A stretch of DNA of 64,000 bases from Rhodocytophaga rosea. GTDB taxonomy: Bacteria > Bacteroidota > Bacteroidia > Cytophagales > 172606-1. Below, one piece after another: positions 1 through 64,000 of the stretch. The stretch is taken from NCBI RefSeq assembly GCF_010119975.1, contig NZ_CP048222.1, forward strand, positions 6,610,501 to 6,674,500. Direction: 5' to 3'. A model generated the notes under the pieces. It made no database searches and was not told the origin of the DNA. It saw nothing but the letters and a program-made list of their open reading frames with translations. The position numbers were made by a program, and so were the translations under genes. How positions within the stretch are numbered: position 1 is the stretch's first letter; each line of letters begins with the position of its first letter.

Positions 1-2
1 AA

Positions 3-215
3 TTTACAATGCCTGAGCTGCAGAAACTCTACGAAACCATTCTCGACCGCCCCTTAGACCGGCGCAACTTCCAGAAGAAGATGCTGTCTCTGGGTATTCT
101 GGAACGTCTGGAAGAACGCAAGAGTGTAGGTCCGCACAAATCTCCCTACTACTACCGCTTCGATAAACAAAAATATGATCAGGCTTTACAGGCCGGAATT
201 TCCTTCGGATTTTAG
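3..215 (+). CDS. NUDIX-family regulator, C-terminal winged-helix part (partial)
   Basis: Only the last 70 codons lie in the window; the frame is open to the left edge, so the ATG at 9 is probably internal. The segment reads LQKLYE, then RPLDRRNFQKKML, then LGILERLEE and a PYYYRF-like ending. This matches the winged-helix tail of NrtR/AraR-type NUDIX regulators, where a sugar- or ADP-ribose-sensing NUDIX fold precedes the DNA-binding wing. The ligand cannot be inferred because the NUDIX domain is outside the window. A plain NUDIX hydrolase with the same tail is the alternative. Confidence 0.65.
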   Translation, partial: FTMPELQKLYETILDRPLDRRNFQKKMLSLGILERLEERKSVGPHKSPYYYRFDKQKYDQALQAGISFGF

Positions 216-261
216 GACTATCATCTGTTGCAATTGGCAGGTATGGAATAGTGTTAAATTA

Positions 262-753
262 TTAGTTATGTTGAGCTTTTTTTGCTAGCCAGGCATGATC
301 CGGATTGATAGACAATTTCATTTTTTGCATTACTATCCGATCAGAAGAATCGCTTAGATTGATAATTTTGCTATCAATAATCTTGTAGCTTAATGGATCA
401 ATTGGATAAGAGCCAGGTAGGTTTAGGTAGCCGACAGGAAGTGGCTTAAAGACCGTTAATATCTGGTTCTGATATTGATATTTTCCCCAACAGTACCGGC
501 ATTGATATAGATTGTCTCCTGTAAATTGCTTTTCATTTTCAATCAAATTTCTTCCAGCGAATAGGATAAGTCCATTACTGAATAATATTGTTAATCTGCC
601 CATTCTGTCTTCTAAAACCAAACTTGAATCACCAGAGAGAAGACTGTTTGGCGTGGATTGGATTCTATTGATAGGATGTTTCAAGCAGCTTGTTAATAGG
701 AGAGTAAATGTTAAAGCAAGTGAGCAGAGTGAACTTATTTTTAGCATGTGCAA
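262..753 (-). CDS. Hypothetical lipoprotein
   Basis: A 163-residue protein that I do not recognise. Residues 1-23 form a lipoprotein signal: basic start, hydrophobic core and the lipobox LLTSC, so Cys23 should be lipidated and the protein anchored in the envelope. The mature part contains a Cys-x-x-Cys pair (QCRYCWG) near residue 84 that might bind metal or form a disulfide. There is no operon partner: the next gene rightwards is on the other strand. The opposite-strand reading frame at 512-769 lacks a signal or family features and is treated as a shadow. Confidence 0.7.
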   Translation of the reverse strand: MHMLKISSLCSLALTFTLLLTSCLKHPINRIQSTPNSLLSGDSSLVLEDRMGRLTILFSNGLILFAGRNLIENEKQFTGDNLYQCRYCWGKYQYQNQILTVFKPLPVGYLNLPGSYPIDPLSYKIIDSKIINLSDSSDRIVMQKMKLSINPDHAWLAKKAQHN

Positions 754-932
754 TATTGAAACAATTTGATTAAACTGAATTTACAAAAATATCAATCCAT
801 CTTCAATCTAATGTGCATTCATAAAGGTTGTGACACTTTATACTTAGATATAGTTGAAAGAAATTAAGAAGAATTTATAAAAAACCGGTTTTTTACTACC
901 TTGTGGACTGTAATCACCTATGAGCCCGCATT

Positions 933-2261
933 ATGAAATCTCTATCAATACTCATTATTTGCCTGTTTCTTACCTGCCAGACTTTCGCACAATTCTCAGC
1001 GGCACAGCTGCCAAAGAAACTCACAGATGAGGAATTACTGGAACTGGTACAAAAGCAAACCTTCCGGTATTTCTGGGAGTTTGGCCATCCGGTAAGTGGT
1101 ATGGCCAGAGAGCGCAGCAATGAGTCCTTCGATTATGGCGGAGAAGTGGTAACCACTGGCGGAACTGGCTTTGGCCTGATGGCGATTATAGTAGCGGCTG
1201 AACGCAAATGGATTACCAGAGAGCAAGCTTCCGAACGGGTATTAAAGATTGTCAATTTCCTCTGGAAAGCAGACTTGTTTCATGGTGTATTTCCGCACTG
1301 GCTCAATGGGGAAACTGGTAAAGTGATCCGTTTCAGCTTGAAAGATGATGGGGGAGACCTGGTGGAAACTTCTTTTTTGTTTCAGGGACTCATTTGCGCC
1401 AGGCAGTATTTCACTGGGGATTCGCCCGCAGAAAAAGAATTACGTAATAAAATACTCTGGCTCTGGGAAGCTGTAGAATGGAACTGGCATACGCAAAACA
1501 ACCAGAATGTACTCTACTGGCACTGGAGCCCGAATAATGGCTGGAGCATGAACCACCAGATCCGTGGCTGGAATGAATGTTTGATCACCTATGTGCTGGC
1601 GGCTTCTTCCCCCAGGTTTGCCATTGAACCCAATGTCTATCACCAGGGCTGGACAGCCAGTACACACTTTAAAAATGAAAAAGAATACCTCGGCATTAAA
1701 CTTCCTTTGGGTTTTGAATACGGCGGCCCCCTGTTTTTTACGCACTACTCTTTCCTCGGACTGGACCCCAGAGGATTGAAAGACAACTATGCTGATTACT
1801 GGCAACAGAACCTGAATCACACCCTGATCAACCGGCAATATTGTATCACGAATCCTAAAAAATATAAGGGCTATGGCAAAAACAACTGGGGGCTTACGGC
1901 CAGCGACAGCCATGTGGGATATGCAGCGCACTCACCTTCTGAAGACCTGGGTGTGATTACGCCTACTGCCGCATTATCTGCTTTTCCGTATACGCCGGAA
2001 CATTCCATGGAAGCTTTGAAACATTTTTATTTCGATCTGGGCGATAAACTCTGGTCTGAGTATGGATTTATTGATGCTTTCAGCGAACAGAATAACTGGT
2101 ATGCCAACTCGCACTTAGCCATAGATCAGGGACCTATCATCGTGATGATTGAAAATTACCGTACCGGTTTGCTATGGAAATTGTTTATGAGTTCGCCGGA
2201 TATTAAGCGTGGTTTGGACAAACTGGGTTTTACTTATTCTGGAAAGACAGAAAAGAAATAA
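933..2261 (+). CDS. Secreted glucoamylase-like/GH144-type glucanase
   Basis: A 442-residue protein with a signal peptide ending near TFA-QF (residue 19), so it is exported. The rest is one glycoamylase-like domain (PF10091): TFRYFWEF at 43-50, GMARERSN at 56-63, HWLNGETG, an acidic stretch with Asp138, Asp139, Asp142 and Glu145, GLTASDSHVGY and DQGPIIVMIENYRTG near the C terminus. The characterised relative in Chitinophaga is the endo-beta-1,2-glucanase that founded GH144, so beta-1,2-glucan is the best substrate guess; this is family-based inference. No sus-type transporter or glucosidase lies beside it, and the convergent neighbour is a polysaccharide deacetylase. Confidence 0.85.
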   Translation: MKSLSILIICLFLTCQTFAQFSAAQLPKKLTDEELLELVQKQTFRYFWEFGHPVSGMARERSNESFDYGGEVVTTGGTGFGLMAIIVAAERKWITREQASERVLKIVNFLWKADLFHGVFPHWLNGETGKVIRFSLKDDGGDLVETSFLFQGLICARQYFTGDSPAEKELRNKILWLWEAVEWNWHTQNNQNVLYWHWSPNNGWSMNHQIRGWNECLITYVLAASSPRFAIEPNVYHQGWTASTHFKNEKEYLGIKLPLGFEYGGPLFFTHYSFLGLDPRGLKDNYADYWQQNLNHTLINRQYCITNPKKYKGYGKNNWGLTASDSHVGYAAHSPSEDLGVITPTAALSAFPYTPEHSMEALKHFYFDLGDKLWSEYGFIDAFSEQNNWYANSHLAIDQGPIIVMIENYRTGLLWKLFMSSPDIKRGLDKLGFTYSGKTEKK

Positions 2262-2338
2262 TAGAAAAGTCTTAGGTCACCGGTCTTTTGTCTTTAGTAT
2301 AATGACTAAACAACCATCATATTTTAGACGGTAATTGT

Positions 2339-3130
2339 TTAATTATTGAGTTTTTTCTTATAATCTGGTTTGATTTTCTTCAGCGCATTTTTAATATCTA
2401 TATATTCCTGAAGTTCTTTCAAAGAGATTACTTTATAGTGATTGTCCTTTAAATATTGCAGATAGGCTTTGAACTGTTCGGGAAGGGTAGTAACCCAGGG
2501 ATGTTCATAATCTGGCACCCCATGAATGGTAAGCACCACAACTTGTCCATTTGTGGCCTGCCTGAGTGCTTCCATGATTTGAGTAGTATTTTTCTCATTG
2601 GTTGCCCAGCTGGGAATGAGGTAGGGATGATCTGTTTCAGGATTGTAGGCACGGCTGCCTCCGGCACGGGCAAACAAATATCCTTTTTCCTGCAGGGTTT
2701 CCAGCACCAGCGGACTTAAACTATACCCCGGATAAGCGAATGTTACTGGTTTGCCAATCTCTAAGGAATCGCATTTATCTTCGATGTAGGTCAGTTGCCG
2801 GATGATTTCTTCTTGAGAAAGGTTTCCTACTGGCGCATGGGTATGCGTATGATTGGCTACTTCAAAACCCATCTTGCCTAACGCCTGCATTTGTTTCCAG
2901 GACATGTATTTGGTGGTATCGGCATAGTTAGGAGGGAACTCACATACATAAAATGTGGCACCAAACCCATATTCTTTGAGTAAAGGTGCAACATACGTAT
3001 AATGGGTTACGGGTGCATCGTCGAAAGTAAGCACAACCAGCTTATCCGGAATTTTCTTTTTGAGTACCTGCGATTCACTTGGGTAATGAATACCCATTAC
3101 TAGCAGCAGCAGGAAAATAACTCTTTTCAT
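2339..3130 (-). CDS. Polysaccharide deacetylase family protein (NodB domain)
   Basis: A 263-residue exported protein with an N-terminal signal segment (MKRVIFLLLLVMG). The NodB homology domain covers about residues 30-220. Motif 1 is TFDDAP at 35-40 (catalytic base Asp37, metal ligand Asp38). Motif 2 is NHTHTH at 93-98, supplying the metal histidines. YPGY stands where the third motif is expected and TIHGVPD near 210 supplies the late catalytic histidine. The family removes N- or O-acetyl groups from cell-wall or exported polysaccharides; the substrate here is unknown. It is convergent with the GH144-like gene, with no shared promoter. Confidence 0.85.
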   Translation of the reverse strand: MKRVIFLLLLVMGIHYPSESQVLKKKIPDKLVVLTFDDAPVTHYTYVAPLLKEYGFGATFYVCEFPPNYADTTKYMSWKQMQALGKMGFEVANHTHTHAPVGNLSQEEIIRQLTYIEDKCDSLEIGKPVTFAYPGYSLSPLVLETLQEKGYLFARAGGSRAYNPETDHPYLIPSWATNEKNTTQIMEALRQATNGQVVVLTIHGVPDYEHPWVTTLPEQFKAYLQYLKDNHYKVISLKELQEYIDIKNALKKIKPDYKKKLNN

Positions 3131-3561
3131 GGGTTAGCCTATTTTGTTAAACTATAAGGTGAGTTCGGATGTATAATACTCAAAAACGTAAAAGAGTGAG
3201 ATAAATCTGCCGATTTAGTGTACTCACGCCGTCTTTACTTTTATTTTGCTTGCCCAAAATAAAAGTAACAAAACAAAAGGGCAGCACCAACAAAGCCTGT
3301 TTTACGCCAGATAAAATCATCGCACAAACCTCCGGCTAACGCACAAGGCCAAAACCGGCCACACTGTTGCTGCACCATTTACCGCACTCTTTCAATATCT
3401 ATAATTTTATGCAAATCAGATTAAGAATCTTTGTACTGACTTTAAACTATACTTCACAACAGATAAAAGCTTTGGTTTTATAGAGAGAAAGCAGGTGATG
3501 GAGACCTGTTTTAACCATATAGCCATCTAACAATTTAACCATTTTAAGCTATATATACTTA
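3131..3561. other. Gene-free interval with a 12-bp inverted repeat
   Basis: No reading frame here looks real. Positions 3237-3248 (ACTTTTATTTTG) and 3255-3266 form a perfect 12-bp inverted repeat with a 6-nt loop. To its right lies a comparatively GC-rich stretch (about 3270-3390) containing the small palindrome GGCCAAAACCGGCC. The texture resembles dispersed intergenic repeats seen in Cytophagales genomes, but only one copy lies in this window, so repeat status is not shown. Confidence 0.35.
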
Positions 3562-4278
3562 TCAGGGATTGGTAGACCATATTCCGGCTTCCTTTACAAA
3601 CACCCGGCGGTTGAGCTTTAATTGGGCAATAATGAGTTCGGCAAAATCTTCGGGTTGCATTACTTTTTCAGGATTGCCATCAGTTAACTTCAGGCTGGTA
3701 GCAAGCTCCGTAGCTACGGTACTGGGTGTCAAGGACGTAACCCGGATATTATGTTTCCGCACTTCCTGCATCAACGACTCAGAAAGCCCTATCAAAGCAA
3801 ACTTGGAAGCACTATAAGCACTCGTCTGGGCCGAGCCTCTTTGTCCGGCGGTAGACGAAATGTTAATAATATCTCCCGTTTTCCGTTCGATCATCTGCGG
3901 AAGTACAGCCCTGGTTATATAGTACACGCCGAATACATTTACTTTCACAATTTGCTCCCACTGAGCAGGCTCCAGCTGTAAAAAACCTCCGAAAGCTGCT
4001 ATACCGGCATTATTTACTAATATATCAATCGGTCCTAAGTCTTTTTGTACCTGGGCCACAGCTGCATTTACTGCTTCCATGTCTGCTATATCTGCTGTAG
4101 CAACCGAAGTTTTTACGCCTAAGCCTTGTATCTCTGTGGCAAGCTTTTCTAAGTCAGTAGCTGTTCTGGCCAGTAAACCGGTATGAACCCCTTCTCCGGC
4201 TAAAGCCAGGGCGATTGCCCGTCCTATCCCTTTTCCTGCCCCGGTAATAAGTGCTGTTTTACCTTTCAATGATTCCAT
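3562..4278 (-). CDS. SDR family oxidoreductase (FabG-like)
   Basis: A 238-residue classical short-chain dehydrogenase/reductase. TGAGKGIG at 12-19 is the nucleotide-binding loop, NNAG at 89-92 the structural motif, and Ser141/142, Tyr155 and Lys159 (YSASK) the catalytic residues. ARTA after the second beta strand (37-40) favours NADP(H) because of the arginine. The product resembles 3-oxoacyl-ACP reductases, but fatty-acid genes are absent around it, so the true substrate is open. A terminator separates it from the upstream SDR gene, so the two are probably transcribed independently. Confidence 0.85.
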
Positions 4279-4346
4279 GTTGTATACAAATTATTATTGT
4301 CAAATTTATTTCTTTTCCCTTACGAGTATGCAGGGTACAAACTAAA

Positions 4347-4385
4347 AAATAAACCCTAACCTGCAAGCCAGATTAGGGTTTATTT
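4347..4385 (-). terminator. Intrinsic terminator after the SDR gene
   Basis: Perfect 13-bp stem AAATAAACCCTAA (4347-4359) with its complement at 4373-4385 and a 13-nt loop. Read on the minus strand it is followed by a T run, and it lies 14 bp past the stop of the SDR gene at 4399-5208. Confidence 0.8.
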
Positions 4386-4398
4386 CTACACAAACCTA

Positions 4399-5208
4399 TT
4401 ATTTTTCAGTACTGCTTTTGTCGCTGGGTTCCATCTGCTTGCGCATATTCTCAGCAACAATATTATCCGGGATTACATTGCTAATGGCTACCTGCACTTT
4501 ATTTAGTAAGCCAGATACTACTTTGTCTTTGCCTGACATAAGAGCCTCATATCCATCTTTGGCTACTTTAGCCGGATCTCCCAGGTTTCCTTCCCGTACC
4601 AGTTTGGCATCTTCCATATCTGCTTTGTTGAAAAAATCGGTTTCTGTAGCCCCTGGAAGCAAGGCAGTAATGGTAACTTGTGTATCTTTCACTTCATTGC
4701 GGATAGCTTCTGTAAAGGAAGTAACAAATGCCTTGGTGGCATGGTAAACAGCCTGTAAAGGTCCAGGGACTTCACCAGCTATGGATGATACATTCAGGAT
4801 TTTCCCTTCGTTGCGGGCTACCATATCTTTGAGGAAACATTTGGTGAGTACGACATAGGCTACAATGTTCAGCTGAATAATATCCAGTTCGCGGTTGAGG
4901 TCATTTTCTATAAACTCTCCGTATTGTCCTTGTCCGGCATCATTTACTAATACATTCACCTGAATTCCTCTGGCTTTTACTTCTTCATATACTTCCAGGG
5001 GCGCTTCTTTTCTGAACAAATCTTTGGCAATGGTAATCACTTCAATGCCAGACTGGTGGCTGAGTTGAGAAGCAGTTTCATCTAATTCTTCCTGATTGCG
5101 CGCTACTATTACTAAATTATACTGGTCCTGGGCAAATAGTTTGGCTAATTCATAGCCAATGCCACTGGTAGCACCCGTAATGAGTGCATATTTTTGATTG
5201 TTTGGCAT
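4399..5208 (-). CDS. SDR family oxidoreductase
   Basis: A 269-residue classical SDR. TGATSGIG at 11-18 binds the cofactor, NDAG at 89-92 replaces the usual NNAG, and Ser141/142, Tyr155 and Lys159 (YHATK) form the active site. Arg37 after the second strand favours NADPH. The C terminus is a charged tail rich in Ser, Asp and Lys. The family (DltE/YqjQ-like SDRs) acts on many carbonyl or alcohol substrates and no neighbour fixes the role. It is not a recent duplicate of the gene at 3562: outside the motifs the two proteins differ widely. Confidence 0.85.
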   Translation of the reverse strand: MPNNQKYALITGATSGIGYELAKLFAQDQYNLVIVARNQEELDETASQLSHQSGIEVITIAKDLFRKEAPLEVYEEVKARGIQVNVLVNDAGQGQYGEFIENDLNRELDIIQLNIVAYVVLTKCFLKDMVARNEGKILNVSSIAGEVPGPLQAVYHATKAFVTSFTEAIRNEVKDTQVTITALLPGATETDFFNKADMEDAKLVREGNLGDPAKVAKDGYEALMSGKDKVVSGLLNKVQVAISNVIPDNIVAENMRKQMEPSDKSSTEK

Positions 5209-5299
5209 AGATGGTTGTTATTAATGGTTTAGCAAAGGTACGACACCAGAGGAGGTAGGGTTTAGTTATTCTTGCTGTTTATATTTATTAGGGAAAAGT

Positions 5300-5719
5300 T
5301 TAGCTAAGGCTGGGGTAAAATCTTCAAAGTATCCAACTAGTTTTTATATGGATGGGAAATAAGCTTTTAAGTATTCATACACACCTTCTGAGAATGAAAA
5401 ATATTATTCTAAGCTCAGCAAAACTGTTTCTATGTAAGACAAAATAAATTCTAAGTCCGTTAAAACAATTTCTAAGCTCGTCGGATATGTTTTTATGAAC
5501 GACAAAAGTATTTCTATGTGTGAGAATTATATTTCTAAGTGCGGCAAAAGTATTTCTAAGTCTGCAAAAAATATTTCTATGTGTGAGAAAAGTACTTCTA
5601 AGTCCGTAAAAAGTATTTTGAGGTGCGGAAAAAGATATTCTATGTCCGATATAACTCTTTCTATGAGTGCTATATAGTTATCTAAAGGCAGGAATAGTTT
5701 TTTTAAGAACAGACAATGA
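5300..5719. repeat. Degenerate 21-bp tandem array, about 20 units
   Basis: Units of exactly 21 bp follow one another without spacers; a representative unit is ATTTCTAAGTGCGGCAAAAG plus T (starting at 5531). The best copies span 5405-5719 (15 units) and clearly diverged ones extend left to about 5300. Because 21 is a multiple of three, the array reads as heptads in any open frame: on the minus strand units read LLPHLEI, FFADLEI, LFSHIEI, LFTDLEV, LFPHLKI; on the plus strand KSISKCG-like heptads. The minus frame is broken by one stop near 5525. It is either a decayed heptad-repeat coding region or a non-coding minisatellite. Confidence 0.8.
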
Positions 5720-5805
5720 AATAAATACAACTGGAACTTTGACTTTCTGCAAATGACTTGTGTTTTGAAGCAACCATCATAGATTATGTAGTGTACTGGT
5801 AGTTT

Positions 5806-7020
5806 TTATTTTTCCCACTCTTTTAAAGCTCTGATTTTTCTTTTAATGTTTCTATCAATAAAATTATAACCTAAGTCTAGTTTGATCAAAGTATTATTGT
5901 TACTCATAAACTCGTAGAACCTGCCATCGGTATTGATAATAGTAACTTCCCTGTCCTTGCTTTCGTCTATATCAAATAAGTCATTAAAAGATACATGATA
6001 CGTCGGGGAGAAATTTACATTCGTTGGTTTAGCAGTACCTAATTCCTGCCATAACAGAAAAGCTTCTGTTTGCTTCATATCTAAGATGGAATCTGTTTTA
6101 ATAAAGTCAAAAAAGCGTAAGTGCTGGTAAAAGGGCAAACTTTCCTCAGTTATTTTCTCTATGTTGGTCGTTTGGTAAGCAAAGTAAGCAGGAATAAATG
6201 CCCATACTAAATGGGGAGGAGCAGACATTTCGCTATCTACAACAGTTTTATAAATACTTTCTTCTTTCATAAAACTGGTCGTATTGATGGTTGGATGGCT
6301 GGTTATATAATCCGGGTAATAGGAAGTCTGTAGATTCTTTGGGTCTGCTTTATTATATTTATGAAAAAGATAGGCTGTGAACTCTTTAGATAATTTACCC
6401 CGGTAAAAGCCTTGTTTCCCATTATTTCTATCTTCATAGAATAATATTTCTCCATTTGAATGAATACTCGTACTCTCGATTGGACACATATAACAGGAAG
6501 TAGAGAAAATAATCCTATCGAAGTTTGGTAAGCTATCCGGCTGAGAATGCAGTTTGCGAAAAGTTAATGGGATACTATCGTTATATAACAGAACTAAGGT
6601 ATCTGGTACTAATTTCTTGATAAGAAAAGTTTGAAAAGTATCATTTACCTTATGAAATAGCCTAAGCGTATCATAATTAAGTGTATACTGAGTGAAGTTA
6701 CCCAGATACTTTGCTGTATACCTTTCTTCTGAACGGTTAGGAGTTATTTCAACAAAGCCTTTAAAATAATCTAAGCTATCCGGGTAAATACCAAAGCCAA
6801 AAGGTTGCTGTAAACTGGCTAATGATTGTGGAGGAGGAGGAAGAGATGGTGGTATAGGTATTTCAAAACTGTCTTCTGAAAGCCAGATGGTATCATATTT
6901 ATTCGTTAGTTGTTCTTCAGTCAGTCTTATCCAGTCTCCTAAAAGCAAATTATTAGTAGAAGGCTCAGGTTCCTGGCAAGAAAACAAAATGAAAACCAAG
7001 AATAGAATGCTGTATTTCAT
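5806..7020 (-). CDS. Hypothetical lipoprotein, DUF6438-like segment
   Basis: A 404-residue protein. The first 15 residues end in the lipobox LFSC, so Cys15 is the likely lipid anchor. Around residues 168-225 the text IIFSTSCYMCPIESTSI, then SNGEILFYEDRN and GFYRGKLSKEFTAYLF resembles DUF6438 proteins, which carry a similar Cys-x-x-Cys-Pro turn followed by a short beta meander; this match is from memory and moderate. No function is known. The 21-bp array begins about 85 bp past its stop. Confidence 0.75.
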   Translation of the reverse strand: MKYSILFLVFILFSCQEPEPSTNNLLLGDWIRLTEEQLTNKYDTIWLSEDSFEIPIPPSLPPPPQSLASLQQPFGFGIYPDSLDYFKGFVEITPNRSEERYTAKYLGNFTQYTLNYDTLRLFHKVNDTFQTFLIKKLVPDTLVLLYNDSIPLTFRKLHSQPDSLPNFDRIIFSTSCYMCPIESTSIHSNGEILFYEDRNNGKQGFYRGKLSKEFTAYLFHKYNKADPKNLQTSYYPDYITSHPTINTTSFMKEESIYKTVVDSEMSAPPHLVWAFIPAYFAYQTTNIEKITEESLPFYQHLRFFDFIKTDSILDMKQTEAFLLWQELGTAKPTNVNFSPTYHVSFNDLFDIDESKDREVTIINTDGRFYEFMSNNNTLIKLDLGYNFIDRNIKRKIRALKEWEK

Positions 7021-7141
7021 GCTTAATTGCCTGGGATGATTGATTATTATTTTAGTGAAGTATATGTAAGCGATTATTTGCCAAACTACATCTGCTCCTT
7101 TATACTTTACCCCAGCTCATCAGGCAGCTATTACATTGAAA

Positions 7142-8368
7142 TTACCTTTGAAAATAGACCAGGTACGTAATTCCTACATCCACACCGCCAATGGTGAACA
7201 GATCTGCCCAGTTTTTTCTGCGGTTAAATGTTTCAACCGATACATCGCTTCCGGCAGCAACTATCTTGGCTTTATCTCCTTTGAATGGCATTGCATAGCC
7301 TACATGCAGCATCCAGGCTTTGCTGTTTTTGAGCCAGCGGAACCCGGTTTTTAGATGTATAGCCTGGTCGGAAGGGATACGGAATGTACTCACCCGGTCT
7401 GGATACAGCTGGGTGCCGGAATCATCTTTTTCACCCCCCATTTCAATTTTCATTCCCGAGGCCCAGGCATAGTTTATTTCAAAGAATGGTTTGTATCTTC
7501 TTCCATAATTAAGCAAAAAATACCGTGCGCCTATTCCGGCCTTAAATCCACTGGGCCCAAAACCAATACCTCCGTTAATATCCCATTGCGTACCGATATT
7601 GCGTAACAACTGGGTAGAAAACCAGCCATACGTATTTCCCCAGCCCAGTGAAAATCCGGCACCCCAGGCATCTTTAATGATCCGTTCCCGCTGCCGCAGG
7701 TATTTCTTTTCTGCCACAGCCGGAGGGAAATTTCCTTCCACTATCTGCAAACGTTCGATGAGCTGGGCAGCAAAATCTGAGTACTTCGGTTTCATGGCGG
7801 TTGCTTTGGCATTGGTACTGATGAGCGTAATCTGTCCGGCGGAGGCAATACCTAGCTGATTATTAAACAGTTCATAGTCAATGATGTGCCTTGTTTTGAT
7901 AGAAGTAGAGTAAAAGACAGGTGGACTGTTGCGGAAAATATTATAGTAATTCAGGTTTAATATATAGTCAGCTGCATATTTCCGGATGAGGTCCCTGAAA
8001 AGGATATCCTGAAGCGAATCTGCATCTAAAGCGAGGTAAGGTTCTTTGTATTCATTCTTCCATTCTACATAATTACTCTTTCTCTGGATGGCTGCTGTTT
8101 CGATGGCATTGGCTAACACAAACTGATATTGTGTGGCGGAGTATTCTGTTAAGGTTTGCAGCAAGGTCTGGTTATAGAGGTCTACTACTTTGCTCTGGGC
8201 GGTATCGTTGAGGAAAGCTAATTCATTGATATAATATACATTGGAGTTAAACTGACTTGAGTTAAGGCCAAGTACCAGAATCCGTTTTGGGGCAGTTGCA
8301 GGCGTTTGTGCCGGTACAGTATAGGTCAGCAGTAGTGCTATAAATAAGCCAAAGTATTTGTAAGGCAT
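7142..8368 (-). CDS. Hypothetical exported protein with beta-rich C terminus
   Basis: The frame is open up to 8491, but the methionine at 8368 is the better start: it begins MPYKYFGLFIALLLTYTVPA, a clear signal peptide cleaved near AQ-TP, giving 408 residues. The 41 upstream codons look like non-coding sequence. The first 240 mature residues look globular; the last 150 are rich in Gly, Tyr, Trp and alternating hydrophobics (GFSLGWGNTYGWF, GIGFGPSGFKAGIGARYF) and the protein ends YLVYFQR, so a small outer-membrane beta barrel is plausible. No family is recognised. Confidence 0.7.
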   Translation of the reverse strand: MPYKYFGLFIALLLTYTVPAQTPATAPKRILVLGLNSSQFNSNVYYINELAFLNDTAQSKVVDLYNQTLLQTLTEYSATQYQFVLANAIETAAIQRKSNYVEWKNEYKEPYLALDADSLQDILFRDLIRKYAADYILNLNYYNIFRNSPPVFYSTSIKTRHIIDYELFNNQLGIASAGQITLISTNAKATAMKPKYSDFAAQLIERLQIVEGNFPPAVAEKKYLRQRERIIKDAWGAGFSLGWGNTYGWFSTQLLRNIGTQWDINGGIGFGPSGFKAGIGARYFLLNYGRRYKPFFEINYAWASGMKIEMGGEKDDSGTQLYPDRVSTFRIPSDQAIHLKTGFRWLKNSKAWMLHVGYAMPFKGDKAKIVAAGSDVSVETFNRRKNWADLFTIGGVDVGITYLVYFQR

Positions 8369-8722
8369 AGGGTTGGGTAAAAAATAGTTTTTAAAACTTA
8401 CATATCTGATAAAGTGCCTAATTTGTTTCAACAGGTTTATTCTTTCAAAAAAAAATATCAGCCAAGGGTTACAGAATATTTGTTTATGCACTAAACCTGT
8501 GCTTTACGCATTATTTACTATGTTATTATTTGTCATAATAAGAACGATTCGTCTTGAAAATGTCGTTGCCGCTTCTTATTATTACATATTCTTCGATTAA
8601 TGCTATATAGAGAAGCACTCAAAATCAATTACATTTGTAGAATGTAAACCCTCCGGAATAATAAAGTATCCATTATTCTCTTCAATATATAGTGTAAAAC
8701 AAGATATTTAAATTTATTACGC

Positions 8723-8830
8723 ATGAAAAGTATACGCACACGTTTGACCAAAGAAAATGTTACCATCGGGGTAATCATTGTTTTAGTTACATTTATGATT
8801 GAATTCAGCAAGTTTATCATCCATTCTTAA
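8723..8830 (+). CDS. Putative 35-residue single-pass membrane peptide
   Basis: A short frame begins MKSIRTRLTKEN, continues into one hydrophobic segment (VTIGVIIVLVTFMIEF) and ends SKFIIHS. A basic N terminus followed by a single membrane span is typical of small membrane proteins. It stands alone in a 680-bp gap between two minus-strand genes and is followed about 110 bp later by a terminator. A peptide of similar plan is encoded at 55510-55605. Evidence is only composition and isolation; a chance frame in AT-rich DNA is possible. Confidence 0.4.
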   Translation: MKSIRTRLTKENVTIGVIIVLVTFMIEFSKFIIHS

Positions 8831-8939
8831 TGGCTTTGTAATTATTCATGGGTTTAACGTAGACTGTCTGTAAGCTGTTATGTACCCGGAAAATTTCTGA
8901 AATTAGCATACTTGTATAACAACCCCTGCAAAGAACACA

Positions 8940-8975
8940 AAAGCCCCGAAGCTACCTTCAGGGCTTTATTTGTTT
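8940..8975. terminator. Hairpin terminator between two small genes
   Basis: AAAGCCCCGAAG (8940-8951) pairs with CTTCAGGGCTTT (8956-8967) with one non-Watson-Crick position and a 4-nt loop. T-rich sequence follows on the plus strand and TTTTGTGTTCTTT on the minus strand, so it may end both the small plus-strand frame at 8723 and the Lys-rich gene at 9049. Confidence 0.7.
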
Positions 8976-9048
8976 ATCTCATCCACCCTTCATACTAGCC
9001 TACCTATAAAGCAGGTAAGATTTGAGGGTGTACCACACAACAGGCAGA

Positions 9049-9159
9049 TTAAGATGATTTACCGGAAGATTTTTTTTCCTGCTTGGCAGCCCTTTTTTCT
9101 TTTAAGGATTTCGTAGGCTCTTTCTTTTTTTCTTTTTTTGCATCTTGTGATTTAGCCAT
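9049..9159 (-). CDS. Lysine-rich 36-residue protein
   Basis: A 36-codon frame starting MAKSQDAKKEKKKEPTKSLK and ending KQEKKSSGKSS. About 40 percent of residues are lysine, with no hydrophobic core, so it is probably disordered and may bind nucleic acid or ribosomes. A proper terminator lies about 80 bp downstream on its strand, and upstream sequence to 9359 is otherwise empty. Very small basic proteins of this type beginning MAKS occur in Cytophagales, which supports a real gene, but no role is known. Confidence 0.6.
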   Translation of the reverse strand: MAKSQDAKKEKKKEPTKSLKEKRAAKQEKKSSGKSS

Positions 9160-9359
9160 GACTTAACAATTAAATGTGAAACAAAATTAGCATTTCAGTA
9201 TCTCTGCTAACGTTCTGCCAATATAATTCTTTATTCTATTGCACACATTTTTATGCAAAAATTTCTTTAGAAGACAGATTGTGGATAGGGGAGGAAAGAA
9301 GATGGAGATCAGTAATAAGGTAAGAGATTTCTTTTTCCAGGGACTACCTGACCTCTCAT

Positions 9360-9827
9360 CTACTTAAAATCAAATTGAGACTTGTTTGCATCATAGGTGA
9401 TGATTAGTCCTACTTTTTGCGGTGTAGCTGTGTTGCCTATGATACAGGGACTCCACTGAGGCATACTTTTGATCATTTCTTTTACCTTTTCATCCAAGAT
9501 TGCCATATCTGGTGTGCTTTCACGTATCCTGACTCTTTGCTTGTTCACATTTCCCATTTCATCCACTTGAAATTGAACAACCGCTCTATAAGTAGAAAGA
9601 GTAAGAAGACTTTGATTTACACCTTTGGATGCTTCTTTTAAATGGGTATAAAGATATTCTTCTAAAGCTTCATCTCCTCCGGGATATACAGGGAATGAAT
9701 CTATTTCAGATTCAGAAGGTCCCATTCCTTCAAATAAAAAGCCTTTTTGCAGAAATTGTCCATAACAAAGCGGTCCAGACAGTAACAAAAGGATGATACA
9801 ACAAGAATGTAACAAAGAAGTTTTCAT
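9360..9827 (-). CDS. Exported TonB C-terminal-like protein
   Basis: A 155-residue protein with a signal peptide (hydrophobic IILLLLSG, cleavage near CYG-QF). The mature part starts with FPVYPGGDEALEEYLYTHL, continues with VVQFQVDEMGNVNKQRV, and later MPQWSPCIIGNTATPQKVGL. This is the layout of the TonB C-terminal domain in Bacteroidota (PGG-x-AL-x-x-Y, V-x-F-x-V-x-x-x-G, W-x-P). There is no TonB-style proline linker and the N-terminal segment is a cleavable signal, so it is not a canonical energy transducer; the role is unknown. Confidence 0.75.
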   Translation of the reverse strand: MKTSLLHSCCIILLLLSGPLCYGQFLQKGFLFEGMGPSESEIDSFPVYPGGDEALEEYLYTHLKEASKGVNQSLLTLSTYRAVVQFQVDEMGNVNKQRVRIRESTPDMAILDEKVKEMIKSMPQWSPCIIGNTATPQKVGLIITYDANKSQFDFK

Positions 9828-9963
9828 GGGGAATGAAGTTTAAGTGGGTTTATGATTAACGGTTTAATCAACTGTTTATTTTTTGCTCATAACAGAAGTC
9901 TGACTTCCTGTTTCCAGCCTCTAACTTCCCCATATTTCTGCTATCTTCGCATAAAAGTTAATA

Positions 9964-10725
9964 GTGCGCTATTTCATTGAGATTGCCTACAAAGGAACCA
10001 AATACCATGGCTGGCAGATACAAGCCAATGCCTATACTGTACAGGAAGCTTTTAACCGGGCACTAAGTACGTTATTGAAAGAAGATGCAGCAACCATTGG
10101 CAGTGGCCGTACAGATACGGGAGTTCATGCCAGCCAGCAGTATATACATGTGGATACAAGCAAGCCTTTACAAACCCATCCGCATCTGTATCAGTTGAAT
10201 GCGCTTTTACCGGCAGATATTGTAGCGAAAAATATTATTCCAGTCGCAGCAAAGGCACATGCCCGTTTTGATGCCATTTCCCGGAGTTATGAGTACAGAA
10301 TCAGCCTTCAGAAAAATCCTTTTCTGAAAGATATGTCTTACCTGTATACCAAGCCTCTGGATGTGGCCGCCATGAATGAGGCTGCAGGAATATTACTCAG
10401 ATACGAAGATTTTACTTGTTTCAGCCGGGTAAAAACAGATGTAAATCATTTTCTTTGCACCATTCATGAAGCTTGCTGGAAAAATTCCGGTGACCTCCTC
10501 ATTTTTTACATCCGGGCTAATCGTTTTTTACGAGGAATGGTGAGGGCCATTGTAGGCACATTGATGGAAGTAGGTTTACATAGATTATCGCTGGAAGGTT
10601 TTGAACAGGTACTTTTGAGCAAAAACCGCAGTGCCGCCGGAAGGTCTGTGCCGCCAGATGGCTTATTTCTGACAAGTGTTGTGTATGATGAGCGGATATT
10701 TGAGCGGAACGACAAGGGAGAATAG
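9964..10725 (+). CDS. truA: tRNA pseudouridine synthase A
   Basis: A 253-residue protein that isomerises uridine to pseudouridine at positions 38-40 of the tRNA anticodon arm. The start is GTG at 9964; no ATG fits in frame before RYFIEIAYKGTKYHGWQ, the usual TruA beginning. The catalytic motif GRTDTGVHA covers 48-56 with Asp51 as the nucleophile. Later conserved parts include RFDAISRSYEYRI and FLRGMVRAIVGTL. Length and ending are normal for the family. The ABC transporter starts 124 bp downstream. Confidence 0.95.
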   Translation: MRYFIEIAYKGTKYHGWQIQANAYTVQEAFNRALSTLLKEDAATIGSGRTDTGVHASQQYIHVDTSKPLQTHPHLYQLNALLPADIVAKNIIPVAAKAHARFDAISRSYEYRISLQKNPFLKDMSYLYTKPLDVAAMNEAAGILLRYEDFTCFSRVKTDVNHFLCTIHEACWKNSGDLLIFYIRANRFLRGMVRAIVGTLMEVGLHRLSLEGFEQVLLSKNRSAAGRSVPPDGLFLTSVVYDERIFERNDKGE

Positions 10726-10849
10726 TCCATCGTTAATATAATTATTTCATAAAAACTCATTTGCCGGAAATGATCTGGCAAATAAAAACTTAAATGATCA
10801 GGGAACTGTTGTAAGAAAACCCACCTGAGCTATTAATTTCAAATCTTGT

Positions 10850-12610
10850 ATGAACCAGGAACAAAAGAGCGGAAAAATATTCGACGTTGTTGTGATAAAA
10901 AGGCTGTTTGTGTTTATGAAACCCTATACCAGACAGTTTGTTTTACTAATCTTTCTCATCATTCTTCTGGCCGCTTTAGTACCTGCTACGCCGCTTCTCA
11001 TTCAGTATACCATTGATAATTATATTGTACAGGCCAATTATAGCGGCCTTCACATTATGGTGGCTGTAATGATCGGCCTGCTGCTGATACAGTCGGTGAT
11101 GCAGTATTACAACACCTATTTATCCGGGTGGCTGGGACAACATATAATCCGCGATATACGCATCGCCCTCTATAAACATTTGCTCCAGCTCCGGCTCAAA
11201 TTCTACGACAATACCCCAATTGGCCGGCTGGTTACCCGTACGATTTCCGATATAGAAACGCTGTCGGATGTGTTCAGCGAAGGACTGGCGGCTATTGCCG
11301 GCGATATTCTGCAACTGATCGTTATTCTGGCGGTGATGTTTAGCATCGACTGGCGGCTTACCCTGATCAGTTTATGTATGCTTCCCCTGCTGCTGCTGAG
11401 TACCTATATTTTTAAGGAAAAAATTAAAGATTCCTTCAATGAAGTACGTACAGCCGTTTCCAACCTGAATTCATTTGTGCAGGAACACATCACCGGAATG
11501 AGCATTGTACAGATTTTTAATAGCGAGCAGGCAGAATTTAAAAAATTCAATGAGATCAACAGGGAACACAAACGGGCCAACCTGAAATCAGTTTTGTATT
11601 ATTCGGTATATTATCCGGTAGCTGAGGTGATTTCAGCTGCTTGTACGGGTTTATTAGTGTGGTACGGCGCCAGAGGTATTTTAAATGAAGATATAACCGC
11701 CGGTACGCTTACGGCTTTCATTATGTTTATTTCCATGTTTTTCCGGCCCATCCGCATGATTGCCGACCGGTTTAACACCCTGCAATTAGGCATCGTAAGC
11801 ACCGACCGTATTTTGAAACTACTGGACAGCAAAGAGTTTATCACTAATGAAGGTTCGTTCCGGCCCACAGATATGAAGGGAGAAGTTAAATTTGAGCATG
11901 TCTGGTTTGCCTATAACAATGAAGAGTATGTACTGAAAGATATTTCCTTGCATGTAAAAGCCGGTGAAACCTTAGCACTCGTGGGCGCAACTGGAGCCGG
12001 GAAATCTTCAGTGATTAACCTGCTGAGCCGTTTTTATGAAATTAACAAGGGACATATTTACATAGATAACGTAGACCTGCAGGAATATGAATTAAATGCC
12101 TTGCGGGATAAAATTGGCGTGGTATTACAAGACGTATTTCTGTTCTCAGATACCATTATGCAGAACATTACCCTCGGTAATCCGGCTATTACCAGGGAAA
12201 AAGTATTGGAAGCTGCCGAACTGGTAGGAGCCAGGAAATTTATCGAACGGCTGCCGGATGGCTTTGATTATAACGTGATGGAACGGGGGGCTACGCTTTC
12301 TGTAGGGCAAAGGCAATTGATTTCATTTGTGCGGGCGATGGTATACGACCCCAAAATTATTGTACTCGACGAGGCTACCTCCTCGGTGGATACCGAAACT
12401 GAAGAAATGATTCAGCAGGCCATCGAAAAGCTCATGCGTGGCCGGACTTCCATTGTGATTGCCCACCGCTTGTCTACGATTCAAAAAGCCAATAAAATTA
12501 TTGTACTGGATAAAGGAGAGATCAAAGAACAAGGTACCCATGAGGAATTGCTGGCGAAAGAAGGCTTTTATACGCAGTTGTACCGGATGCAGTATAAGGA
12601 AGTAGTATGA
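10850..12610 (+). CDS. ABC transporter ATP-binding/permease (MsbA-like)
   Basis: A 586-residue half-transporter that works as a dimer in the inner membrane. Residues 1-325 are the six-helix permease domain. Residues 345-580 are the ATPase: Walker A GATGAGKS at 379-386, Q loop near VVLQDVF, signature LSVGQ at 483-487, Walker B IIVLDE at 503-508, and switch His539 in AHRLST. The architecture matches lipid-A or multidrug exporters of the MsbA/MdlB group. A single gene suggests a homodimer; the substrate cannot be read from sequence. Confidence 0.9.
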   Translation: MNQEQKSGKIFDVVVIKRLFVFMKPYTRQFVLLIFLIILLAALVPATPLLIQYTIDNYIVQANYSGLHIMVAVMIGLLLIQSVMQYYNTYLSGWLGQHIIRDIRIALYKHLLQLRLKFYDNTPIGRLVTRTISDIETLSDVFSEGLAAIAGDILQLIVILAVMFSIDWRLTLISLCMLPLLLLSTYIFKEKIKDSFNEVRTAVSNLNSFVQEHITGMSIVQIFNSEQAEFKKFNEINREHKRANLKSVLYYSVYYPVAEVISAACTGLLVWYGARGILNEDITAGTLTAFIMFISMFFRPIRMIADRFNTLQLGIVSTDRILKLLDSKEFITNEGSFRPTDMKGEVKFEHVWFAYNNEEYVLKDISLHVKAGETLALVGATGAGKSSVINLLSRFYEINKGHIYIDNVDLQEYELNALRDKIGVVLQDVFLFSDTIMQNITLGNPAITREKVLEAAELVGARKFIERLPDGFDYNVMERGATLSVGQRQLISFVRAMVYDPKIIVLDEATSSVDTETEEMIQQAIEKLMRGRTSIVIAHRLSTIQKANKIIVLDKGEIKEQGTHEELLAKEGFYTQLYRMQYKEVV

Positions 12611-12676
12611 TTTGACTGAAAGGGAAGTATAGCCGAAAAAAATGCAGAAAACCTGTAAAATCGCTACTCCGGTTAT

Positions 12677-12706
12677 TTTGTAAACAAAATATTTATTTTA
12701 GATTTG
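12677..12706 (+). promoter_or_regulatory. Bacteroidota-type promoter for tRNA-Leu
   Basis: TTTG at 12677-12680 is followed after 18 bp by TAGATTTG at 12699-12706. This fits the -33 TTTG / -7 TAnnTTTG consensus of the Bacteroidota primary sigma factor, and places the transcription start just before the tRNA at 12718. Confidence 0.75.
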
Positions 12707-12717
12707 TGCTCCCTTAA

Positions 12718-12801
12718 GCCGAAGTGGCGGAATTGGTAGACGCACACGTTTCAGGGGCGTGCGAGCGCAAGCTTGTGCGAGTTCGACTCTCGCCTTCGGC
12801 A
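12718..12801 (+). tRNA. tRNA-Leu (anticodon CAG)
   Basis: An 84-nt class II tRNA. The acceptor stem pairs GCCGAAG (12718-12724) with CTTCGGC (12794-12800), with A at 12801 as discriminator base. The D arm contains TGGTAGACGC, the anticodon stem CACGT/GCGTG holds the loop TTCAGGG, giving anticodon CAG, and a long variable arm follows, as expected for leucine. The T loop is GTTCGACTC. The 3' CCA is not encoded. Confidence 0.95.
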
Positions 12802-12807
12802 CTTTAT

Positions 12808-12840
12808 AACCGCTTAATTTTATAAATTAAGCGGTTTTTT
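12808..12840 (+). terminator. Terminator of tRNA-Leu
   Basis: Perfect 13-bp stem AACCGCTTAATTT (12808-12820) / AAATTAAGCGGTT (12824-12836), a 3-nt loop and a T run. It begins 6 bp after the tRNA. Confidence 0.9.
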
Positions 12841-12890
12841 GTTTTATTATCCCTAAATTATCACAACTTTATCACAAATCTACCCCTGAA

Positions 12891-13090
12891 ATGAACCCAA
12901 AATATGATTCATATCATGAGCCTCGTCTATATGATGCTGATAGGTGATGTAAACAAAAGATGGTTTATAGATTTTAGAATCTGGGAGACAGACAAGTAAG
13001 CTTTTGTTCGCAAGAAATATACAGGAGTGAACAAATACCCGTCAAAAACTAAACGCAGACAATATAGCTTATTTTCTCAATTATAATTAT
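12891..13090 (+). pseudogene. Decayed N-terminal fragment of a tyrosine recombinase
   Basis: Three consecutive frames carry pieces of one familiar N-terminal sequence. Frame A (12891-12946) reads NPKYDSYHEPRLYDAD. Frame B (12943-12996) continues GDVNKRWFIDFRIWETDK. Frame C (about 13004-13080) reads FVRKKYTGVNKYPSKTKRRQ and then YSLFSQL. Bacteroidota phage-type integrases start with the same order: PRIYDAGGDLNKRWYV, then a fragment ending ETGK, then RRQKKYGGVNKYKTKEERR. At least two frameshifts and several stops make it non-functional; the catalytic domain is gone. Its position 90 bp past a tRNA-Leu is typical for an integrated element that has since been lost. Confidence 0.65.
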
Positions 13091-13445
13091 GAAGCTTATG
13101 GATAATGAAGAGCATAACCTGGCAGAGAAATATAAGGATAGAATGGCGAGGGTTAGCGAAACACATTTCGATTCTATATAAATCTTAACAAAATCTTGTT
13201 TGAATGGTTACATGCAGAAGGTCAAATAATTGTGATCTTAGCTGATTATTCACATATATTATTTTCTCTAATCAGTAAATCCAGGTTCCAGAGTATCTTG
13301 CCTGTAATTTTTAATCTCATTAAGTACTTATAGAAAGAATGGGTATCGTATATTTGCAAAACATTATACTGACTACATCCGTCCTTACCAAAAATCTTCC
13401 GGAAAAGGCTTCTGGAAGCGCCGGGAATTTTTAAACATATTTTGC
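13091..13445 (+). other. Gene-free stretch between recombinase remnant and cmk
   Basis: No long reading frame. A 27-codon frame at 13098-13181 (MDNEEHNLAEKYKD) may be more debris of the integrated element. A promoter-like TATATTTG lies at 13349-13356, about 90 bp before cmk, without a convincing TTTG element at the right distance. Confidence 0.35.
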
Positions 13446-14153
13446 ATGAAGAAAATTATTATCGCCATAGACGGATATTCAGCGTGTGGAAAGAGCACAA
13501 CAGCCAAACTGGTAGCTAATAAATTAGGGTATATTTATATTGATACCGGAGCCATGTACCGGGCAGTAACCCTGTATTTTCTTGAAAATTATGTTTCTCT
13601 CACCGACCCACATGCGGTTGTTCAGGCACTGGCCAATATTCACATTACGTTTATACATAATCCGCATCTGCAAAAAAATGAAACTTACCTCAATGGTTTA
13701 AATGTTGAAGAAGAGATACGGAAAATGTACATTTCTGATAAAGTAAGTGAGGTAAGCACGATTTCAGAAGTGCGTAAGTGTATGGTGGAGCAACAGCAGA
13801 AAATGGGCAAAAAACGGGGACTTGTAATGGATGGCCGGGATATTGGTACTTGCGTATTTCCCGATGCAGAACTGAAAATATTTATGACGGCCGATATGAT
13901 GATACGGGCTAAACGCAGACAGGAAGAGTTGCTGGAAAAAGATGATATGGTGCCTCTGGACGATATTATCAAAAACCTGCAAATGCGCGATCATATTGAT
14001 ACAACCCGTGCCCAGAGCCCCTTGCGGATGGCAGATGATGCGTATTTATTAGATAATACCCATATCACGATTGATGAACAAATTGATTTTGTAATTAACC
14101 TGGCTTCCAGCCGCATGATCCAAGACCGGGTGCAAATTACTTCCAATCAGTAG
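13446..14153 (+). CDS. cmk: Cytidylate kinase
   Basis: A 235-residue cytosolic kinase that phosphorylates CMP and dCMP to the diphosphates with ATP. The P-loop is GYSACGKST at 10-18, in a form common in Bacteroidota. DTGAMYRAVT follows at the CMP-binding site, DGRDIGTCVFPDAELKIFMTA carries the conserved Arg-Asp-Ile-Gly core, and RRQEEL lies in the lid. It starts 643 bp after the tRNA-Leu and is followed after 39 bp by ispH, so the two are likely co-transcribed. Confidence 0.95.
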   Translation: MKKIIIAIDGYSACGKSTTAKLVANKLGYIYIDTGAMYRAVTLYFLENYVSLTDPHAVVQALANIHITFIHNPHLQKNETYLNGLNVEEEIRKMYISDKVSEVSTISEVRKCMVEQQQKMGKKRGLVMDGRDIGTCVFPDAELKIFMTADMMIRAKRRQEELLEKDDMVPLDDIIKNLQMRDHIDTTRAQSPLRMADDAYLLDNTHITIDEQIDFVINLASSRMIQDRVQITSNQ

Positions 14154-14192
14154 TGAAATTGCGTATATAAGGAACCAATTTAACAGACAGCC

Positions 14193-15086
14193 ATGAAAGT
14201 AACGATTGATAAAAATTCAGGATATTGTTTCGGAGTGGAATATGCCATTCAAATGGCCGAAGATGAAATGGAACACAGCAATACGCTCTATTGCTTGGGT
14301 GATATTGTACACAATAGCATGGAAGTGAAACGGCTGCATGACAAAGGCCTACGAATCATCAGCCGGGAACAGTTAGAGGAATTGAGGGATTGTAAAGTGC
14401 TGATCCGGGCGCATGGCGAACCACCGGAAACTTACGAACTGGCCTTACGCAATAATATTGAATTAATAGATGCTTCCTGTCCGGTTGTATTAAAACTACA
14501 GAACCGGGTAAAACATGCTTTCGACAAAATACAGCCAGACAAAGGGCAGGTAGTGATTTATGGCCAAAAGGGACATGCCGAAGTAATTGGGCTTACCGGG
14601 CAAACCAATAATGAAGCCATTGTTGTAACTACAGAAGAAGATCTGGCGCAGGTAGATTTTTCCAGGCCTGTATCTTTTTTCAGCCAGACAACCAAAAGCA
14701 CCAAAGGCTTTTACAAGATGAAAGCCCTCATCGAAGAGAAAATTAAAGAAGCCAATCCACAGGCACCGGCTGATTACCTGGATGCCAACGACAGCATTTG
14801 CCGGCAGGTTTCTAACCGGGAACCTCAACTGCAAAAATTCTCCCATGAACACGATGTTATTCTGTTTGTAAGTGGTAAAAAAAGTTCTAATGGGAAGGCA
14901 TTGTATGGGGTATGTAAGATTGAAAACCCCAGAAGCTATTTTATTGAGAACGAACAGGAAATTGAACCGGCCTGGTTTGAAGGCGCAACAAGTGTAGGAA
15001 TATGCGGAGCCACTTCTACGCCTATGTGGCTGATGGAACAAGTAGCCCGGCATGTAGAAAACATTGATTCGGTGGCTACATTTTAA
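14193..15086 (+). CDS. ispH: 4-Hydroxy-3-methylbut-2-enyl diphosphate reductase
   Basis: A 297-residue iron-sulfur enzyme for the last step of the MEP isoprenoid pathway, reducing HMBPP to IPP and DMAPP. The three cluster cysteines are Cys12 (GYCFGV), Cys96 (DASCPVV) and Cys203 (SICRQVSNRE). Substrate-binding histidines His40, His74 (RAHGEPP) and His129 (GHAEV) are present. The C-terminal motif is GATSTPMWLMEQV. ispD of the same pathway lies about 15 kb away in this window. It follows cmk closely. Confidence 0.95.
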   Translation: MKVTIDKNSGYCFGVEYAIQMAEDEMEHSNTLYCLGDIVHNSMEVKRLHDKGLRIISREQLEELRDCKVLIRAHGEPPETYELALRNNIELIDASCPVVLKLQNRVKHAFDKIQPDKGQVVIYGQKGHAEVIGLTGQTNNEAIVVTTEEDLAQVDFSRPVSFFSQTTKSTKGFYKMKALIEEKIKEANPQAPADYLDANDSICRQVSNREPQLQKFSHEHDVILFVSGKKSSNGKALYGVCKIENPRSYFIENEQEIEPAWFEGATSVGICGATSTPMWLMEQVARHVENIDSVATF

Positions 15087-15188
15087 GGTTGCCCTCCTTG
15101 ATTTGTGCATGTAAGTTTATTGTCTGAAAAATGCAAATGAATAAAATAAATCAAATTGCGTTCTGATTTTATTTGTAGAAAAATGTTC

Positions 15189-15196
15189 TAATTTTG
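15189..15196 (+). promoter_or_regulatory. Putative -7 element upstream of nqrA
   Basis: TAATTTTG fits TAnnTTTG and lies 41 bp before the nqrA start. At the expected -33 distance there is only TTTT (15167-15170), so the call rests mainly on the -7 element. Confidence 0.4.
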
Positions 15197-15236
15197 CATG
15201 GTTTTGTAAAATAACAAGGATATAGTTCTTACACAC

Positions 15237-16601
15237 ATGTCAAAAACAGTTAAGCTGAATAGAGGTCTGGATATAAAATTAGTTGGTAAAGCAGAAAAGA
15301 GAATCGCAGAAAGTCCGCAACCTGATACATTTGCCATCCGAACAGCAGATTTTATTGGGTTAAAACGATCAAAGTCCTTAGTAAACGAAGGCGATATTGT
15401 AAAAGCCGGAACACCTCTCTTTTACGACAAGAAAAATGAAAAAATCAAGTTTCCATCCCCGGTCAGTGGTGAAGTAGTAGAAGTTCTAAGGGGAGAAAAG
15501 CGCAAACTGTTACAAATAAAAATTCTGGCTGACAAAAAGATAGAATACCTGGAGTTTCCCAAATATTCAGCCTCCCAGATCGAGAGTTTATCCAGAGAAT
15601 CTGTACTCGATGCCTTAACAACCAGTGGTGTATGGATTAATTTTATTCAGCGTCCATTTGCCATTGTTGCCAACCCGAACGATACGCCTAAACACATATT
15701 TATTTCTGCTTTCGATTCCAGTCCATTAGCGCCAGATTACAGCTTTATCTTTCAAGGTGAAGAATCCTATTTTTTAACCGGATTAAACGTGTTAAAAAAA
15801 CTGACGCCAGGCAAAGTTCACCTCAATATTAAAGGAGATGCTGAATCTTCATCCGCAGTAGAGAAAGCAACTGGTATACAGGTAAATAAATTCTATGGTC
15901 CTCACCCGGCTGGTAACGTAGGAATTCAGATCCACCACATCAGCCCTATTAATAAAGGCGATACTGTCTGGACTTTAACTCCATATGGTGTAATCCAGAT
16001 TGGAAAATTGTTCGCCGAAGGCCGTTATGATGCTTCAAAAATTGTTGCTTTGGCAGGTTCCGAAGTGAAAAGTCCGGCGTATTACCGAACCTATACCGGG
16101 GCAAATATTAAAAATATTGTAGCGAACAATATCAAAGGTACGAATGTTAGGTATATATCAGGTAATGTGCTGACAGGAGAAAAAATTGCCGCTGACGGAT
16201 ACCTGGGATTTTACCACAATATGATTACTGTGATTCCTGAAGGCAACTACTCAGAATTCTTAGGCTGGATTACGCCTGATCCGAAAAAATATAGTTTCCA
16301 CAAAGCTTTTGGCTTATTCTCTTTCCTTTCTCCTAACAAAGAATATGTATTAGATACCAACCTGCATGGGGAGGAGCGCCCGTTTGTACAAACTGGTGCG
16401 ATGGAAAAAGTATTGCCCATGGACATTTATCCAGTGTTGCTGTTAAAAGCAATTCTGGCTAATGATTATGATGGAATGGAAGCTCTGGGAATTTATGAAG
16501 TAGCGGAAGAAGATTTTGCCCTGTGTGAGTTTATTGATGTATCGAAAAATGATATTCAGGCCATGATCCGGGAAGGAATAAATATGATTCAACAAAGTTA
16601 G
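15237..16601 (+). CDS. nqrA: Na+-translocating NADH:quinone reductase subunit A
   Basis: A 454-residue soluble subunit that sits on the cytoplasmic face of Na+-NQR. It begins KTVKLNRGLDIKLVGKAEK, the usual NqrA opening, continues with DFIGLKRSKSLVNEGDIVKAGTPLFYDKK and has FGPHPAGNVG-like text at about 222 (FYGPHPAGNVGIQIHHI), all family hallmarks. It is the first gene of a tight run A-B-C-D-E, 17 bp ahead of nqrB. The complex oxidises NADH, reduces quinone and pumps sodium out. Confidence 0.95.
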   Translation: MSKTVKLNRGLDIKLVGKAEKRIAESPQPDTFAIRTADFIGLKRSKSLVNEGDIVKAGTPLFYDKKNEKIKFPSPVSGEVVEVLRGEKRKLLQIKILADKKIEYLEFPKYSASQIESLSRESVLDALTTSGVWINFIQRPFAIVANPNDTPKHIFISAFDSSPLAPDYSFIFQGEESYFLTGLNVLKKLTPGKVHLNIKGDAESSSAVEKATGIQVNKFYGPHPAGNVGIQIHHISPINKGDTVWTLTPYGVIQIGKLFAEGRYDASKIVALAGSEVKSPAYYRTYTGANIKNIVANNIKGTNVRYISGNVLTGEKIAADGYLGFYHNMITVIPEGNYSEFLGWITPDPKKYSFHKAFGLFSFLSPNKEYVLDTNLHGEERPFVQTGAMEKVLPMDIYPVLLLKAILANDYDGMEALGIYEVAEEDFALCEFIDVSKNDIQAMIREGINMIQQS

Positions 16602-16618
16602 TTTTTATCCTATATTCA

Positions 16619-17836
16619 ATGAAAGCGTTACGCAATCTGTTAGATAAACAAAAGCCCTTATTTGCAGAAGGAGGCAAATATGGGAAGTTCCATTACCTGT
16701 TCGAGGCAGCTGAAACCTTTATGTTTGTGCCTGCCCACACTGCTCCTGCCAAAGGCGTACAAGTACGTGATGCCATAGATCTGAAAAGGTATATGATGAC
16801 CGTTGTAATTGCCATTCTGCCTACCTTGTTTTTCGGGATGTGGAATGTAGGCCACCAGCATTATTTAGCTACCGGTGAGCAAGCCGATTTTCTGACGAAA
16901 TTTTTGCTAGGTGCTAAATTGACTCTGCCAATTGTTATTGTGGCCTATACTGCCGGGGGTATCGTGGAGGTTATTTTTGCCATCATGCGCAAACATGCTA
17001 TCAACGAAGGCTTCCTGGTAACCGGTATCCTGATTCCGCTGATCATGCCGGTAACTATTCCCTTATGGCAGGTAGCCTTAGCCACCGTTTTTGCAGTATT
17101 GCTTGCAAAAGAAGTGTTTGGAGGAACCGGTATGAACGTACTGAATGTAGCTATGACGGCCCGTGCCTTCCTGTACTTTGCCTATCCTACAGAAATTTCC
17201 GGTAACATCTGGACGTATTTGCCAGAAGGTTCAAAAACCGTTGACGGCTATTCTGGTGCTACAGCTTTATCTATACTAAATGAAGCATCGGCTGCTGCAG
17301 TAGATGCACAATCCGGCGCTCTTAAAGCACTGGAGGCTTCCTGGTATCCTGACCTGTTCTCTTTCAAGAGTATGTTCCTGGGTACGATTCCAGGTTGTAT
17401 CGGAGAAACTTCTACCCTGATGTGTTTAATTGGAGCTGCTATTTTGATTGCGACTGGTGTAGGAAACTGGAAAATTATATTCAGTGTATTTGCAGGTGCC
17501 TGGGTAATGGGCTTACTATTAAATGTATTAGCATCCAGTGGTATTGGTAATGCGTTTATGGGTGTACCTGCTCACTATCATCTGGTAATGGGGGGCCTTG
17601 CTTTTGGTGCTGTATATATGGCTACTGATCCTGTTTCTGCCTCACAAACTGAAACCGGAAAATGGTTTTATGGTGCATTAATCGGTATATTTACTGTACT
17701 GATCCGGGTATTTAACCCGGCTTATCCGGAGGGAATTATGTTGGCTGTATTGCTGATGAACGTATTTGCCCCTCTTATTGATTTCTTCGTAGTAGATGCT
17801 AACAAAAAAAGGAGATTAAAACGTGCGACAGTCTAA
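16619..17836 (+). CDS. nqrB: Na+-NQR subunit B
   Basis: A 405-residue integral membrane subunit with about ten helices. The flavinylation motif GYSGATAL gives Thr215 as the covalent FMN site. GNWKIIFSVFAGAW and ATDPVSASQTETGKW are further family signatures. It overlaps nqrC by 14 bp, which points to translational coupling. Length is normal for Bacteroidota NqrB. Confidence 0.95.
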   Translation: MKALRNLLDKQKPLFAEGGKYGKFHYLFEAAETFMFVPAHTAPAKGVQVRDAIDLKRYMMTVVIAILPTLFFGMWNVGHQHYLATGEQADFLTKFLLGAKLTLPIVIVAYTAGGIVEVIFAIMRKHAINEGFLVTGILIPLIMPVTIPLWQVALATVFAVLLAKEVFGGTGMNVLNVAMTARAFLYFAYPTEISGNIWTYLPEGSKTVDGYSGATALSILNEASAAAVDAQSGALKALEASWYPDLFSFKSMFLGTIPGCIGETSTLMCLIGAAILIATGVGNWKIIFSVFAGAWVMGLLLNVLASSGIGNAFMGVPAHYHLVMGGLAFGAVYMATDPVSASQTETGKWFYGALIGIFTVLIRVFNPAYPEGIMLAVLLMNVFAPLIDFFVVDANKKRRLKRATV

Positions 17837-18557
17837 TTTATATATCATTCTCTATACAGCCGGGCTTACCGTATTATGCGGGGTTTTACTGGCTGTGGCC
17901 GCTGAAGGTCTAAAACCGCAACAACAGGCTAATATCGCTCTGGAACAGAAAAGAAATATTCTGACTACCGTATTAACCCTGGATGAAAATGCTAATATCA
18001 CTGAGTTGTATGAGAAACGGGTAAAAGCCTATGTGGTAAAACCAGATGGCAGTGTAGATGAAGGTAAAAAAGTAGAAGAGATAAGCATTGTGGATGAGTA
18101 CAAAAAACCGGCTGATCAGCGTTTGCTTCCAATATATGAAGTAGTAAGTGAATCAGATCCGAATAAAGCCGAATTTTATGTATTGCCCGTATATGGCTAT
18201 GGGTTATGGAATAACATCTGGGGATTTGTTTCTTTAAAAAGCGATCTTTCTACTATTAATGGGGTGAGCTATGCACATGCCGGTGAAACCCCTGGTCTGG
18301 GTGCCCGTATTACCACTGAGGAAATTCAGCAGCGGTATACAGGTAAAAAAATATTTGAAGGAAGTAACCTGGTATCTGTTCAGATGATGAAAGGCGAAGG
18401 AAACGATTATTCTGATAGTCCGCATAAAGTAGATGGCATGTCCGGGGCTACTCTTACAGCCAAAGGAATTAACAATATGCTCATGGATTATTTCAAGTCC
18501 TACGAAAATTTCTTCAAGGCTAAAATGAACAATAAACAAGCAATCAACTTAAAGTAA
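17823..18557 (+). CDS. nqrC: Na+-NQR subunit C
   Basis: A 244-residue protein with one N-terminal membrane helix (residues 6-27) and a periplasmic FMN-binding domain. The motif MSGATLTAKG provides Thr210 for covalent FMN. YGYGLWNNIWGFV and HAGETPGLGARI are family motifs. The start is GTG at 17823, inside the end of nqrB; no ATG is available before the membrane helix. nqrD starts 6 bp downstream. Confidence 0.93.
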   Translation: MRQSNLYIILYTAGLTVLCGVLLAVAAEGLKPQQQANIALEQKRNILTTVLTLDENANITELYEKRVKAYVVKPDGSVDEGKKVEEISIVDEYKKPADQRLLPIYEVVSESDPNKAEFYVLPVYGYGLWNNIWGFVSLKSDLSTINGVSYAHAGETPGLGARITTEEIQQRYTGKKIFEGSNLVSVQMMKGEGNDYSDSPHKVDGMSGATLTAKGINNMLMDYFKSYENFFKAKMNNKQAINLK

Positions 18558-18563
18558 TATATC

Positions 18564-19238
18564 ATGAGTACACAAGTGGAAGAGAAAAAAGCAGCTCCGG
18601 CTGTGAAAGAAAAAAGCGAAGGCTTGTTTTCCCAAAAAAACCGCAAGCTGCTAGTTGATCCACTCAATTCCAATAATCCAATTACGGTACAGGTATTAGG
18701 TATATGTTCGGCTCTGGCTGTTACTATACAGATACAAACCGCGCTGGTAATGGCACTGGGATTAACATTTGTAACTGCTTTTTCAAACCTGTTTATATCT
18801 CTGATCAGAGATAGTATTCCGGCCCGGATTCGTATTATCGTGCAATTAGCTATCGTATCAGTTTGGGTAATTATATTAGACCAATTTTTACGGGCGTATA
18901 TGTATGATGTGGCCAAAGGATTATCTGTATACGTAGGATTAATTATTACCAACTGTATTGTAATGGGCCGCCTGGAAGCTTATGCGATGGCAAATAAGCC
19001 GTGGCCTTCTTTTCTGGATGGAATTGGTAATGGACTGGGGTATGGAGCTATCTTATTAACAGTGGCTTTTTTCCGTGAATTATTTGGTTCAGGTTCTCTT
19101 CTGGGTTATAAAGTATTCGCGGCTGCTGGACTTCCTTTTCAGGGAAATGGATTAATGCTTCTGCCTGCCGGAGCCTGTATCATTGTAGGGTTGATCATCT
19201 GGGCGCAACGGGCTTATAATAAACATTACGAAGAATAA
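18564..19238 (+). CDS. nqrD: Na+-NQR subunit D
   Basis: A 224-residue membrane subunit with six helices; NPITVQVLGICSALAVT and NCIVMGRLEAYAM are hallmark NqrD text, including the membrane cysteine that helps bind the intramembrane iron centre. An N-terminal charged tail of roughly 25 residues rich in Lys, Glu and Ala precedes the conserved core. The start is the first ATG 6 bp after nqrC. Confidence 0.93.
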   Translation: MSTQVEEKKAAPAVKEKSEGLFSQKNRKLLVDPLNSNNPITVQVLGICSALAVTIQIQTALVMALGLTFVTAFSNLFISLIRDSIPARIRIIVQLAIVSVWVIILDQFLRAYMYDVAKGLSVYVGLIITNCIVMGRLEAYAMANKPWPSFLDGIGNGLGYGAILLTVAFFRELFGSGSLLGYKVFAAAGLPFQGNGLMLLPAGACIIVGLIIWAQRAYNKHYEE

Positions 19239-19265
19239 TTTTTAACCTTAAAATATACATTTCAG

Positions 19266-19883
19266 ATGGAAGGTTTAATTAGTATTGGCGTTCGCTCTAT
19301 TTTTATAGATAATATGATTTTTGCCTACTTCCTGGGTATGTGTTCATACCTGGCAGTATCCAAAAATGTAAAAACTGCTTTTGGCTTGGGAATGGCTGTT
19401 ATATTCGTATTGGGTATGACTGTTCCCTTAAACTGGCTAATCTTGAATTATGTGCTGAATCCTGGCGTACTTGCCTGGACAGGCATATCAGCCCTGGCAA
19501 CGGTAGACTTAAGTTTTCTAAGCTTCATTGTATTTATTTCAGTAATTGCCGCTTTTACACAGCTTACAGAAATGGCTGTAGAGAAATTCTCTCCGGCTTT
19601 ATACGGTGCTTTAGGTATTTTCCTTCCATTGATCGCTGTAAACTGCTCTATTATGGGAGGTGCTCTTTTCATGCAAGGCCGCCCGTATAATTTTGCGGAA
19701 GCTACTGTGTTCGGATTTGGTTCTGGCATTGGCTGGATGCTGGCTATTGTTGCCTTAGCTGCTATCCGCGAAAAGCTGAAATATTCTAATGTGCCTAAAC
19801 CCTTGAGAGGATTAGGAATTACGTTTATTATTGTAGGCTTGATGTCTCTTGGCTTTCTGAGCTTTATGGGCTTTGCCATATAG
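19266..19883 (+). CDS. nqrE: Na+-NQR subunit E
   Basis: A 205-residue six-helix membrane subunit, inverted in topology relative to NqrD. It carries [23 protein letters not shown]-type N-terminal text and [10 protein letters not shown], the second iron-binding cysteine motif. It is the last gene of the cluster: a terminator follows at 19902. The flavin- and 2Fe-2S-bearing subunit NqrF, usually next, is not in the window. Confidence 0.93.
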
Positions 19884-19901
19884 TTTTCTATAAATCATTT
19901 C

Positions 19902-19935
19902 AAAAGGGCTTTGCAATCGCAGGCCCTTTTTTATT
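19902..19935 (+). terminator. Terminator after nqrE
   Basis: AAAAGGGC (19902-19909) pairs with GCCCTTTT (19923-19930), with a small inner TGC/GCA pairing, and a T run follows. It closes the nqr transcript 19 bp after nqrE. Confidence 0.85.
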
Positions 19936-19995
19936 TTTGCACCGGCATATTGAAATAAAGGATTCTGTATATGATTATTAAAAAGCGGATGAATA

Positions 19996-20538
19996 ATGAA
20001 TAGCCTCATAAAGTATTTTTTAAGAGGATTATTGTTTATAATACCCATCGGCGTTACTGTGTATATCTTGCTGGCTTCTATCCGTTGGCTGGATGGGTTA
20101 TTAGCTCTGGATTTTCCGGGAGCTGGTCTGGTAATTATACTCGCCACTGTAACCATTATTGGTTATTTAGGTTCTACATTCATTGCACAGCCTGTATTTA
20201 ATCTGTTTGAACGTTTGATGAACCGCCTTCCACTGGTTCGTATTATTTATTCTTCCCTAAAAGACCTGGTTTCGGCCTTTGTAGGCGATAAAAAAAAATT
20301 TAACCAGCCAGTACTGGTCACTATAAACAGAGAATCTAATCTGCAAAAGCTGGGCTTTATCACACAGGAGGATTTACATAACCTGGGTTTACATGAAAGA
20401 TTGGCGGTATACTTGCCTCATTCATATAATTTCTCTGGCGACTTATATATCGTTCCTAAAGAAAACATAACTTTGATTGATGCAACAGGGGCAGATGTTA
20501 TGAAGTTTATTGTTTCCGGTGGCGTAACCAAAGTCTGA
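19996..20538 (+). CDS. DUF502 family membrane protein
   Basis: A 180-residue protein with two membrane helices near residues 8-27 and 43-62, followed by a soluble part. The text RGLLFIIPIGVTVYI, then GAGLVIILATVTIIGYLGS and VRIIYSSLKDLVSAFVGDKKKF is characteristic of DUF502. No biochemical function is established for the family. An ATG 7 bp upstream is immediately followed by a stop, so the start at 19996 is right. It follows the nqr terminator and is probably independent. Confidence 0.85.
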   Translation: MNSLIKYFLRGLLFIIPIGVTVYILLASIRWLDGLLALDFPGAGLVIILATVTIIGYLGSTFIAQPVFNLFERLMNRLPLVRIIYSSLKDLVSAFVGDKKKFNQPVLVTINRESNLQKLGFITQEDLHNLGLHERLAVYLPHSYNFSGDLYIVPKENITLIDATGADVMKFIVSGGVTKV

Positions 20539-20623
20539 GTGCGCTTCGTTCAATATTACATATTTAAATAGGGATATACCTGTTGCCGATTTCTTCAACC
20601 ACGCTGATAACCAACCATACCTG

Positions 20624-21115
20624 ATGATTGTACGCCTTGCACTTGTATTCTTCTGCTGTAGTATTTGTTTGAAGGGCGTAAGCCAGGACCAGAGATTCCT
20701 GATACTTGATAAGCCCGGGCATGTGAAACGACTCAGGTATTATGCAGGTGATGAACTTATTTTTAAGCTCAAGGGCGACCGGATGAAATACAAGGATGTG
20801 ATAGAAGCAGTGGGAGACTCCACCATTAAAGTTAGGGGTGCAGATATACCTTTAAGAGATATTAAGTCGGTGATCCGCTACAAACAGGGAGGAATGCTCG
20901 ATCAGGCTATTTATATTTTACCCAGAGCTGGTTTGCTTTACTTTCTGGCCGACACCTTTAACCCGGTTTTCAGAGGAAATGATCCGGATATATCCAGATC
21001 CGGAATAGTAGTGGGAAGTTCATTTATTGCTGGTGGATTATTATTGAAACTGGCCAAAAAGCGGAACTACCGTATCAATAATTTCAGAAGGCTACGAACG
21101 CTGGAAACATTCTAA
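20624..21115 (+). CDS. Hypothetical exported protein
   Basis: A 163-residue protein with a signal segment (LALVFFCCSICLKGVSQ, cleavage near SQ-DQ). The mature part has short beta-rich text, LRYYAGDELIFKLKGDRMKY, then DSTIKVRGADIPLRDIKSV, and a later weakly hydrophobic stretch (SGIVVGSSFIAGGLLL). Proteins of this layout are common in Cytophagales and have no assigned function. It lies 85 bp past the DUF502 gene and 71 bp before aroA. Confidence 0.7.
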   Translation: MIVRLALVFFCCSICLKGVSQDQRFLILDKPGHVKRLRYYAGDELIFKLKGDRMKYKDVIEAVGDSTIKVRGADIPLRDIKSVIRYKQGGMLDQAIYILPRAGLLYFLADTFNPVFRGNDPDISRSGIVVGSSFIAGGLLLKLAKKRNYRINNFRRLRTLETF

Positions 21116-21186
21116 TTCTATACAGTTTTACAGCGCAAACGATAAAAATAATTTAACCATCCGGCTATACAGCCATTCCAGTTAAG

Positions 21187-22422
21187 ATGATTGATTTACA
21201 ACACATCACCCTCCACAAACCAGTTAGCGCCATTCAGGCAAGTATTCTTTTACCGGCATCCAAAAGTGAAAGTAACCGGGCATTGATTATAGATGCTTTA
21301 AGCGGCTATAAATGTACCTTACATAACTTATCTGAAGCCCGTGATACGCAAACCATGCAGCGCTTGCTACATAGTGCAGAACAGACGTTAGACGTAATTG
21401 ATGCAGGAACCACCATGCGTTTTCTGACAGCTTATATTGCTGCCACCAACCAGGATAAAATATTAACCGGAACTGCCCGGATGTGTGAACGGCCCATTTC
21501 CATTCTGGTAGATGCCTTACAGAAATTAGGTGCAGAAATTACGTATCTGAAAAATGAAGGATTTCCTCCTATTCATATCAAGGGAATCCGTCCCTCGGGA
21601 GTACACCAGATTGAAATACGGGGAGATGTGAGCAGCCAGTATATTTCTGCCTTGCTGATGATAGCACCAGTATTGCCTCAGGGGTTAACTTTAATACTTA
21701 CAGGAAACATTGGTTCCAGGCCATATATTGAAATGACTATCAAACAGATGGCTAATTTTGGAATTGATGTTTCCTGGGAGGGCAATACGATTCTTGTGAA
21801 AAAGCAAACCTATCAGCCAGCTACCTTCTGGGTAGAATCTGACTGGTCGGGGGCGAGTTACTGGTATAGTATTGCGGCACTCGCCCCACAGGCAGATATC
21901 GAATTGAAAGGATTGAAAAAAGATTCTCTGCAGGGAGATAGTGCCATTTCCGGAATTATGAAAAACTTAGGGGTTCATACTACCAATGTAGAAGGCGGTG
22001 TGCGCTTAACCAAAACACCATCTCAAAAAAGAGTGGCCGTTGATTTTACCCATTGTCCGGATCTTGCCCAGACAGTTGCCGTATTATGTGCGGCCAACCA
22101 TATTCACCTTACCTTAACCGGTATTGAAAGCCTGAAAATAAAAGAGACAGACCGGGTAAAAGCACTGCAGCAGGAATTAAGCAAATTCGGAGCGACCTTA
22201 CAGGAGGTAAAACCTGAAACCTATGAACTTACCCGTACTGCTGACTGGCAACAACCCGAATATCCAATTGAAATAGATACCTATGATGACCACCGGATGG
22301 CCATGGCTTTTGCACCACTGGCTTTATTGTATCCCATTATTATTCAGCATCCAAAAGTAGTAGTTAAATCTTATCCCAGGTTCTGGGATGATCTGAAAAA
22401 AGCAGGTTTTAGCATACAATAA
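21187..22422 (+). CDS. aroA: 3-Phosphoshikimate 1-carboxyvinyltransferase (EPSP synthase)
   Basis: A 411-residue enzyme of the shikimate pathway that joins PEP to shikimate-3-phosphate. Lys26-Ser27 and Arg31 in KSESNRALI bind substrate; DAGTTMRFLTAY, then TARMCERPI, then LKIKETDRVKAL and DDHRMAMAFAPLA are the standard active-site motifs. Length is somewhat short but complete for Bacteroidota. Its stop codon lies inside a strong terminator hairpin shared with the convergent redoxin gene. Confidence 0.95.
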   Translation: MIDLQHITLHKPVSAIQASILLPASKSESNRALIIDALSGYKCTLHNLSEARDTQTMQRLLHSAEQTLDVIDAGTTMRFLTAYIAATNQDKILTGTARMCERPISILVDALQKLGAEITYLKNEGFPPIHIKGIRPSGVHQIEIRGDVSSQYISALLMIAPVLPQGLTLILTGNIGSRPYIEMTIKQMANFGIDVSWEGNTILVKKQTYQPATFWVESDWSGASYWYSIAALAPQADIELKGLKKDSLQGDSAISGIMKNLGVHTTNVEGGVRLTKTPSQKRVAVDFTHCPDLAQTVAVLCAANHIHLTLTGIESLKIKETDRVKALQQELSKFGATLQEVKPETYELTRTADWQQPEYPIEIDTYDDHRMAMAFAPLALLYPIIIQHPKVVVKSYPRFWDDLKKAGFSIQ

Positions 22423-22460
22423 AAAAGCCCGCAAGATTCTCTGATCTTGCGGGCTTTTTT
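22421..22460. terminator. Bidirectional terminator between aroA and redoxin gene
   Basis: Perfect 17-bp inverted repeat, 22421-22437 with 22444-22460, loop of 6 nt, with A run on the left and T run on the right, so it can stop both convergent transcripts. It overlaps the last bases of the aroA stop codon. Confidence 0.9.
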
Positions 22461-22502
22461 GAGCAGCAGTCAATAGACAATTAATTGGGAACTAAATTAA
22501 AA

Positions 22503-23102
22503 CTAATCTTTTTTAATCATACAGCCGATAGGTCTTTTTTCCATCAGGCTCAGGTTTTTCTTATTGATAATAGCAGTAATGGCATCTTTCAAATAAAAGG
22601 CAGAAACTACATCTGGTACCTGTGGATTATCGTCGATAGCTCCTCTATACTTGAGAATAAAAGTGCCATTTCCGGTATTTTGCAGTACAAATGCTTCGGG
22701 TGTTTTAGTAGCCCCCAGTTTAGCACGTACTGTATGTTCTTTATCTGCCAGATAGGGCATTTTTAATCCTTTCTCCCGGGCGTGCCTGGCCATTTCTTCA
22801 ACAGTATCATCAATATTATCTACAGATGTATTGGAATTAATCAGCAGGAATTTAACTCCCTGCCCTTCAAACTGATTAGCCAGCTTAATAATTCTATCTT
22901 CGTATAATTTGGAATACGGGCAATAGTTGCTGGTAAATATAAGTACTACTCCTTTCTCACTGGCATAATCCGACAAAGATACCGGCTGTTTGCTGATGGC
23001 ATTGGGCAAGGTAAAATTCTCTATTTTACCACCTGTCTGTACGCCATCCGGTACAGATAGTAGGGCTGATAAAAAGAGGAATAAGATTGTAAGTATTTTC
23101 AT
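22503..23102 (-). CDS. Exported thioredoxin-fold (AhpC/TSA-like) protein
   Basis: The frame extends to 23171, but the methionine at 23102 starts a proper signal peptide (MKILTILFLFLSALLSVPDG), giving 199 residues. The redoxin domain shows FTLPNAISKQPVSLSDY, then LIFTSNYCPYSKLYEDRI. Cys61 is the only active-site cysteine: the motif is Cys-Pro-Tyr-Ser, so a monothiol mechanism is likely. EKGLKMPYLADKEHTVRAKLGATKTPEAFVL-type text (cis-proline TP) confirms the fold. It probably works in the periplasm; partner unknown. Confidence 0.82.
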   Translation of the reverse strand: MKILTILFLFLSALLSVPDGVQTGGKIENFTLPNAISKQPVSLSDYASEKGVVLIFTSNYCPYSKLYEDRIIKLANQFEGQGVKFLLINSNTSVDNIDDTVEEMARHAREKGLKMPYLADKEHTVRAKLGATKTPEAFVLQNTGNGTFILKYRGAIDDNPQVPDVVSAFYLKDAITAIINKKNLSLMEKRPIGCMIKKD

Positions 23103-23182
23103 AAATGTATATTTATAATTGGTACTGATGAAAGCTTCTTTTATAAGGTTTTCACCAGAGATAGCATACAAACTAAATAAAT

Positions 23183-23821
23183 TTATTCATAGCTGTAGGC
23201 CAGAATGTAATCAGAAAGCTTCATATATACAATGGTAGCAGGCTCCTTATAACCGTCAGGCATAATTTCTCCCCGCACCGGACCTGACTGTGTATGTTGA
23301 AAAGGATGAATGTATATTTCATCTTTCAGAGACAGATTTTTTTTGCCATATTTTTTATATAAGACTTCTTTGGCGCACCAGTACATACACAGCCGCTCCA
23401 GGTTAGTACCTGCATGGGTAATTTCGGCCGGTGATAGAAATTTTGGTGCCACTTTAATTAATTTCGTCTTTATTTGTTCAATATCTATACCAACTTTCCG
23501 GCTGCGATGTATGATAACTGCCGCATACAGGCTGGTATGACTTACAGATACAGAAAAGTCGTATCCGGCTAAATGAGGTTTGTCGCAGCCATCTTTTTGG
23601 ATGCCCTTATAGGGCAATCGCCAGTTTCCAAGTAAGTATTGTGTAAGCACCCTAACGGCCATGGACTCTGTTTTTTTCCCTTCATGGGTTATACTCTGCA
23701 AATGACTGCTATCAAATACATTGTCGCCTAACATCTGACTCAATGCATGAATTGTTTCAGTAATTTCCCAAATGCCCCAGATGCAGTTTTCTTCAATAAG
23801 TTCCTTGTAAAATAATGGCAT
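23183..23821 (-). CDS. 4'-Phosphopantetheinyl transferase superfamily protein
   Basis: A 212-residue Sfp-type enzyme that moves the phosphopantetheine arm of CoA onto a serine of a carrier protein. SVSHT at 93-96 contacts CoA, GIDIE at 111-115 gives the magnesium ligands Asp113 and Glu115, and WCAKEVLYKKYG (Trp148, Lys151, Glu152) completes the active site. Two-domain length is normal. No polyketide or peptide synthase is nearby, so it may serve the fatty-acid carrier protein or a distant cluster. Confidence 0.9.
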   Translation of the reverse strand: MPLFYKELIEENCIWGIWEITETIHALSQMLGDNVFDSSHLQSITHEGKKTESMAVRVLTQYLLGNWRLPYKGIQKDGCDKPHLAGYDFSVSVSHTSLYAAVIIHRSRKVGIDIEQIKTKLIKVAPKFLSPAEITHAGTNLERLCMYWCAKEVLYKKYGKKNLSLKDEIYIHPFQHTQSGPVRGEIMPDGYKEPATIVYMKLSDYILAYSYE

Positions 23822-23893
23822 AAAGCAATCCGGATAGACAGCAAAGATGGCATCAATTTGTGATTTTACAGGTTTTAATCAAAATATTCTAAC

Positions 23894-23901
23894 TACTTTT
23901 G
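23894..23901 (+). promoter_or_regulatory. Putative -7 element upstream of WD40 gene
   Basis: TACTTTTG fits TAnnTTTG and ends 15 bp before the ATG at 23917. TTTT at 23873-23876 is the only candidate for the -33 element (17-bp spacing). Confidence 0.35.
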
Positions 23902-23916
23902 TGTAAGGTGATAATC

Positions 23917-24840
23917 ATGGATGTAAGAAAAAAGGTAAGGGTAGAAAAACTAAGCACTTTTACTGGACACCGGGATGCAGTATATGCCCTTGAACAGGCT
24001 CAGGAACCACATTTATTCTTTTCTGCATCGGCAGATGGCCTGGTGGCCAGCTGGAATCTGCTACAGCCAGATCAGGGTGAACTGCTGGCCAGAATTCCGG
24101 CTTCTGTATATGCCCTGCACTATCTGCGGGAACAAAACCAGTTGTGGATCGGGCAGAATTTCGACGGCATTCATGTGATTGATCTTGATTCTAAACAAGA
24201 AATTAAGTCTGTAAAACTCACCAATGCCGCTATTTTTGATATAAAAAACCAAGGGCAAGAGATATTTATAGCCACTGGCGATGGAACGGTGATTGTAATG
24301 GATACTATTACTTTTACGGTGCAAAACCACATCAAGGCTTCAGACAAGAGTGCCCGTAGCCTGGCAATCCATCCGCTGAAAAAAGAACTGGCCGTTGGCT
24401 ATAGCGATCATACCATCCGGATTTTTGATTTGTACTCTTTGCTATTGAAACAGGAAATAGAAGCCCATCAGAATTCGGTTTTCTCTCTTACGTATTCTCC
24501 TGACTATAAGTATTTGCTCAGTGGAAGCCGGGATGCTCACCTGAAAGTATGGGATGTAAACAATGATTATCAGCTTAGCCAGTCAATAGTGGCGCATATG
24601 TATGCCATTAATCACATTGCTTTCAGCCAGGAGGGCGATTATTTTCTTACCTGTAGCATGGATAAATCGATTAAAGTTTGGGATGCCACTACCTGTAAGT
24701 TATTGAAAGTAATTGACCGGGCCCGTCATGCCGGACATGGTACTTCAGTAAATAAACTGCTCTGGACCAGCCATAAAGGACAAGTCATTTCTGCTAGTGA
24801 CGACCGTACCATCTCTGTCTGGCAGCTTAATTTTGAGTGA
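23917..24840 (+). CDS. WD40 repeat protein
   Basis: A 307-residue beta propeller starting MDVRKKVRVEKL; a TTG six codons earlier is a weaker start. Repeats run through the whole length: TFTGHRDAVYALEQ with LVASWNL, then blades ending VIDLDS, VMDTI, IRIFDLYSL, LKVWDVN, IKVWDATT and ISVWQLNF, so about seven blades. GSRDAHLKVWD and CSMDKSIKVWD are the most typical. It has no signal peptide and should act in the cytoplasm as a scaffold; partners are unknown. It is divergent from the phosphopantetheinyl transferase. Confidence 0.88.
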   Translation: MDVRKKVRVEKLSTFTGHRDAVYALEQAQEPHLFFSASADGLVASWNLLQPDQGELLARIPASVYALHYLREQNQLWIGQNFDGIHVIDLDSKQEIKSVKLTNAAIFDIKNQGQEIFIATGDGTVIVMDTITFTVQNHIKASDKSARSLAIHPLKKELAVGYSDHTIRIFDLYSLLLKQEIEAHQNSVFSLTYSPDYKYLLSGSRDAHLKVWDVNNDYQLSQSIVAHMYAINHIAFSQEGDYFLTCSMDKSIKVWDATTCKLLKVIDRARHAGHGTSVNKLLWTSHKGQVISASDDRTISVWQLNFE

Positions 24841-25033
24841 TAGCAAATAATCTTCTAGACGACTATTCACCAGTTAACCATTCAGCAATAAATCCTTGTT
24901 ATAGGCGATAATTGATTTTTTCCTGGATAAAATGTACCTTACTACAAGCAATTTAAACGTATATTGCTGCATATCTTAGAATCCTTACAAAAATCCAGGC
25001 CAATTGAGAATCTATGCCTGGTTGACACCGATT

Positions 25034-25756
25034 ATGAAAATTACACCCATCGAAATCAGGCAGAAAAGTTTTGAAAAAGTATTCAGGGGCTATGACAAGG
25101 AGGAAGTGGATGCTTTCCTGCAATCATTATCGCAGGAGTGGGAACGGGTGGTGGAAGAAAACAAAGAATACCGCATTAAGCTGGAGATAGCAGAAAGAGA
25201 AGTAAAAAAACTACGCGAAGTTGAAAATTCTTTATATAAAACCCTGAAAACAGCGGAAGATACCAGTGCGCATTTAGTAGAACAAGCCAACCGTTCGGCT
25301 GAAATGCAGATGAAAGAAGCCCAGGTAAAAGCCGATAGTTTGCTGAGAGAAGCCCGCAGCAAAGCACAATATATGGTACAGGAAGCCGATAATAAAGCCC
25401 GGCAAGCCCTGCAGGAAACCATTGCTGAATTGAAAGCGCTGGAGAAAGATGTACGGATTATTGAAGGTCAGAAAGATAACCTCATTGTAGAACTGAAGAG
25501 TATTGTAAGTGATATTTCTGAAAAAGTAAACCGCATTGAAGCCCGGAGTACCCGTATTTCTTTCGATTCAAAAGTAGATGAAGTACGCTCGTTTCTGGAA
25601 CAGCGGAGCGAACCGCCCAGGTATATTTCCACAGATACAGATAATACGAGATCAGAATCAGATTCTTTTCATTCTACTTCTGAAACGACAAATAATTCGC
25701 ATTCAAGCGGCACAAAGTCAGGTTCTGGTTCTTTTTTCGATGAGATCAGTACGTAA
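25034..25756 (+). CDS. DivIVA-domain protein
   Basis: A 240-residue protein. The ATG at 25034 is preferred over an upstream TTG because DivIVA proteins begin right there: MKITPIEIRQKSFEKVFRGY then DKEEVDAFLQSL. Residues 1-50 form the membrane-curvature-binding domain; 50-190 are a long coiled coil rich in Glu, Lys and Ala; the tail is Ser/Thr-rich and disordered. In Gram-positive bacteria such proteins mark poles and division sites; the role in Bacteroidota is not established. folB starts 6 bp downstream. Confidence 0.88.
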   Translation: MKITPIEIRQKSFEKVFRGYDKEEVDAFLQSLSQEWERVVEENKEYRIKLEIAEREVKKLREVENSLYKTLKTAEDTSAHLVEQANRSAEMQMKEAQVKADSLLREARSKAQYMVQEADNKARQALQETIAELKALEKDVRIIEGQKDNLIVELKSIVSDISEKVNRIEARSTRISFDSKVDEVRSFLEQRSEPPRYISTDTDNTRSESDSFHSTSETTNNSHSSGTKSGSGSFFDEIST

Positions 25757-25762
25757 TTTCTC

Positions 25763-26113
25763 ATGGCTATCATATCTCTGGAAGGTGCTGAGTTTTTTGC
25801 CTATCATGGTTTTTATGAAGAGGAACGCAAGATTGGCAACAAATACCGGATAGACCTAAGTGTATCTGCGGATGTTTCGATGGCTGCAGCTGATGATGAT
25901 CTGAACCAAACAGTGAATTATGGAGATTTATATGCCATTATTAGCCAGGAAATGCAAACGCCCTCGCAACTGCTGGAACACATTGCCCACCGCATCATCG
26001 AAGAAACCTATAAGAAATATCCACACATTGAGTGGGCCGAGGTGAGCGTATCTAAATACAATCCACCCATCGGAGGCATCTGTCACCGGGCTGTCATCAC
26101 TATCCGGAAATAG
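25763..26113 (+). CDS. folB: Dihydroneopterin aldolase
   Basis: A 116-residue folate-pathway enzyme that cleaves dihydroneopterin to 6-hydroxymethyl-dihydropterin and glycolaldehyde. The N-terminal text ISLEGAEFFAYHGFYEEERK, then NKYRIDLS, is diagnostic. Glu72 (LLEHIA) binds the pterin and Lys98 (VSVSKYNPP) is the catalytic base. Six bases separate it from the DivIVA-domain gene, so the two share a transcript without obvious functional link. Confidence 0.93.
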   Translation: MAIISLEGAEFFAYHGFYEEERKIGNKYRIDLSVSADVSMAAADDDLNQTVNYGDLYAIISQEMQTPSQLLEHIAHRIIEETYKKYPHIEWAEVSVSKYNPPIGGICHRAVITIRK

Positions 26114-26141
26114 AAATTTAAGATGTATTACTTCTCAAAAG

Positions 26142-27119
26142 ATGAAGACGATACTGATATTTATAATTATAAACTTATTTCTCATCTCAACACTTTTAGG
26201 GTGTGGGTGCGAACGTGAGAAATTCTCCCAGGAAGCATATGAGAAATATGAGCTAATATTCATCGGTAGATTAATCGAAGATGAATATTACAACATAGAT
26301 GGGTATCAAGGACTAGCTTTCGAAGTAATTGAAGTGCTAAAAGGTCAAACAACTAAAATTGTAAAAGGTAAAAATACAGCAGGATATTGCAGTAAGACAT
26401 TCAGTAAAGACCAGGAATGGATCATTTATTCGATACCAGAGTATGGCTCTATCAATGACCAGTATGCTTGTAACTTGAGCACCCTTTTAAAAGATGAATT
26501 TGGTGAATCTGTCATAGGAAAACCAGATCAATTGACTGCACAAAAATTGAAATACGAATTAAACTATCTCAGAGAAAGAAAAAGCGAACAAGATAAAATT
26601 GTAAGCTTTCAACTTTTGAGCTTAGCACCACTTTTTCAGGTATCATTTCTTATTATTGCTCTTGTCAGTTCTATTATTATGGGTGAGCGAATAAGATTTT
26701 ATACGCCAAGCATCCTGCCCGCCAGCATTGTTGCAGCTACGTTTGGAGCAATATTTCTATATTTTATTTTTCTTCCTGAGCAAAAAGGATTTAAGATTCC
26801 ATTAATGATAGTCACTCTGTTTAGTTTTCTATCTTTAGCAAATACGATATATCTGAGATGGTATAAGGGACAACTCACCTATATAAAGTCATTCGTGTTA
26901 TGCTATATCACATATATATTAATGATAATGATAGCTGTCCCTTTATTAATTTATAATAAATATCCTCTCGATAAGACACCATCAATTGATAATCCTACTT
27001 TACAAGATATTGTAATACCTCTATCTATACTTCTATCTATCGGTCTATCTTTTAGTATCATACTTTCCCTCTTTTATAATAATCTCTATAAAATAGGCAG
27101 AAGTAAAAATAATATGTAA
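26142..27119 (+). CDS. Membrane protein with netrin-like N-terminal domain
   Basis: A 325-residue protein. A signal or lipid anchor ends at LLGCGCER (Cys21/Cys23). The next 110 residues resemble the NTR fold of tissue inhibitors of metalloproteinases: paired N-terminal cysteines, YELIFIGRLIE, then FEVIEVLKGQ, GYCSKTFSKDQEWIIYS and a closing YACNLS. From about residue 165 to the end there are five hydrophobic helices. NTR domains joined to a polytopic membrane part are unusual. The function is unknown. Codon use is AT-richer than its neighbours. Confidence 0.65.
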   Translation: MKTILIFIIINLFLISTLLGCGCEREKFSQEAYEKYELIFIGRLIEDEYYNIDGYQGLAFEVIEVLKGQTTKIVKGKNTAGYCSKTFSKDQEWIIYSIPEYGSINDQYACNLSTLLKDEFGESVIGKPDQLTAQKLKYELNYLRERKSEQDKIVSFQLLSLAPLFQVSFLIIALVSSIIMGERIRFYTPSILPASIVAATFGAIFLYFIFLPEQKGFKIPLMIVTLFSFLSLANTIYLRWYKGQLTYIKSFVLCYITYILMIMIAVPLLIYNKYPLDKTPSIDNPTLQDIVIPLSILLSIGLSFSIILSLFYNNLYKIGRSKNNM

Positions 27120-27139
27120 TAGCAGTTTTAAAAAATTGT

Positions 27140-28282
27140 TCAAACCAGTTGATCCATTGTTACCTCCGGAATATCTTTAGTAGCCAGATGCTGCAAAGGT
27201 TTTGATAACCCTTTGTTGTACTGATAGCCATTTTCTGATAAGGGCCAGAGCATTGGCGACAAGCTATAGATAGCACCTGTAAAACCCTGTACGATTGCCC
27301 CCATATTACCAGTGTCTTTTGAGTTTCTGGCTTCGTTTTCTATTTCAAATGGACCAGTAAAATTCTTTTCCTGCAAGGTTTCTACAAACTCACGCCAGTC
27401 CATGCTGTCGGAGCCGCCAAAGCCAGGGAGCATGGCTTCGTAGTTATGCCTGTCCCAGCTGTGGGCAGGAACCGGAATATTGGCTTTCTGGGCTAATTCT
27501 GCATTAACAGCTTGCATGGGATACATACCGCCCCAATACGTACGGGTACGGTTTTGCAGATTACGGGTGGCTTTCACATGAATACGGTGCAAACGGCTGC
27601 TATCTGTCTCACGGATCACTTCTGAAGGATCAGTGTGCTGCCACACATCATGCGAAGGGTCGTATATTTCTCCATGAGCCTGGCTAGGAATGAGTGCATA
27701 CATCAGTTTACGGGCGGCCAACACGCCAGTCAGGTTGTTAAAAGTAGACGTATAGCCTGCCGGACGCCAGCCTTCCATGGGGCAGTTTTCATAAAGAACA
27801 GTTACACCCAAACTTTCAGCATAGTTAATAATAGGTTTGAAAACCTTTACATACTCATCGAGGTTTTTCTGGAAGCCATTTTCCTGCACACCCAGTTCGT
27901 GGTTGTAGCCTACAAACGTACCTACTTTTACATCGTTTTCGTTTCCTCCCAGCAAATGGGCAATGCGGATCAGTTTAAGTAAATGATTCTGGTTTTTGTT
28001 CCGTTCCCCGGCATCACCGCCGATCAGGTTTTCAAAAGCACCTACAGATAGTTTTAACTGAGCCTGGTTAAAGGTATCAATAATTTGTTTCGCTTGTTCG
28101 AGGGAGAAATTTTCATAATTAATATGAGTGGCTACATGGTCTTTGCGGGTGCCATCGCTGCGGAATACGCAGAGATCAATCCCTTGTGCGCCAATAGCCA
28201 GGGTTTTTTCTATAACTTGAGACAGAGTCAGCTTGTCGAAGGCTGAACTCATCACCCATATCGGATTATTCAGTGGTTTCAT
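27140..28282 (-). CDS. Sugar phosphate isomerase/epimerase-like TIM barrel protein
   Basis: A 380-residue cytoplasmic protein of the xylose-isomerase-like TIM barrel superfamily (AP endonuclease 2 fold). Candidate metal ligands sit in the usual order: Glu165 (VLYENCP), Asp208 and His211 (YDPSHDVWQ), His235 (RIHVKAT) and a late glutamate in GPFEIENEA. Such enzymes epimerise or isomerise sugars and their keto derivatives; the exact substrate is not readable. It is a single gene divergent from yicC. The xylA homologue of this window is a separate family. Confidence 0.85.
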   Translation of the reverse strand: MKPLNNPIWVMSSAFDKLTLSQVIEKTLAIGAQGIDLCVFRSDGTRKDHVATHINYENFSLEQAKQIIDTFNQAQLKLSVGAFENLIGGDAGERNKNQNHLLKLIRIAHLLGGNENDVKVGTFVGYNHELGVQENGFQKNLDEYVKVFKPIINYAESLGVTVLYENCPMEGWRPAGYTSTFNNLTGVLAARKLMYALIPSQAHGEIYDPSHDVWQHTDPSEVIRETDSSRLHRIHVKATRNLQNRTRTYWGGMYPMQAVNAELAQKANIPVPAHSWDRHNYEAMLPGFGGSDSMDWREFVETLQEKNFTGPFEIENEARNSKDTGNMGAIVQGFTGAIYSLSPMLWPLSENGYQYNKGLSKPLQHLATKDIPEVTMDQLV

Positions 28283-28380
28283 ACAGGAAAAAGTAAAAGG
28301 AGGCGTAAATATAACAAAGGTTCTGGGTGGTTTTCAACCAAAAGAAGGGCTTCGGGCAAATGTTTTTCATATTCCCATAA

Positions 28381-28411
28381 AAAACTAGTATCATCGTTTT
28401 AAAACTAGTAT
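28381..28411. repeat. Two phased copies of AAAACTAGTAT
   Basis: AAAACTAGTAT occurs at 28381-28391 and 28401-28411, exactly 20 bp apart (two helical turns). Each copy includes the palindrome ACTAGT. They lie 35-65 bp before the yicC start in the divergent intergenic region and could be an operator. Confidence 0.45.
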
Positions 28412-28445
28412 ACTTACTGCAAACCAAACCACCTGCCTTTTAACT

Positions 28446-29323
28446 ATGATCAAATCGATGACCGGCTATGGAACGGCCAGATTAGCCAGTGAATCCCTGG
28501 AAGTAACCGTAGATATTAAGTCCCTGAATTCAAAATCGCTGGATGCTTCTATCCGGATGCCTAAAAATTTTTCTGACAAAGAGCCTGAGATCAGAGCCAT
28601 TCTCAATCAACTCCTGGAAAGAGGCAAGGTAAATGTAAGTATTGAAGTGCAGGCAGTGGGGAGGTAAAGCCCAAAGTAAGCGTAAACCGACCGCTGGTGA
28701 AAGCATATTATAAAGAACTTTTCCAGGTTTCTGCTGACATTGGCGCTTCCCAGCAGGATATCTTCCGCATCATTTTGCAGATGCCGGATGTGTTTTCTTA
28801 CGAAAGCAGCAGCGATGAATTATCCAGAGATTGGGAATTGATTAAAAAAGGAGTGCAGGAAGCCGTAGAAGCCTGTAATACTTTCAGAATACAGGAAGGG
28901 GCAGAACTGTCGAGAAGCCTAACATTATATATAGAAAAAATCCGTTCCTTGCTTACCCAGGTAAATGCCCATGACCCGGAACGTATAGAGAAAATCCGCA
29001 GCCGTATTTCTACACACATCAGCGAGATTGTAGCCGACGAACATTTTGATAAGAACCGCTTTGAACAGGAAATGATCTACTACATTGAAAAGTTAGACAT
29101 CAGCGAAGAAAAAGTACGCTTACGCCTGCACCTGGATTATTTTATGGAAGTATTAACTAAAGAAGAGGCACCAGGCAAAAAACTGAATTTCATTTCCCAG
29201 GAAATAGGCCGGGAAATAAATACCATTGGTTCAAAGGCAAATGATGCCATTATTCAGCGCCATGTGATTGATATGAAGGAGGAACTGGAGAAAATCAAAG
29301 AACAATCGCTAAATATTTTATAA
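28446..29323 (+). CDS. YicC/YloC family protein, frameshifted
   Basis: Residues 1-73 (MIKSMTGYGTARL) run in one frame and stop at 28667; the continuation EVKPKVSVNRPLVKAYYKEL is in the next frame and runs to 29323. One missing base near 28654-28656 (probably GCAAGT read as GCAGT) accounts for it: adding it gives 292 residues, normal for the family, ending DAIIQRHVIDMKEELEKIKE. YicC/YloC proteins are endoribonucleases or RNase adaptors. Both halves are well conserved, which favours a sequence error over an old pseudogene. Confidence 0.85.
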
Positions 29324-29425
29324 GCAGAATAATTCAGCTGCATACATTAAGAACTTCTATAAAAATAAACCAACTTCCGGATTTGCGAATTATTCTTAGT
29401 AAGAATAGCATTTTTAAGAAATGGA

Positions 29426-30115
29426 CTAATTATTTCCCTGCATGGAGATCACTGCTTCAGCCCAGATCAGGTCTTCGGGAGTGGTGATTTTTATATTCCG
29501 GTAGGAGCCCTCAATCAGCGATATAGCATATCCGGCTGCTTCAGCCACACTGGCATCATCTGTAAAGCGGGAACTATCTGTTGCCTGGGCAAAACTTTGC
29601 CGGAGTATGGAAAGCCGGAAAGTTTGAGGCGTTTGTACCAGGCAAAAAGCCCTGCGGTCTTCTGAAAAATTATTCCCTGTTGGATCTATTCTCCGGATAG
29701 AATCTTTCAAGGGAACCATTGTAATGGCACATCCCTTTTCTTTGGCTACAGCAAAACTCTGGGAAATGGTCTCTATAGATACAAATGGCCGTACACCATC
29801 ATGCACGGCTACAAGCCCTTCCTCTGCTGAAATAGCCGATAGTCCATTTTGTACGGAATGAAAGCGGGTTGGTCCTCCGGCAACTGTTTGTACCGGAATA
29901 GTAAAATTATATTGATCGCATAACTCTTCCCAGGTTTGAATTTCTTGTGAAGGCAAAACCAGAATAATGTGCAATTGCGGAGAATACTGGTGGAAACGCT
30001 CAATGGTATGCATTAAAACAGGTTTGCTGCCTATTTTAATAAATTGTTTGGGTAGGAAAGTCTGCATCCGGCTGCCACTGCCACCGGCTACAATAATGGC
30101 ATAGTTGGAGTCCAT
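29426..30115 (-). CDS. ispD: 2-C-methyl-D-erythritol 4-phosphate cytidylyltransferase
   Basis: A 229-residue enzyme of the MEP pathway that couples CTP to MEP. The nucleotide loop is VAGGSGSRM at 9-17 (an A-to-V variant of AAGxGxRM), followed by LPKQFIKIGSKPVL with catalytic Lys23. VHDGVRPFV and DDASVAEAAGY are further family motifs. It is monofunctional; ispF is not fused. It lies downstream of queA but behind a terminator, so it likely has its own promoter. ispH of the same pathway is at 14193. Confidence 0.93.
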   Translation of the reverse strand: MDSNYAIIVAGGSGSRMQTFLPKQFIKIGSKPVLMHTIERFHQYSPQLHIILVLPSQEIQTWEELCDQYNFTIPVQTVAGGPTRFHSVQNGLSAISAEEGLVAVHDGVRPFVSIETISQSFAVAKEKGCAITMVPLKDSIRRIDPTGNNFSEDRRAFCLVQTPQTFRLSILRQSFAQATDSSRFTDDASVAEAAGYAISLIEGSYRNIKITTPEDLIWAEAVISMQGNN

Positions 30116-30148
30116 ATACTGGAATCTTTACTTAAAAGGGTATATAAA

Positions 30149-30190
30149 AACCTCATTTCCGGTTTTTAGTGAGAGACCTGAAATGAGGTT
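30149..30190 (-). terminator. Terminator after queA
   Basis: AACCTCATTTC at 30149-30159 pairs with GAAATGAGGTT at 30180-30190; on the minus strand the stem is followed by TTTATATA. It lies 32 bp past the queA stop. Confidence 0.75.
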
Positions 30191-30221
30191 AAAATAATTA
30201 ATCGTATATTTTTTCGCTTGA

Positions 30222-31268
30222 TTATAAAATCAGCATAACATCGCCATAACTAAAGAAACGGTATTTCTCCTTTACAGCCGTAGTATAAGCCTGCATAATC
30301 AGGTCGTAGCCGCCAAATGCACAGGTCATCATCAGCAGTGTAGATTCAGGCATGTGGAAATTGGTTACAAGGGCATTGGGAATACGGAAATCATATGGCG
30401 GAAAGATAAATTTATCCGTCCAGCCCTGATTCGCTTTGAGGCGGCCATTGGCAGAAACAGACGATTCCAGGGCACGCATGGTAGTAGTACCGATGGCACA
30501 TACTCTTTTGCGGGCATCCAGCGCACCATTTACTTTATCAGCAGTAAGATCTGATACAATAAAGTTTTCAGAATCCATCTTGTGCTTGGTCAGGTCTTCC
30601 ACATCTACCGGGCGGAATGTTCCTAAGCCTACATGCAAAGTAATAGGTGTAATATCCACCCCTTTTATCTCCAGACGCTTCATAACCTGACGGGTAAAAT
30701 GCAATCCGGCGGTAGGCGCGGCTACTGCACCGGTATGTTCGGCATAAATCGTTTGATAACGCTCCCGGTCGGCAGGTTCGGCTTTTCTTTTGATATACTT
30801 TGGTAAAGGCGTTTCGCCAAGCTCATCTATGGTTTTGTAGAAGTCAGCATCAGAGCCATCGTAGAGGAAGCGGATGGTACGGCCTCTGGAAGTAGTATTG
30901 TCAATTACCTCAGCGACCAGGTCGCCATCGCCAAAATAGAGTTTATTTCCAACCCTGATTTTCCGGGCGGGATCTACGAGTACGTCCCATAAATGCGCTT
31001 CTTTGTTGAGCTCACGCAATAGAAAAACCTCTATTTTAGCCCCGGTCTTTTCCTTATTGCCATACAGTCTGGCCGGAAAAACCTTTGTATTGTTAATCAC
31101 CATTACATCCCCATCACCGAAGTAGTCGATAATGTCTTTGAAAACTTTGTGTTCAATCGTTTTAGCTTTCCGGTTTACCACCATCATTCTGGCTTCATCA
31201 CGGTTTTCAGCAGGATACAGGGCTAATAGGTTGGCAGGCAGGTCGAATTTAAATTCTGATAATTTCAT
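30222..31268 (-). CDS. queA: S-adenosylmethionine:tRNA ribosyltransferase-isomerase
   Basis: A 348-residue enzyme of queuosine synthesis that transfers the ribosyl part of SAM to preQ1 in tRNA. It starts [20 protein letters not shown], with family motifs [11 protein letters not shown], then [37 protein letters not shown] and [12 protein letters not shown]. Length is complete. A -7 like element TAGCTTTG is present on the minus strand at 31321-31328. No other queuosine gene is in the window. Confidence 0.95.
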
Positions 31269-31519
31269 ATTTAATCTTACGGTATTAAATAATTAACGCG
31301 TATGTTAAAAATTTGAGGTGCAAAGCTAATTATTTCTTGTAACTTTACTATAATTCCCCGGAATTTGTTTTTATAGGTAGCCATTCAAATACTTATATCT
31401 GGTATTCATCATATATTCTTTGTGAGTTACCGCTTCTCTGCGTATTTTAATGCGCCTGAAAATAGTATTTACACTCATATCTGGCTTTCCAATCTACATC
31501 GAAATATTGACTATATACC

Positions 31520-32761
31520 ATGCTATTCCTTCAACTGACCTTTGAGAGTTTCCGTTTTGCCTGGCATGCCCTGAAAAGTAATCTGACCCGAACGATTCTT
31601 TCCTTGTTGGGAGTAACGGTGGGTATTTTTGCCATTATTGCGGTATTTACCATTATAGATTCCCTCGAAAAGAACATTCGTGATAGTATGGCTTTTTTAG
31701 GAGATAAGGTGATCTATGTACAAAAATTCCCCTGGGTATTTGGCCCTAATTATCCCTGGTGGAAATATGTGAACCGCCCTATGCCCAATGTACGGGAATT
31801 CCGCTTTCTGGAGCGGAACCTGGAGAACCGCCAGGGGGTAGCTATTTTCGATTTTAAAAGCAATGTTACCTTCAGAAGTGGTAATAATAGCATCGAAGGG
31901 TCTAATGTACAAGGCGTTTCGTATGATTACAGTATCGTTTCGGAAGTACCAATAGAAGAGGGCCGGTATTTTTCTATTCAGGAGGTAGATGCAGCAAGGG
32001 AAGTGGCTGTTATAGGTTTTAATATCGCTGAATCCTTATTTCCTAATACAGATCCGATTGGTAAAACCTTTAAAATAAAGGGTTTACCTTTTAAAGTGAT
32101 CGCCGTGATGGAAAAGCAGGGTTCCAGTATTATGGGAGGGCCAGATTATGATAATACCAGCCTGATTCCGTATGGAGCTTTTAGTAAAATGTATACCACC
32201 AGATGGTCGCAGCCACTAATCGCTGTAAAAGGGCTGGAAACAGATGAAGGATTAATGGAACTTGAATCAGAGATAACCGGACTGATGCGTTCCAGAAGAG
32301 GCTTAAAACCTACTCAGGAAGATAATTTTGCATTGAATAGGCCTGAAATGGCAGGAAACGCCATAACTTCGGTTTTTGGTGTAATAAATTTTGCAGGAGG
32401 CTTTATTAGCTTTTTTTCTATATTAGTAGGTGGCTTTGGCATTGCCAATATCATGTTTGTATCTGTAAAAGAACGCACTAATATTATCGGGATACAAAAA
32501 TCGCTGGGCGCTAAAAATTATTTTATTCTATTCCAGTTCCTGTTTGAAGCAGTGTTTTTATGTTTATTGGGAGGAGGGGTTGGCATTCTGATTGTATATC
32601 TACTCACATTTATTCCATTAGGAAGTCTGGAAGTTATTTTATCTTTTAAAAATATAATGATTGGGTTAGGCCTTTCAAGCATTATTGGTGTTTTAGCCGG
32701 TATTATTCCAGCTTTCGTAGCTGCTAGACTCGATCCGGTAATTGCCATCCGATCCAAATAA
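31520..32761 (+). CDS. ABC transporter permease, MacB/FtsX type
   Basis: A 413-residue permease. Helix 1 spans about 27-47 (LSLLGVTVGIFAIIAVFTII), followed by a periplasmic MacB-PCD domain to about residue 280 and three C-terminal helices with FtsX text (GGFGIANIMFVSVKERT, then IGIQKSLGAKN). Such permeases work with a separate LolD/MacB-type ATPase and move lipoproteins or small molecules by mechanotransmission. The ATPase is not adjacent, so the gene is orphaned here. Its own terminator follows. Confidence 0.9.
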   Translation: MLFLQLTFESFRFAWHALKSNLTRTILSLLGVTVGIFAIIAVFTIIDSLEKNIRDSMAFLGDKVIYVQKFPWVFGPNYPWWKYVNRPMPNVREFRFLERNLENRQGVAIFDFKSNVTFRSGNNSIEGSNVQGVSYDYSIVSEVPIEEGRYFSIQEVDAAREVAVIGFNIAESLFPNTDPIGKTFKIKGLPFKVIAVMEKQGSSIMGGPDYDNTSLIPYGAFSKMYTTRWSQPLIAVKGLETDEGLMELESEITGLMRSRRGLKPTQEDNFALNRPEMAGNAITSVFGVINFAGGFISFFSILVGGFGIANIMFVSVKERTNIIGIQKSLGAKNYFILFQFLFEAVFLCLLGGGVGILIVYLLTFIPLGSLEVILSFKNIMIGLGLSSIIGVLAGIIPAFVAARLDPVIAIRSK

Positions 32762-32794
32762 CTAGCTTGTTGATAGTATTTTCTTAAAATTTAT

Positions 32795-32840
32795 AAAACA
32801 AAACCCTCTTTTTACCGTAAAAAGAGGGTTTTGTTTTATA
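32795..32840. terminator. Bidirectional terminator between permease and xylA
   Basis: A 21-bp perfect inverted repeat, 32795-32815 with 32817-32837, flanked by A-rich and T-rich runs, between two convergent genes. Confidence 0.9.
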
Positions 32841-32885
32841 ATGATTGATTTACTAATAGCTATTAACCATTAGCCAATGACTCAT

Positions 32886-34223
32886 CTACCGGATATATTG
32901 ATTGATGATATTTTCATACAATTCCTGTTTGCCACTGGTTTGTGCAGGCTCGCCATTGGAAGAAGCTAGTTTTGTCAGATCTTCCAGGCTCAGATTACCG
33001 TCTTCAAATTTTTTGCCATCGCCTTTGTCGTAGGAGGCATAGCGGTCTTTGCGGAGTTTTTTATAGGGAGATTTTTCCAGAATATCATTGGCGATCAGCA
33101 GCGCTCTGGCAAAGGCATCCATACCACCAATATGAGCAATAAATAAATCTTCCAGATCGGTGGAGTTACGACGGGTTTTGGCATCAAAGTTTATACCGCC
33201 ATCAGTAAAACCTCCTGATTCCAGAAATACGAGCATGGCTTCCGTGAGTTCAAATAAATCAACTGGGAACTGGTCGGTATCCCAGCCGTTTTGTGCATCA
33301 CCCCGGTTAGCATCCATACTACCCAGCAAGCCTGCATCTGCAGCTACCTGTAATTCGTGGGCAAAACTATGTCCGGCTAAAGTGGCATGGTTGGTTTCCA
33401 GGTTAAGTTTGAAATCTTTGTCGAGTCCATAATGCCGCAAGAACCCAATCACCGTAGCACTATCATAATCGTACTGGTGCTTGGTAGGCTCCATCGGTTT
33501 TGGTTCGATATAGAACGTTCCTTTGAATCCGGCTTTACGTCCGTAATCTCTGGCAACCGTCAGGAATTTAGCCAGATGTTCCTGTTCACGTTTCAGGTTA
33601 GTGTTCAGCAGAGACATATATCCTTCCCGTCCTCCCCAGAACGTATAACCGCTACCACCTAAGGCAATCGTAGCATCAATGGCATTTTTTACCTGAGCAG
33701 CCGCATAGGAAAGCACGTTGAAATCGGGATTCGTGGCGGCACCGTTCATATAGCGCGGATGGGAAAACAAATTGGCCGTACCCCAGAGTAATTTCACACC
33801 GGAAGCCTTCTGTTTTTGTTTGGCATAGTCCACAATAGCTTGCAGATTTTTCTCTGACTCGGCCAACGTTGCACCTTCGCCCACTAGGTCGAAATCATGG
33901 AAACAGTAAAAGCCAGCACCCAGCTTGGTGATAAATTCAAAAGCAGCATCCATTTTTTCTTTGGCGCAGGCAATAGTATCCGGATTTTGCATCCAGGGAA
34001 AAGTTTTGGTTCCTGGTCCGAAGGGATCGCCGCCGGTATTTACGAAAGTATGCCAGTAAGCCACAGCAAACCGGAAATGATCTTTCAAGGATTTTCCGGC
34101 AACTATCCGGTTCTCATCATAATATTTGAAGGCCAGATAATTATCTGAATCCTTTCCTTCATACTGGATTTTCTTGATTCCGGGAAAATATTCCTTGTCT
34201 CCGGTAGTTAGGGTAATAGGCAT
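32886..34223 (-). CDS. xylA: Xylose isomerase
   Basis: A 445-residue class II (long) xylose isomerase that converts D-xylose to D-xylulose. Catalytic His109 and Asp112 lie in [12 protein letters not shown]; Glu240 and Lys242 in YIEPKP; Glu276 and His279 in [13 protein letters not shown]; further metal aspartates in SMDANRGD and the late NFDAK. It follows xylB by 61 bp, so the transcript is xylB-xylA. No xylose transporter or xylosidase lies in the window. Confidence 0.96.
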
Positions 34224-34284
34224 AGGTTTAAGGTTTAAAAACAGCGTTTATAAAATTGATTTGTAAATAGTTTAAAAAGAAGAG

Positions 34285-35781
34285 CTAAGCCATCTCTTTG
34301 TTCAGATAAGATAACCATTTCTGATAGGCGTCCTGGTAGGCAGCTGAAGCTTTTACATCCGGTTCCACCGTTCTTACTGTGTGTAAACCTACAAAGGCAT
34401 CGGGCATTTGTTTATAAATTCCTGCTCCCACACCGGCCCCTCTGGCAGCCCCTTGAGCACCATCCGTATTGTATAGTTCAACGGTAGCTCCGGTTATGGT
34501 CGCAAAAGCTTGACTGAATAAAGGGCTCAAAAACATATTTGCATCTCCGGCACGTACTTTCTGTGGCTGTACGCCTAAACCCCGCATTACATCCAGTCCT
34601 AAGTTGAGGGCAAATACGATCCCTTCCTGTGCCGAACGCAGGTAATGGGCTTTATTGTGTGTATTAAAATCCAGGCCGTGAATAGAAGAACCCAGCTGTT
34701 TGTTTTCCAGAGAGCGTTCTGCCCCGTTTCCATAGGGAATTGTTACTAATCCTTGCGAACCAATTGGTGCTTGTGCAGCCAGATTATTCATTTGTGCATA
34801 GGCAGAGCCATTGGCATTTTCACCCATCACCAGGTTTTTCATCCAGCGGTTTAGAATTCCAGTTCCGTTTACACATAGCAGAATGCCATATCTGGGTGCA
34901 GTAGCCGTATGATTTACATGTAGAAAGGTGTTTACCCTGGATTTGAGGTCGTAATTTTTCTGATCGGTAATACCATATATCACGCCGGAAGTTCCTGCTG
35001 TGGCCGCCAGTTCACCTGGTTGCAGTACATTCAGGGAAAATGCATTATTTGGCTGGTCGCCTGCCCGGTAAGAAACTGGGGTACCTTCTTGTAAACCTAA
35101 TTCAGTAGCTATCTGACTTGTTACCTGGCCTTGCACACTAAAAGTATCCTTTACAGTTGGGAGTAATTCAGGTGAAATACCATAATAATTGAGCAGTAAA
35201 CCGGCAGGCGAATTAGACTGATAATCCCATAAAATTCCCTCCGATAAACCAGAAGCCGTTGTAGTAATTTCGCCGGTAAGACGCATGGCAATGTAATCGC
35301 CGGGAAGCATGCATTTGTAAATCTGCTTATATAGCTCTGGCTCGTTTTCTTTTACCCATTTAAGTTTGGATGCTGTAAAATTTCCGGGCGAATTAAGCAG
35401 GTGAGATAAGGATTTTTCTTCGCCAATCTCCTCGAATGCTTTATCGCCGGTTTCAACCGCACGGCTATCACACCAGATAATGGAAGGCCGAAGTACCTGT
35501 TGATTTTTATCTACCACAACCAGGCCATGCATCTGGTAAGAAATACCAATAGCTTTTACCTGCCGCAGGTCTACGCCGGATTTCTGGTGCAATTGTAAAG
35601 TGGCTGATTTTACGTTTTCCCACCAGAGTTCCGGGTGTTGTTCTGCCCATCCGGCTTGCAGGGAAATCATATCCATTTCCTTTTCCGGTGCACTGGCAGA
35701 GGCGATCAGCTTGCCGGTGGCCGATTCCAGTATAGATGCTTTTATAAAGGAACTTCCAATATCATATCCAAGGATGTACAT
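34285..35781 (-). CDS. xylB: Xylulokinase
   Basis: A 498-residue FGGY-family kinase that phosphorylates D-xylulose for the pentose phosphate pathway. N-terminal ATP-binding text YILGYDIGSSFIKASILES, then the substrate motif ISYQMHGLVVVD, IIWCDSRA, and the C-terminal FGGY signature region near AGDANMFLSPLFSQAFA. It is the promoter-proximal gene of the xyl pair, divergent from an M28 peptidase with a 101-bp shared intergenic region. Confidence 0.93.
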   Translation of the reverse strand: MYILGYDIGSSFIKASILESATGKLIASASAPEKEMDMISLQAGWAEQHPELWWENVKSATLQLHQKSGVDLRQVKAIGISYQMHGLVVVDKNQQVLRPSIIWCDSRAVETGDKAFEEIGEEKSLSHLLNSPGNFTASKLKWVKENEPELYKQIYKCMLPGDYIAMRLTGEITTTASGLSEGILWDYQSNSPAGLLLNYYGISPELLPTVKDTFSVQGQVTSQIATELGLQEGTPVSYRAGDQPNNAFSLNVLQPGELAATAGTSGVIYGITDQKNYDLKSRVNTFLHVNHTATAPRYGILLCVNGTGILNRWMKNLVMGENANGSAYAQMNNLAAQAPIGSQGLVTIPYGNGAERSLENKQLGSSIHGLDFNTHNKAHYLRSAQEGIVFALNLGLDVMRGLGVQPQKVRAGDANMFLSPLFSQAFATITGATVELYNTDGAQGAARGAGVGAGIYKQMPDAFVGLHTVRTVEPDVKASAAYQDAYQKWLSYLNKEMA

Positions 35782-35882
35782 ATATGTCTGAAAAAATAAA
35801 GGCGCTAATATGCAGATGGATTTGTATAAATGAAAGATATAGTGCTATATTTTTTATAGGTTGTATGAAATAAAAGCTACTC

Positions 35883-36680
35883 ATGTACCTATTAGAGATA
35901 GTCAAAAGCCTGGAAGGCCGTTCTACCAGAGAGAGGTTTGAACTCATAACACAGATGCTTAATCAATGGCATATTCCTCATAAAATTCAGTCTTATGCAA
36001 GCGGTAGAAATATTCTGGTGCAAAGTTATCACAAAAAATGGATTGGCATTGGTTCGCATATAGATGCAGTGAGAAATTCTCCGGGTGCCAACGACAATGC
36101 ATCGGCCATAGCTGTTTGCCTGGAAATTTTGCATAGGATGCAGGAAAATGCTGTTAAACATACAGGTGTTTCTGTATTCTTCTTTGACGAAGAGGAAACC
36201 GGTTTGAAAGGCTCTAAAGCCTATGTAGGCGAATATGGCATTAAAAATATGATGGGTTTGATCAATCTGGAAATGGTGGGAATGGGCGATAGATTTGCCT
36301 TATGGCCATTGGATGCGTTATCTCAGGGAAAAGTATTGCAAACATTCGAACAAGTGGCAGCAGATAGAAACATTTTTACCAGGCGTTTTGATAAAATTGT
36401 GACCAATACTGCTGATCATGTAAGCTTTGCCAACGCAGGCAGTAAGGATGTGTTTTCACTTACCTGTATTTCTGAAAAAGATGTAGACGTAGCCTATCAT
36501 TATTATAAAGCGCAGGAATTTGACGTAGATATGGAAACCCTACGGGATATTATGAAACAGGCACCTATTTTTCAACATTATCACCAGCCTACAGATTTGA
36601 GTATATACCTCAGTGAAGAGAGCCTGCAATTAACAGCCAATACCCTCTGGCAGACTTTACTCGCCCTGGATCGCAGGTAA
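35883..36680 (+). CDS. M28 family metallopeptidase
   Basis: A 265-residue zinc peptidase with no signal peptide. Expected ligands are present: His59 and Asp61 in GSHIDAV, Asp71 in GANDNASA, the catalytic Glu104 with Glu105 in FDEEETGLKGS, a later Asp or Glu in INLEMVGMGD and His in FQHYHQPTD. The family covers aminopeptidases and glutaminyl cyclase-like enzymes. The alpha/beta hydrolase starts 13 bp downstream, so they are probably co-transcribed. Confidence 0.88.
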   Translation: MYLLEIVKSLEGRSTRERFELITQMLNQWHIPHKIQSYASGRNILVQSYHKKWIGIGSHIDAVRNSPGANDNASAIAVCLEILHRMQENAVKHTGVSVFFFDEEETGLKGSKAYVGEYGIKNMMGLINLEMVGMGDRFALWPLDALSQGKVLQTFEQVAADRNIFTRRFDKIVTNTADHVSFANAGSKDVFSLTCISEKDVDVAYHYYKAQEFDVDMETLRDIMKQAPIFQHYHQPTDLSIYLSEESLQLTANTLWQTLLALDRR

Positions 36681-36693
36681 ATTGCTTACAGAT

Positions 36694-37536
36694 ATGAACT
36701 CAATTTTGAACCTAACAACTTACAAATCTATGATTCTCTGGACTGTTGGTATAGTGTTGGCCTTGTATATAATAATATGTGTGTTTTTCTACTTCTTTCA
36801 GGAGAAACTGATCTTCTATCCCACTCAACTTGAAAAAGCATATCAGTTTGGATTTCGCGAGCAATTTCGGGAAGTGAACATACCGACAACAGATGGAACC
36901 AATCTGCATGGATTATTATTTAAAGCCCCTGCTTCCAAAGGACTTGTTTTTTACCTGCATGGCAATGCCGGGGCAGTGAGCAGCTGGGGGCAAATGGCCT
37001 ATGTATATACTTCGCTTCAATACGATGTGTTTATACTCGATTACAGGGGGTTTGGCAAAAGTGAGGGAAGTATTGTAAGTGAAGCCCAGTTTTATGAAGA
37101 TGTTCAGACAGCATATGATCAGGTTAAAAAGAACTATTCTGAACAACACATTATTATCATTGGCTTCTCCATCGGAAGTGCTTCGGCTGCCAGGCTAGCT
37201 GCCAGAAACAATCCTGGCATGTTGATTTTGCAGGCTCCCTATTACAGCCTCACCAACCTGATGCAGCATATTTCTCCGGCTGCATATGCCATTTTACCGC
37301 CTTTTGTGTTTAAATATAAGTTTATTACCTATCAGTTTGTAGAAGAGACAAAAGCACCCATCGTCATTTTTCATGGAGATAAAGATGAAGTGATATACTA
37401 CGGTTCTTCGCTTAAATTAAAAGAACACTTAAAACCGATAGATGAGCTGGTGACACTGACTGGCCAGCGGCACAATGGTATTAACGAAAATGCAGAATAT
37501 ATCCGGAGGCTGCGTTCATTGCTGGCGGGGGATTAA
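36694..37536 (+). CDS. Membrane-anchored alpha/beta hydrolase
   Basis: A 280-residue protein counted from the ATG at 36694; a TTG four codons earlier and an ATG at 36730 are alternatives. One N-terminal helix (ILWTVGIVLALYIIICVFFY) anchors it. The hydrolase domain shows the oxyanion loop LHGNAGAVSSWG, nucleophile elbow GFSIGSASAAR with Ser159, acid HGDKDEVI and base GQRHNGINE. It is of the Bem46/ABHD13-like group, with unknown substrate. It ends within 4 bp of the convergent kinase gene. Confidence 0.87.
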   Translation: MNSILNLTTYKSMILWTVGIVLALYIIICVFFYFFQEKLIFYPTQLEKAYQFGFREQFREVNIPTTDGTNLHGLLFKAPASKGLVFYLHGNAGAVSSWGQMAYVYTSLQYDVFILDYRGFGKSEGSIVSEAQFYEDVQTAYDQVKKNYSEQHIIIIGFSIGSASAARLAARNNPGMLILQAPYYSLTNLMQHISPAAYAILPPFVFKYKFITYQFVEETKAPIVIFHGDKDEVIYYGSSLKLKEHLKPIDELVTLTGQRHNGINENAEYIRRLRSLLAGD

Positions 37537-40500
37537 GCATATTGCATCAGTTGCTTTTCCAGTTGTATTTCCGCCTCAGAAAATATAGTTTTCAGTTCTA
37601 CACATAGCCGGGATATTTCTTCAGGATTTATAGCTGTTTTGCTTTGTTGTTCCAGCTTTTCTAACACTTCCCGGTAATTATCCATTCCTACCAGATATAA
37701 GCAGGGTTTTAGTTTATGGGCAGAAGTAGCAAGCTTTACATGATTCTGGTGTATGAGCCATTCATTCAATGCAGCCATAAATTCCTTTTCTACTACTATC
37801 ACAGCTTCCAGCATTTCTTTCATTTCATCTACCATGCCACCGGTTAGTTCTTCCATTTGTTTTAGGTTGATATAATTGTGAGAACTGCTGGTAGAAACTG
37901 ATGTAGAAGACGCAGGTATTTCCTCAAGCGTACCAGGGTTGTCAATCCATCTTTGTAGTTTCTGAATTAATTTCTGGGCACTGTAAGGTTTACTCAAATA
38001 ATCATTCATGCCTACCTGAAAACACTGTTCAATGTCCTCCTTGTACACATTAGCAGAAAGACCGATAATAGGAATATCCTGATTGATCATACGAATTTGC
38101 CTGGTAGCGGTGTACCCATCCATTACCGGCATTTGCAGGTCCATAAATACTACATCGAAAACCTGTTTTTGTATAGCAATAAGTGCTTCCTGTCCGTTTT
38201 CGGCGATGGTGACTACACAACCTGCTTCCTGTAAGATAAGATTTGCCAGACGTTGATTTACGGCATTGTCTTCTGCCATCAACACATGTACTTTACCTTC
38301 GAAGTTTATTTTTTTAGGAATCTTAGCAGTTGTCCGGACCGGTACAGCTTGTTGAGGTGCTTTCCTCAAAGGCAAGGTAAACCAGAACGTGCTTCCAATG
38401 CCACCCTGATCCTGAAGATTTGTGTGCATAGCCGGACTAATCACACCCAGATCGCCTCCCATCAGCAATACCATTTCTTTTATAATAGAAAGCCCCAGAC
38501 CTGAACCGCCATATTTACGGTTGATGGAAGCATCGGCTTGTGTAAAGCTCTGAAAGATAATCTCCTGGTTTTCTTTAGCGATTCCAATACCAGAATCAGA
38601 CACCATTACTTTCAGCAGTATGTCCTCCTGGGAGGCCGATACATCTGCTACCTGTGTAAATTCTAAACGTATGCCGCCGGTTTTAGTAAATTTTAGTGCA
38701 TTCCCAATGAGATTTATCACTACCTGGCAGATTTTCCCAGGGTCGCCTTGCAGGTATACAGGCAGGTTGGGATCATACTCAACCTGAAAATACAAACCAT
38801 TTTCCTGGGCACGGAATTTATAAGGATCAATAGCCAGACCAAGCACTTCCTGTAGATGAAAGTTTTCTTTCTCCAGGATCATTTTGCCCTGTTCTATTTT
38901 CGTAAGATCCAGTACATCTCCAATCAGTTTCAGCAGGGTATCACCGGCAGTAAGGATATAATCGAGGTATTCTTGTTGTTCCGGATTCAGGGTTTGTTTT
39001 TTTAGAATCTCACTGAACCCAGAATGGCATTGATAGGCGTGCGGATTTCGTGGGTAATATTAGCCAGAAAACGGGTTTTAAATTGATTGGCATTTTCTGC
39101 AGCCGTTCTGGCTAGTTTGATTTCATTTTCTGCTTCCTTACGCTGGGTAATATTGCGGCTGAACACAGTAATTCCCTCTACTTTTCCTGTTAAATTGCGG
39201 ATTGGGTTGAGCGAACATTCAAAAGTTTGTAAGGCATTCTCTACTTTTATCAGGGTTTCTACGGTAAAAGCTTGTCCCTGCCATGCCCGGTCATAGAAAT
39301 ATTTCCATAAAGCAGCCTGCTGAGAATGAAGTTTTTGCAAATTCAGTACGTCGCCTATCTCAGGGGCTTTATCACCGGATGGACTATATACTTTTTTAAA
39401 GGCAGAATTGATAGTCATAAATTGATAGTTGCTATCAATGGACCAGATCAGGTCAGAAGTATTCTCAATCAGGGCAGAAAGGTTAGCCTGGTTGTGCTGA
39501 AGTAATTGTTCTGCTTTTTTGCGCTCCGAAATATTGGTAAAAGTAATCGTAATCCCATCTTCCAGCTTAACAGCCGTTATCTGGAGCCAGAGCAGTTGTT
39601 TTCTGTGCAGAAAATGTACTTCCCTTTCCATCGGCCTGCCGGTTTCAACCACTTGTACATAAGCTGTAAAAAAGCCATTTTCTCTGAGCAGTGGAACTTC
39701 CTCCAGCATAAAGGTGCCCACCAGATCATGCCCTGCCGGATCAAAAATGTATTTGGCCCGCTCATTACAGGCAATACAGGTAAAGTCTGTAATCTGTTGC
39801 TGCGCATCTCTTACTGAGCGGAAAGCCATTACCCCTGAAAGTGAGCTATTGAGAACGCCAGCCAGCAATTGATAAGCGGCCTTTGCCTGCTTTTCTGCCT
39901 GTTTGCGGGCTGTAATATCCCTAACCAGAAGCAGTAATCCCGTATTGTGGGTAGGATGCTTTAAAAAAACAGTACTTTCCACTTCCAGGTATTTTACCTG
40001 CGAATGAGTGACTACTTCTGTACACAATTCAAACTCAACTGTCCGGCTATCACGTTCTTTAATCAGCTGATTTAATTCAGTAGCTTGAGGTAATATATCA
40101 AAAATGCTTTTTCCTACAATCTGGCTCATTTCCCAGTTGAGTAATTTTCTAAGCCATGTATTACAATCAATAATGCGGTTTTCTGCATCTAACACCAGTA
40201 CACCTTCCTGCATAGCTTCAATCACTTTTTCTCTGGCTACCGGAACAAGGTCGAGTAACTTCAGTTTTAACAGTCCGAAACTGATCACAAAGCCAGTAAC
40301 CATCAACCCATATGGGGTAAGATCGATATGTTTGTACGGTCTTATCTCAAAAAGATAGAATAGATTAATAATCCAGGGAGTGAAGGCGCCAATCAGAATA
40401 ATTACGTTTTGTTTCCGGTACAGGGAATGAGCTTTTCTGAAAGTATACAGCATGATCAGGCTGCCCAGAATTAGCATGAGATAGAAGTAAAAAGTAAATA

Positions 40501-40942
40501 CCCAGTACCATATGCCATGTTTCATGGCCAGCAGTGGGAAAGGACCACTTGTATCCATACTAATTGCTACATATTGAAGGTGATGCCATGGATTAGTCCA
40601 GATCAGTAGCAGGGTGCATATGGGAATCAGCAGAATCGGAATTAACGTTATTGGTTTGAGCCATTTATCTTTACCGGTAAATCTTAGTACAAAAATTATC
40701 CAGTTGGCTGGCAGGGTAGCAATCCCTATGTACTCCATATTTAGCCATAAGACCATATCATTGAAAGAGGTACAGGCAAGTTCCAATCCATAAAAAAAAG
40801 TCCATATGGAAATGCTTGCCATAATCCACACAAATCCGTTGCAGGTGCCACTCAACCGCTGAAAGATGAATAAAGCCATAATAGCCATTACAACTCCAGA
40901 AGTTAGCAGCGTGATAGAAAAAAGATTGTATTGCAATTCCAT
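37533..40942 (-). CDS. Hybrid sensor histidine kinase with 7TM, PAS, REC and HPt, frameshifted
   Basis: Two frames, 39002-40942 and 37533-38882, are halves of one gene. The first half has a 7TM sensor (residues 1-225), three PAS-like segments (about 236-610) and the dimerisation helix with His631 (THEIRTPINAILG), then stops. In the shifted frame the text continues FSEILKKQTLNPEQQEYLDY, through the ATPase (NLIGNALKFT, DSGIGIAKEN), a receiver with Asp248 of the second half (MDLQMPVMDG) and an HPt domain with His389 (SAHKLKPC). Adding one base near 39016 gives a single 1,136-residue phosphorelay kinase. The input signal is unknown. Confidence 0.85.
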
Positions 40943-41241
40943 GAAAATACTTGTATATCAAACCTATCAAAAGCGCCGCGAACCATAAAAAGCTGAAAAG
41001 TAAGGTCTTATATTATCTGTTGGATCAATTTTACCGGCACAGCTACATATATAAAATATAATTTAATCTGGTCCAAAATCACGACTGAAGGGCAAAGTAA
41101 GAATAGGTATGAAATATGATATTTTGACCGGGTTTGTGTAGGCTTGATGTAGGCAATATAAATCTATTACACCACGGTATTTACCCTGAAAAATATAGAA
41201 ATAATTAAAGATTAACTGAGAGTGTACAGGCATATCCCAAT
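40943..41241. other. Gene-free interval upstream of the hybrid kinase
   Basis: No plausible reading frame. It must hold the minus-strand promoter of the kinase, but I see no clear TTTG / TAnnTTTG pair. Its right end is bounded by the terminator of the methionine operon. Confidence 0.4.
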
Positions 41242-41278
41242 AAAAAAGCCATGAAGAAACAGGGGGCTTCTTCATGGC
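41242..41278 (-). terminator. Terminator of the metY-metX-hom operon
   Basis: GCCATGAAGAA (41248-41258) pairs with TTCTTCATGGC (41268-41278). On the minus strand the stem is followed by TTTTTTATT, and it lies 52 bp beyond the hom stop. Confidence 0.85.
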
Positions 41279-41329
41279 AAAAAATATAGTTTCCTGTAGC
41301 GAGAATTTTACTACAGGATAGCGAAAAAC

Positions 41330-42580
41330 CTAAGGAACCAGCTCTTTTGCAGCTGTAGCATGATTATATACCAGTTCCTGAGGCTGGTTGAGTTTCTGGC
41401 CGGTTGCTGCAATAAATATGTTCCGGCTGGCCAGTTCGGCTTTGATATGAGTCAGATGTTTCAGCGACACAATACCAATTACATAATTAAAATTCTTTCC
41501 GGAATACTTCTCAGATATTTCTGTAAAACGCAGCAGTTCCAAATCTTCTTCATCATGGTAACGCAGATATACCTCCAGTTGGTGCTCAGTAGTATAACGA
41601 ATGTTATGGTGCTGGGCTAGTTTTTTATACTCATATTTATACTGATACCTGGAGGCTGAAATATCTGATAAAACGGCAGATCCGGTAGGATGTCCGCCTG
41701 CTCCCTTGCCCATAAAAAACTGCCTGTCGGCAAAAGCGGCTTCTACCGTTACGCCGTTGTACTCATTTTCTACATTGTAGAGATAGTCCTCTTTTTTAAT
41801 GAACTGGGGAATAACAAAAGCAGTAATGGCATTTTCCTGGGTTTTCCGCACCGAAGCCAGCAACTTTATCTTATACCCTTTTTCTTTGGCAAACTGTATA
41901 TCATGCACTGAAAGGCTCTGAATGCCATAATTAAATGCATCTTCCGGCCGGATAAGCGTTCCATACGCATGCACTGCCAGAATACATAATTTGTTAAGCG
42001 CATCAAACCCTCCTACATCAAGGGTAGGATCTGTTTCGGCAAAACCCAGATCCTGGGCTTGTTTAAGGGCGGTATGATAGCTTAAATTTTCGTTAAATAT
42101 CTTGGAAAGAATATAATTGGAAGATCCATTCATAATGCCGCTTACCGCAAATAAGAGCTCATTATCATAATATTCTTCCAGGTTGCGGATGATGGGAATA
42201 CTTCCACAAGCAGAGGCTTCGTACAACAGAGCAGTATCGTATTGTTCCTGTAAGGCTACCAGCTCAGCCAGGTGTTCAGCCAGCATTTTTTTGTTGGCCG
42301 TTACTACGATTTTTCCTTTTTTGAGGGCAGTAGTTACAATATGGTAGGCTTCGTCGGCATCGTTAATGAGTTCCACTACCAGGTTTATCTCCGGATTTTC
42401 CAGAATATCTTCTTTATCAAAAGTAAAATACCTGGAAGGCAACTTTCTTGGTTTTGTTCTATCCTTTACACAAATCTTTACCAGTTCAGCCCGAAAACCT
42501 TCGTTGTTTTCCAGAATATCATAGAGGCCTTGTCCTACACAGCCAAAGCCAAACATACCAATTTTTAAACTACGGTTCAT
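41330..42580 (-). CDS. hom: Homoserine dehydrogenase
   Basis: A 416-residue enzyme that reduces aspartate semialdehyde to homoserine. The nucleotide motif GFGCVGQG covers 11-18; TANKKMLAEH, EASACGSIPIIR, SGIMNGSSNYILSK and the catalytic loop AETDPTLDVGGFDALNK are all present. A C-terminal ACT-like extension (about 340-416) may sense an amino acid. It is the last gene of the SAM-riboswitch-controlled operon and supplies homoserine to MetX. Confidence 0.93.
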   Translation of the reverse strand: MNRSLKIGMFGFGCVGQGLYDILENNEGFRAELVKICVKDRTKPRKLPSRYFTFDKEDILENPEINLVVELINDADEAYHIVTTALKKGKIVVTANKKMLAEHLAELVALQEQYDTALLYEASACGSIPIIRNLEEYYDNELLFAVSGIMNGSSNYILSKIFNENLSYHTALKQAQDLGFAETDPTLDVGGFDALNKLCILAVHAYGTLIRPEDAFNYGIQSLSVHDIQFAKEKGYKIKLLASVRKTQENAITAFVIPQFIKKEDYLYNVENEYNGVTVEAAFADRQFFMGKGAGGHPTGSAVLSDISASRYQYKYEYKKLAQHHNIRYTTEHQLEVYLRYHDEEDLELLRFTEISEKYSGKNFNYVIGIVSLKHLTHIKAELASRNIFIAATGQKLNQPQELVYNHATAAKELVP

Positions 42581-42729
42581 TGTTAATTTTTAAGTGTGTT
42601 CGATCAAAATTTCTTTCTAACCTGCTGATTTGCGCAAAATTACATAATATTTACTGCTAGCCCTACCGTTGCCTGTAAAATAATGGAAAGCCTGCAATAG
42701 TTCATTCTTACATTAATATCTCCGCTATA

Positions 42730-43335
42730 TTATACAAGCGATGTATGTTCATAAAGTTCTTGTATTTGCTTCACAATTTCCTGCGTAGTGACTACGGTTG
42801 CATATTCTCCCTGCAAGTTGGCCAGTGAAATGTTGTGCACCAGTTGACTATCAAATATTTCCCCATTCAACCCTCTTAGATTAAATGCCGCACAGGCATC
42901 GCTTATTACAAAAGTATGAAAGCCCAGGTTGCCGGCCATTCTTGCGGTTGCTTCCACAGAATTATTGGTAACAAAACCAGCAATAACAAGCGTTTGTATA
43001 CCTTGTTCAGCCAGGATAGATTGCAAAGGAGTATGAACAAAGGCACTGGTAACGCCTGTCTTCTGAATTATAATTTCGCCTGGAAGTGGTCTTGCAAACT
43101 CTTTTATTTCATTTCCCGGCTGACCTGGCAATAGGGGAGATGTATGATTTACTGATAGATGTTGTATATGAAACAGCGGTAATTGCCACTTCCGCCAGTG
43201 TTGTAATAATATTTCTATATTTTTCTCTGCTTCCGGATTGTTTCTGTTACCGCCCCAGTACTCAGATTCATCTATTCCCTTCTGGCAATCTATAATAAGC
43301 AGGGCTATTTTTTTGTCAGTATCACGCATAGGCAA
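42730..43335 (-). CDS. Isochorismatase-like hydrolase with Ser at the Cys position
   Basis: A 201-residue protein of the isochorismatase/nicotinamidase superfamily. Asp16 (LLIIDCQKG) and Lys92 (IQKTGVTSAF) of the catalytic triad are present, but the third residue, normally cysteine in TNxC, is Ser126 in FVTNNSVEATARMAGN. The family hydrolyses amides or vinyl ethers. It sits inside the methionine operon, 9 bp after metX and 149 bp before hom, so a link to methionine metabolism is suggested but undefined. Confidence 0.82.
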   Translation of the reverse strand: MPMRDTDKKIALLIIDCQKGIDESEYWGGNRNNPEAEKNIEILLQHWRKWQLPLFHIQHLSVNHTSPLLPGQPGNEIKEFARPLPGEIIIQKTGVTSAFVHTPLQSILAEQGIQTLVIAGFVTNNSVEATARMAGNLGFHTFVISDACAAFNLRGLNGEIFDSQLVHNISLANLQGEYATVVTTQEIVKQIQELYEHTSLV

Positions 43336-43344
43336 GTTATCCGG

Positions 43345-44424
43345 TCAATACTGGCTGATCCGGAATGTATCGTTTACAAATTCATTGTATCGTTGGGAGA
43401 TCTGATCTGCTTCGATGAGAAAGCCATCATGGCCATACAAGGATTCTATTTCTTCATAATGTGCATCCGGAATGTGTGTGGCAAGGAATTTTTGCTCTTC
43501 TACCGGAAACAAAATATCTGTGCGGATACCCAACACCAGGGTTTTTGATTTCACCTGCTGTAGGGCTTGAACTACACTTCCCCGGCCTCTGCCCACATGA
43601 TGCGAATCCATGGCTTTGGATAGTATCCAGTAAGAAAAAGCGTTAAAGCGTTTCACTAATTTATCACCCTGGTATTGCTGGTAAGATGAAGCCGGAAAAT
43701 TATCAGTCTGGTCGGTATCTTTACTTGACTGGGTTTTCATATAGGTTTCGTAATTCCGGTACGACAACAGGGCGATTGATCTGGCTGTTTTCATCCCGGC
43801 ATGACCAGCATCCGGACGTCTTTCTTTCCAGGTGGGATCAGTTTGAATGGCCATTCGTTGCGATTCATTAAAAGCAATTCCCCAGGCCGAATGCTGTGCA
43901 TTGGTAGCAATTAATACTAAATTTTCAATCAGATGTGGTTGTATCAATGCCCATTCCAGCGCTTGCTGACCACCTAATGACCCACCGATACAGGTGTGAA
44001 TTTTACGGATGCCTAAATGTTTGCGCAGCAACTCATGTACACCCACCATATCCCGGACACTCACCGCCGGAAAGTTATGATAATACCGTTCCTGAGTAGC
44101 AAGGTCCATTGCCAGAGGGCCGGTAGTGCCATAATGTGAACCTAAAATGTTGGCGCAAATGATGCAATGTCGGTCTGGGTCGAAGAGCTTGCCTTCACCT
44201 ACCAGGCCACTCCACCAGTCGGCTACATTGGAATTGGCTGTTAAAGCATGGCATATCCATATTATATTGTCCTGTGCGGCTGTAGGCGTTCCTGCAATAC
44301 TGTAAACGATTTGTACTCTAGACAACACTTGACCGGATTCCAGTAGAAAGGGTTGCTCAACATTTAACTGTTTATGTTCCAATTGAAAATTTAATTTATG
44401 GTTAAAGTTGAGCCTGTACAGCAA
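43345..44424 (-). CDS. metX: Homoserine O-acetyltransferase
   Basis: A 359-residue alpha/beta-hydrolase-fold acyltransferase that activates homoserine with acetyl-CoA. HALTANSNVADWW forms the oxyanion region, GGSLGGQQALEW holds nucleophile Ser149, and GIRTDILFP and YGHDGFLIE give the Asp and His. Substrate preference for acetyl rather than succinyl is assumed from the family. It lies 31 bp after metY and 9 bp before the isochorismatase-like gene. Confidence 0.92.
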   Translation of the reverse strand: MLYRLNFNHKLNFQLEHKQLNVEQPFLLESGQVLSRVQIVYSIAGTPTAAQDNIIWICHALTANSNVADWWSGLVGEGKLFDPDRHCIICANILGSHYGTTGPLAMDLATQERYYHNFPAVSVRDMVGVHELLRKHLGIRKIHTCIGGSLGGQQALEWALIQPHLIENLVLIATNAQHSAWGIAFNESQRMAIQTDPTWKERRPDAGHAGMKTARSIALLSYRNYETYMKTQSSKDTDQTDNFPASSYQQYQGDKLVKRFNAFSYWILSKAMDSHHVGRGRGSVVQALQQVKSKTLVLGIRTDILFPVEEQKFLATHIPDAHYEEIESLYGHDGFLIEADQISQRYNEFVNDTFRISQY

Positions 44425-44455
44425 TGAACTTTCCGCTGCACAGGCTCAACCTATA

Positions 44456-45781
<1,326 letters not shown>

Positions 45782-45844
45782 TTAATGTGTTTAGTGTGAA
45801 TTTGTTAAAAATAACTTAGGTATTAGTATTGAATTTATTTAAAG

Positions 45845-45943
45845 GTAAGCATAAAATGTAGGTGCTTTTTACCTGATTTACTGCCAAAGCTCCCGCTAAA
45901 TCCTTTGTTAAAGATTTTAGTGGCAACAACATATAATGCTTAC
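45845..45943 (-). promoter_or_regulatory. Nested hairpin in the metY leader
   Basis: GTAAGCATAAAATG (45845-45858) pairs with CATATAATGCTTAC (45930-45943), apart from three mismatched bases. Inside are a small hairpin AGGT/ACCT (45860-45874) and a longer one: TGCCA with TGGCA enclosing CTAAATCCTTT / AAAGATTTTAG. The result is a three-way-junction-like fold between the riboswitch and the metY start 66 bp away. It has no T run, so it is not a plain terminator; it may be part of the expression platform. Confidence 0.5.
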
Positions 45944-46036
45944 TGATAAAAAATAAGATAAATCATCCAGACTGTTTCCGGATATGCACACGACTGACTG
46001 GGAAGATAAAGAATATAAGGTTTCCATCTTGTAATT

Positions 46037-46145
46037 AATTTATATTTCCTAAAAAATGCTTAGGTAGGAATTAGCACCTTTCTTATGGGTAAGTAGGTTG
46101 CCAGAAGTTCACAGAGCCTATTCTCTCCCTTCTTCTGTATAAACC
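46037..46145 (-). promoter_or_regulatory. SAM-I (S-box) riboswitch
   Basis: Read on the minus strand: P1 GGTTTATA pairs with TATAAATT at the far end (with G-U pairs). P2 AGAAG/CTTCT encloses the AGGGAGAGAATAGGCTC and TGTGAA internal loop. Then come the conserved GGCAACC, a short P3 hairpin (CTTACCCATAAG), the core AAGGTGCTAATTCC, and P4 CTAA/TTAG. Order and conserved blocks match S-box RNAs, which bind S-adenosylmethionine. It lies about 260 nt upstream of metY, the first gene of a methionine operon, exactly where this class is expected. Confidence 0.9.
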
Positions 46146-46180
46146 AATTACTGGTTGAGGGTAATTGATTTTGCGAGGGG

Positions 46181-46211
46181 CAATATTATAAACGTATTTT
46201 TATATTTCAAA
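46181..46211 (-). promoter_or_regulatory. Promoter of the methionine operon
   Basis: On the minus strand TTTG (46211-46208) is followed after 19 bp by TAATATTG (46188-46181), one mismatch from TAnnTTTG. Transcription would start some 30 nt before the riboswitch. Confidence 0.65.
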
Positions 46212-46385
46212 ATATTTGACTGTAATTTTGAACAGTAGTCAGTTTTAATGTTGATTATGATGCACTACTGCCAATACATACTTCAGTTCAATAGTTAGAT
46301 ACTCATCAATAGGTTGAATTCAAGATATATGGCAAGATAGTATTTGGAAAGAAATTTTCAGATACCTTTCTTTGTTACTCCACAT

Positions 46386-46940
46386 ATGAAAAATCTATCT
46401 ATTTTATTTTTATTGCTGATTCTTTGCAGTTTTGACGGAGTTAAGCTAAAGAAGACAAAGATTACCAAAGAAGTAAGCATTTCCCTACCTGCTGATTTCG
46501 TGCCCATGACCGACGATGATATGGCCAACAAATATTTTACACCTCAGAAGCCAACAGCGATGTATACCAATCCTGACCGGGTAGTAGACTTTGGATTCAA
46601 TCAGACACAAACCCGCTGGCGGCCAGAAGATTTGCCTTTGCTTCAGAAATTCTATAAATCCAGTATCGTCTCTTTGTATTCTAAAGTTAATTTTATTCAG
46701 GAAACCACCACAATCGTGAATAAGCGCAATTTTGTGGTATTTGAATTTATATCTGAGCTGGTAGATGAAGATCCGAATTCGCTCAAAAAAGGATCGGTAG
46801 TAAAGCAGTATTCCTACATGCAGTATACCATTGAAAATAACAAGGTGCTTGTATTTAACTTTACCTGTCCGGCAAACCTGCAACCCAGATGGCAGGAAAT
46901 AGCCCGGCAAGTAATGGGGACAGTAAAGATAAATGGATAA
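46386..46940 (+). CDS. Hypothetical protein with signal-like N terminus
   Basis: Counted from the ATG at 46386, which begins a hydrophobic segment (MKNLSILFLLLILCSFDG), the protein has 184 residues; a frame extension to 46344 adds 14 unlikely residues. The mature part has VSISLPADFVPMTDDDMANK, then FGFNQTQTRW and an alternating hydrophobic C-terminal half (VLVFNFTCPANLQPRWQEIA). It is a single domain of unknown function, probably periplasmic; a lipid anchor at the LCSF cysteine is not convincing. It has a strong terminator right at its stop. Confidence 0.7.
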   Translation: MKNLSILFLLLILCSFDGVKLKKTKITKEVSISLPADFVPMTDDDMANKYFTPQKPTAMYTNPDRVVDFGFNQTQTRWRPEDLPLLQKFYKSSIVSLYSKVNFIQETTTIVNKRNFVVFEFISELVDEDPNSLKKGSVVKQYSYMQYTIENNKVLVFNFTCPANLQPRWQEIARQVMGTVKING

Positions 46941-46983
46941 AAATCAAAAGCCCTGATACTAGATATCAGGGCTTTTGATTTTT
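46939..46983. terminator. Bidirectional terminator between convergent genes
   Basis: A 20-bp perfect stem, 46939-46958 with 46964-46983, loop CTAGA. It overlaps both the stop of the plus-strand gene and that of the minus-strand kinase, with A and T runs at its ends. Confidence 0.92.
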
Positions 46984-48292
46984 AAAGGGAAGATGAATTG
47001 AGTAACTTGATACTAAACTTAGTACCGGACCCCCATTTAGACTTCAGACGTATACTTCCTTTTAATTTAGCTATCGCTTCTTTTACAATAAATAAGCCCA
47101 AACCAGAACCTTTGGTATCTTCCGAAGCACGGTAGAACATATCAAAGATTTTTTCCTGATGTTCCTTTTTAATACCACGGCCATTATCAAGTACTTCAAT
47201 AATAGCAAATTTATTCCGGATGGTTGCCTGCACTTTGATGAAGGGATCGTCCTGGTTAAAATTATGATAGGTAACTGCATTAGCGATCAGGTTGTTGAGT
47301 ATAATTCGCAGACGGCTTTCATCTGAGTTAAACTCCGCATTCTGATCTACTTCTACAGAGAACTGTATTTTTTCGGCGCCAGGAATAAACCGCAGACTTT
47401 CAAAGGTTTCGGATACTAATGCAGGAAAATCTACTTTTTCTATCTTTACATCCTGCATTGAATTTCTCGATAACTCCACTATCTCTTTTATAAATGCATC
47501 CATGCGGTTTACACTGCTGCGCATCATTTCCAGATAGGTTTTCTGTGCAACAGGATCGGCTTCATGTTGCATGATATAAATGAGACCTAAAATAGACCGA
47601 AGAGGTGCCCTTAAATCGTGTGAAGTACTGTATACAAACCGGTCAAGTTCCTGGTTGGCTTTCTCCAGTTGCTCATTTCTTTTCTGTAGGAGTTCTTCAA
47701 ATTCTTTTCTATCGCTGATATCTACAAACTGAAGAATCAATTTGTGAGGTTCTCCGGAATGATTTTTAAATACCGTAGTTTTTACTAAAACGCACAGCGT
47801 ATTCCCATCTTTGGTTGTCAGCTTTTTTTCGAGAGAAGAACCTTCCGAATTGATAATACTATGCAATACAGAATATTCACTGTCTGTAACCGTTTCAGAA
47901 GATAAAAGATCAATAATATTTTTCTCAGTAAGTTCTTCTTGAGTATATCCACTTAATTGAAGAAATGCCTCATTGGTGGCTTCAATATTTCCTGAAGAAG
48001 TAATAATGGCCATTCCAAATGGCAATGCATTGAAAAAACTAGTAGGGTCACCTTCCTTATGCGTAAAAAACATTGTGTTTTCTTTTGAATCCAGATTAAG
48101 GAGAGTGGGTAAACGAGCTTCCTGAGAAGGAGAAATTGCTTGTTTGAGTCCTTCTTTCTCTGGCTGGATATTGGAGAAACCATCCTGCTGCTCCCGCTGA
48201 TATTTTGAAACAGGATTCTTTGCCGGATCATCTCCCTTTAAAGATTGATTATAAACTGGAGTATCTTTATATATAGTATTTATGAAGTTCAT
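46982..48292 (-). CDS. PAS-domain sensor histidine kinase
   Basis: A 436-residue soluble kinase without membrane helices. Residues 85-195 are a PAS domain (FFNALPFGMAIITSSGNIEATNEAFLQ split over the sensor core). A short coiled coil leads to the dimerisation helix with phosphorylated His225 (STSHDLRAPL), then the ATPase: NNLIANAVTYHN, EVLDNGRGIKKEHQEKIF and GSGLGLFIVKEAI. The first 80 residues are low-complexity and probably disordered. No response regulator gene is adjacent. Confidence 0.9.
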   Translation of the reverse strand: MNFINTIYKDTPVYNQSLKGDDPAKNPVSKYQREQQDGFSNIQPEKEGLKQAISPSQEARLPTLLNLDSKENTMFFTHKEGDPTSFFNALPFGMAIITSSGNIEATNEAFLQLSGYTQEELTEKNIIDLLSSETVTDSEYSVLHSIINSEGSSLEKKLTTKDGNTLCVLVKTTVFKNHSGEPHKLILQFVDISDRKEFEELLQKRNEQLEKANQELDRFVYSTSHDLRAPLRSILGLIYIMQHEADPVAQKTYLEMMRSSVNRMDAFIKEIVELSRNSMQDVKIEKVDFPALVSETFESLRFIPGAEKIQFSVEVDQNAEFNSDESRLRIILNNLIANAVTYHNFNQDDPFIKVQATIRNKFAIIEVLDNGRGIKKEHQEKIFDMFYRASEDTKGSGLGLFIVKEAIAKLKGSIRLKSKWGSGTKFSIKLLNSSSL

Positions 48293-48980
48293 GTGAATAT
48301 GTGCTATGTTGAATAAAATTTACCCTGTGGGGGTTAGTTTCAATAAATAATACAATTTATATCCTTTCAACGCTATAATGATACCTACGTTACAGATAGA
48401 ATTCTCCCCCTTGATTTTTAGCTGTATGGAATCAGATTTTATAAGGAAATTATTATCAAATAATTAATTATTACCCCATTTAATACATTCATACGGTTGC
48501 CTGGTATTTGAAAGCAATTTTTAAATCACCAAAAGTAAAAAGGGAATTTTGCTAAAGGACTTCTACTATGGCATAGGTAAGCAGTTGTAAATCATCGCTA
48601 GACCTGGTAGAATTTAATTATAAAAAATAAATGTTGACTGGCTTGGTAAAGAATAAAATAATTAACGGAATCTCTAAAATTCTTACATGAAACAGATTAA
48701 ATATAAAAATCGAACAAGTTGTTCTGCCAAGTATCGCTTACTATATACCATCTTAAAGGAAAGATTCATCTGTTCATAAGAAGAATATTTGTAAGCTGCT
48801 TTAGTATTTAAATAGCTAATTGTCAGTATATTACGTTTCTGCATAAATACTAAAGAATTATCTGAATAAAGTTTTAAAATATAATCTTCTATACGAGCCT
48901 GCCATTATTTTTATAATTTATATAAATATTCTAACTTGTACGGCAAATTACGATCTATTATTAAGTTCGGTTCATTTGAA
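48293..48980. other. AT-rich 690-bp gap with a 12-bp inverted repeat
   Basis: No credible gene. The notable element is a perfect inverted repeat, CTTTAGTATTTA at 48799-48810 and TAAATACTAAAG at 48844-48855, 33 bp apart and about 130 bp before the SUMF1-like gene. The rest is low-GC and probably contains the divergent promoters. Confidence 0.45.
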
Positions 48981-50036
48981 ATGAAAATAGCCTATTGTTT
49001 TCTTTATACTTATGCTGCTAAGACCATAGCTGCCTGTGGTATATTTATGAGTATAAGCACTTGTTTATTAGCACAAAGCAGCACTAAACCACAACCAGCG
49101 AAAAGCGCAGATTTTGCTGCTTATACTGAGCAAATTCCCGGCACAAAAATCTCTTTTGATATGGTGCCCATACAAGGCGGAGAATACCTGATGGGAAGCC
49201 CTGCTACAGAAGCCAGCCGGAAGGAAGATGAAGGCCCTCAGCATACAGTGAAAATTGAGCCTTTCTGGATGGGTAAACATGAAATCACCTGGGATGAATA
49301 CGAGCTGTTTATGTATCAGGAAAAAACTGGCAATCCGGCTGTTTCAGCCGCTGATACCAAAGCTAAAACGGCAGATACCGGCACCGATGCGATCAGTACA
49401 CCCAGTCCGCCTTATGTAGATATGAGTTTTGGCATGGGTAAATATGGTTTTCCGGCTGTAAATATGACTCAGTATGCGGCCAGAATGTATTGTAAGTGGC
49501 TTTCCGCTAAAACCGGCCATTTTTACCGCCTGCCTACAGAAGCCGAATGGGAATATGCCTGCCGGGCCAATACCAAAACAGCTTACCATTTCGGAGATGA
49601 TCCGGCGCAACTCAATGAATATGCTTGGCATTATGAAAATAGCAATAGCGCCTATAAGAAGGTAGGTACTAAAAAGCCAAATCCCTGGGGCTTATACGAC
49701 ATGCATGGAAATGTTGCCGAAATGACTTTAGACCAGTATCTGCCAGATTTTTATGCGAAGAGTAAACAAGGGGCCGTTAATCCATGGTCTATTCCTAAAG
49801 ATTTATATCCTCATACTTCCAGAGGTGGTTCCTGGGATGATGATAAGGATAGGCTCAGAAGTGCAGCCCGTATTCCATCCAAACCAACCTGGAAAAAGCG
49901 TGATCCGCAAATTCCCAGAAGCGACTGGTGGTTTACCGATGCTTCTTTTTCCGGGTTCCGGATTATTCGCCCGGTAAAACAGCCTACAAAAGCCGAAATG
50001 GAGGCATATTATACCAAGCCGCCGGAAGATATATAA
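48981..50036 (+). CDS. Exported SUMF1/formylglycine-enzyme-like protein
   Basis: A 351-residue protein from the ATG at 48981; a TTG 15 codons earlier is rejected because the signal peptide starts here (MKIAYCFLYTYAAK, cleavage near LLAQ). The FGE-sulfatase fold is clear: PIQGGEYLMGSP, then FWMGKHEITWDEYELF, GHFYRLPTEAEWEYACR, PWGLYDMHGNVAEMT and SFSGFRIIRP. The copper cysteines of true formylglycine enzymes, after RGGSW, are missing (RGGSWDDDKDR), and no sulfatase is near, so another role is likely. It precedes the Gfo/Idh/MocA gene by 93 bp. Confidence 0.87.
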   Translation: MKIAYCFLYTYAAKTIAACGIFMSISTCLLAQSSTKPQPAKSADFAAYTEQIPGTKISFDMVPIQGGEYLMGSPATEASRKEDEGPQHTVKIEPFWMGKHEITWDEYELFMYQEKTGNPAVSAADTKAKTADTGTDAISTPSPPYVDMSFGMGKYGFPAVNMTQYAARMYCKWLSAKTGHFYRLPTEAEWEYACRANTKTAYHFGDDPAQLNEYAWHYENSNSAYKKVGTKKPNPWGLYDMHGNVAEMTLDQYLPDFYAKSKQGAVNPWSIPKDLYPHTSRGGSWDDDKDRLRSAARIPSKPTWKKRDPQIPRSDWWFTDASFSGFRIIRPVKQPTKAEMEAYYTKPPEDI

Positions 50037-50113
50037 GTAATTATTAGCTTATTAGCGCTAACTATGTATTAACACAGATATTATCTATCAATTTATATTT
50101 ATTTTAATTAAAT

Positions 50114-50120
50114 CAGGAGG
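50114..50120 (+). promoter_or_regulatory. Strong Shine-Dalgarno before the Gfo/Idh/MocA gene
   Basis: CAGGAGG stands 9 bp before the ATG at 50130. Strong SD sites are rare in this window, and this one supports the chosen start. Confidence 0.6.
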
Positions 50121-50129
50121 GATTTTAAC

Positions 50130-51467
50130 ATGTCCGAAAAACCAGAAAACCATAAACTAAGCGGATTTACACGCCGTGATTTTGTAAAAAGTTCCGCTAT
50201 CCTTGCCGGAGGTACGCTGCTGAGCCAGTTGCCGGTAGGAGCCAGTGCCTATGTTGCAGGCGATGATACAATAAAGGTAGCCGTTATCGGTTGCGGGGGT
50301 AGAGGTACCGGAGCAGCTGCCCAGGCCTTGAGCACGAAAGGTAAAGTAAAAATTGTAGCCATGGCTGATGCTTTTCGCGACCGTCTGGATGATAGTTTTG
50401 CCAACCTGTCTAAAAAATATGGCAAGGATAAACTGGACGTGCCGGATAAAAATAAGTTTGTTGGGTTTGATGGATACAAACAAGCCATTGCGTTGGCCGA
50501 TGTAGTAATACTGGCAACCCCTCCTGGTTTTCGCCCCATTCATTTTGAAGAAGCAGTAAAAGCTGGCAAACACATATTTATGGAAAAACCGGTGGCTACT
50601 GATGTACCTGGCGTACAAAGGGTGTTGGCTGCTGCTGAAGAGGCCAAAAAGAAGAATCTGAATGTAGTAGTAGGCTTACAACGCCATTACCAGAATAATT
50701 ACCGGGAAGTACTCAAACGCATCAAAGATGGAGCAGTTGGCGATATTATGTCAGGGCAGGTATACTGGAATGGAGCAGGTGTATGGGTAAAACCACGCCA
50801 GGCCAATCAAACAGAAATGGAATATCAGATGCGTAACTGGTATTATTTTAACTGGCTCTGCGGCGATCATATTCTCGAGCAACACATTCATAATATTGAT
50901 GTAGCCAACTGGTTTAAAGGTGCCTATCCGGTAAGCGCCCAGGGGATGGGTGGTCGCCAAGTTCGTACCGGTAAAGAATACGGGGAAATCTTCGATCACC
51001 ACTTTGTGGAATTTGTATATGCCGACGGAACGGTTATTTCCAGCCAGTGCCGTCATATTGAGGGATGTATGAACCGGGTTTCCGAAACTTTCCAGGGAAC
51101 CAAAGGCCGCATAAATATCTCTGGTGATGGGGATGGAGTGATCACTGACCTGAAAGGTGGCAGTATTTATAGTCACCGGGGAAAAGAAGATCCTGATCCG
51201 TATCAGACGGAGCACGACGAATTATTTGCCGCCATCCGCAATGGTAAAACCATAAATGATGCCGAATATGGTGCAAAAAGCACGATGACAGCTATCATGG
51301 GGAGAATGGCGACTTATTCCGGGCAAGTAATTAAATGGGATGAAGCAATGGCTTCTAATTTAAGTCTGATGCCGGAACGGTTTGCTTTTGATGCCCAGCC
51401 TCCGGTACTTCCGGACAAAGATGGATTTTATCCAATACCTGTTCCAGGGAAAACCAAAGTGATGTAA
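50130..51467 (+). CDS. Gfo/Idh/MocA family oxidoreductase, Tat-exported
   Basis: A 445-residue dehydrogenase. The N terminus has a Tat signal (TRRDFVKSSAILAGGTLL, Arg15-Arg16), so it should reach the periplasm folded with its cofactor. The Rossmann motif is GCGGRGTG at 54-61, EKPVATD carries the family lysine, and HILEQHIHNIDVANW gives the active-site histidines. NAD(P)-linked oxidation of a sugar or sugar alcohol is the family role; the substrate is unknown. The upstream neighbour is the SUMF1-like gene and a terminator follows. Confidence 0.9.
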   Translation: MSEKPENHKLSGFTRRDFVKSSAILAGGTLLSQLPVGASAYVAGDDTIKVAVIGCGGRGTGAAAQALSTKGKVKIVAMADAFRDRLDDSFANLSKKYGKDKLDVPDKNKFVGFDGYKQAIALADVVILATPPGFRPIHFEEAVKAGKHIFMEKPVATDVPGVQRVLAAAEEAKKKNLNVVVGLQRHYQNNYREVLKRIKDGAVGDIMSGQVYWNGAGVWVKPRQANQTEMEYQMRNWYYFNWLCGDHILEQHIHNIDVANWFKGAYPVSAQGMGGRQVRTGKEYGEIFDHHFVEFVYADGTVISSQCRHIEGCMNRVSETFQGTKGRINISGDGDGVITDLKGGSIYSHRGKEDPDPYQTEHDELFAAIRNGKTINDAEYGAKSTMTAIMGRMATYSGQVIKWDEAMASNLSLMPERFAFDAQPPVLPDKDGFYPIPVPGKTKVM

Positions 51468-51498
51468 GCCTTATTGGATTATAGAAATGTATAAAGAT

Positions 51499-51533
51499 AA
51501 ATGCCTGATTTTCAGTCAGGCATTTTATTTTCT
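51499..51533 (+). terminator. Terminator after the Gfo/Idh/MocA gene
   Basis: AAATGCCTGA (51499-51508) pairs with TCAGGCATTT (51516-51525), followed by a T-rich run. It lies 31 bp past the stop. Confidence 0.8.
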
Positions 51534-51580
51534 GTTTATTACAGAATTTCTGCTTTTGACAATCCAGATTAACCACCGAT

Positions 51581-52336
51581 ATGTCATTTGAAAACAAAGT
51601 CGCTTTAATAACCGGAGGTGCTTCAGGTATTGGCAAAGCCACCGCCCATACTTTTGCTGAAAAAGGCGTTCATGTCATGATAGCAGATATTATGGAGGAT
51701 GCAGGCTTTTTGCTGGCCAGGGAATTAAAGGCAAAAGGCGTTAAAGCTGGTTTTGTGAAAGTAGATGTGTGCCAGGCCAGTGAAGTTGAAAACATGGTGG
51801 ACATTACCTTTAATACATTTGGCAGACTAGATTTTTGTGTGAATAGTGCTGGAATTGAGGGCAGCCGGACAAGAATAGACCAATATCCGGAAGCATCTTT
51901 TGAACAGGTAATGGACGTAAATGTAACTGGTTTGTGGCGCTGTATGAAAGCACAATTGCCTTTTCTCATGAAAGGGCAAAGCGGATGTATCGTGAATATT
52001 GCTTCTGTAGCCGGACTCAAAGGTTTTCCGGGGCATTGCGCCTATGCGGCCAGTAAGCATGCCGTTATTGGCCTGACTAAAACAGCGGCTATGGAATTTG
52101 TTAGATATAATATCCGCATTAATGCCGTATGCCCTGGGTTTACAGATACGCCTATGGTTGAACAAGTATTACAAACCGACCCTGCCTATATGGATAAAAT
52201 ACTCAAATCCATTCCCATGCGCCGTCTGGCAAATGCCCGGGAAATAGCTGATATGGTGGTCTATTTATGCTCAGCACAAGCTACTTTTATTACCGGGCAA
52301 GCCTTCGCTGTAGATGGAGGTATTACCGCCATGTAG
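51581..52336 (+). CDS. SDR family oxidoreductase
   Basis: A 251-residue classical SDR. TGGASGIG at 11-18 binds the cofactor and Asp36 after the second strand favours NAD. NSAG replaces NNAG at 88-91; Ser142, Tyr155 and Lys159 (YAASK) are catalytic. The C-terminal VDGGITAM is typical. Glucose-1-dehydrogenase and 3-oxoacyl reductase-like relatives are the closest types I recall. It is followed after 66 bp by a second, different SDR and then a GH130-like gene, suggesting a shared sugar or polyol pathway. Confidence 0.88.
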   Translation: MSFENKVALITGGASGIGKATAHTFAEKGVHVMIADIMEDAGFLLARELKAKGVKAGFVKVDVCQASEVENMVDITFNTFGRLDFCVNSAGIEGSRTRIDQYPEASFEQVMDVNVTGLWRCMKAQLPFLMKGQSGCIVNIASVAGLKGFPGHCAYAASKHAVIGLTKTAAMEFVRYNIRINAVCPGFTDTPMVEQVLQTDPAYMDKILKSIPMRRLANAREIADMVVYLCSAQATFITGQAFAVDGGITAM

Positions 52337-52402
52337 TTTGTTTGCAATGATACGAATGCAGCAATAACTAAGTGATAGTTAATTATACGAAACCTTTATA
52401 CA

Positions 52403-53166
52403 ATGAATCAGCCTACATTTACTCTGACAGGGAAAGTTGCTTTAATAACTGGAGCAAGTAAAGGAATTGGCGAAAGTATGGCACGGCTTATGGCCGCAGC
52501 AGGCGCACAAGTGGTGGTAAGCAGCCGTAAACAGGAAGCTGTGGATGCGCTTGCAGGCAACATTCAGGCCGATGGGGGAAAAGCTACCGGAATAGCGGCT
52601 CATATGGGAAATATGGCACAAGTAAAAACTTTGCTGGATAGGACGGTGGAAATATATGGTGGGGTAGATATTATAGTAAACAATGCAGCAACCAATCCAG
52701 TATTCGGCCCGGTAGTAGATTGTGATACGGCAGCTTTTGATAAAATAATGGAAGTAAATGTAAAGGCCCCTTTGAATTGAGTAAACTGGCGTATCCCATT
52801 ATGAAAAAACGGGGCGGAGGTTCCGTGATCAATATCAGCAGTATAGGTGGTATTTCGCCAGAACCTAATCTGGGCATATATAGTGTAAGCAAAGCCGCGC
52901 TCATTATGCTCACCAAAGTAATGGCCAAAGAATGGGGAAAAGACAATATCCGGGTGAATGCCATTTGCCCTGGCCTGATCCAGACAAAATTTAGTCAGGC
53001 TTTGTGGCAGAACGAACAGATCTTGCAACGGTTTCTAAAAGAAACGCCTTTGAACCGGGTAGGCCAGCCGGACGAAATAGCATCACTGGGTTTATTTTTA
53101 GCTTCTGATTTATCCGCATATTGCACCGGAGCAGTGTTCATGGCAGATGGGGGTCTTACTGCATAA
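52403..53166 (+). CDS. SDR family oxidoreductase, frameshifted
   Basis: The first frame (52403-52780) has TGASKGIG, NNAATNP and ends EVNVKAPLN. The next frame (from about 52777) continues LSKLAYPIMKKRGGGSVINI, with the active site YSVSK and the end ADGGLTA. A missing T in the run at 52771-52773 explains the break (CCTTTTGAA expected, CCTTTGAA seen); with it the protein has 254 residues and reads VNVKAPFELSKLAYP. A sequence error or recent mutation is likelier than two genes. Neighbours are another SDR and a GH130-like gene. Confidence 0.85.
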
Positions 53167-53208
53167 CTATTCTATATTTAGTTTTATATAATTAATAATC
53201 CATTTTCT

Positions 53209-54342
53209 ATGTTTCATCGTATGCGATTACTTCTGTTTTTGATGCTATCCAGCCTGACGATTAGTTATGCTCAGGTCAAAAAAACAACTACTGGAACTAA
53301 GTCTGGTTATGAAAAATGGGTATTACAACCCTTTATTAAGCAGGATGCAGATAATCCTTGTTTAGAGCCACTGGCTACTACTACGTTTGATTGTCCGGTG
53401 CGGAAAGAAACCGTCACCTGGGAGGAAAAAGATGTATTTAACCCGGCCGCCATAGTACGGAATGGAAAAGTATACCTATTATACAGGGCTGAAGATAAAG
53501 TAGGGAAACATGCAGGTACTTCCCGCATAGGATTGGCCGTAAGCGAAGATGGTGTGCATTTTACCAGAGAACCTAAGCCTGTATTTTATCCGGATAATGA
53601 TGCCATGAAAGTCTATGAATGGGAGGGAGGATGTGAAGATCCCCGGGTAATAGAAGATGAAAAGGGAACTTATTATATGACCTATACTGCCTATGATGGT
53701 ACATTGGCCCGGCTTTGTGTGGCTTCTTCCCCAGATCTGGTTCGCTGGACAAAGCACGGACTTGCATTTGCCCAGGCAGGAGAATCTTATAAAGACTTAT
53801 GGTCAAAATCAGGTTCTATTGTGTGCCGCAGGGTAGGCAACCGGATAATAGCTACCAAACTAAATGGCTTATATTATATGTATTGGGGAGATACTAAATT
53901 ATTTGTAGCTACTTCCAAAGACCTCATCCACTGGACACCGCTTAAAAAATCAAATGGGGAACTGGCCTTTGCCCTAGAACCCAGACCTGGAAAATTTGAT
54001 AGTGATCTGGTAGAGCCTGGTCCACCGGCTTTACTTACTGCTGATGGTATTCTTCTGTTGTATAACAGCCGGAATAAAGAAACTGGCGGCGATCCAGATT
54101 TGCCATCCTTCACATATGCGGCTGGCCAAGTGCTGTTTGATCCAAAAAATCCGGAGAAGGTGTTACAACGATCTGATAGGCATTTTATGCACCCGGATAA
54201 AGATTATGAAATTAATGGGCAGGTAGGAAACGTTTGCTTTGTGGAAGGAATGGTATATCATAAAAACAAGTGGTTTTTATATTATGGTACCGCTGATTCT
54301 AAGATTGCAGTAGCCGTTCATGAACCTTCCAAACTGAAATAA
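53209..54342 (+). CDS. Exported GH130-like glycosidase/phosphorylase
   Basis: A 377-residue protein with a signal peptide (LLLFLMLSSLTISYA-QV). The rest is a five-bladed propeller of the GH43/GH130 type: DVFNPAAIVRNGKVYLLYRA, then GCEDPRVIEDE with Asp144 as likely acid, SPDLVRWTKHGL, and a closing blade NKWFLYYGTAD. GH130 contains beta-mannoside phosphorylases and hydrolases; the exported location favours hydrolysis. It ends a plus-strand set with two SDRs. The start at 53209 or at the ATG 12 bp later cannot be separated. Confidence 0.85.
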   Translation: MFHRMRLLLFLMLSSLTISYAQVKKTTTGTKSGYEKWVLQPFIKQDADNPCLEPLATTTFDCPVRKETVTWEEKDVFNPAAIVRNGKVYLLYRAEDKVGKHAGTSRIGLAVSEDGVHFTREPKPVFYPDNDAMKVYEWEGGCEDPRVIEDEKGTYYMTYTAYDGTLARLCVASSPDLVRWTKHGLAFAQAGESYKDLWSKSGSIVCRRVGNRIIATKLNGLYYMYWGDTKLFVATSKDLIHWTPLKKSNGELAFALEPRPGKFDSDLVEPGPPALLTADGILLLYNSRNKETGGDPDLPSFTYAAGQVLFDPKNPEKVLQRSDRHFMHPDKDYEINGQVGNVCFVEGMVYHKNKWFLYYGTADSKIAVAVHEPSKLK

Positions 54343-54578
54343 ATCTTTTAATAACTTCTATCAATTATTGAATATACCTGGTAACTGATTTTATGAACTA
54401 AGAGCAATTTCATGCTTATCCCAAGAGAAATTTTTAGATTTTGTTGAATTACAGTTGCTTATCAATTTAGCCCTAATTTATATAAATATATTTATTGTAA
54501 AATAAACATATGGAATAGAATTTGCTATAATATAAAGTATTATGTAGGCGATTACATAATGCAAAAAGTGTATATCAT

Positions 54579-54616
54579 AAAGGCCTCTGCTGGTAGTAGG
54601 GGCTTTTATTTTTTAT
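54579..54616 (+). terminator. Hairpin terminator downstream of the GH130-like gene
   Basis: AAAGGCCTCT (54579-54588) pairs with AGGGGCTTTT (54598-54607) with G-U pairs, followed by a T-rich run. The distance from the gene end (about 235 bp) is long, so it may serve another small transcript. Confidence 0.6.
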
Positions 54617-54635
54617 ATCCTTTAGATTTTTTGCA

Positions 54636-54668
54636 AAGAAAAAAGCCCCAATGAATAAAAGGGGCCTT
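54636..54668 (-). terminator. Terminator after the ferredoxin gene
   Basis: On the minus strand AAGGCCCC (54668-54661) pairs with GGGGCTTT (54649-54642) and runs into T residues. It lies about 105 bp past the ferredoxin stop. Confidence 0.7.
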
Positions 54669-54774
54669 AATGAAAGTGACATGTTATTAGCGAAGTCTGC
54701 AAATATAGAGAAGCTATGGGTGTCGCAGGTTAAGAAAGCATTATCAAAATGTGAATATTTACTTTTTTAGCAAT

Positions 54775-55122
54775 TTATTCTCCATGTAGCCAGGCTTTCT
54801 TAGCTAGTAGTTCATCTTCAGATTCTCTTACATCTGGGTCATCTACACAGCAATCTACCGGACAAACCGCTGCGCACTGAGGTTCTTCATGAAAACCCAT
54901 ACACTCCGTACATTTGTCAGAGACAATATAATAAAATTCGTCAGACACAGGTGTCTGAGAAGCTTTGCCACTGATTACTGTTCCATCTTCCAGTTGTACT
55001 TCAGTAAGACTTGTGCCTCCTCCCCATGTCCATTCAATACCGCCTTCATATATGGCAGTATTAGGGCATTCGGGCTCGCAAGCGCCACAGTTGATGCACT
55101 CGTCGGTTATCATGATTGCCAT
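54775..55122 (-). CDS. Two-cluster 4Fe-4S ferredoxin
   Basis: A 115-residue electron carrier of the YfhL type. The first cluster motif is Cys9, Cys12, Cys15 and Cys19 ([12 protein letters not shown]); the second is Cys71, Cys74, Cys83 and Cys87 with an 8-residue insertion ([18 protein letters not shown]). A 50-residue loop separates the two, and two extra cysteines (91, 92) follow. Partners are unknown. AGGAGG stands at the right distance from the ATG, an unusually strong ribosome binding site. Confidence 0.92.
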
Positions 55123-55130
55123 TATGTATT

Positions 55131-55136
55131 CCTCCT
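55131..55136 (-). promoter_or_regulatory. Strong Shine-Dalgarno of the ferredoxin gene
   Basis: AGGAGG on the minus strand lies 8 bp before the ATG at 55122; it fixes the start and suggests high expression. Confidence 0.65.
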
Positions 55137-55239
55137 TTTTTGTATATATTTAATATAATGCTACTATAACAAAAATGCCTGCCAGATGTTCTGCATTTCT
55201 TACTAGTTCAGGTTGCAAACAATAATTGATGAGCAGACA

Positions 55240-55462
55240 ATTCTACAAACCCTACGAATGGTATGCCATCCGGGTTTTATAGCAGGTTTCATTTACAGCC
55301 TGCAAATATAGAGCATTATAAAAAACAATACAATAAATGACCGGAATCGTTTTGTTATCAAACTTAGCATAGGAGATTGCCAGGGAAGGATAAGTGCTCA
55401 ATAAGTGGGTATATATGAAGATATCTACATCTAAAAAATACCTATTTTTAGGTATTTTTTTT
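55240..55462 (+). ncRNA. Candidate structured RNA ending in an orphan terminator
   Basis: In the 390 bp between the ferredoxin start and a small frame at 55510 there are two hairpins: AAACCC with GGGTTT enclosing ATGG/CCAT (about 55250-55280), and GCAGG/CCTGC (about 55283-55304). A perfect 12-bp terminator follows at 55433-55460 (AAAAAATACCTA and its complement, then T run). No protein gene ends here on the plus strand, so the terminator is otherwise unexplained. This is inference from folds read by eye. Confidence 0.35.
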
Positions 55463-55463
55463 T
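55433..55463. terminator. Orphan hairpin terminator
   Basis: AAAAAATACCTA (55433-55444) and TAGGTATTTTTT (55449-55460) form a perfect stem with a 4-nt loop and extra T residues. It is symmetrical, so direction is not certain. Confidence 0.75.
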
Positions 55464-55509
55464 AAATATATGCTTCTCATCTTTGTGCAGTATAGCTATC
55501 AGATTTATT

Positions 55510-55605
55510 ATGAAAATTAAATATATACAGCCTGTGAAAGATCATTTGGTGTATGCATTATTGTTGATCTTATCATTGATTATGTTAGGTATGGTTACTT
55601 CATAA
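55510..55605 (+). CDS. Putative 31-residue membrane peptide
   Basis: A frame beginning MKIKYIQPVKDH followed by one hydrophobic segment (LVYALLLILSLIMLGM) and ending VTS. It has a basic head and a single span, much like the 35-residue frame at 8723. It stands between an orphan terminator and a long AT-rich stretch. Composition is the only support. Confidence 0.4.
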   Translation: MKIKYIQPVKDHLVYALLLILSLIMLGMVTS

Positions 55606-55948
55606 ATATGAGCTGTGCTATAATAGTATTTTATTTATTTTAATTTGTACTGATTCTAGTACTTTTTTAATTTATGTATTGCTTAGCATGGCAACATAGA
55701 TTGATTGTCATCGTAACTCATTTCCTTCAATTCAGCTAAAAAAGAGGTATTAGGTTTAAAAATAGTTTAAAAGGTGTCATATAGGTGTTAGTTATTAAAT
55801 AGGATTCTTTTACCAGTATTGGTAACTACAGTGCTGGTAAAAGGCTTATTTTCAGCAGGAAAGGTCTGGCTGTCATTAAAATTTTTTAATAGCGGGAGTT
55901 TACCAGAATGGTGTTCCTCCATTAAAGCCAAAGAGAATTTACACCACT
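55606..55948. other. Gene-free stretch with a 10-bp inverted repeat
   Basis: CTTTTACCAG (55807-55816) and CTGGTAAAAG (55834-55843) form a perfect inverted repeat 17 bp apart, about 105 bp before the LuxR-type gene. The half site TTACCAG recurs near 55900. It could be an operator or a hairpin. Nothing else is recognisable. Confidence 0.4.
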
Positions 55949-56614
55949 ATGAAACCTATAAAAATAATTGTCGCCCATTCTCATCCTGATTTTGTTAGAA
56001 AGTATCCTTTATGGATTCATTCACCAGACCAAGCCGAAATCTCAGCTGTTACTTTTTGTGTCACCGATTTACTTCAATACCTGGCCAAACAGGATTTTAC
56101 TATTGTAGTCCTCGACGCCAATCTGTCTGGAACCGACTATGTGGAGCTTACAAAACAGATTAAACGTAAACATCCAAGGTTGCATATACTTTTACTGGCA
56201 GACACACTAAAAACCAGCTTGCTGATGGATGCATTTCAGGCAGGCATTTCGGGTTATTTGCAGCGGACTTGTACCTCACAGCAGATAGGAGAGGCGATTA
56301 GCGCACTCTCAAAAGGAGAAAATTATATTGACGATTATTTTGCCAGTGAACTTACCCGGCAATACCGCTCTTTTTTTAATAAGCTCTCTACTGCCCGTAT
56401 GCATATGGAATCTGGCTTTCTGAGCGATCGGGAGAAAGAAGTACTCACCTTGATTGCCGAGGAATACTCTAACAGTGAAATTGCTGAAAAACTGTTTATA
56501 AGCACCAATACCGTAGAAACCCACCGGAAAAACCTGATCAGAAAGTTAGGCGTACGTAATTCTCTGGGATTGGTAAAACATGCTTTTCGCAATGGCCTGA
56601 TTGACCTGAATTAA
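55949..56614 (+). CDS. LuxR/NarL-type regulator with degenerate receiver
   Basis: A 221-residue transcription factor. Residues 1-130 fold like a receiver with Asp56 (VVLDANLSG) in place, but the acidic pair that binds magnesium is replaced (IVAHSHPDFVR instead of VDDHPLFR) and the conserved lysine is not evident (YLQRTCT). Residues 153-215 are the LuxR helix-turn-helix: LSDREKEVLTLIAEEYSNSE, then STNTVETHRKNLIRKLGV. It may work without phosphorylation. No histidine kinase lies next to it. Confidence 0.88.
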   Translation: MKPIKIIVAHSHPDFVRKYPLWIHSPDQAEISAVTFCVTDLLQYLAKQDFTIVVLDANLSGTDYVELTKQIKRKHPRLHILLLADTLKTSLLMDAFQAGISGYLQRTCTSQQIGEAISALSKGENYIDDYFASELTRQYRSFFNKLSTARMHMESGFLSDREKEVLTLIAEEYSNSEIAEKLFISTNTVETHRKNLIRKLGVRNSLGLVKHAFRNGLIDLN

Positions 56615-56634
56615 AGTTTTGAAAGATAGGTTAA

Positions 56635-58260
56635 TTACCAGATCTTCCATTGGTAGGGTTCATGCCGGTCTAACCGTAATTCATGTGTAATGCCTATATC
56701 TTTCAGAAAATCCTGGTCATGCGAAACCACTATAATAGAGCCATGAAATTGCGTCAAAGCGCTCACAAGTTCATGAATACTGGATATATCGAGGTTATTG
56801 GTAGGTTCATCCAGAATCAGTAAGTCCGGGGAAGCACCAGTTACCAGCAGGCATGCCAGGGCAGCACGCATTTTTTCGCCCCCGCTCAATACATCTGCTT
56901 TTTTAAAAACGGTTTCATGATAGAATAAAAATCTGCCCAGGCGGATGCGGAGTTCATGTTCAGGCAAACCATCAGGCGCGAACCGGCGCACATTCTCCAG
57001 CAGCGTAAGTTCATTATCCAGCAAAGCTAGCTTCTGATCGAGAATGCCTATCCGTTGGGTTCCTACATATATATTTCCCTGCGTAGGCTGAAGCTGGCCT
57101 GTAATTAAATGAAGGAGAGTAGACTTACCAGAACCATTATTCCCACTCAGGCAAAGCCGTTGCCCACCTGATAATTCAAAATCTAAAGCTTCTGCCCATA
57201 AGGTTTGCTGTTGTTCAGGAAACTCATAGTTCAGCTGGCTTGCAATAATTAATTTTTTACCGGCAGGTATCTGATGTGTTTCCAGATCAATGGTAATGGT
57301 ATGTGTTTGAGGTAAGCGTTCTTTGGCTGCTGTTACTTTTGTCTCCAGTTCTTTCATCCGGCTTGCCTGTACAGACTTTGTGAATGACATAGTTTTCTCA
57401 GAGGCATCTCTCATATAGTTCAATGCCATTTTGTCCATCCCTTTCTGAATATTCTGTTTTTCACCTCGCGCGCTCCTTTTTTCCTGCTTTTCAAGCATTT
57501 GACGTTGTTGGCATATGCTTTTCTTCAGGTCAGCCCGGGCATTGGCATATTGCTGTGCAGCAGCAGCCTGCTCTATTTCTTTTTGCGCCTGATAAAAATC
57601 ATAATTACCGCCATAGAGCTTGAGCCCTTGTGTGGAAAGTTCCAGGGTTTTATCCATAATCCGGAGCAATTGCCGGTCGTGGCTTACCACCAGCATACCT
57701 CTTTTATAGGTACTGATCATCTGGTAGAATGCCTCTCGCGAAGGAGTGTCTAAATGATTAGTAGGCTCATCCAGCAGGATAAAATCGGGTTCTTTCCATA
57801 GCAGGCTGGCAAATAATAATCTTGACATTTCGCCACCACTCAGGCTGTAAAACGCTTTTTGCAGGCTAATGTGGGAAAGGTTTGCTTGTTGTAGCAGGTT
57901 TTCGATTCTTTCTTCCAGATCCCAGGCATCGTCCAATATGAAATAATCTTGTTCTGTACCCAAGCCAGAAAGAATATGATGCAGCGCTTCTAATTGTTTA
58001 TCCACACCAAGTACCTGAGCAACAGAATGCGCACTAAAAAGGGAAAAATCCTGTGGAAGGGCAGCTATATTTCCTTCGATAGTAATGGTTCCAATAGTTG
58101 GTTGCAGATTTCTGGAAATCAGTTGCAGCAACGTAGATTTGCCGGTGCCATTATCACCAGTAAGACCGGTTTTTCCGGCAGCAATCGTAAAAGTTAAATT
58201 ATGAAACAGCGTTTGTCCGCTGGGGAGCTGATAGGAGAGTTGTTGAACGGTAATACACAT
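56635..58260 (-). CDS. ABC-F family ATP-binding protein
   Basis: A 541-residue soluble protein with two ATPase domains and no membrane part. Domain 1: GDNGTGKST, SGGEMSRLLFASLL, ILLDEPTNHLD. Domain 2: SGNNGSGKST, SGGEKMRAALACLL, LILDEPTNNLD. The linker between them (about 225-300) is charged and helical. ABC-F proteins bind ribosomes; some protect them from antibiotics, others regulate translation. Which applies here cannot be told. The start is close to MCITVQQLSYQLPSGQTLF. Confidence 0.9.
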   Translation of the reverse strand: MCITVQQLSYQLPSGQTLFHNLTFTIAAGKTGLTGDNGTGKSTLLQLISRNLQPTIGTITIEGNIAALPQDFSLFSAHSVAQVLGVDKQLEALHHILSGLGTEQDYFILDDAWDLEERIENLLQQANLSHISLQKAFYSLSGGEMSRLLFASLLWKEPDFILLDEPTNHLDTPSREAFYQMISTYKRGMLVVSHDRQLLRIMDKTLELSTQGLKLYGGNYDFYQAQKEIEQAAAAQQYANARADLKKSICQQRQMLEKQEKRSARGEKQNIQKGMDKMALNYMRDASEKTMSFTKSVQASRMKELETKVTAAKERLPQTHTITIDLETHQIPAGKKLIIASQLNYEFPEQQQTLWAEALDFELSGGQRLCLSGNNGSGKSTLLHLITGQLQPTQGNIYVGTQRIGILDQKLALLDNELTLLENVRRFAPDGLPEHELRIRLGRFLFYHETVFKKADVLSGGEKMRAALACLLVTGASPDLLILDEPTNNLDISSIHELVSALTQFHGSIIVVSHDQDFLKDIGITHELRLDRHEPYQWKIW

Positions 58261-58615
58261 ACAATCATCGAATTTAGAGTGGAGAATACTTTAGATGCAG
58301 ATGATGTTGTGATTTTCATTGGAGTAAACTTAGGTTCAACAAGGACACAAAGTTAATATAGGAATAAGCATATAAAGAAGCATTGACCGGAAAATTTTAC
58401 AAAAGGCGAATTATCCGGTTAATATACGGCTGTACTATATCACCGGTAGGACGAATGAGTTACGGGTATTTTTGTTGATAATTGATTAAAATATGTACTA
58501 TCTCGCTTTATATCCAGTAGCAAAGTAAAAGGGTGCATGGTCATTAAATGAACAGATTACTGAATTACCTTAAAATCTTGCCAATAAACTTTAGAATAAC
58601 TGAATGGAATTCTTT
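58261..58615. other. Gene-free interval
   Basis: Intergenic DNA between two minus-strand genes, about 355 bp, probably with the promoter of the ABC-F gene. I see no reading frame, clear hairpin terminator or repeat. Confidence 0.5.
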
Positions 58616-60346
58616 CTAAAATATTTCTACACCCATTCCTTCGGCACCTGTAGGGCAGTCATTATTAAAAGTCGGATTAAATTCCTGAAAGTATTTCTGG
58701 GCAGCTAAGGAGTCAGGAATATAGTGTATAGATTTCCGGCCGATATGGTAGATAAACATTTTATCATTGTATGGATGGTGTGTAAAATTAGCACCTGCAT
58801 ACAAATACGCATTCAAGCCATCTTTCCGCACTTTCAGGTTGGGCGTTACAATATTGGCGTTCAAATCGAATTTATTATAGAGAATCATTAGTGATCCACA
58901 CAAATCCCAGCTGGATTCATATACCACTGCTGGTCCGGAATAAGGACAAATTCCGTCCAGGATTAGCGTACTTCCATCAGGCAAAGTAGGAAACTGTTTA
59001 CTTATATCTGCTATGATTTGTTCTTGCTTCCTGGTAGAATCCACCCAGAAAGAGGCAATCGTGTTGGAGGCAATAAATGAGCCTGTACCTAGCAAGGCAA
59101 TAAGCATACTGTATACAATTCTAAACAGCTTTGCAGAAGAAAGAAAGGTGCTCAACCATCCGATCATGCCCACAAAAGAGATGGCCACTCCCACCGATGC
59201 TGCCAGGACAATACGATTACCAATTCCGGTAGGCGTGATGGATGCATTCTGGTTAGAAAGGAAAATACCGTATCCGGCACCGAATACCAGGAAACCTGCA
59301 CATAATACAATAAGAAATGGCAAAGTACTCTCCTTATACTTTTCAATCTTACGTATAGCCTGATATATATAGCCAAAAATCAATAAGCCCACCACCATAC
59401 TCATGAGTAAGATGGGCGTACTTGGATATTTACTCACAGAAGTTGCGACTACCCTTGGTAAAGCTATGCCGTACTCTCCATAACTTACCATCACTGCTTT
59501 AGCTATCAGTTTAGCGAACCATTTTATATGTGCAAATAAACCACCGTGAATTCCCATTCTGGAAGCAGTAGTCACTTTATATACAACAACCATAAACATA
59601 GCCAGCAAATTGAGCAGAAACAGCAGCGACCATTTTTTGGTTGAGGCCACCTGGCCTTTTTCCGAATTTTTTAACTGATATGCACTTAACCATACTAGAA
59701 ATGGATTGATAAAAAAGAGAGGCATAAATACTTCATAACTTAAAGAACTGCATACCAGGCCAAAAATGCTAAGTGCCTTCCAGAAGTAAATCCGTATACT
59801 TTTGCTTTGTAAGACCTGCAAATCTGCATATAGGCTTATAAAATACAGGGTCATGCTTAGGCTAACCATAAAGGCCGAAAACCAGAGGCGGTCTGTCGAA
59901 TAATGAGGCAGCAAAATGAATATAGCTGCAATACTTAAAGCTACGGTTCGACCGATTTGAAGCTTCCGTAAAATAAAATAGAATATAAGTACACCTGTTA
60001 AAATGATACCTGAATTCATCAGGTGATGCCCTAGGGGTTCCATGCCAAAGAGCCAGTATGATAAGGCTTGCAGGAAGGCTTGTACCGGACGGGAGGTTAT
60101 ATTGGGAGATACGATGAGTACGTCATAAAATCCTTTTAGCGATTGTTTGGCCACTGTTTTATAATAGGCCAGATAAATCCAGTCATCACTGTAAAAGCCA
60201 ATTTTATCAATATACAGGATGATGGAAAAAAGCATGATCAGGCTCAGAAATGCAACATCCATCCATACCGTTCTGGAACGAAAGGAAAAGAAATAATCTT
60301 CCATAAAGGATTTTTCTTTTATCCGTTGTAATGTGCTCAGATTCAT
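58616..60346 (-). CDS. Polytopic membrane protein, possible GT-C glycosyltransferase
   Basis: A 576-residue protein with about eleven hydrophobic helices from residue 28 to 430, then a soluble C-terminal domain of about 140 residues. Early in the first extracytoplasmic loop it has FYSDDWIYLAYYK, an Asp-Asp pair placed as in GT-C glycosyltransferases that use lipid-linked sugars. No closer family is recognised. A role in glycan or glycolipid transfer is inference. No polysaccharide cluster adjoins it. Confidence 0.65.
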   Translation of the reverse strand: MNLSTLQRIKEKSFMEDYFFSFRSRTVWMDVAFLSLIMLFSIILYIDKIGFYSDDWIYLAYYKTVAKQSLKGFYDVLIVSPNITSRPVQAFLQALSYWLFGMEPLGHHLMNSGIILTGVLIFYFILRKLQIGRTVALSIAAIFILLPHYSTDRLWFSAFMVSLSMTLYFISLYADLQVLQSKSIRIYFWKALSIFGLVCSSLSYEVFMPLFFINPFLVWLSAYQLKNSEKGQVASTKKWSLLFLLNLLAMFMVVVYKVTTASRMGIHGGLFAHIKWFAKLIAKAVMVSYGEYGIALPRVVATSVSKYPSTPILLMSMVVGLLIFGYIYQAIRKIEKYKESTLPFLIVLCAGFLVFGAGYGIFLSNQNASITPTGIGNRIVLAASVGVAISFVGMIGWLSTFLSSAKLFRIVYSMLIALLGTGSFIASNTIASFWVDSTRKQEQIIADISKQFPTLPDGSTLILDGICPYSGPAVVYESSWDLCGSLMILYNKFDLNANIVTPNLKVRKDGLNAYLYAGANFTHHPYNDKMFIYHIGRKSIHYIPDSLAAQKYFQEFNPTFNNDCPTGAEGMGVEIF

Positions 60347-60611
60347 TCGTGATGCGCTTAATTAATTCTAAATACAAGTAACAAATAATATTTGGTACAG
60401 AATGGCGAGATCCTCTATTGCTATGTATGATATGCAATTAAACTGGTGTGAATGAGCTTAGAATGTGAAATTTCTATCTTCTCTTCATTATAGGCCTTTC
60501 ATTGGATGCAATATAATTTTACCTGGTTGCTAATGGATAGTTGATTTAATAAAAGATAACAGAAGCTATTTACCAATGAAGGCAATCGTCTCGAAATAAC
60601 TGTGTACAGGT

Positions 60612-61901
60612 TTATTGTAGTACTTCCAGAATAGCCTTTGCTTTAAGCAGGCATTCATCATATTCCTGTTCAGCCACAGCATCGTAGGTAATAGCGCTAC
60701 CTACCTGAAAAGACAAATATTTATTTTGAGCGTTATAGAGAATACTACGGATTACAACGTTAAAGTCGAAATCTCCTTCTGGCGTAATAAAACCGATAGC
60801 ACCAGAATATAATCCCCGTCTGGCTTGCTCATACTGCTCAATTAATTCCATAGCTTTTATCTTAGGAGCGCCAGTCATACTGCCCATAGGAAAGGCATTC
60901 CGGATGGCTTTTGTAAAAGGGGTTTCTGGTTTAAGCGTAGCCGAAACAGTAGAGATCATCTGATGTAATTGAGGGAAGGTGTAAATGCCAAACATTTCTT
61001 CTACGGTTACACTCCCCGTCAGGGCACTTCTGGCCAGGTCATTGCGTACCAGGTCTACAATCATCATATTTTCGGCCATCTCTTTTTCATTATGCCGCAA
61101 CTGCAGTTTGATATGCTCATCTTCTGCAGGCGTTTTTCCACGTCCGGCTGTTCCTTTGATGGGTTGAGAGAGTAAGCGGCTGCCTTGTTTTTTTAGAAAA
61201 CGTTCCGGTGACGCACACAAAATATACTGGTTACCGATACGCTGGAAAACAGAAAAAGGCATGGGAGATTTCTGGTTGAGTGCCAGATAGGTTTGCCAGG
61301 GTTGTAGTGCTGCATCTTGCGCAAAAAACTCCATACAATAATTAATTTCATATACATCTCCCTCCAGAATATGATTTTTTAGCTCATTTACATGCTGAAT
61401 ATATAGTTCTTTCGAGGTGCGCTGTTGTATAGGTACTTCAATAACCGGAGTTGAAATACTTGTATCGCTGTAGGAGAGGATTTGCTTGTATATGTCGGCA
61501 GGTTCTTCCAGAGATTCTATCCAGATATGATCTTCTGCAAAGCGAATAATATGCTGGGGAATATAAAAATAAGCGAGTGGGAAGGATAAATAATCGGGGT
61601 GGAGGCTACTTAATGCCTCAATTTCGTTTTTTAAATCATAGGAAAAATAACCTACAAGCCAGTCCTGGTGTTGCTGATGAAATTGCTGTAATGTTTCAAA
61701 CGTCTGCTGTCCCGAAAAGTGGCACTGTCTGGCAGAGCCAATCGCCAGCATGTTGGGAAAAGCGCCAAAAGGAAAGGAGTACTGGTTATTATTAAAATAA
61801 TGAATGTGCTGGAAATGTTGTGCCCAGGAAAATGTGCTACGCTTAAAATCTTCAATATTGTCTGTTAAGAATCTCCCTTTCTTTCTTGCATGCATGGACA
61901 A
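60612..61901 (-). CDS. pabB: Aminodeoxychorismate synthase component I
   Basis: A 429-residue chorismate-utilising enzyme for p-aminobenzoate, a folate precursor. Text near the C-terminal domain is diagnostic: VYEINYCMEF, SPERFLKKQG, the catalytic PIKGTAGRG with its lysine, LVRNDLAR, and FPMGSMTGAPKIKAMELIEQ. PIKGT rather than PIAGT favours PabB over anthranilate synthase TrpE. No pabA or pabC is adjacent. Two hundred upstream bases separate it from a lipoprotein gene on the same strand. Confidence 0.88.
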   Translation of the reverse strand: MSMHARKKGRFLTDNIEDFKRSTFSWAQHFQHIHYFNNNQYSFPFGAFPNMLAIGSARQCHFSGQQTFETLQQFHQQHQDWLVGYFSYDLKNEIEALSSLHPDYLSFPLAYFYIPQHIIRFAEDHIWIESLEEPADIYKQILSYSDTSISTPVIEVPIQQRTSKELYIQHVNELKNHILEGDVYEINYCMEFFAQDAALQPWQTYLALNQKSPMPFSVFQRIGNQYILCASPERFLKKQGSRLLSQPIKGTAGRGKTPAEDEHIKLQLRHNEKEMAENMMIVDLVRNDLARSALTGSVTVEEMFGIYTFPQLHQMISTVSATLKPETPFTKAIRNAFPMGSMTGAPKIKAMELIEQYEQARRGLYSGAIGFITPEGDFDFNVVIRSILYNAQNKYLSFQVGSAITYDAVAEQEYDECLLKAKAILEVLQ

Positions 61902-62009
61902 ATCAAAAAAGCAAAGGTAGGAATCTGACAGAACTTAGTCTGTAGCCTCTGGTATTTTGTTTTTAATGAATGAAGATCGGAGCTACAAACTTACTATTTG
62001 GACTTCGGG

Positions 62010-62423
62010 TTATTCTTTGATGCTGCTCTGGCCATAATAATCGTCAGTATAGCGGATACCAATGGCTTCAACTTTTGGGAAGGAACTTCCTAATTTGCCA
62101 TTCCCAAACATTTGCCGGTAGAATTTTACTTGTACCAGGGCTTCGCAACCATCTTTACGGGCTCTCTTTTTAACCCGTTTTAACACATGTTCAAAGGAGG
62201 AAATATTGCTGCCAATGGCCTCATACCGCATGGTTTCCTGATAGGCTCTCGCAGTGGGCTGCGTTACAAACACGTGTACTTCATTAATATAATTGCTTTC
62301 TTCTTCTAGTTGCTGCTGTGATACAATCTCTTCGCTACGCTGCAACTGCACACAGGAACAGAGGCTACTTATTAATGCAACGAAAAGGATAGATACCCTT
62401 TTGCTGCGTATACTTACGTTCAT
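62010..62423 (-). CDS. Hypothetical lipoprotein
   Basis: A 137-residue protein with a lipoprotein signal ending in LCSC, making Cys24 the likely lipid site. The mature part reads VHVFVTQPTARAYQETMRYE, then HVLKRVKKRARKDGCEALV and ends with VEAIGIRYTDDYYG, the look of a small alpha-beta domain. No family is recognised. It is divergent from purL with about 190 bp between. Confidence 0.75.
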   Translation of the reverse strand: MNVSIRSKRVSILFVALISSLCSCVQLQRSEEIVSQQQLEEESNYINEVHVFVTQPTARAYQETMRYEAIGSNISSFEHVLKRVKKRARKDGCEALVQVKFYRQMFGNGKLGSSFPKVEAIGIRYTDDYYGQSSIKE

Positions 62424-62569
62424 ACTGGGATTAATTTACTTACACATTAAAATTAAATTAAAGGGAGGGATAAAAATCGTCACTTTCCGGGGATTGATAA
62501 CAGGTGTAACATAATTGCCAAAAATTAAGGGTTACCCGGAATTTATCAGAGTTTTTGTTGCTTTTTCTC

Positions 62570-62577
62570 TATTTTTG
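62570..62577 (+). promoter_or_regulatory. Putative -7 element upstream of purL
   Basis: TATTTTTG fits TAnnTTTG and lies 35 bp before the purL start. No clear TTTG element is at the expected distance. Confidence 0.4.
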
Positions 62578-62611
62578 CGGCTGTCTACCAATCATCATCC
62601 CGTATACATTC

Positions 62612-64000
62612 ATGCATCCATCCACCGAAGCACACCTCCCAACCGTAGAAACAGCCCGGAAATTAGGCTTATTAACTGAGGAATTTGAGAAAATCAATCA
62701 GATACTGGGGCGTACTCCTAATTTCACTGAACTGAGCATCTTCTCCGTCATGTGGTCAGAACATTGTTCCTATAAAAATTCTATTGTCTGGCTGAAAACA
62801 TTGCCTAAGGATTCTCCCAGAATGCTGGCAAAAGCCGGGGAAGAAAATGCAGGACTGGTGGATATCGGCGATGGACTGGCTTGCAGCTTTAAAATAGAAT
62901 CACACAACCACCCTTCTGCCATCGAACCTTATCAGGGAGCAGCTACGGGCGTTGGCGGAATTAACCGGGATATTTTTACGATGGGTGCCCGTCCGATTGC
63001 CCAGCTGAATTCACTGCGTTTTGGCAATTTAAAACTTGACAAAACCCGGCGTTTGTTAAAAGGAGTAGTCAGAGGAATCGGCAATTATGGCAATGCATTT
63101 GGAATTCCTACGGTAGGAGGCGAAGTGTTTTTTGATGATTCCTTTAATGTGAATCCACTTGTAAATGCCTTCTCTGCCGGCATTGTCAAAACAGATCAGG
63201 TGGCCAAAGCTATTTCTTATGGGGTAGGTAATCCAGTGTTTATTGTGGGATCGGCTACCGGAAAAGATGGGATACATGGCGCTACTTTCGCTTCCGAAGA
63301 TATTGGCGAACACTCCGCTGAAAAATTGCCTGCTGTACAGGTAGGCGATCCTTTCCAGGAAAAACTCTTGCTGGAAGCTACCCTGGAAGTGATTGCCAGC
63401 GGTAATGTAATTGGTATCCAGGATATGGGTGCTGCCGGGATTATCTGTTCAACTTCAGAAATGAGTGCCAAAGGCGAACATGGCATGGAAATACATTTAG
63501 ATAAAGTTCCTACCAGGCAGGCGAACATGGTGCCGTTTGAGATATTATTATCTGAATCGCAGGAGCGGATGCTGATCGTAGTGAAAAAGGGCAAGGAAGC
63601 AGAAACGCAGGCTATATTTGATAAGTGGGATTTGAACTGCGCTCAGATCGGAACCGTAACCGATACCAAACGTCTCCATTTTTACATGCATGGCGAACTT
63701 GCCGCTGATGTTCCAGCTGATGATTTAGTACTTGGTGGAGGCGCCCCGGTATATCACCGGGAATACAGAGAACCTGCCTACTACAAAAAATACCAGCAAT
63801 TCGATATACAGTCGGTTAAAGATTTTGAAAATACAGAAGCCATCAGTGAAGCAGCGAAACACATCTTATCTCATACCAATATAGCTTCCAAAAAGTGGGT
63901 ATACGAGCAATATGATTCTATGGTAGGCATCGCTAACCGGAGTACCAATGCGCCTTCTGATGCTGCCATTGTGCGGGTGCTTGGTTCTGATAAATCCATT
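62612..64000 (+). CDS. purL: Phosphoribosylformylglycinamidine synthase II (partial)
   Basis: The first 463 codons are in the window and the frame is open to the right edge. This is the small (PurSQL-type) PurL, which uses ATP and ammonia to convert FGAR to FGAM in purine synthesis. It opens with [19 protein letters not shown], then [42 protein letters not shown], and [16 protein letters not shown], all family motifs. purQ and purS are not in view. The start ATG is followed at once by conserved text. Confidence 0.95.

Follow-up and report, generated by a model that had tools for sequence, protein, structure and literature searches.

Arrays of 21-bp direct repeats beside genes of one protein superfamily suggest a putative protein-and-DNA pairing on bacterial chromosomes

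In plasmids, iterons are tandem direct repeats that lie beside replication-initiator genes, and the ParR-parC and TubR-tubC centromere arrays are built from repeats shorter than the 21-bp units described here. Like iterons, the arrays that we analysed are direct tandem repeats of about two helical turns and adjoin a gene whose product presumably binds them. They resemble the two partition systems in setting an array of short sites by the gene of a small protein, here putatively DNA-binding, for which cooperative assembly would be expected. A search of the open-licence PMC literature returned no description of such arrays or of the PQLLE protein family discussed below. The nearest report describes intergenic TAACTGA heptamers in Beggiatoaceae, Cyanobacteria and some Bacteroidetes, many of them ahead of start codons, and interprets those before start codons as a post-transcriptional, RNA-level element (PMC4679880). 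The heptamers are like our arrays in being intergenic direct repeats, often before start codons; they differ in having identical 7-base units that the abstract ties to no single protein family, whereas the present units measure 21 bp, are degenerate and are linked to a gene (PMC4679880).

The window, that is, the whole stretch of 64,000 nucleotides analysed, carries at positions 5301-5720 an array (array A) of about 20 in-phase 21-bp units, decayed at the edges, whose core TTTCTAWG reads on the plus strand. Its clear part (5406-5678, plus strand) comprises 13 units without insertion or deletion and has the consensus TTTCTAWGTNYGNNAAAANTA, which is also the unit consensus across arrays A, B and C of the same genome (see below). 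Five weaker units precede the clear part and two follow it, and the step is always exactly 21 bp. Identity at lag 21 across 5300-5719 is 0.546, whereas 2000 mononucleotide shuffles give 0.287 +/- 0.022 (z 11.9); at lag 42 it is 0.59, and at all remaining lags from 14 to 49 it does not exceed 0.36. The claim of the first-pass annotation that some twenty head-to-tail units of exactly 21 bp occupy the space between two genes was thus borne out, in a single phase. Unit-to-unit identity of about 62% explains why Tandem Repeats Finder called only 5500-5663. Within the unit, conservation is higher at columns 1-8, 12 and 15-18, and columns 10, 13, 14 and 19 are almost random. An Rfam scan of the window gave two matches, none of them at array A, and a promoter and terminator scan showed no excess. 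Elsewhere in the window, a SAM riboswitch lies at 46037-46145 on the minus strand (RF00162, 82 bits).

Both genes flanking array A are on the minus strand. One (4399-5208) encodes a short-chain dehydrogenase/reductase of 269 amino acids, turns its 5' end toward the array and, on present evidence, is outside the array system; the other (5806-7020) encodes a 404-aa protein with a DUF6438 domain and turns its 3' end toward the array. A genome of the same genus (G001) has an orthologue of the DUF6438 gene, 62% identical, on a contig (L046) without a 21-bp array; since no dehydrogenase gene adjoins it, the locus does not serve as an empty-site comparison.

The unit recurs in two other arrays on the 8.98-Mb contig of this genome: array B near 6,767 kb and array C near 573 kb. 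One cognate array is thus about 150 kb away from array A and the other 2.9 Mb away if the contig is circular. Array B is flanked by genes for an HtrA-type protease and a C25 peptidase; the flanking genes of arrays A and B, and a phosphoesterase gene by array C, all have ordinary Pfam domains. The units run against both co-directional flanking genes at array A and along with them at array B. Comparison of 47 units (13 from A, 19 from B and 15 from C) disclosed none that was shifted and no indel. Units of the same array have a mean identity of 0.622 and units of different arrays one of 0.619; the column-information profiles correlate in all three pairings (Spearman 0.77, 0.86 and 0.75), and the conserved columns are identical. 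Unit identity shows no clear decay with the distance between units, array B being an exception at its far end. With the free columns near saturation, the core kept and the length fixed, these features point to selection for a short core and for spacing, as opposed to slippage followed by neutral drift.

Searches with the unit sequence reached few other genomes. BLAST with array A against 39 genomes, its own included, gave matches in its own genome alone, and array A matched nothing in the phage and plasmid collections. A trimer model (R1) run on 59 genomes, again including the own one, placed 16 matches with values of 1.6e-8 or better in arrays A, B and C; an additional match in this genome (0.04) and those in 43 other genomes (7e-4 or worse) were treated as noise. 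Across 395 genomes of the phylum, the unit pattern occurred in the own genome and once, singly, in G345, where Tandem Repeats Finder recorded no array and no family homologue was present. When nothing but the DNA unit was used to scan genome contigs, 19 stretches came up, with true arrays in two organisms, Sporosarcina sp. P13 and the Bacteroidota MAG bin86(7d). Sporosarcina sp. P13, a member of the Bacillota, has 114 pattern matches and very regular 21-bp arrays (L050 5713-6195; L053 6094-6618; L054 3442-3858 and 5151-5633) whose unit, TTTCTATGAGCGCG......., is close to the one described here. No family gene was detected in the nine stretches (eight regions) from this organism, nor genome-wide at E <= 0.01. 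Since its arrays were found by pattern, they possibly represent convergence. The MAG has two arrays of the same unit, one solitary (L066) and one gene-linked (L060), and the gene beside the latter is a homologue of the gene adjoining array C (32% identity over 244 amino acids).

The gene adjoining array C (571,985-572,722; L105) encodes a protein of 246 amino acids and is followed downstream, after about 440 to 510 bp, by the array. The protein received no assignment from Pfam or NCBIfam, and the conjecture that it might be a DUF6261 protein was not borne out. With a first protein profile, 395 genomes of the phylum were searched and three proved to have the family, this genome being one; in another of the three (G306), a 21-bp array built from another unit stands about 200 bp upstream of the family gene. 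Twelve of the 16 proteins in alignment A5 match the NCBIfam model NF052641, "PQLLE family protein", at E <= 0.001. The model itself has matches at 1e-5 in 10 of the 395 genomes, five of them above its cut-off. The array C gene scores E 0.0011 and 18.7 bits, far under the curated cut-off of 80 bits, and is therefore a remote relative as opposed to a member. Profile comparison gave E 2.7e-13 between its own group and the G306 group, and 3.6e-14 and 7e-7 between the G306 group and two PQLLE-type groups, controls with reversed sequence giving 0.067 or higher. By this chain of intermediate profile matches the array C gene joins the PQLLE superfamily, for part of which the name already exists, with no function attached in NCBIfam. 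Four family genes come from this genome; the other three (L160, L191 and L192) form a separate group, which hhalign connects only moderately with the G306 group (E 1e-5) and with that of the array C gene (E 0.04).

Family proteins are mostly 200-260 amino acids long. In two groups (nine proteins, the own one not included) the halves of the protein align with each other (hhalign E 3e-12 and 6e-15), indicating that the protein consists there of two copies of a module of about 105 amino acids. The family alignment has a single invariant column (Q173 of L060). Isoelectric points are mixed, exceeding 8 in 20 of 39 proteins and being strongly acidic in some. Searches for DNA-binding domains recognised none with confidence in the family; the nearest matches were weak and came from single proteins, as with the winged-helix model HTH_MCM7 (E 9e-4, 1 of 16). 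An AlphaFold model of the MAG protein alone showed helices only and, at pLDDT 36.5, was unusable. Against PADLOC the family proteins matched only Cas7d (E 0.0073, 2 of 16), and the loci do not qualify as defence arrays; viral contigs searched with profile A3 and a plasmid collection searched with the L107 protein gave no match. In G081 the C-terminal extension of one family member (L138 360-1532) resembles what we take to be an Fn3-type domain, so that the module may presumably occur in fusions too. In G276 a gene whose start resembles what is presumably a Cas9-type RuvC domain (L106:2-736) is separated by about 750 bp from a family gene with its weak array.

The association between gene and array was surveyed starting from the protein, with profile A3 in 98 genomes from the order to which G306 belongs (three with matches), with NF052641 in 395 genomes (10 with matches) and with profile A5 in 11 chosen genomes (nine with matches at E 0.01). 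From gene content and the named MAG, the surveyed genomes would belong to the phylum Bacteroidota. Each locus was scored by its best 84-bp window, summing the identities at lag k and lag 2k for k from 13 to 34, with a threshold of 0.5. At 33 of 40 distinct family genes from 16 genomes the statistic for k = 21 reached at least 0.5, with the array within about 1.5 kb; leaving out the array C and MAG loci, both reached via their arrays, the count is 31 of 38. The same level was attained by 3 of 100 pieces from five control genomes, 7 of 100 from the own genome, 8 of 85 from G306 and none of 35 control loci; by Fisher's test, 31/38 has p about 1e-20 against either background. Twenty-one was the top period at 35 of the 40 genes, the exceptions being L126, L139, L199, L200 and L206, as compared with 12 of 100 control pieces, 23 of 100 own pieces, 15 of 85 pieces of G306 and 5 of 35 control loci; this background is probably raised in part because 21 is a multiple of three. 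The first-pass annotation had proposed to look for similar arrays in relatives. The unit of array A was not found by sequence in the 38 or 58 other genomes searched, and other units with the 21-bp period appeared once the protein was followed.

Seven of the 40 genes scored below 0.5: L126, L132, L192 (0.49), L200, L204 (0.49), L205 and L206, the last being the sole same-genus homologue tested. Two doubtful homologues in G003 and G005 (L148 and L149), which lie inside 557-aa frames, match at E 0.003 with profile A5 and 1.8e-5 with the widest profile and have no array, were dropped from the counts; with both the figure is 33 of 42. Locus L160 had entered the survey via an array in a random stretch of the own genome. 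Duplicate views were merged (L107=L108=L142, L133=L143=L106, L129=L110, L136=L113, L128=L202, L151=L112, L144=L105, L145=L060, L152=L203, L146=L204, L147=L205, L150=L206 and L153=L192). Control genomes G034, G050, G060 and G345 had no family match, G042 being outside the family search, and the control stretches (400 kb) yielded no family gene. Among the seven own-genome pieces at or above 0.5, the clear intergenic arrays are those at L160 (14039-14328), upstream of a family homologue, and L162 (16902-17361). The rest fall within open frames 185 to 397 codons long (L156, twice, and L171), are ambiguous (L167) or reflect a 7-bp repeat (L158). The latter, nine copies of CGTAATT at L158:219-281, recalls the TAACTGA arrays (PMC4679880).

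At the 33 array-bearing genes the array is on the 5' side in 29 cases, 27 of them within 550 bp of the gene, and on the 3' side in four: the own L105, L060 and L203 of the MAG, and L201 of G306. Contrary to the rest, the subfamily of the array C gene (L105, L060 and L203) thus has its array 3' of the gene. When weak signals are included (n = 39), there are 33 arrays on the 5' side, four on the 3' side and two overlapping the gene; L132, counted among the 40, is left out of this tally as its gene position was not located, and for L127, L134, L135 and L141 distances run to the edge of the profile match instead of the start codon. Paralogues of one genome (G306, the MAG and the own genome) mostly carry different units with the 21-bp period constant. 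Some solitary arrays have a close counterpart next to a gene: arrays A and B agree with array C at 0.89 and 0.90, MAG L066 with L060 at 0.94, and L189 with L113 of G306 at 0.95. Five of nine solitary arrays compared had no match among the gene-linked arrays of the set (own L162; G306 L175, L181, L182 and L184). The array at L162, near 3.717 Mb of the own genome, has a unit of about AAGGCTNTGTACANATTCAGC and lies between genes that look by eye like those of an oxidase and a lipoprotein. Protein and unit similarity co-vary weakly over 34 arrays (r 0.25); a Mantel test gave r 0.24 without the ascertained L060 (0 of 5000 permutations) and r 0.20 when only different genomes were paired (1 of 5000).

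Several alternatives were weighed against these data. Slippage does create tandem arrays, unit sequences vary from locus to locus, and 18 of 28 arrays (array C counted among the 28) lack column heterogeneity at the 1% level, the other 10 showing it, all of which would suit a neutral minisatellite whose linkage to the gene family is incidental. This alternative, which the first-pass annotation had kept as its fallback, is largely contradicted already and we consider it very improbable. Arrays A, B and C display neither uniform divergence of columns nor tolerated indels nor a greater likeness within than between arrays; the 21-bp length is strict despite saturated free columns, distant cognate arrays share one column profile, and genes are linked to arrays at 33 of 40 loci against 3 of 100 in the background. 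Even less credit is due to the notion that array A is the relic of a heptad (coiled-coil) protein gene. Twenty-one bp do make seven codons, and open frames exist as announced on both strands (5527-5730, minus, 67 aa; 5495-5677, plus, 60 aa), but the codon-phase test contradicts a coding origin. In the most open frames of array A (0, 1 and 2 stops) third positions fall on the more conserved columns, and column information summed over arrays A, B and C by column modulo 3 is 16.1, 27.5 and 26.9. Frames with third codon positions on the free columns have 9 stops on the plus strand and 15 on the minus strand per 91 codons in the 13 clear units; arrays B and C have 16 and 13 such stops on the plus strand and 20 and 18 on the minus strand. 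Substitutions are therefore not concentrated at the third positions of an open frame in any of the three arrays; with the free columns in one codon phase and the frames there filled with stops, neither strand bears a trace of purifying selection on a protein, and the open frames are a by-product of the unit sequence. The surmise that the period itself matters is supported, 21 bp being fixed in 47 own units and in arrays of unrelated sequence beside homologous genes elsewhere; its coding variant is not.

Two further alternatives retain the link with the gene. The array might work as RNA, its transcribed repeats being bound by the linked or another protein in post-transcriptional regulation. Most arrays stand just upstream of the linked gene and could sit in its leader, and the nearest published repeats found, those before start codons, are so interpreted (PMC4679880). 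Such a role is nonetheless unlikely: folding of array A is not strong on either strand (z +0.7; z -1.7, with 7 of 200 shuffles as good), the differing direction of units relative to flanking genes at arrays A and B leaves no common transcript strand, and L105, L060 and L203 of the own subfamily have the array on their 3' side. A slightly smaller chance is given to a protein that makes or spreads arrays, as by-product or selfish element, instead of reading them, solitary arrays being scars or copies. Genes and arrays co-occur, solitary and gene-linked arrays have units in common, and in several arrays likeness is greater at lag 42 than at lag 21, which is a mark of past duplication; against this, the family matched no enzyme and its alignment offers just the one invariant column, and adjacent units of the own arrays are no more alike than distant ones, hence little sign of recent amplification.

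We favour, at somewhat better than even odds (about 0.55), the reading that array A is a solitary member of a set of three cognate arrays and a row of sites for the 246-aa protein encoded beside array C. This protein would bind one site per 21-bp unit, i.e., per two turns of the helix. Such spacing would put all sites on the same face of the DNA, allowing the protein to assemble along the array, and the two modules of each protein might cover the two turns of each unit. An array next to its gene may serve autoregulation or local assembly, controlling the linked gene in cis, and solitary arrays such as array A may be sites in trans at which the protein assembles and organises or regulates the chromosome. 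The assembly might act in chromosome organisation, in segregation or in the regulation of neighbouring genes.

Binding sites of this kind would depart from the plasmid systems in several respects. No Rep initiator gene adjoins the array, the family shows no Rep domain in Pfam, and no plasmid match came from the L107 protein or array A; unlike iterons, the present arrays go with several paralogues per chromosome, units only about 62% alike and distant solitary copies. As to ParR-parC and TubR-tubC, several distinct pairs are present here per genome, and inspection by eye of the open frames adjoining the array C gene revealed no partition NTPase.

The occurrence of arrays beside one superfamily in many related bacteria suggests a protein-and-DNA pairing that has not been described. 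It is conceivable, at a little under even odds, that these loci represent a new class of chromosomal protein-DNA pairs, in which fast-evolving two-module helical proteins, several per genome, each read a private 21-bp array, sequence being free and period fixed, and in which solitary cognate arrays enable a single protein to work at loci far away, e.g. to bridge or organise the chromosome. Should proteins and arrays pair physically, a large bacterial phylum would harbour orthogonal systems of protein-DNA recognition that form a class not yet described, each genome having several specificities, under the unusual rule that spacing is fixed and sequence free. It would also account for intergenic repeats that yield only spurious small open frames, and new array-based DNA tags may come from such pairs. 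Finally, a protein family having only a name would acquire a testable function.
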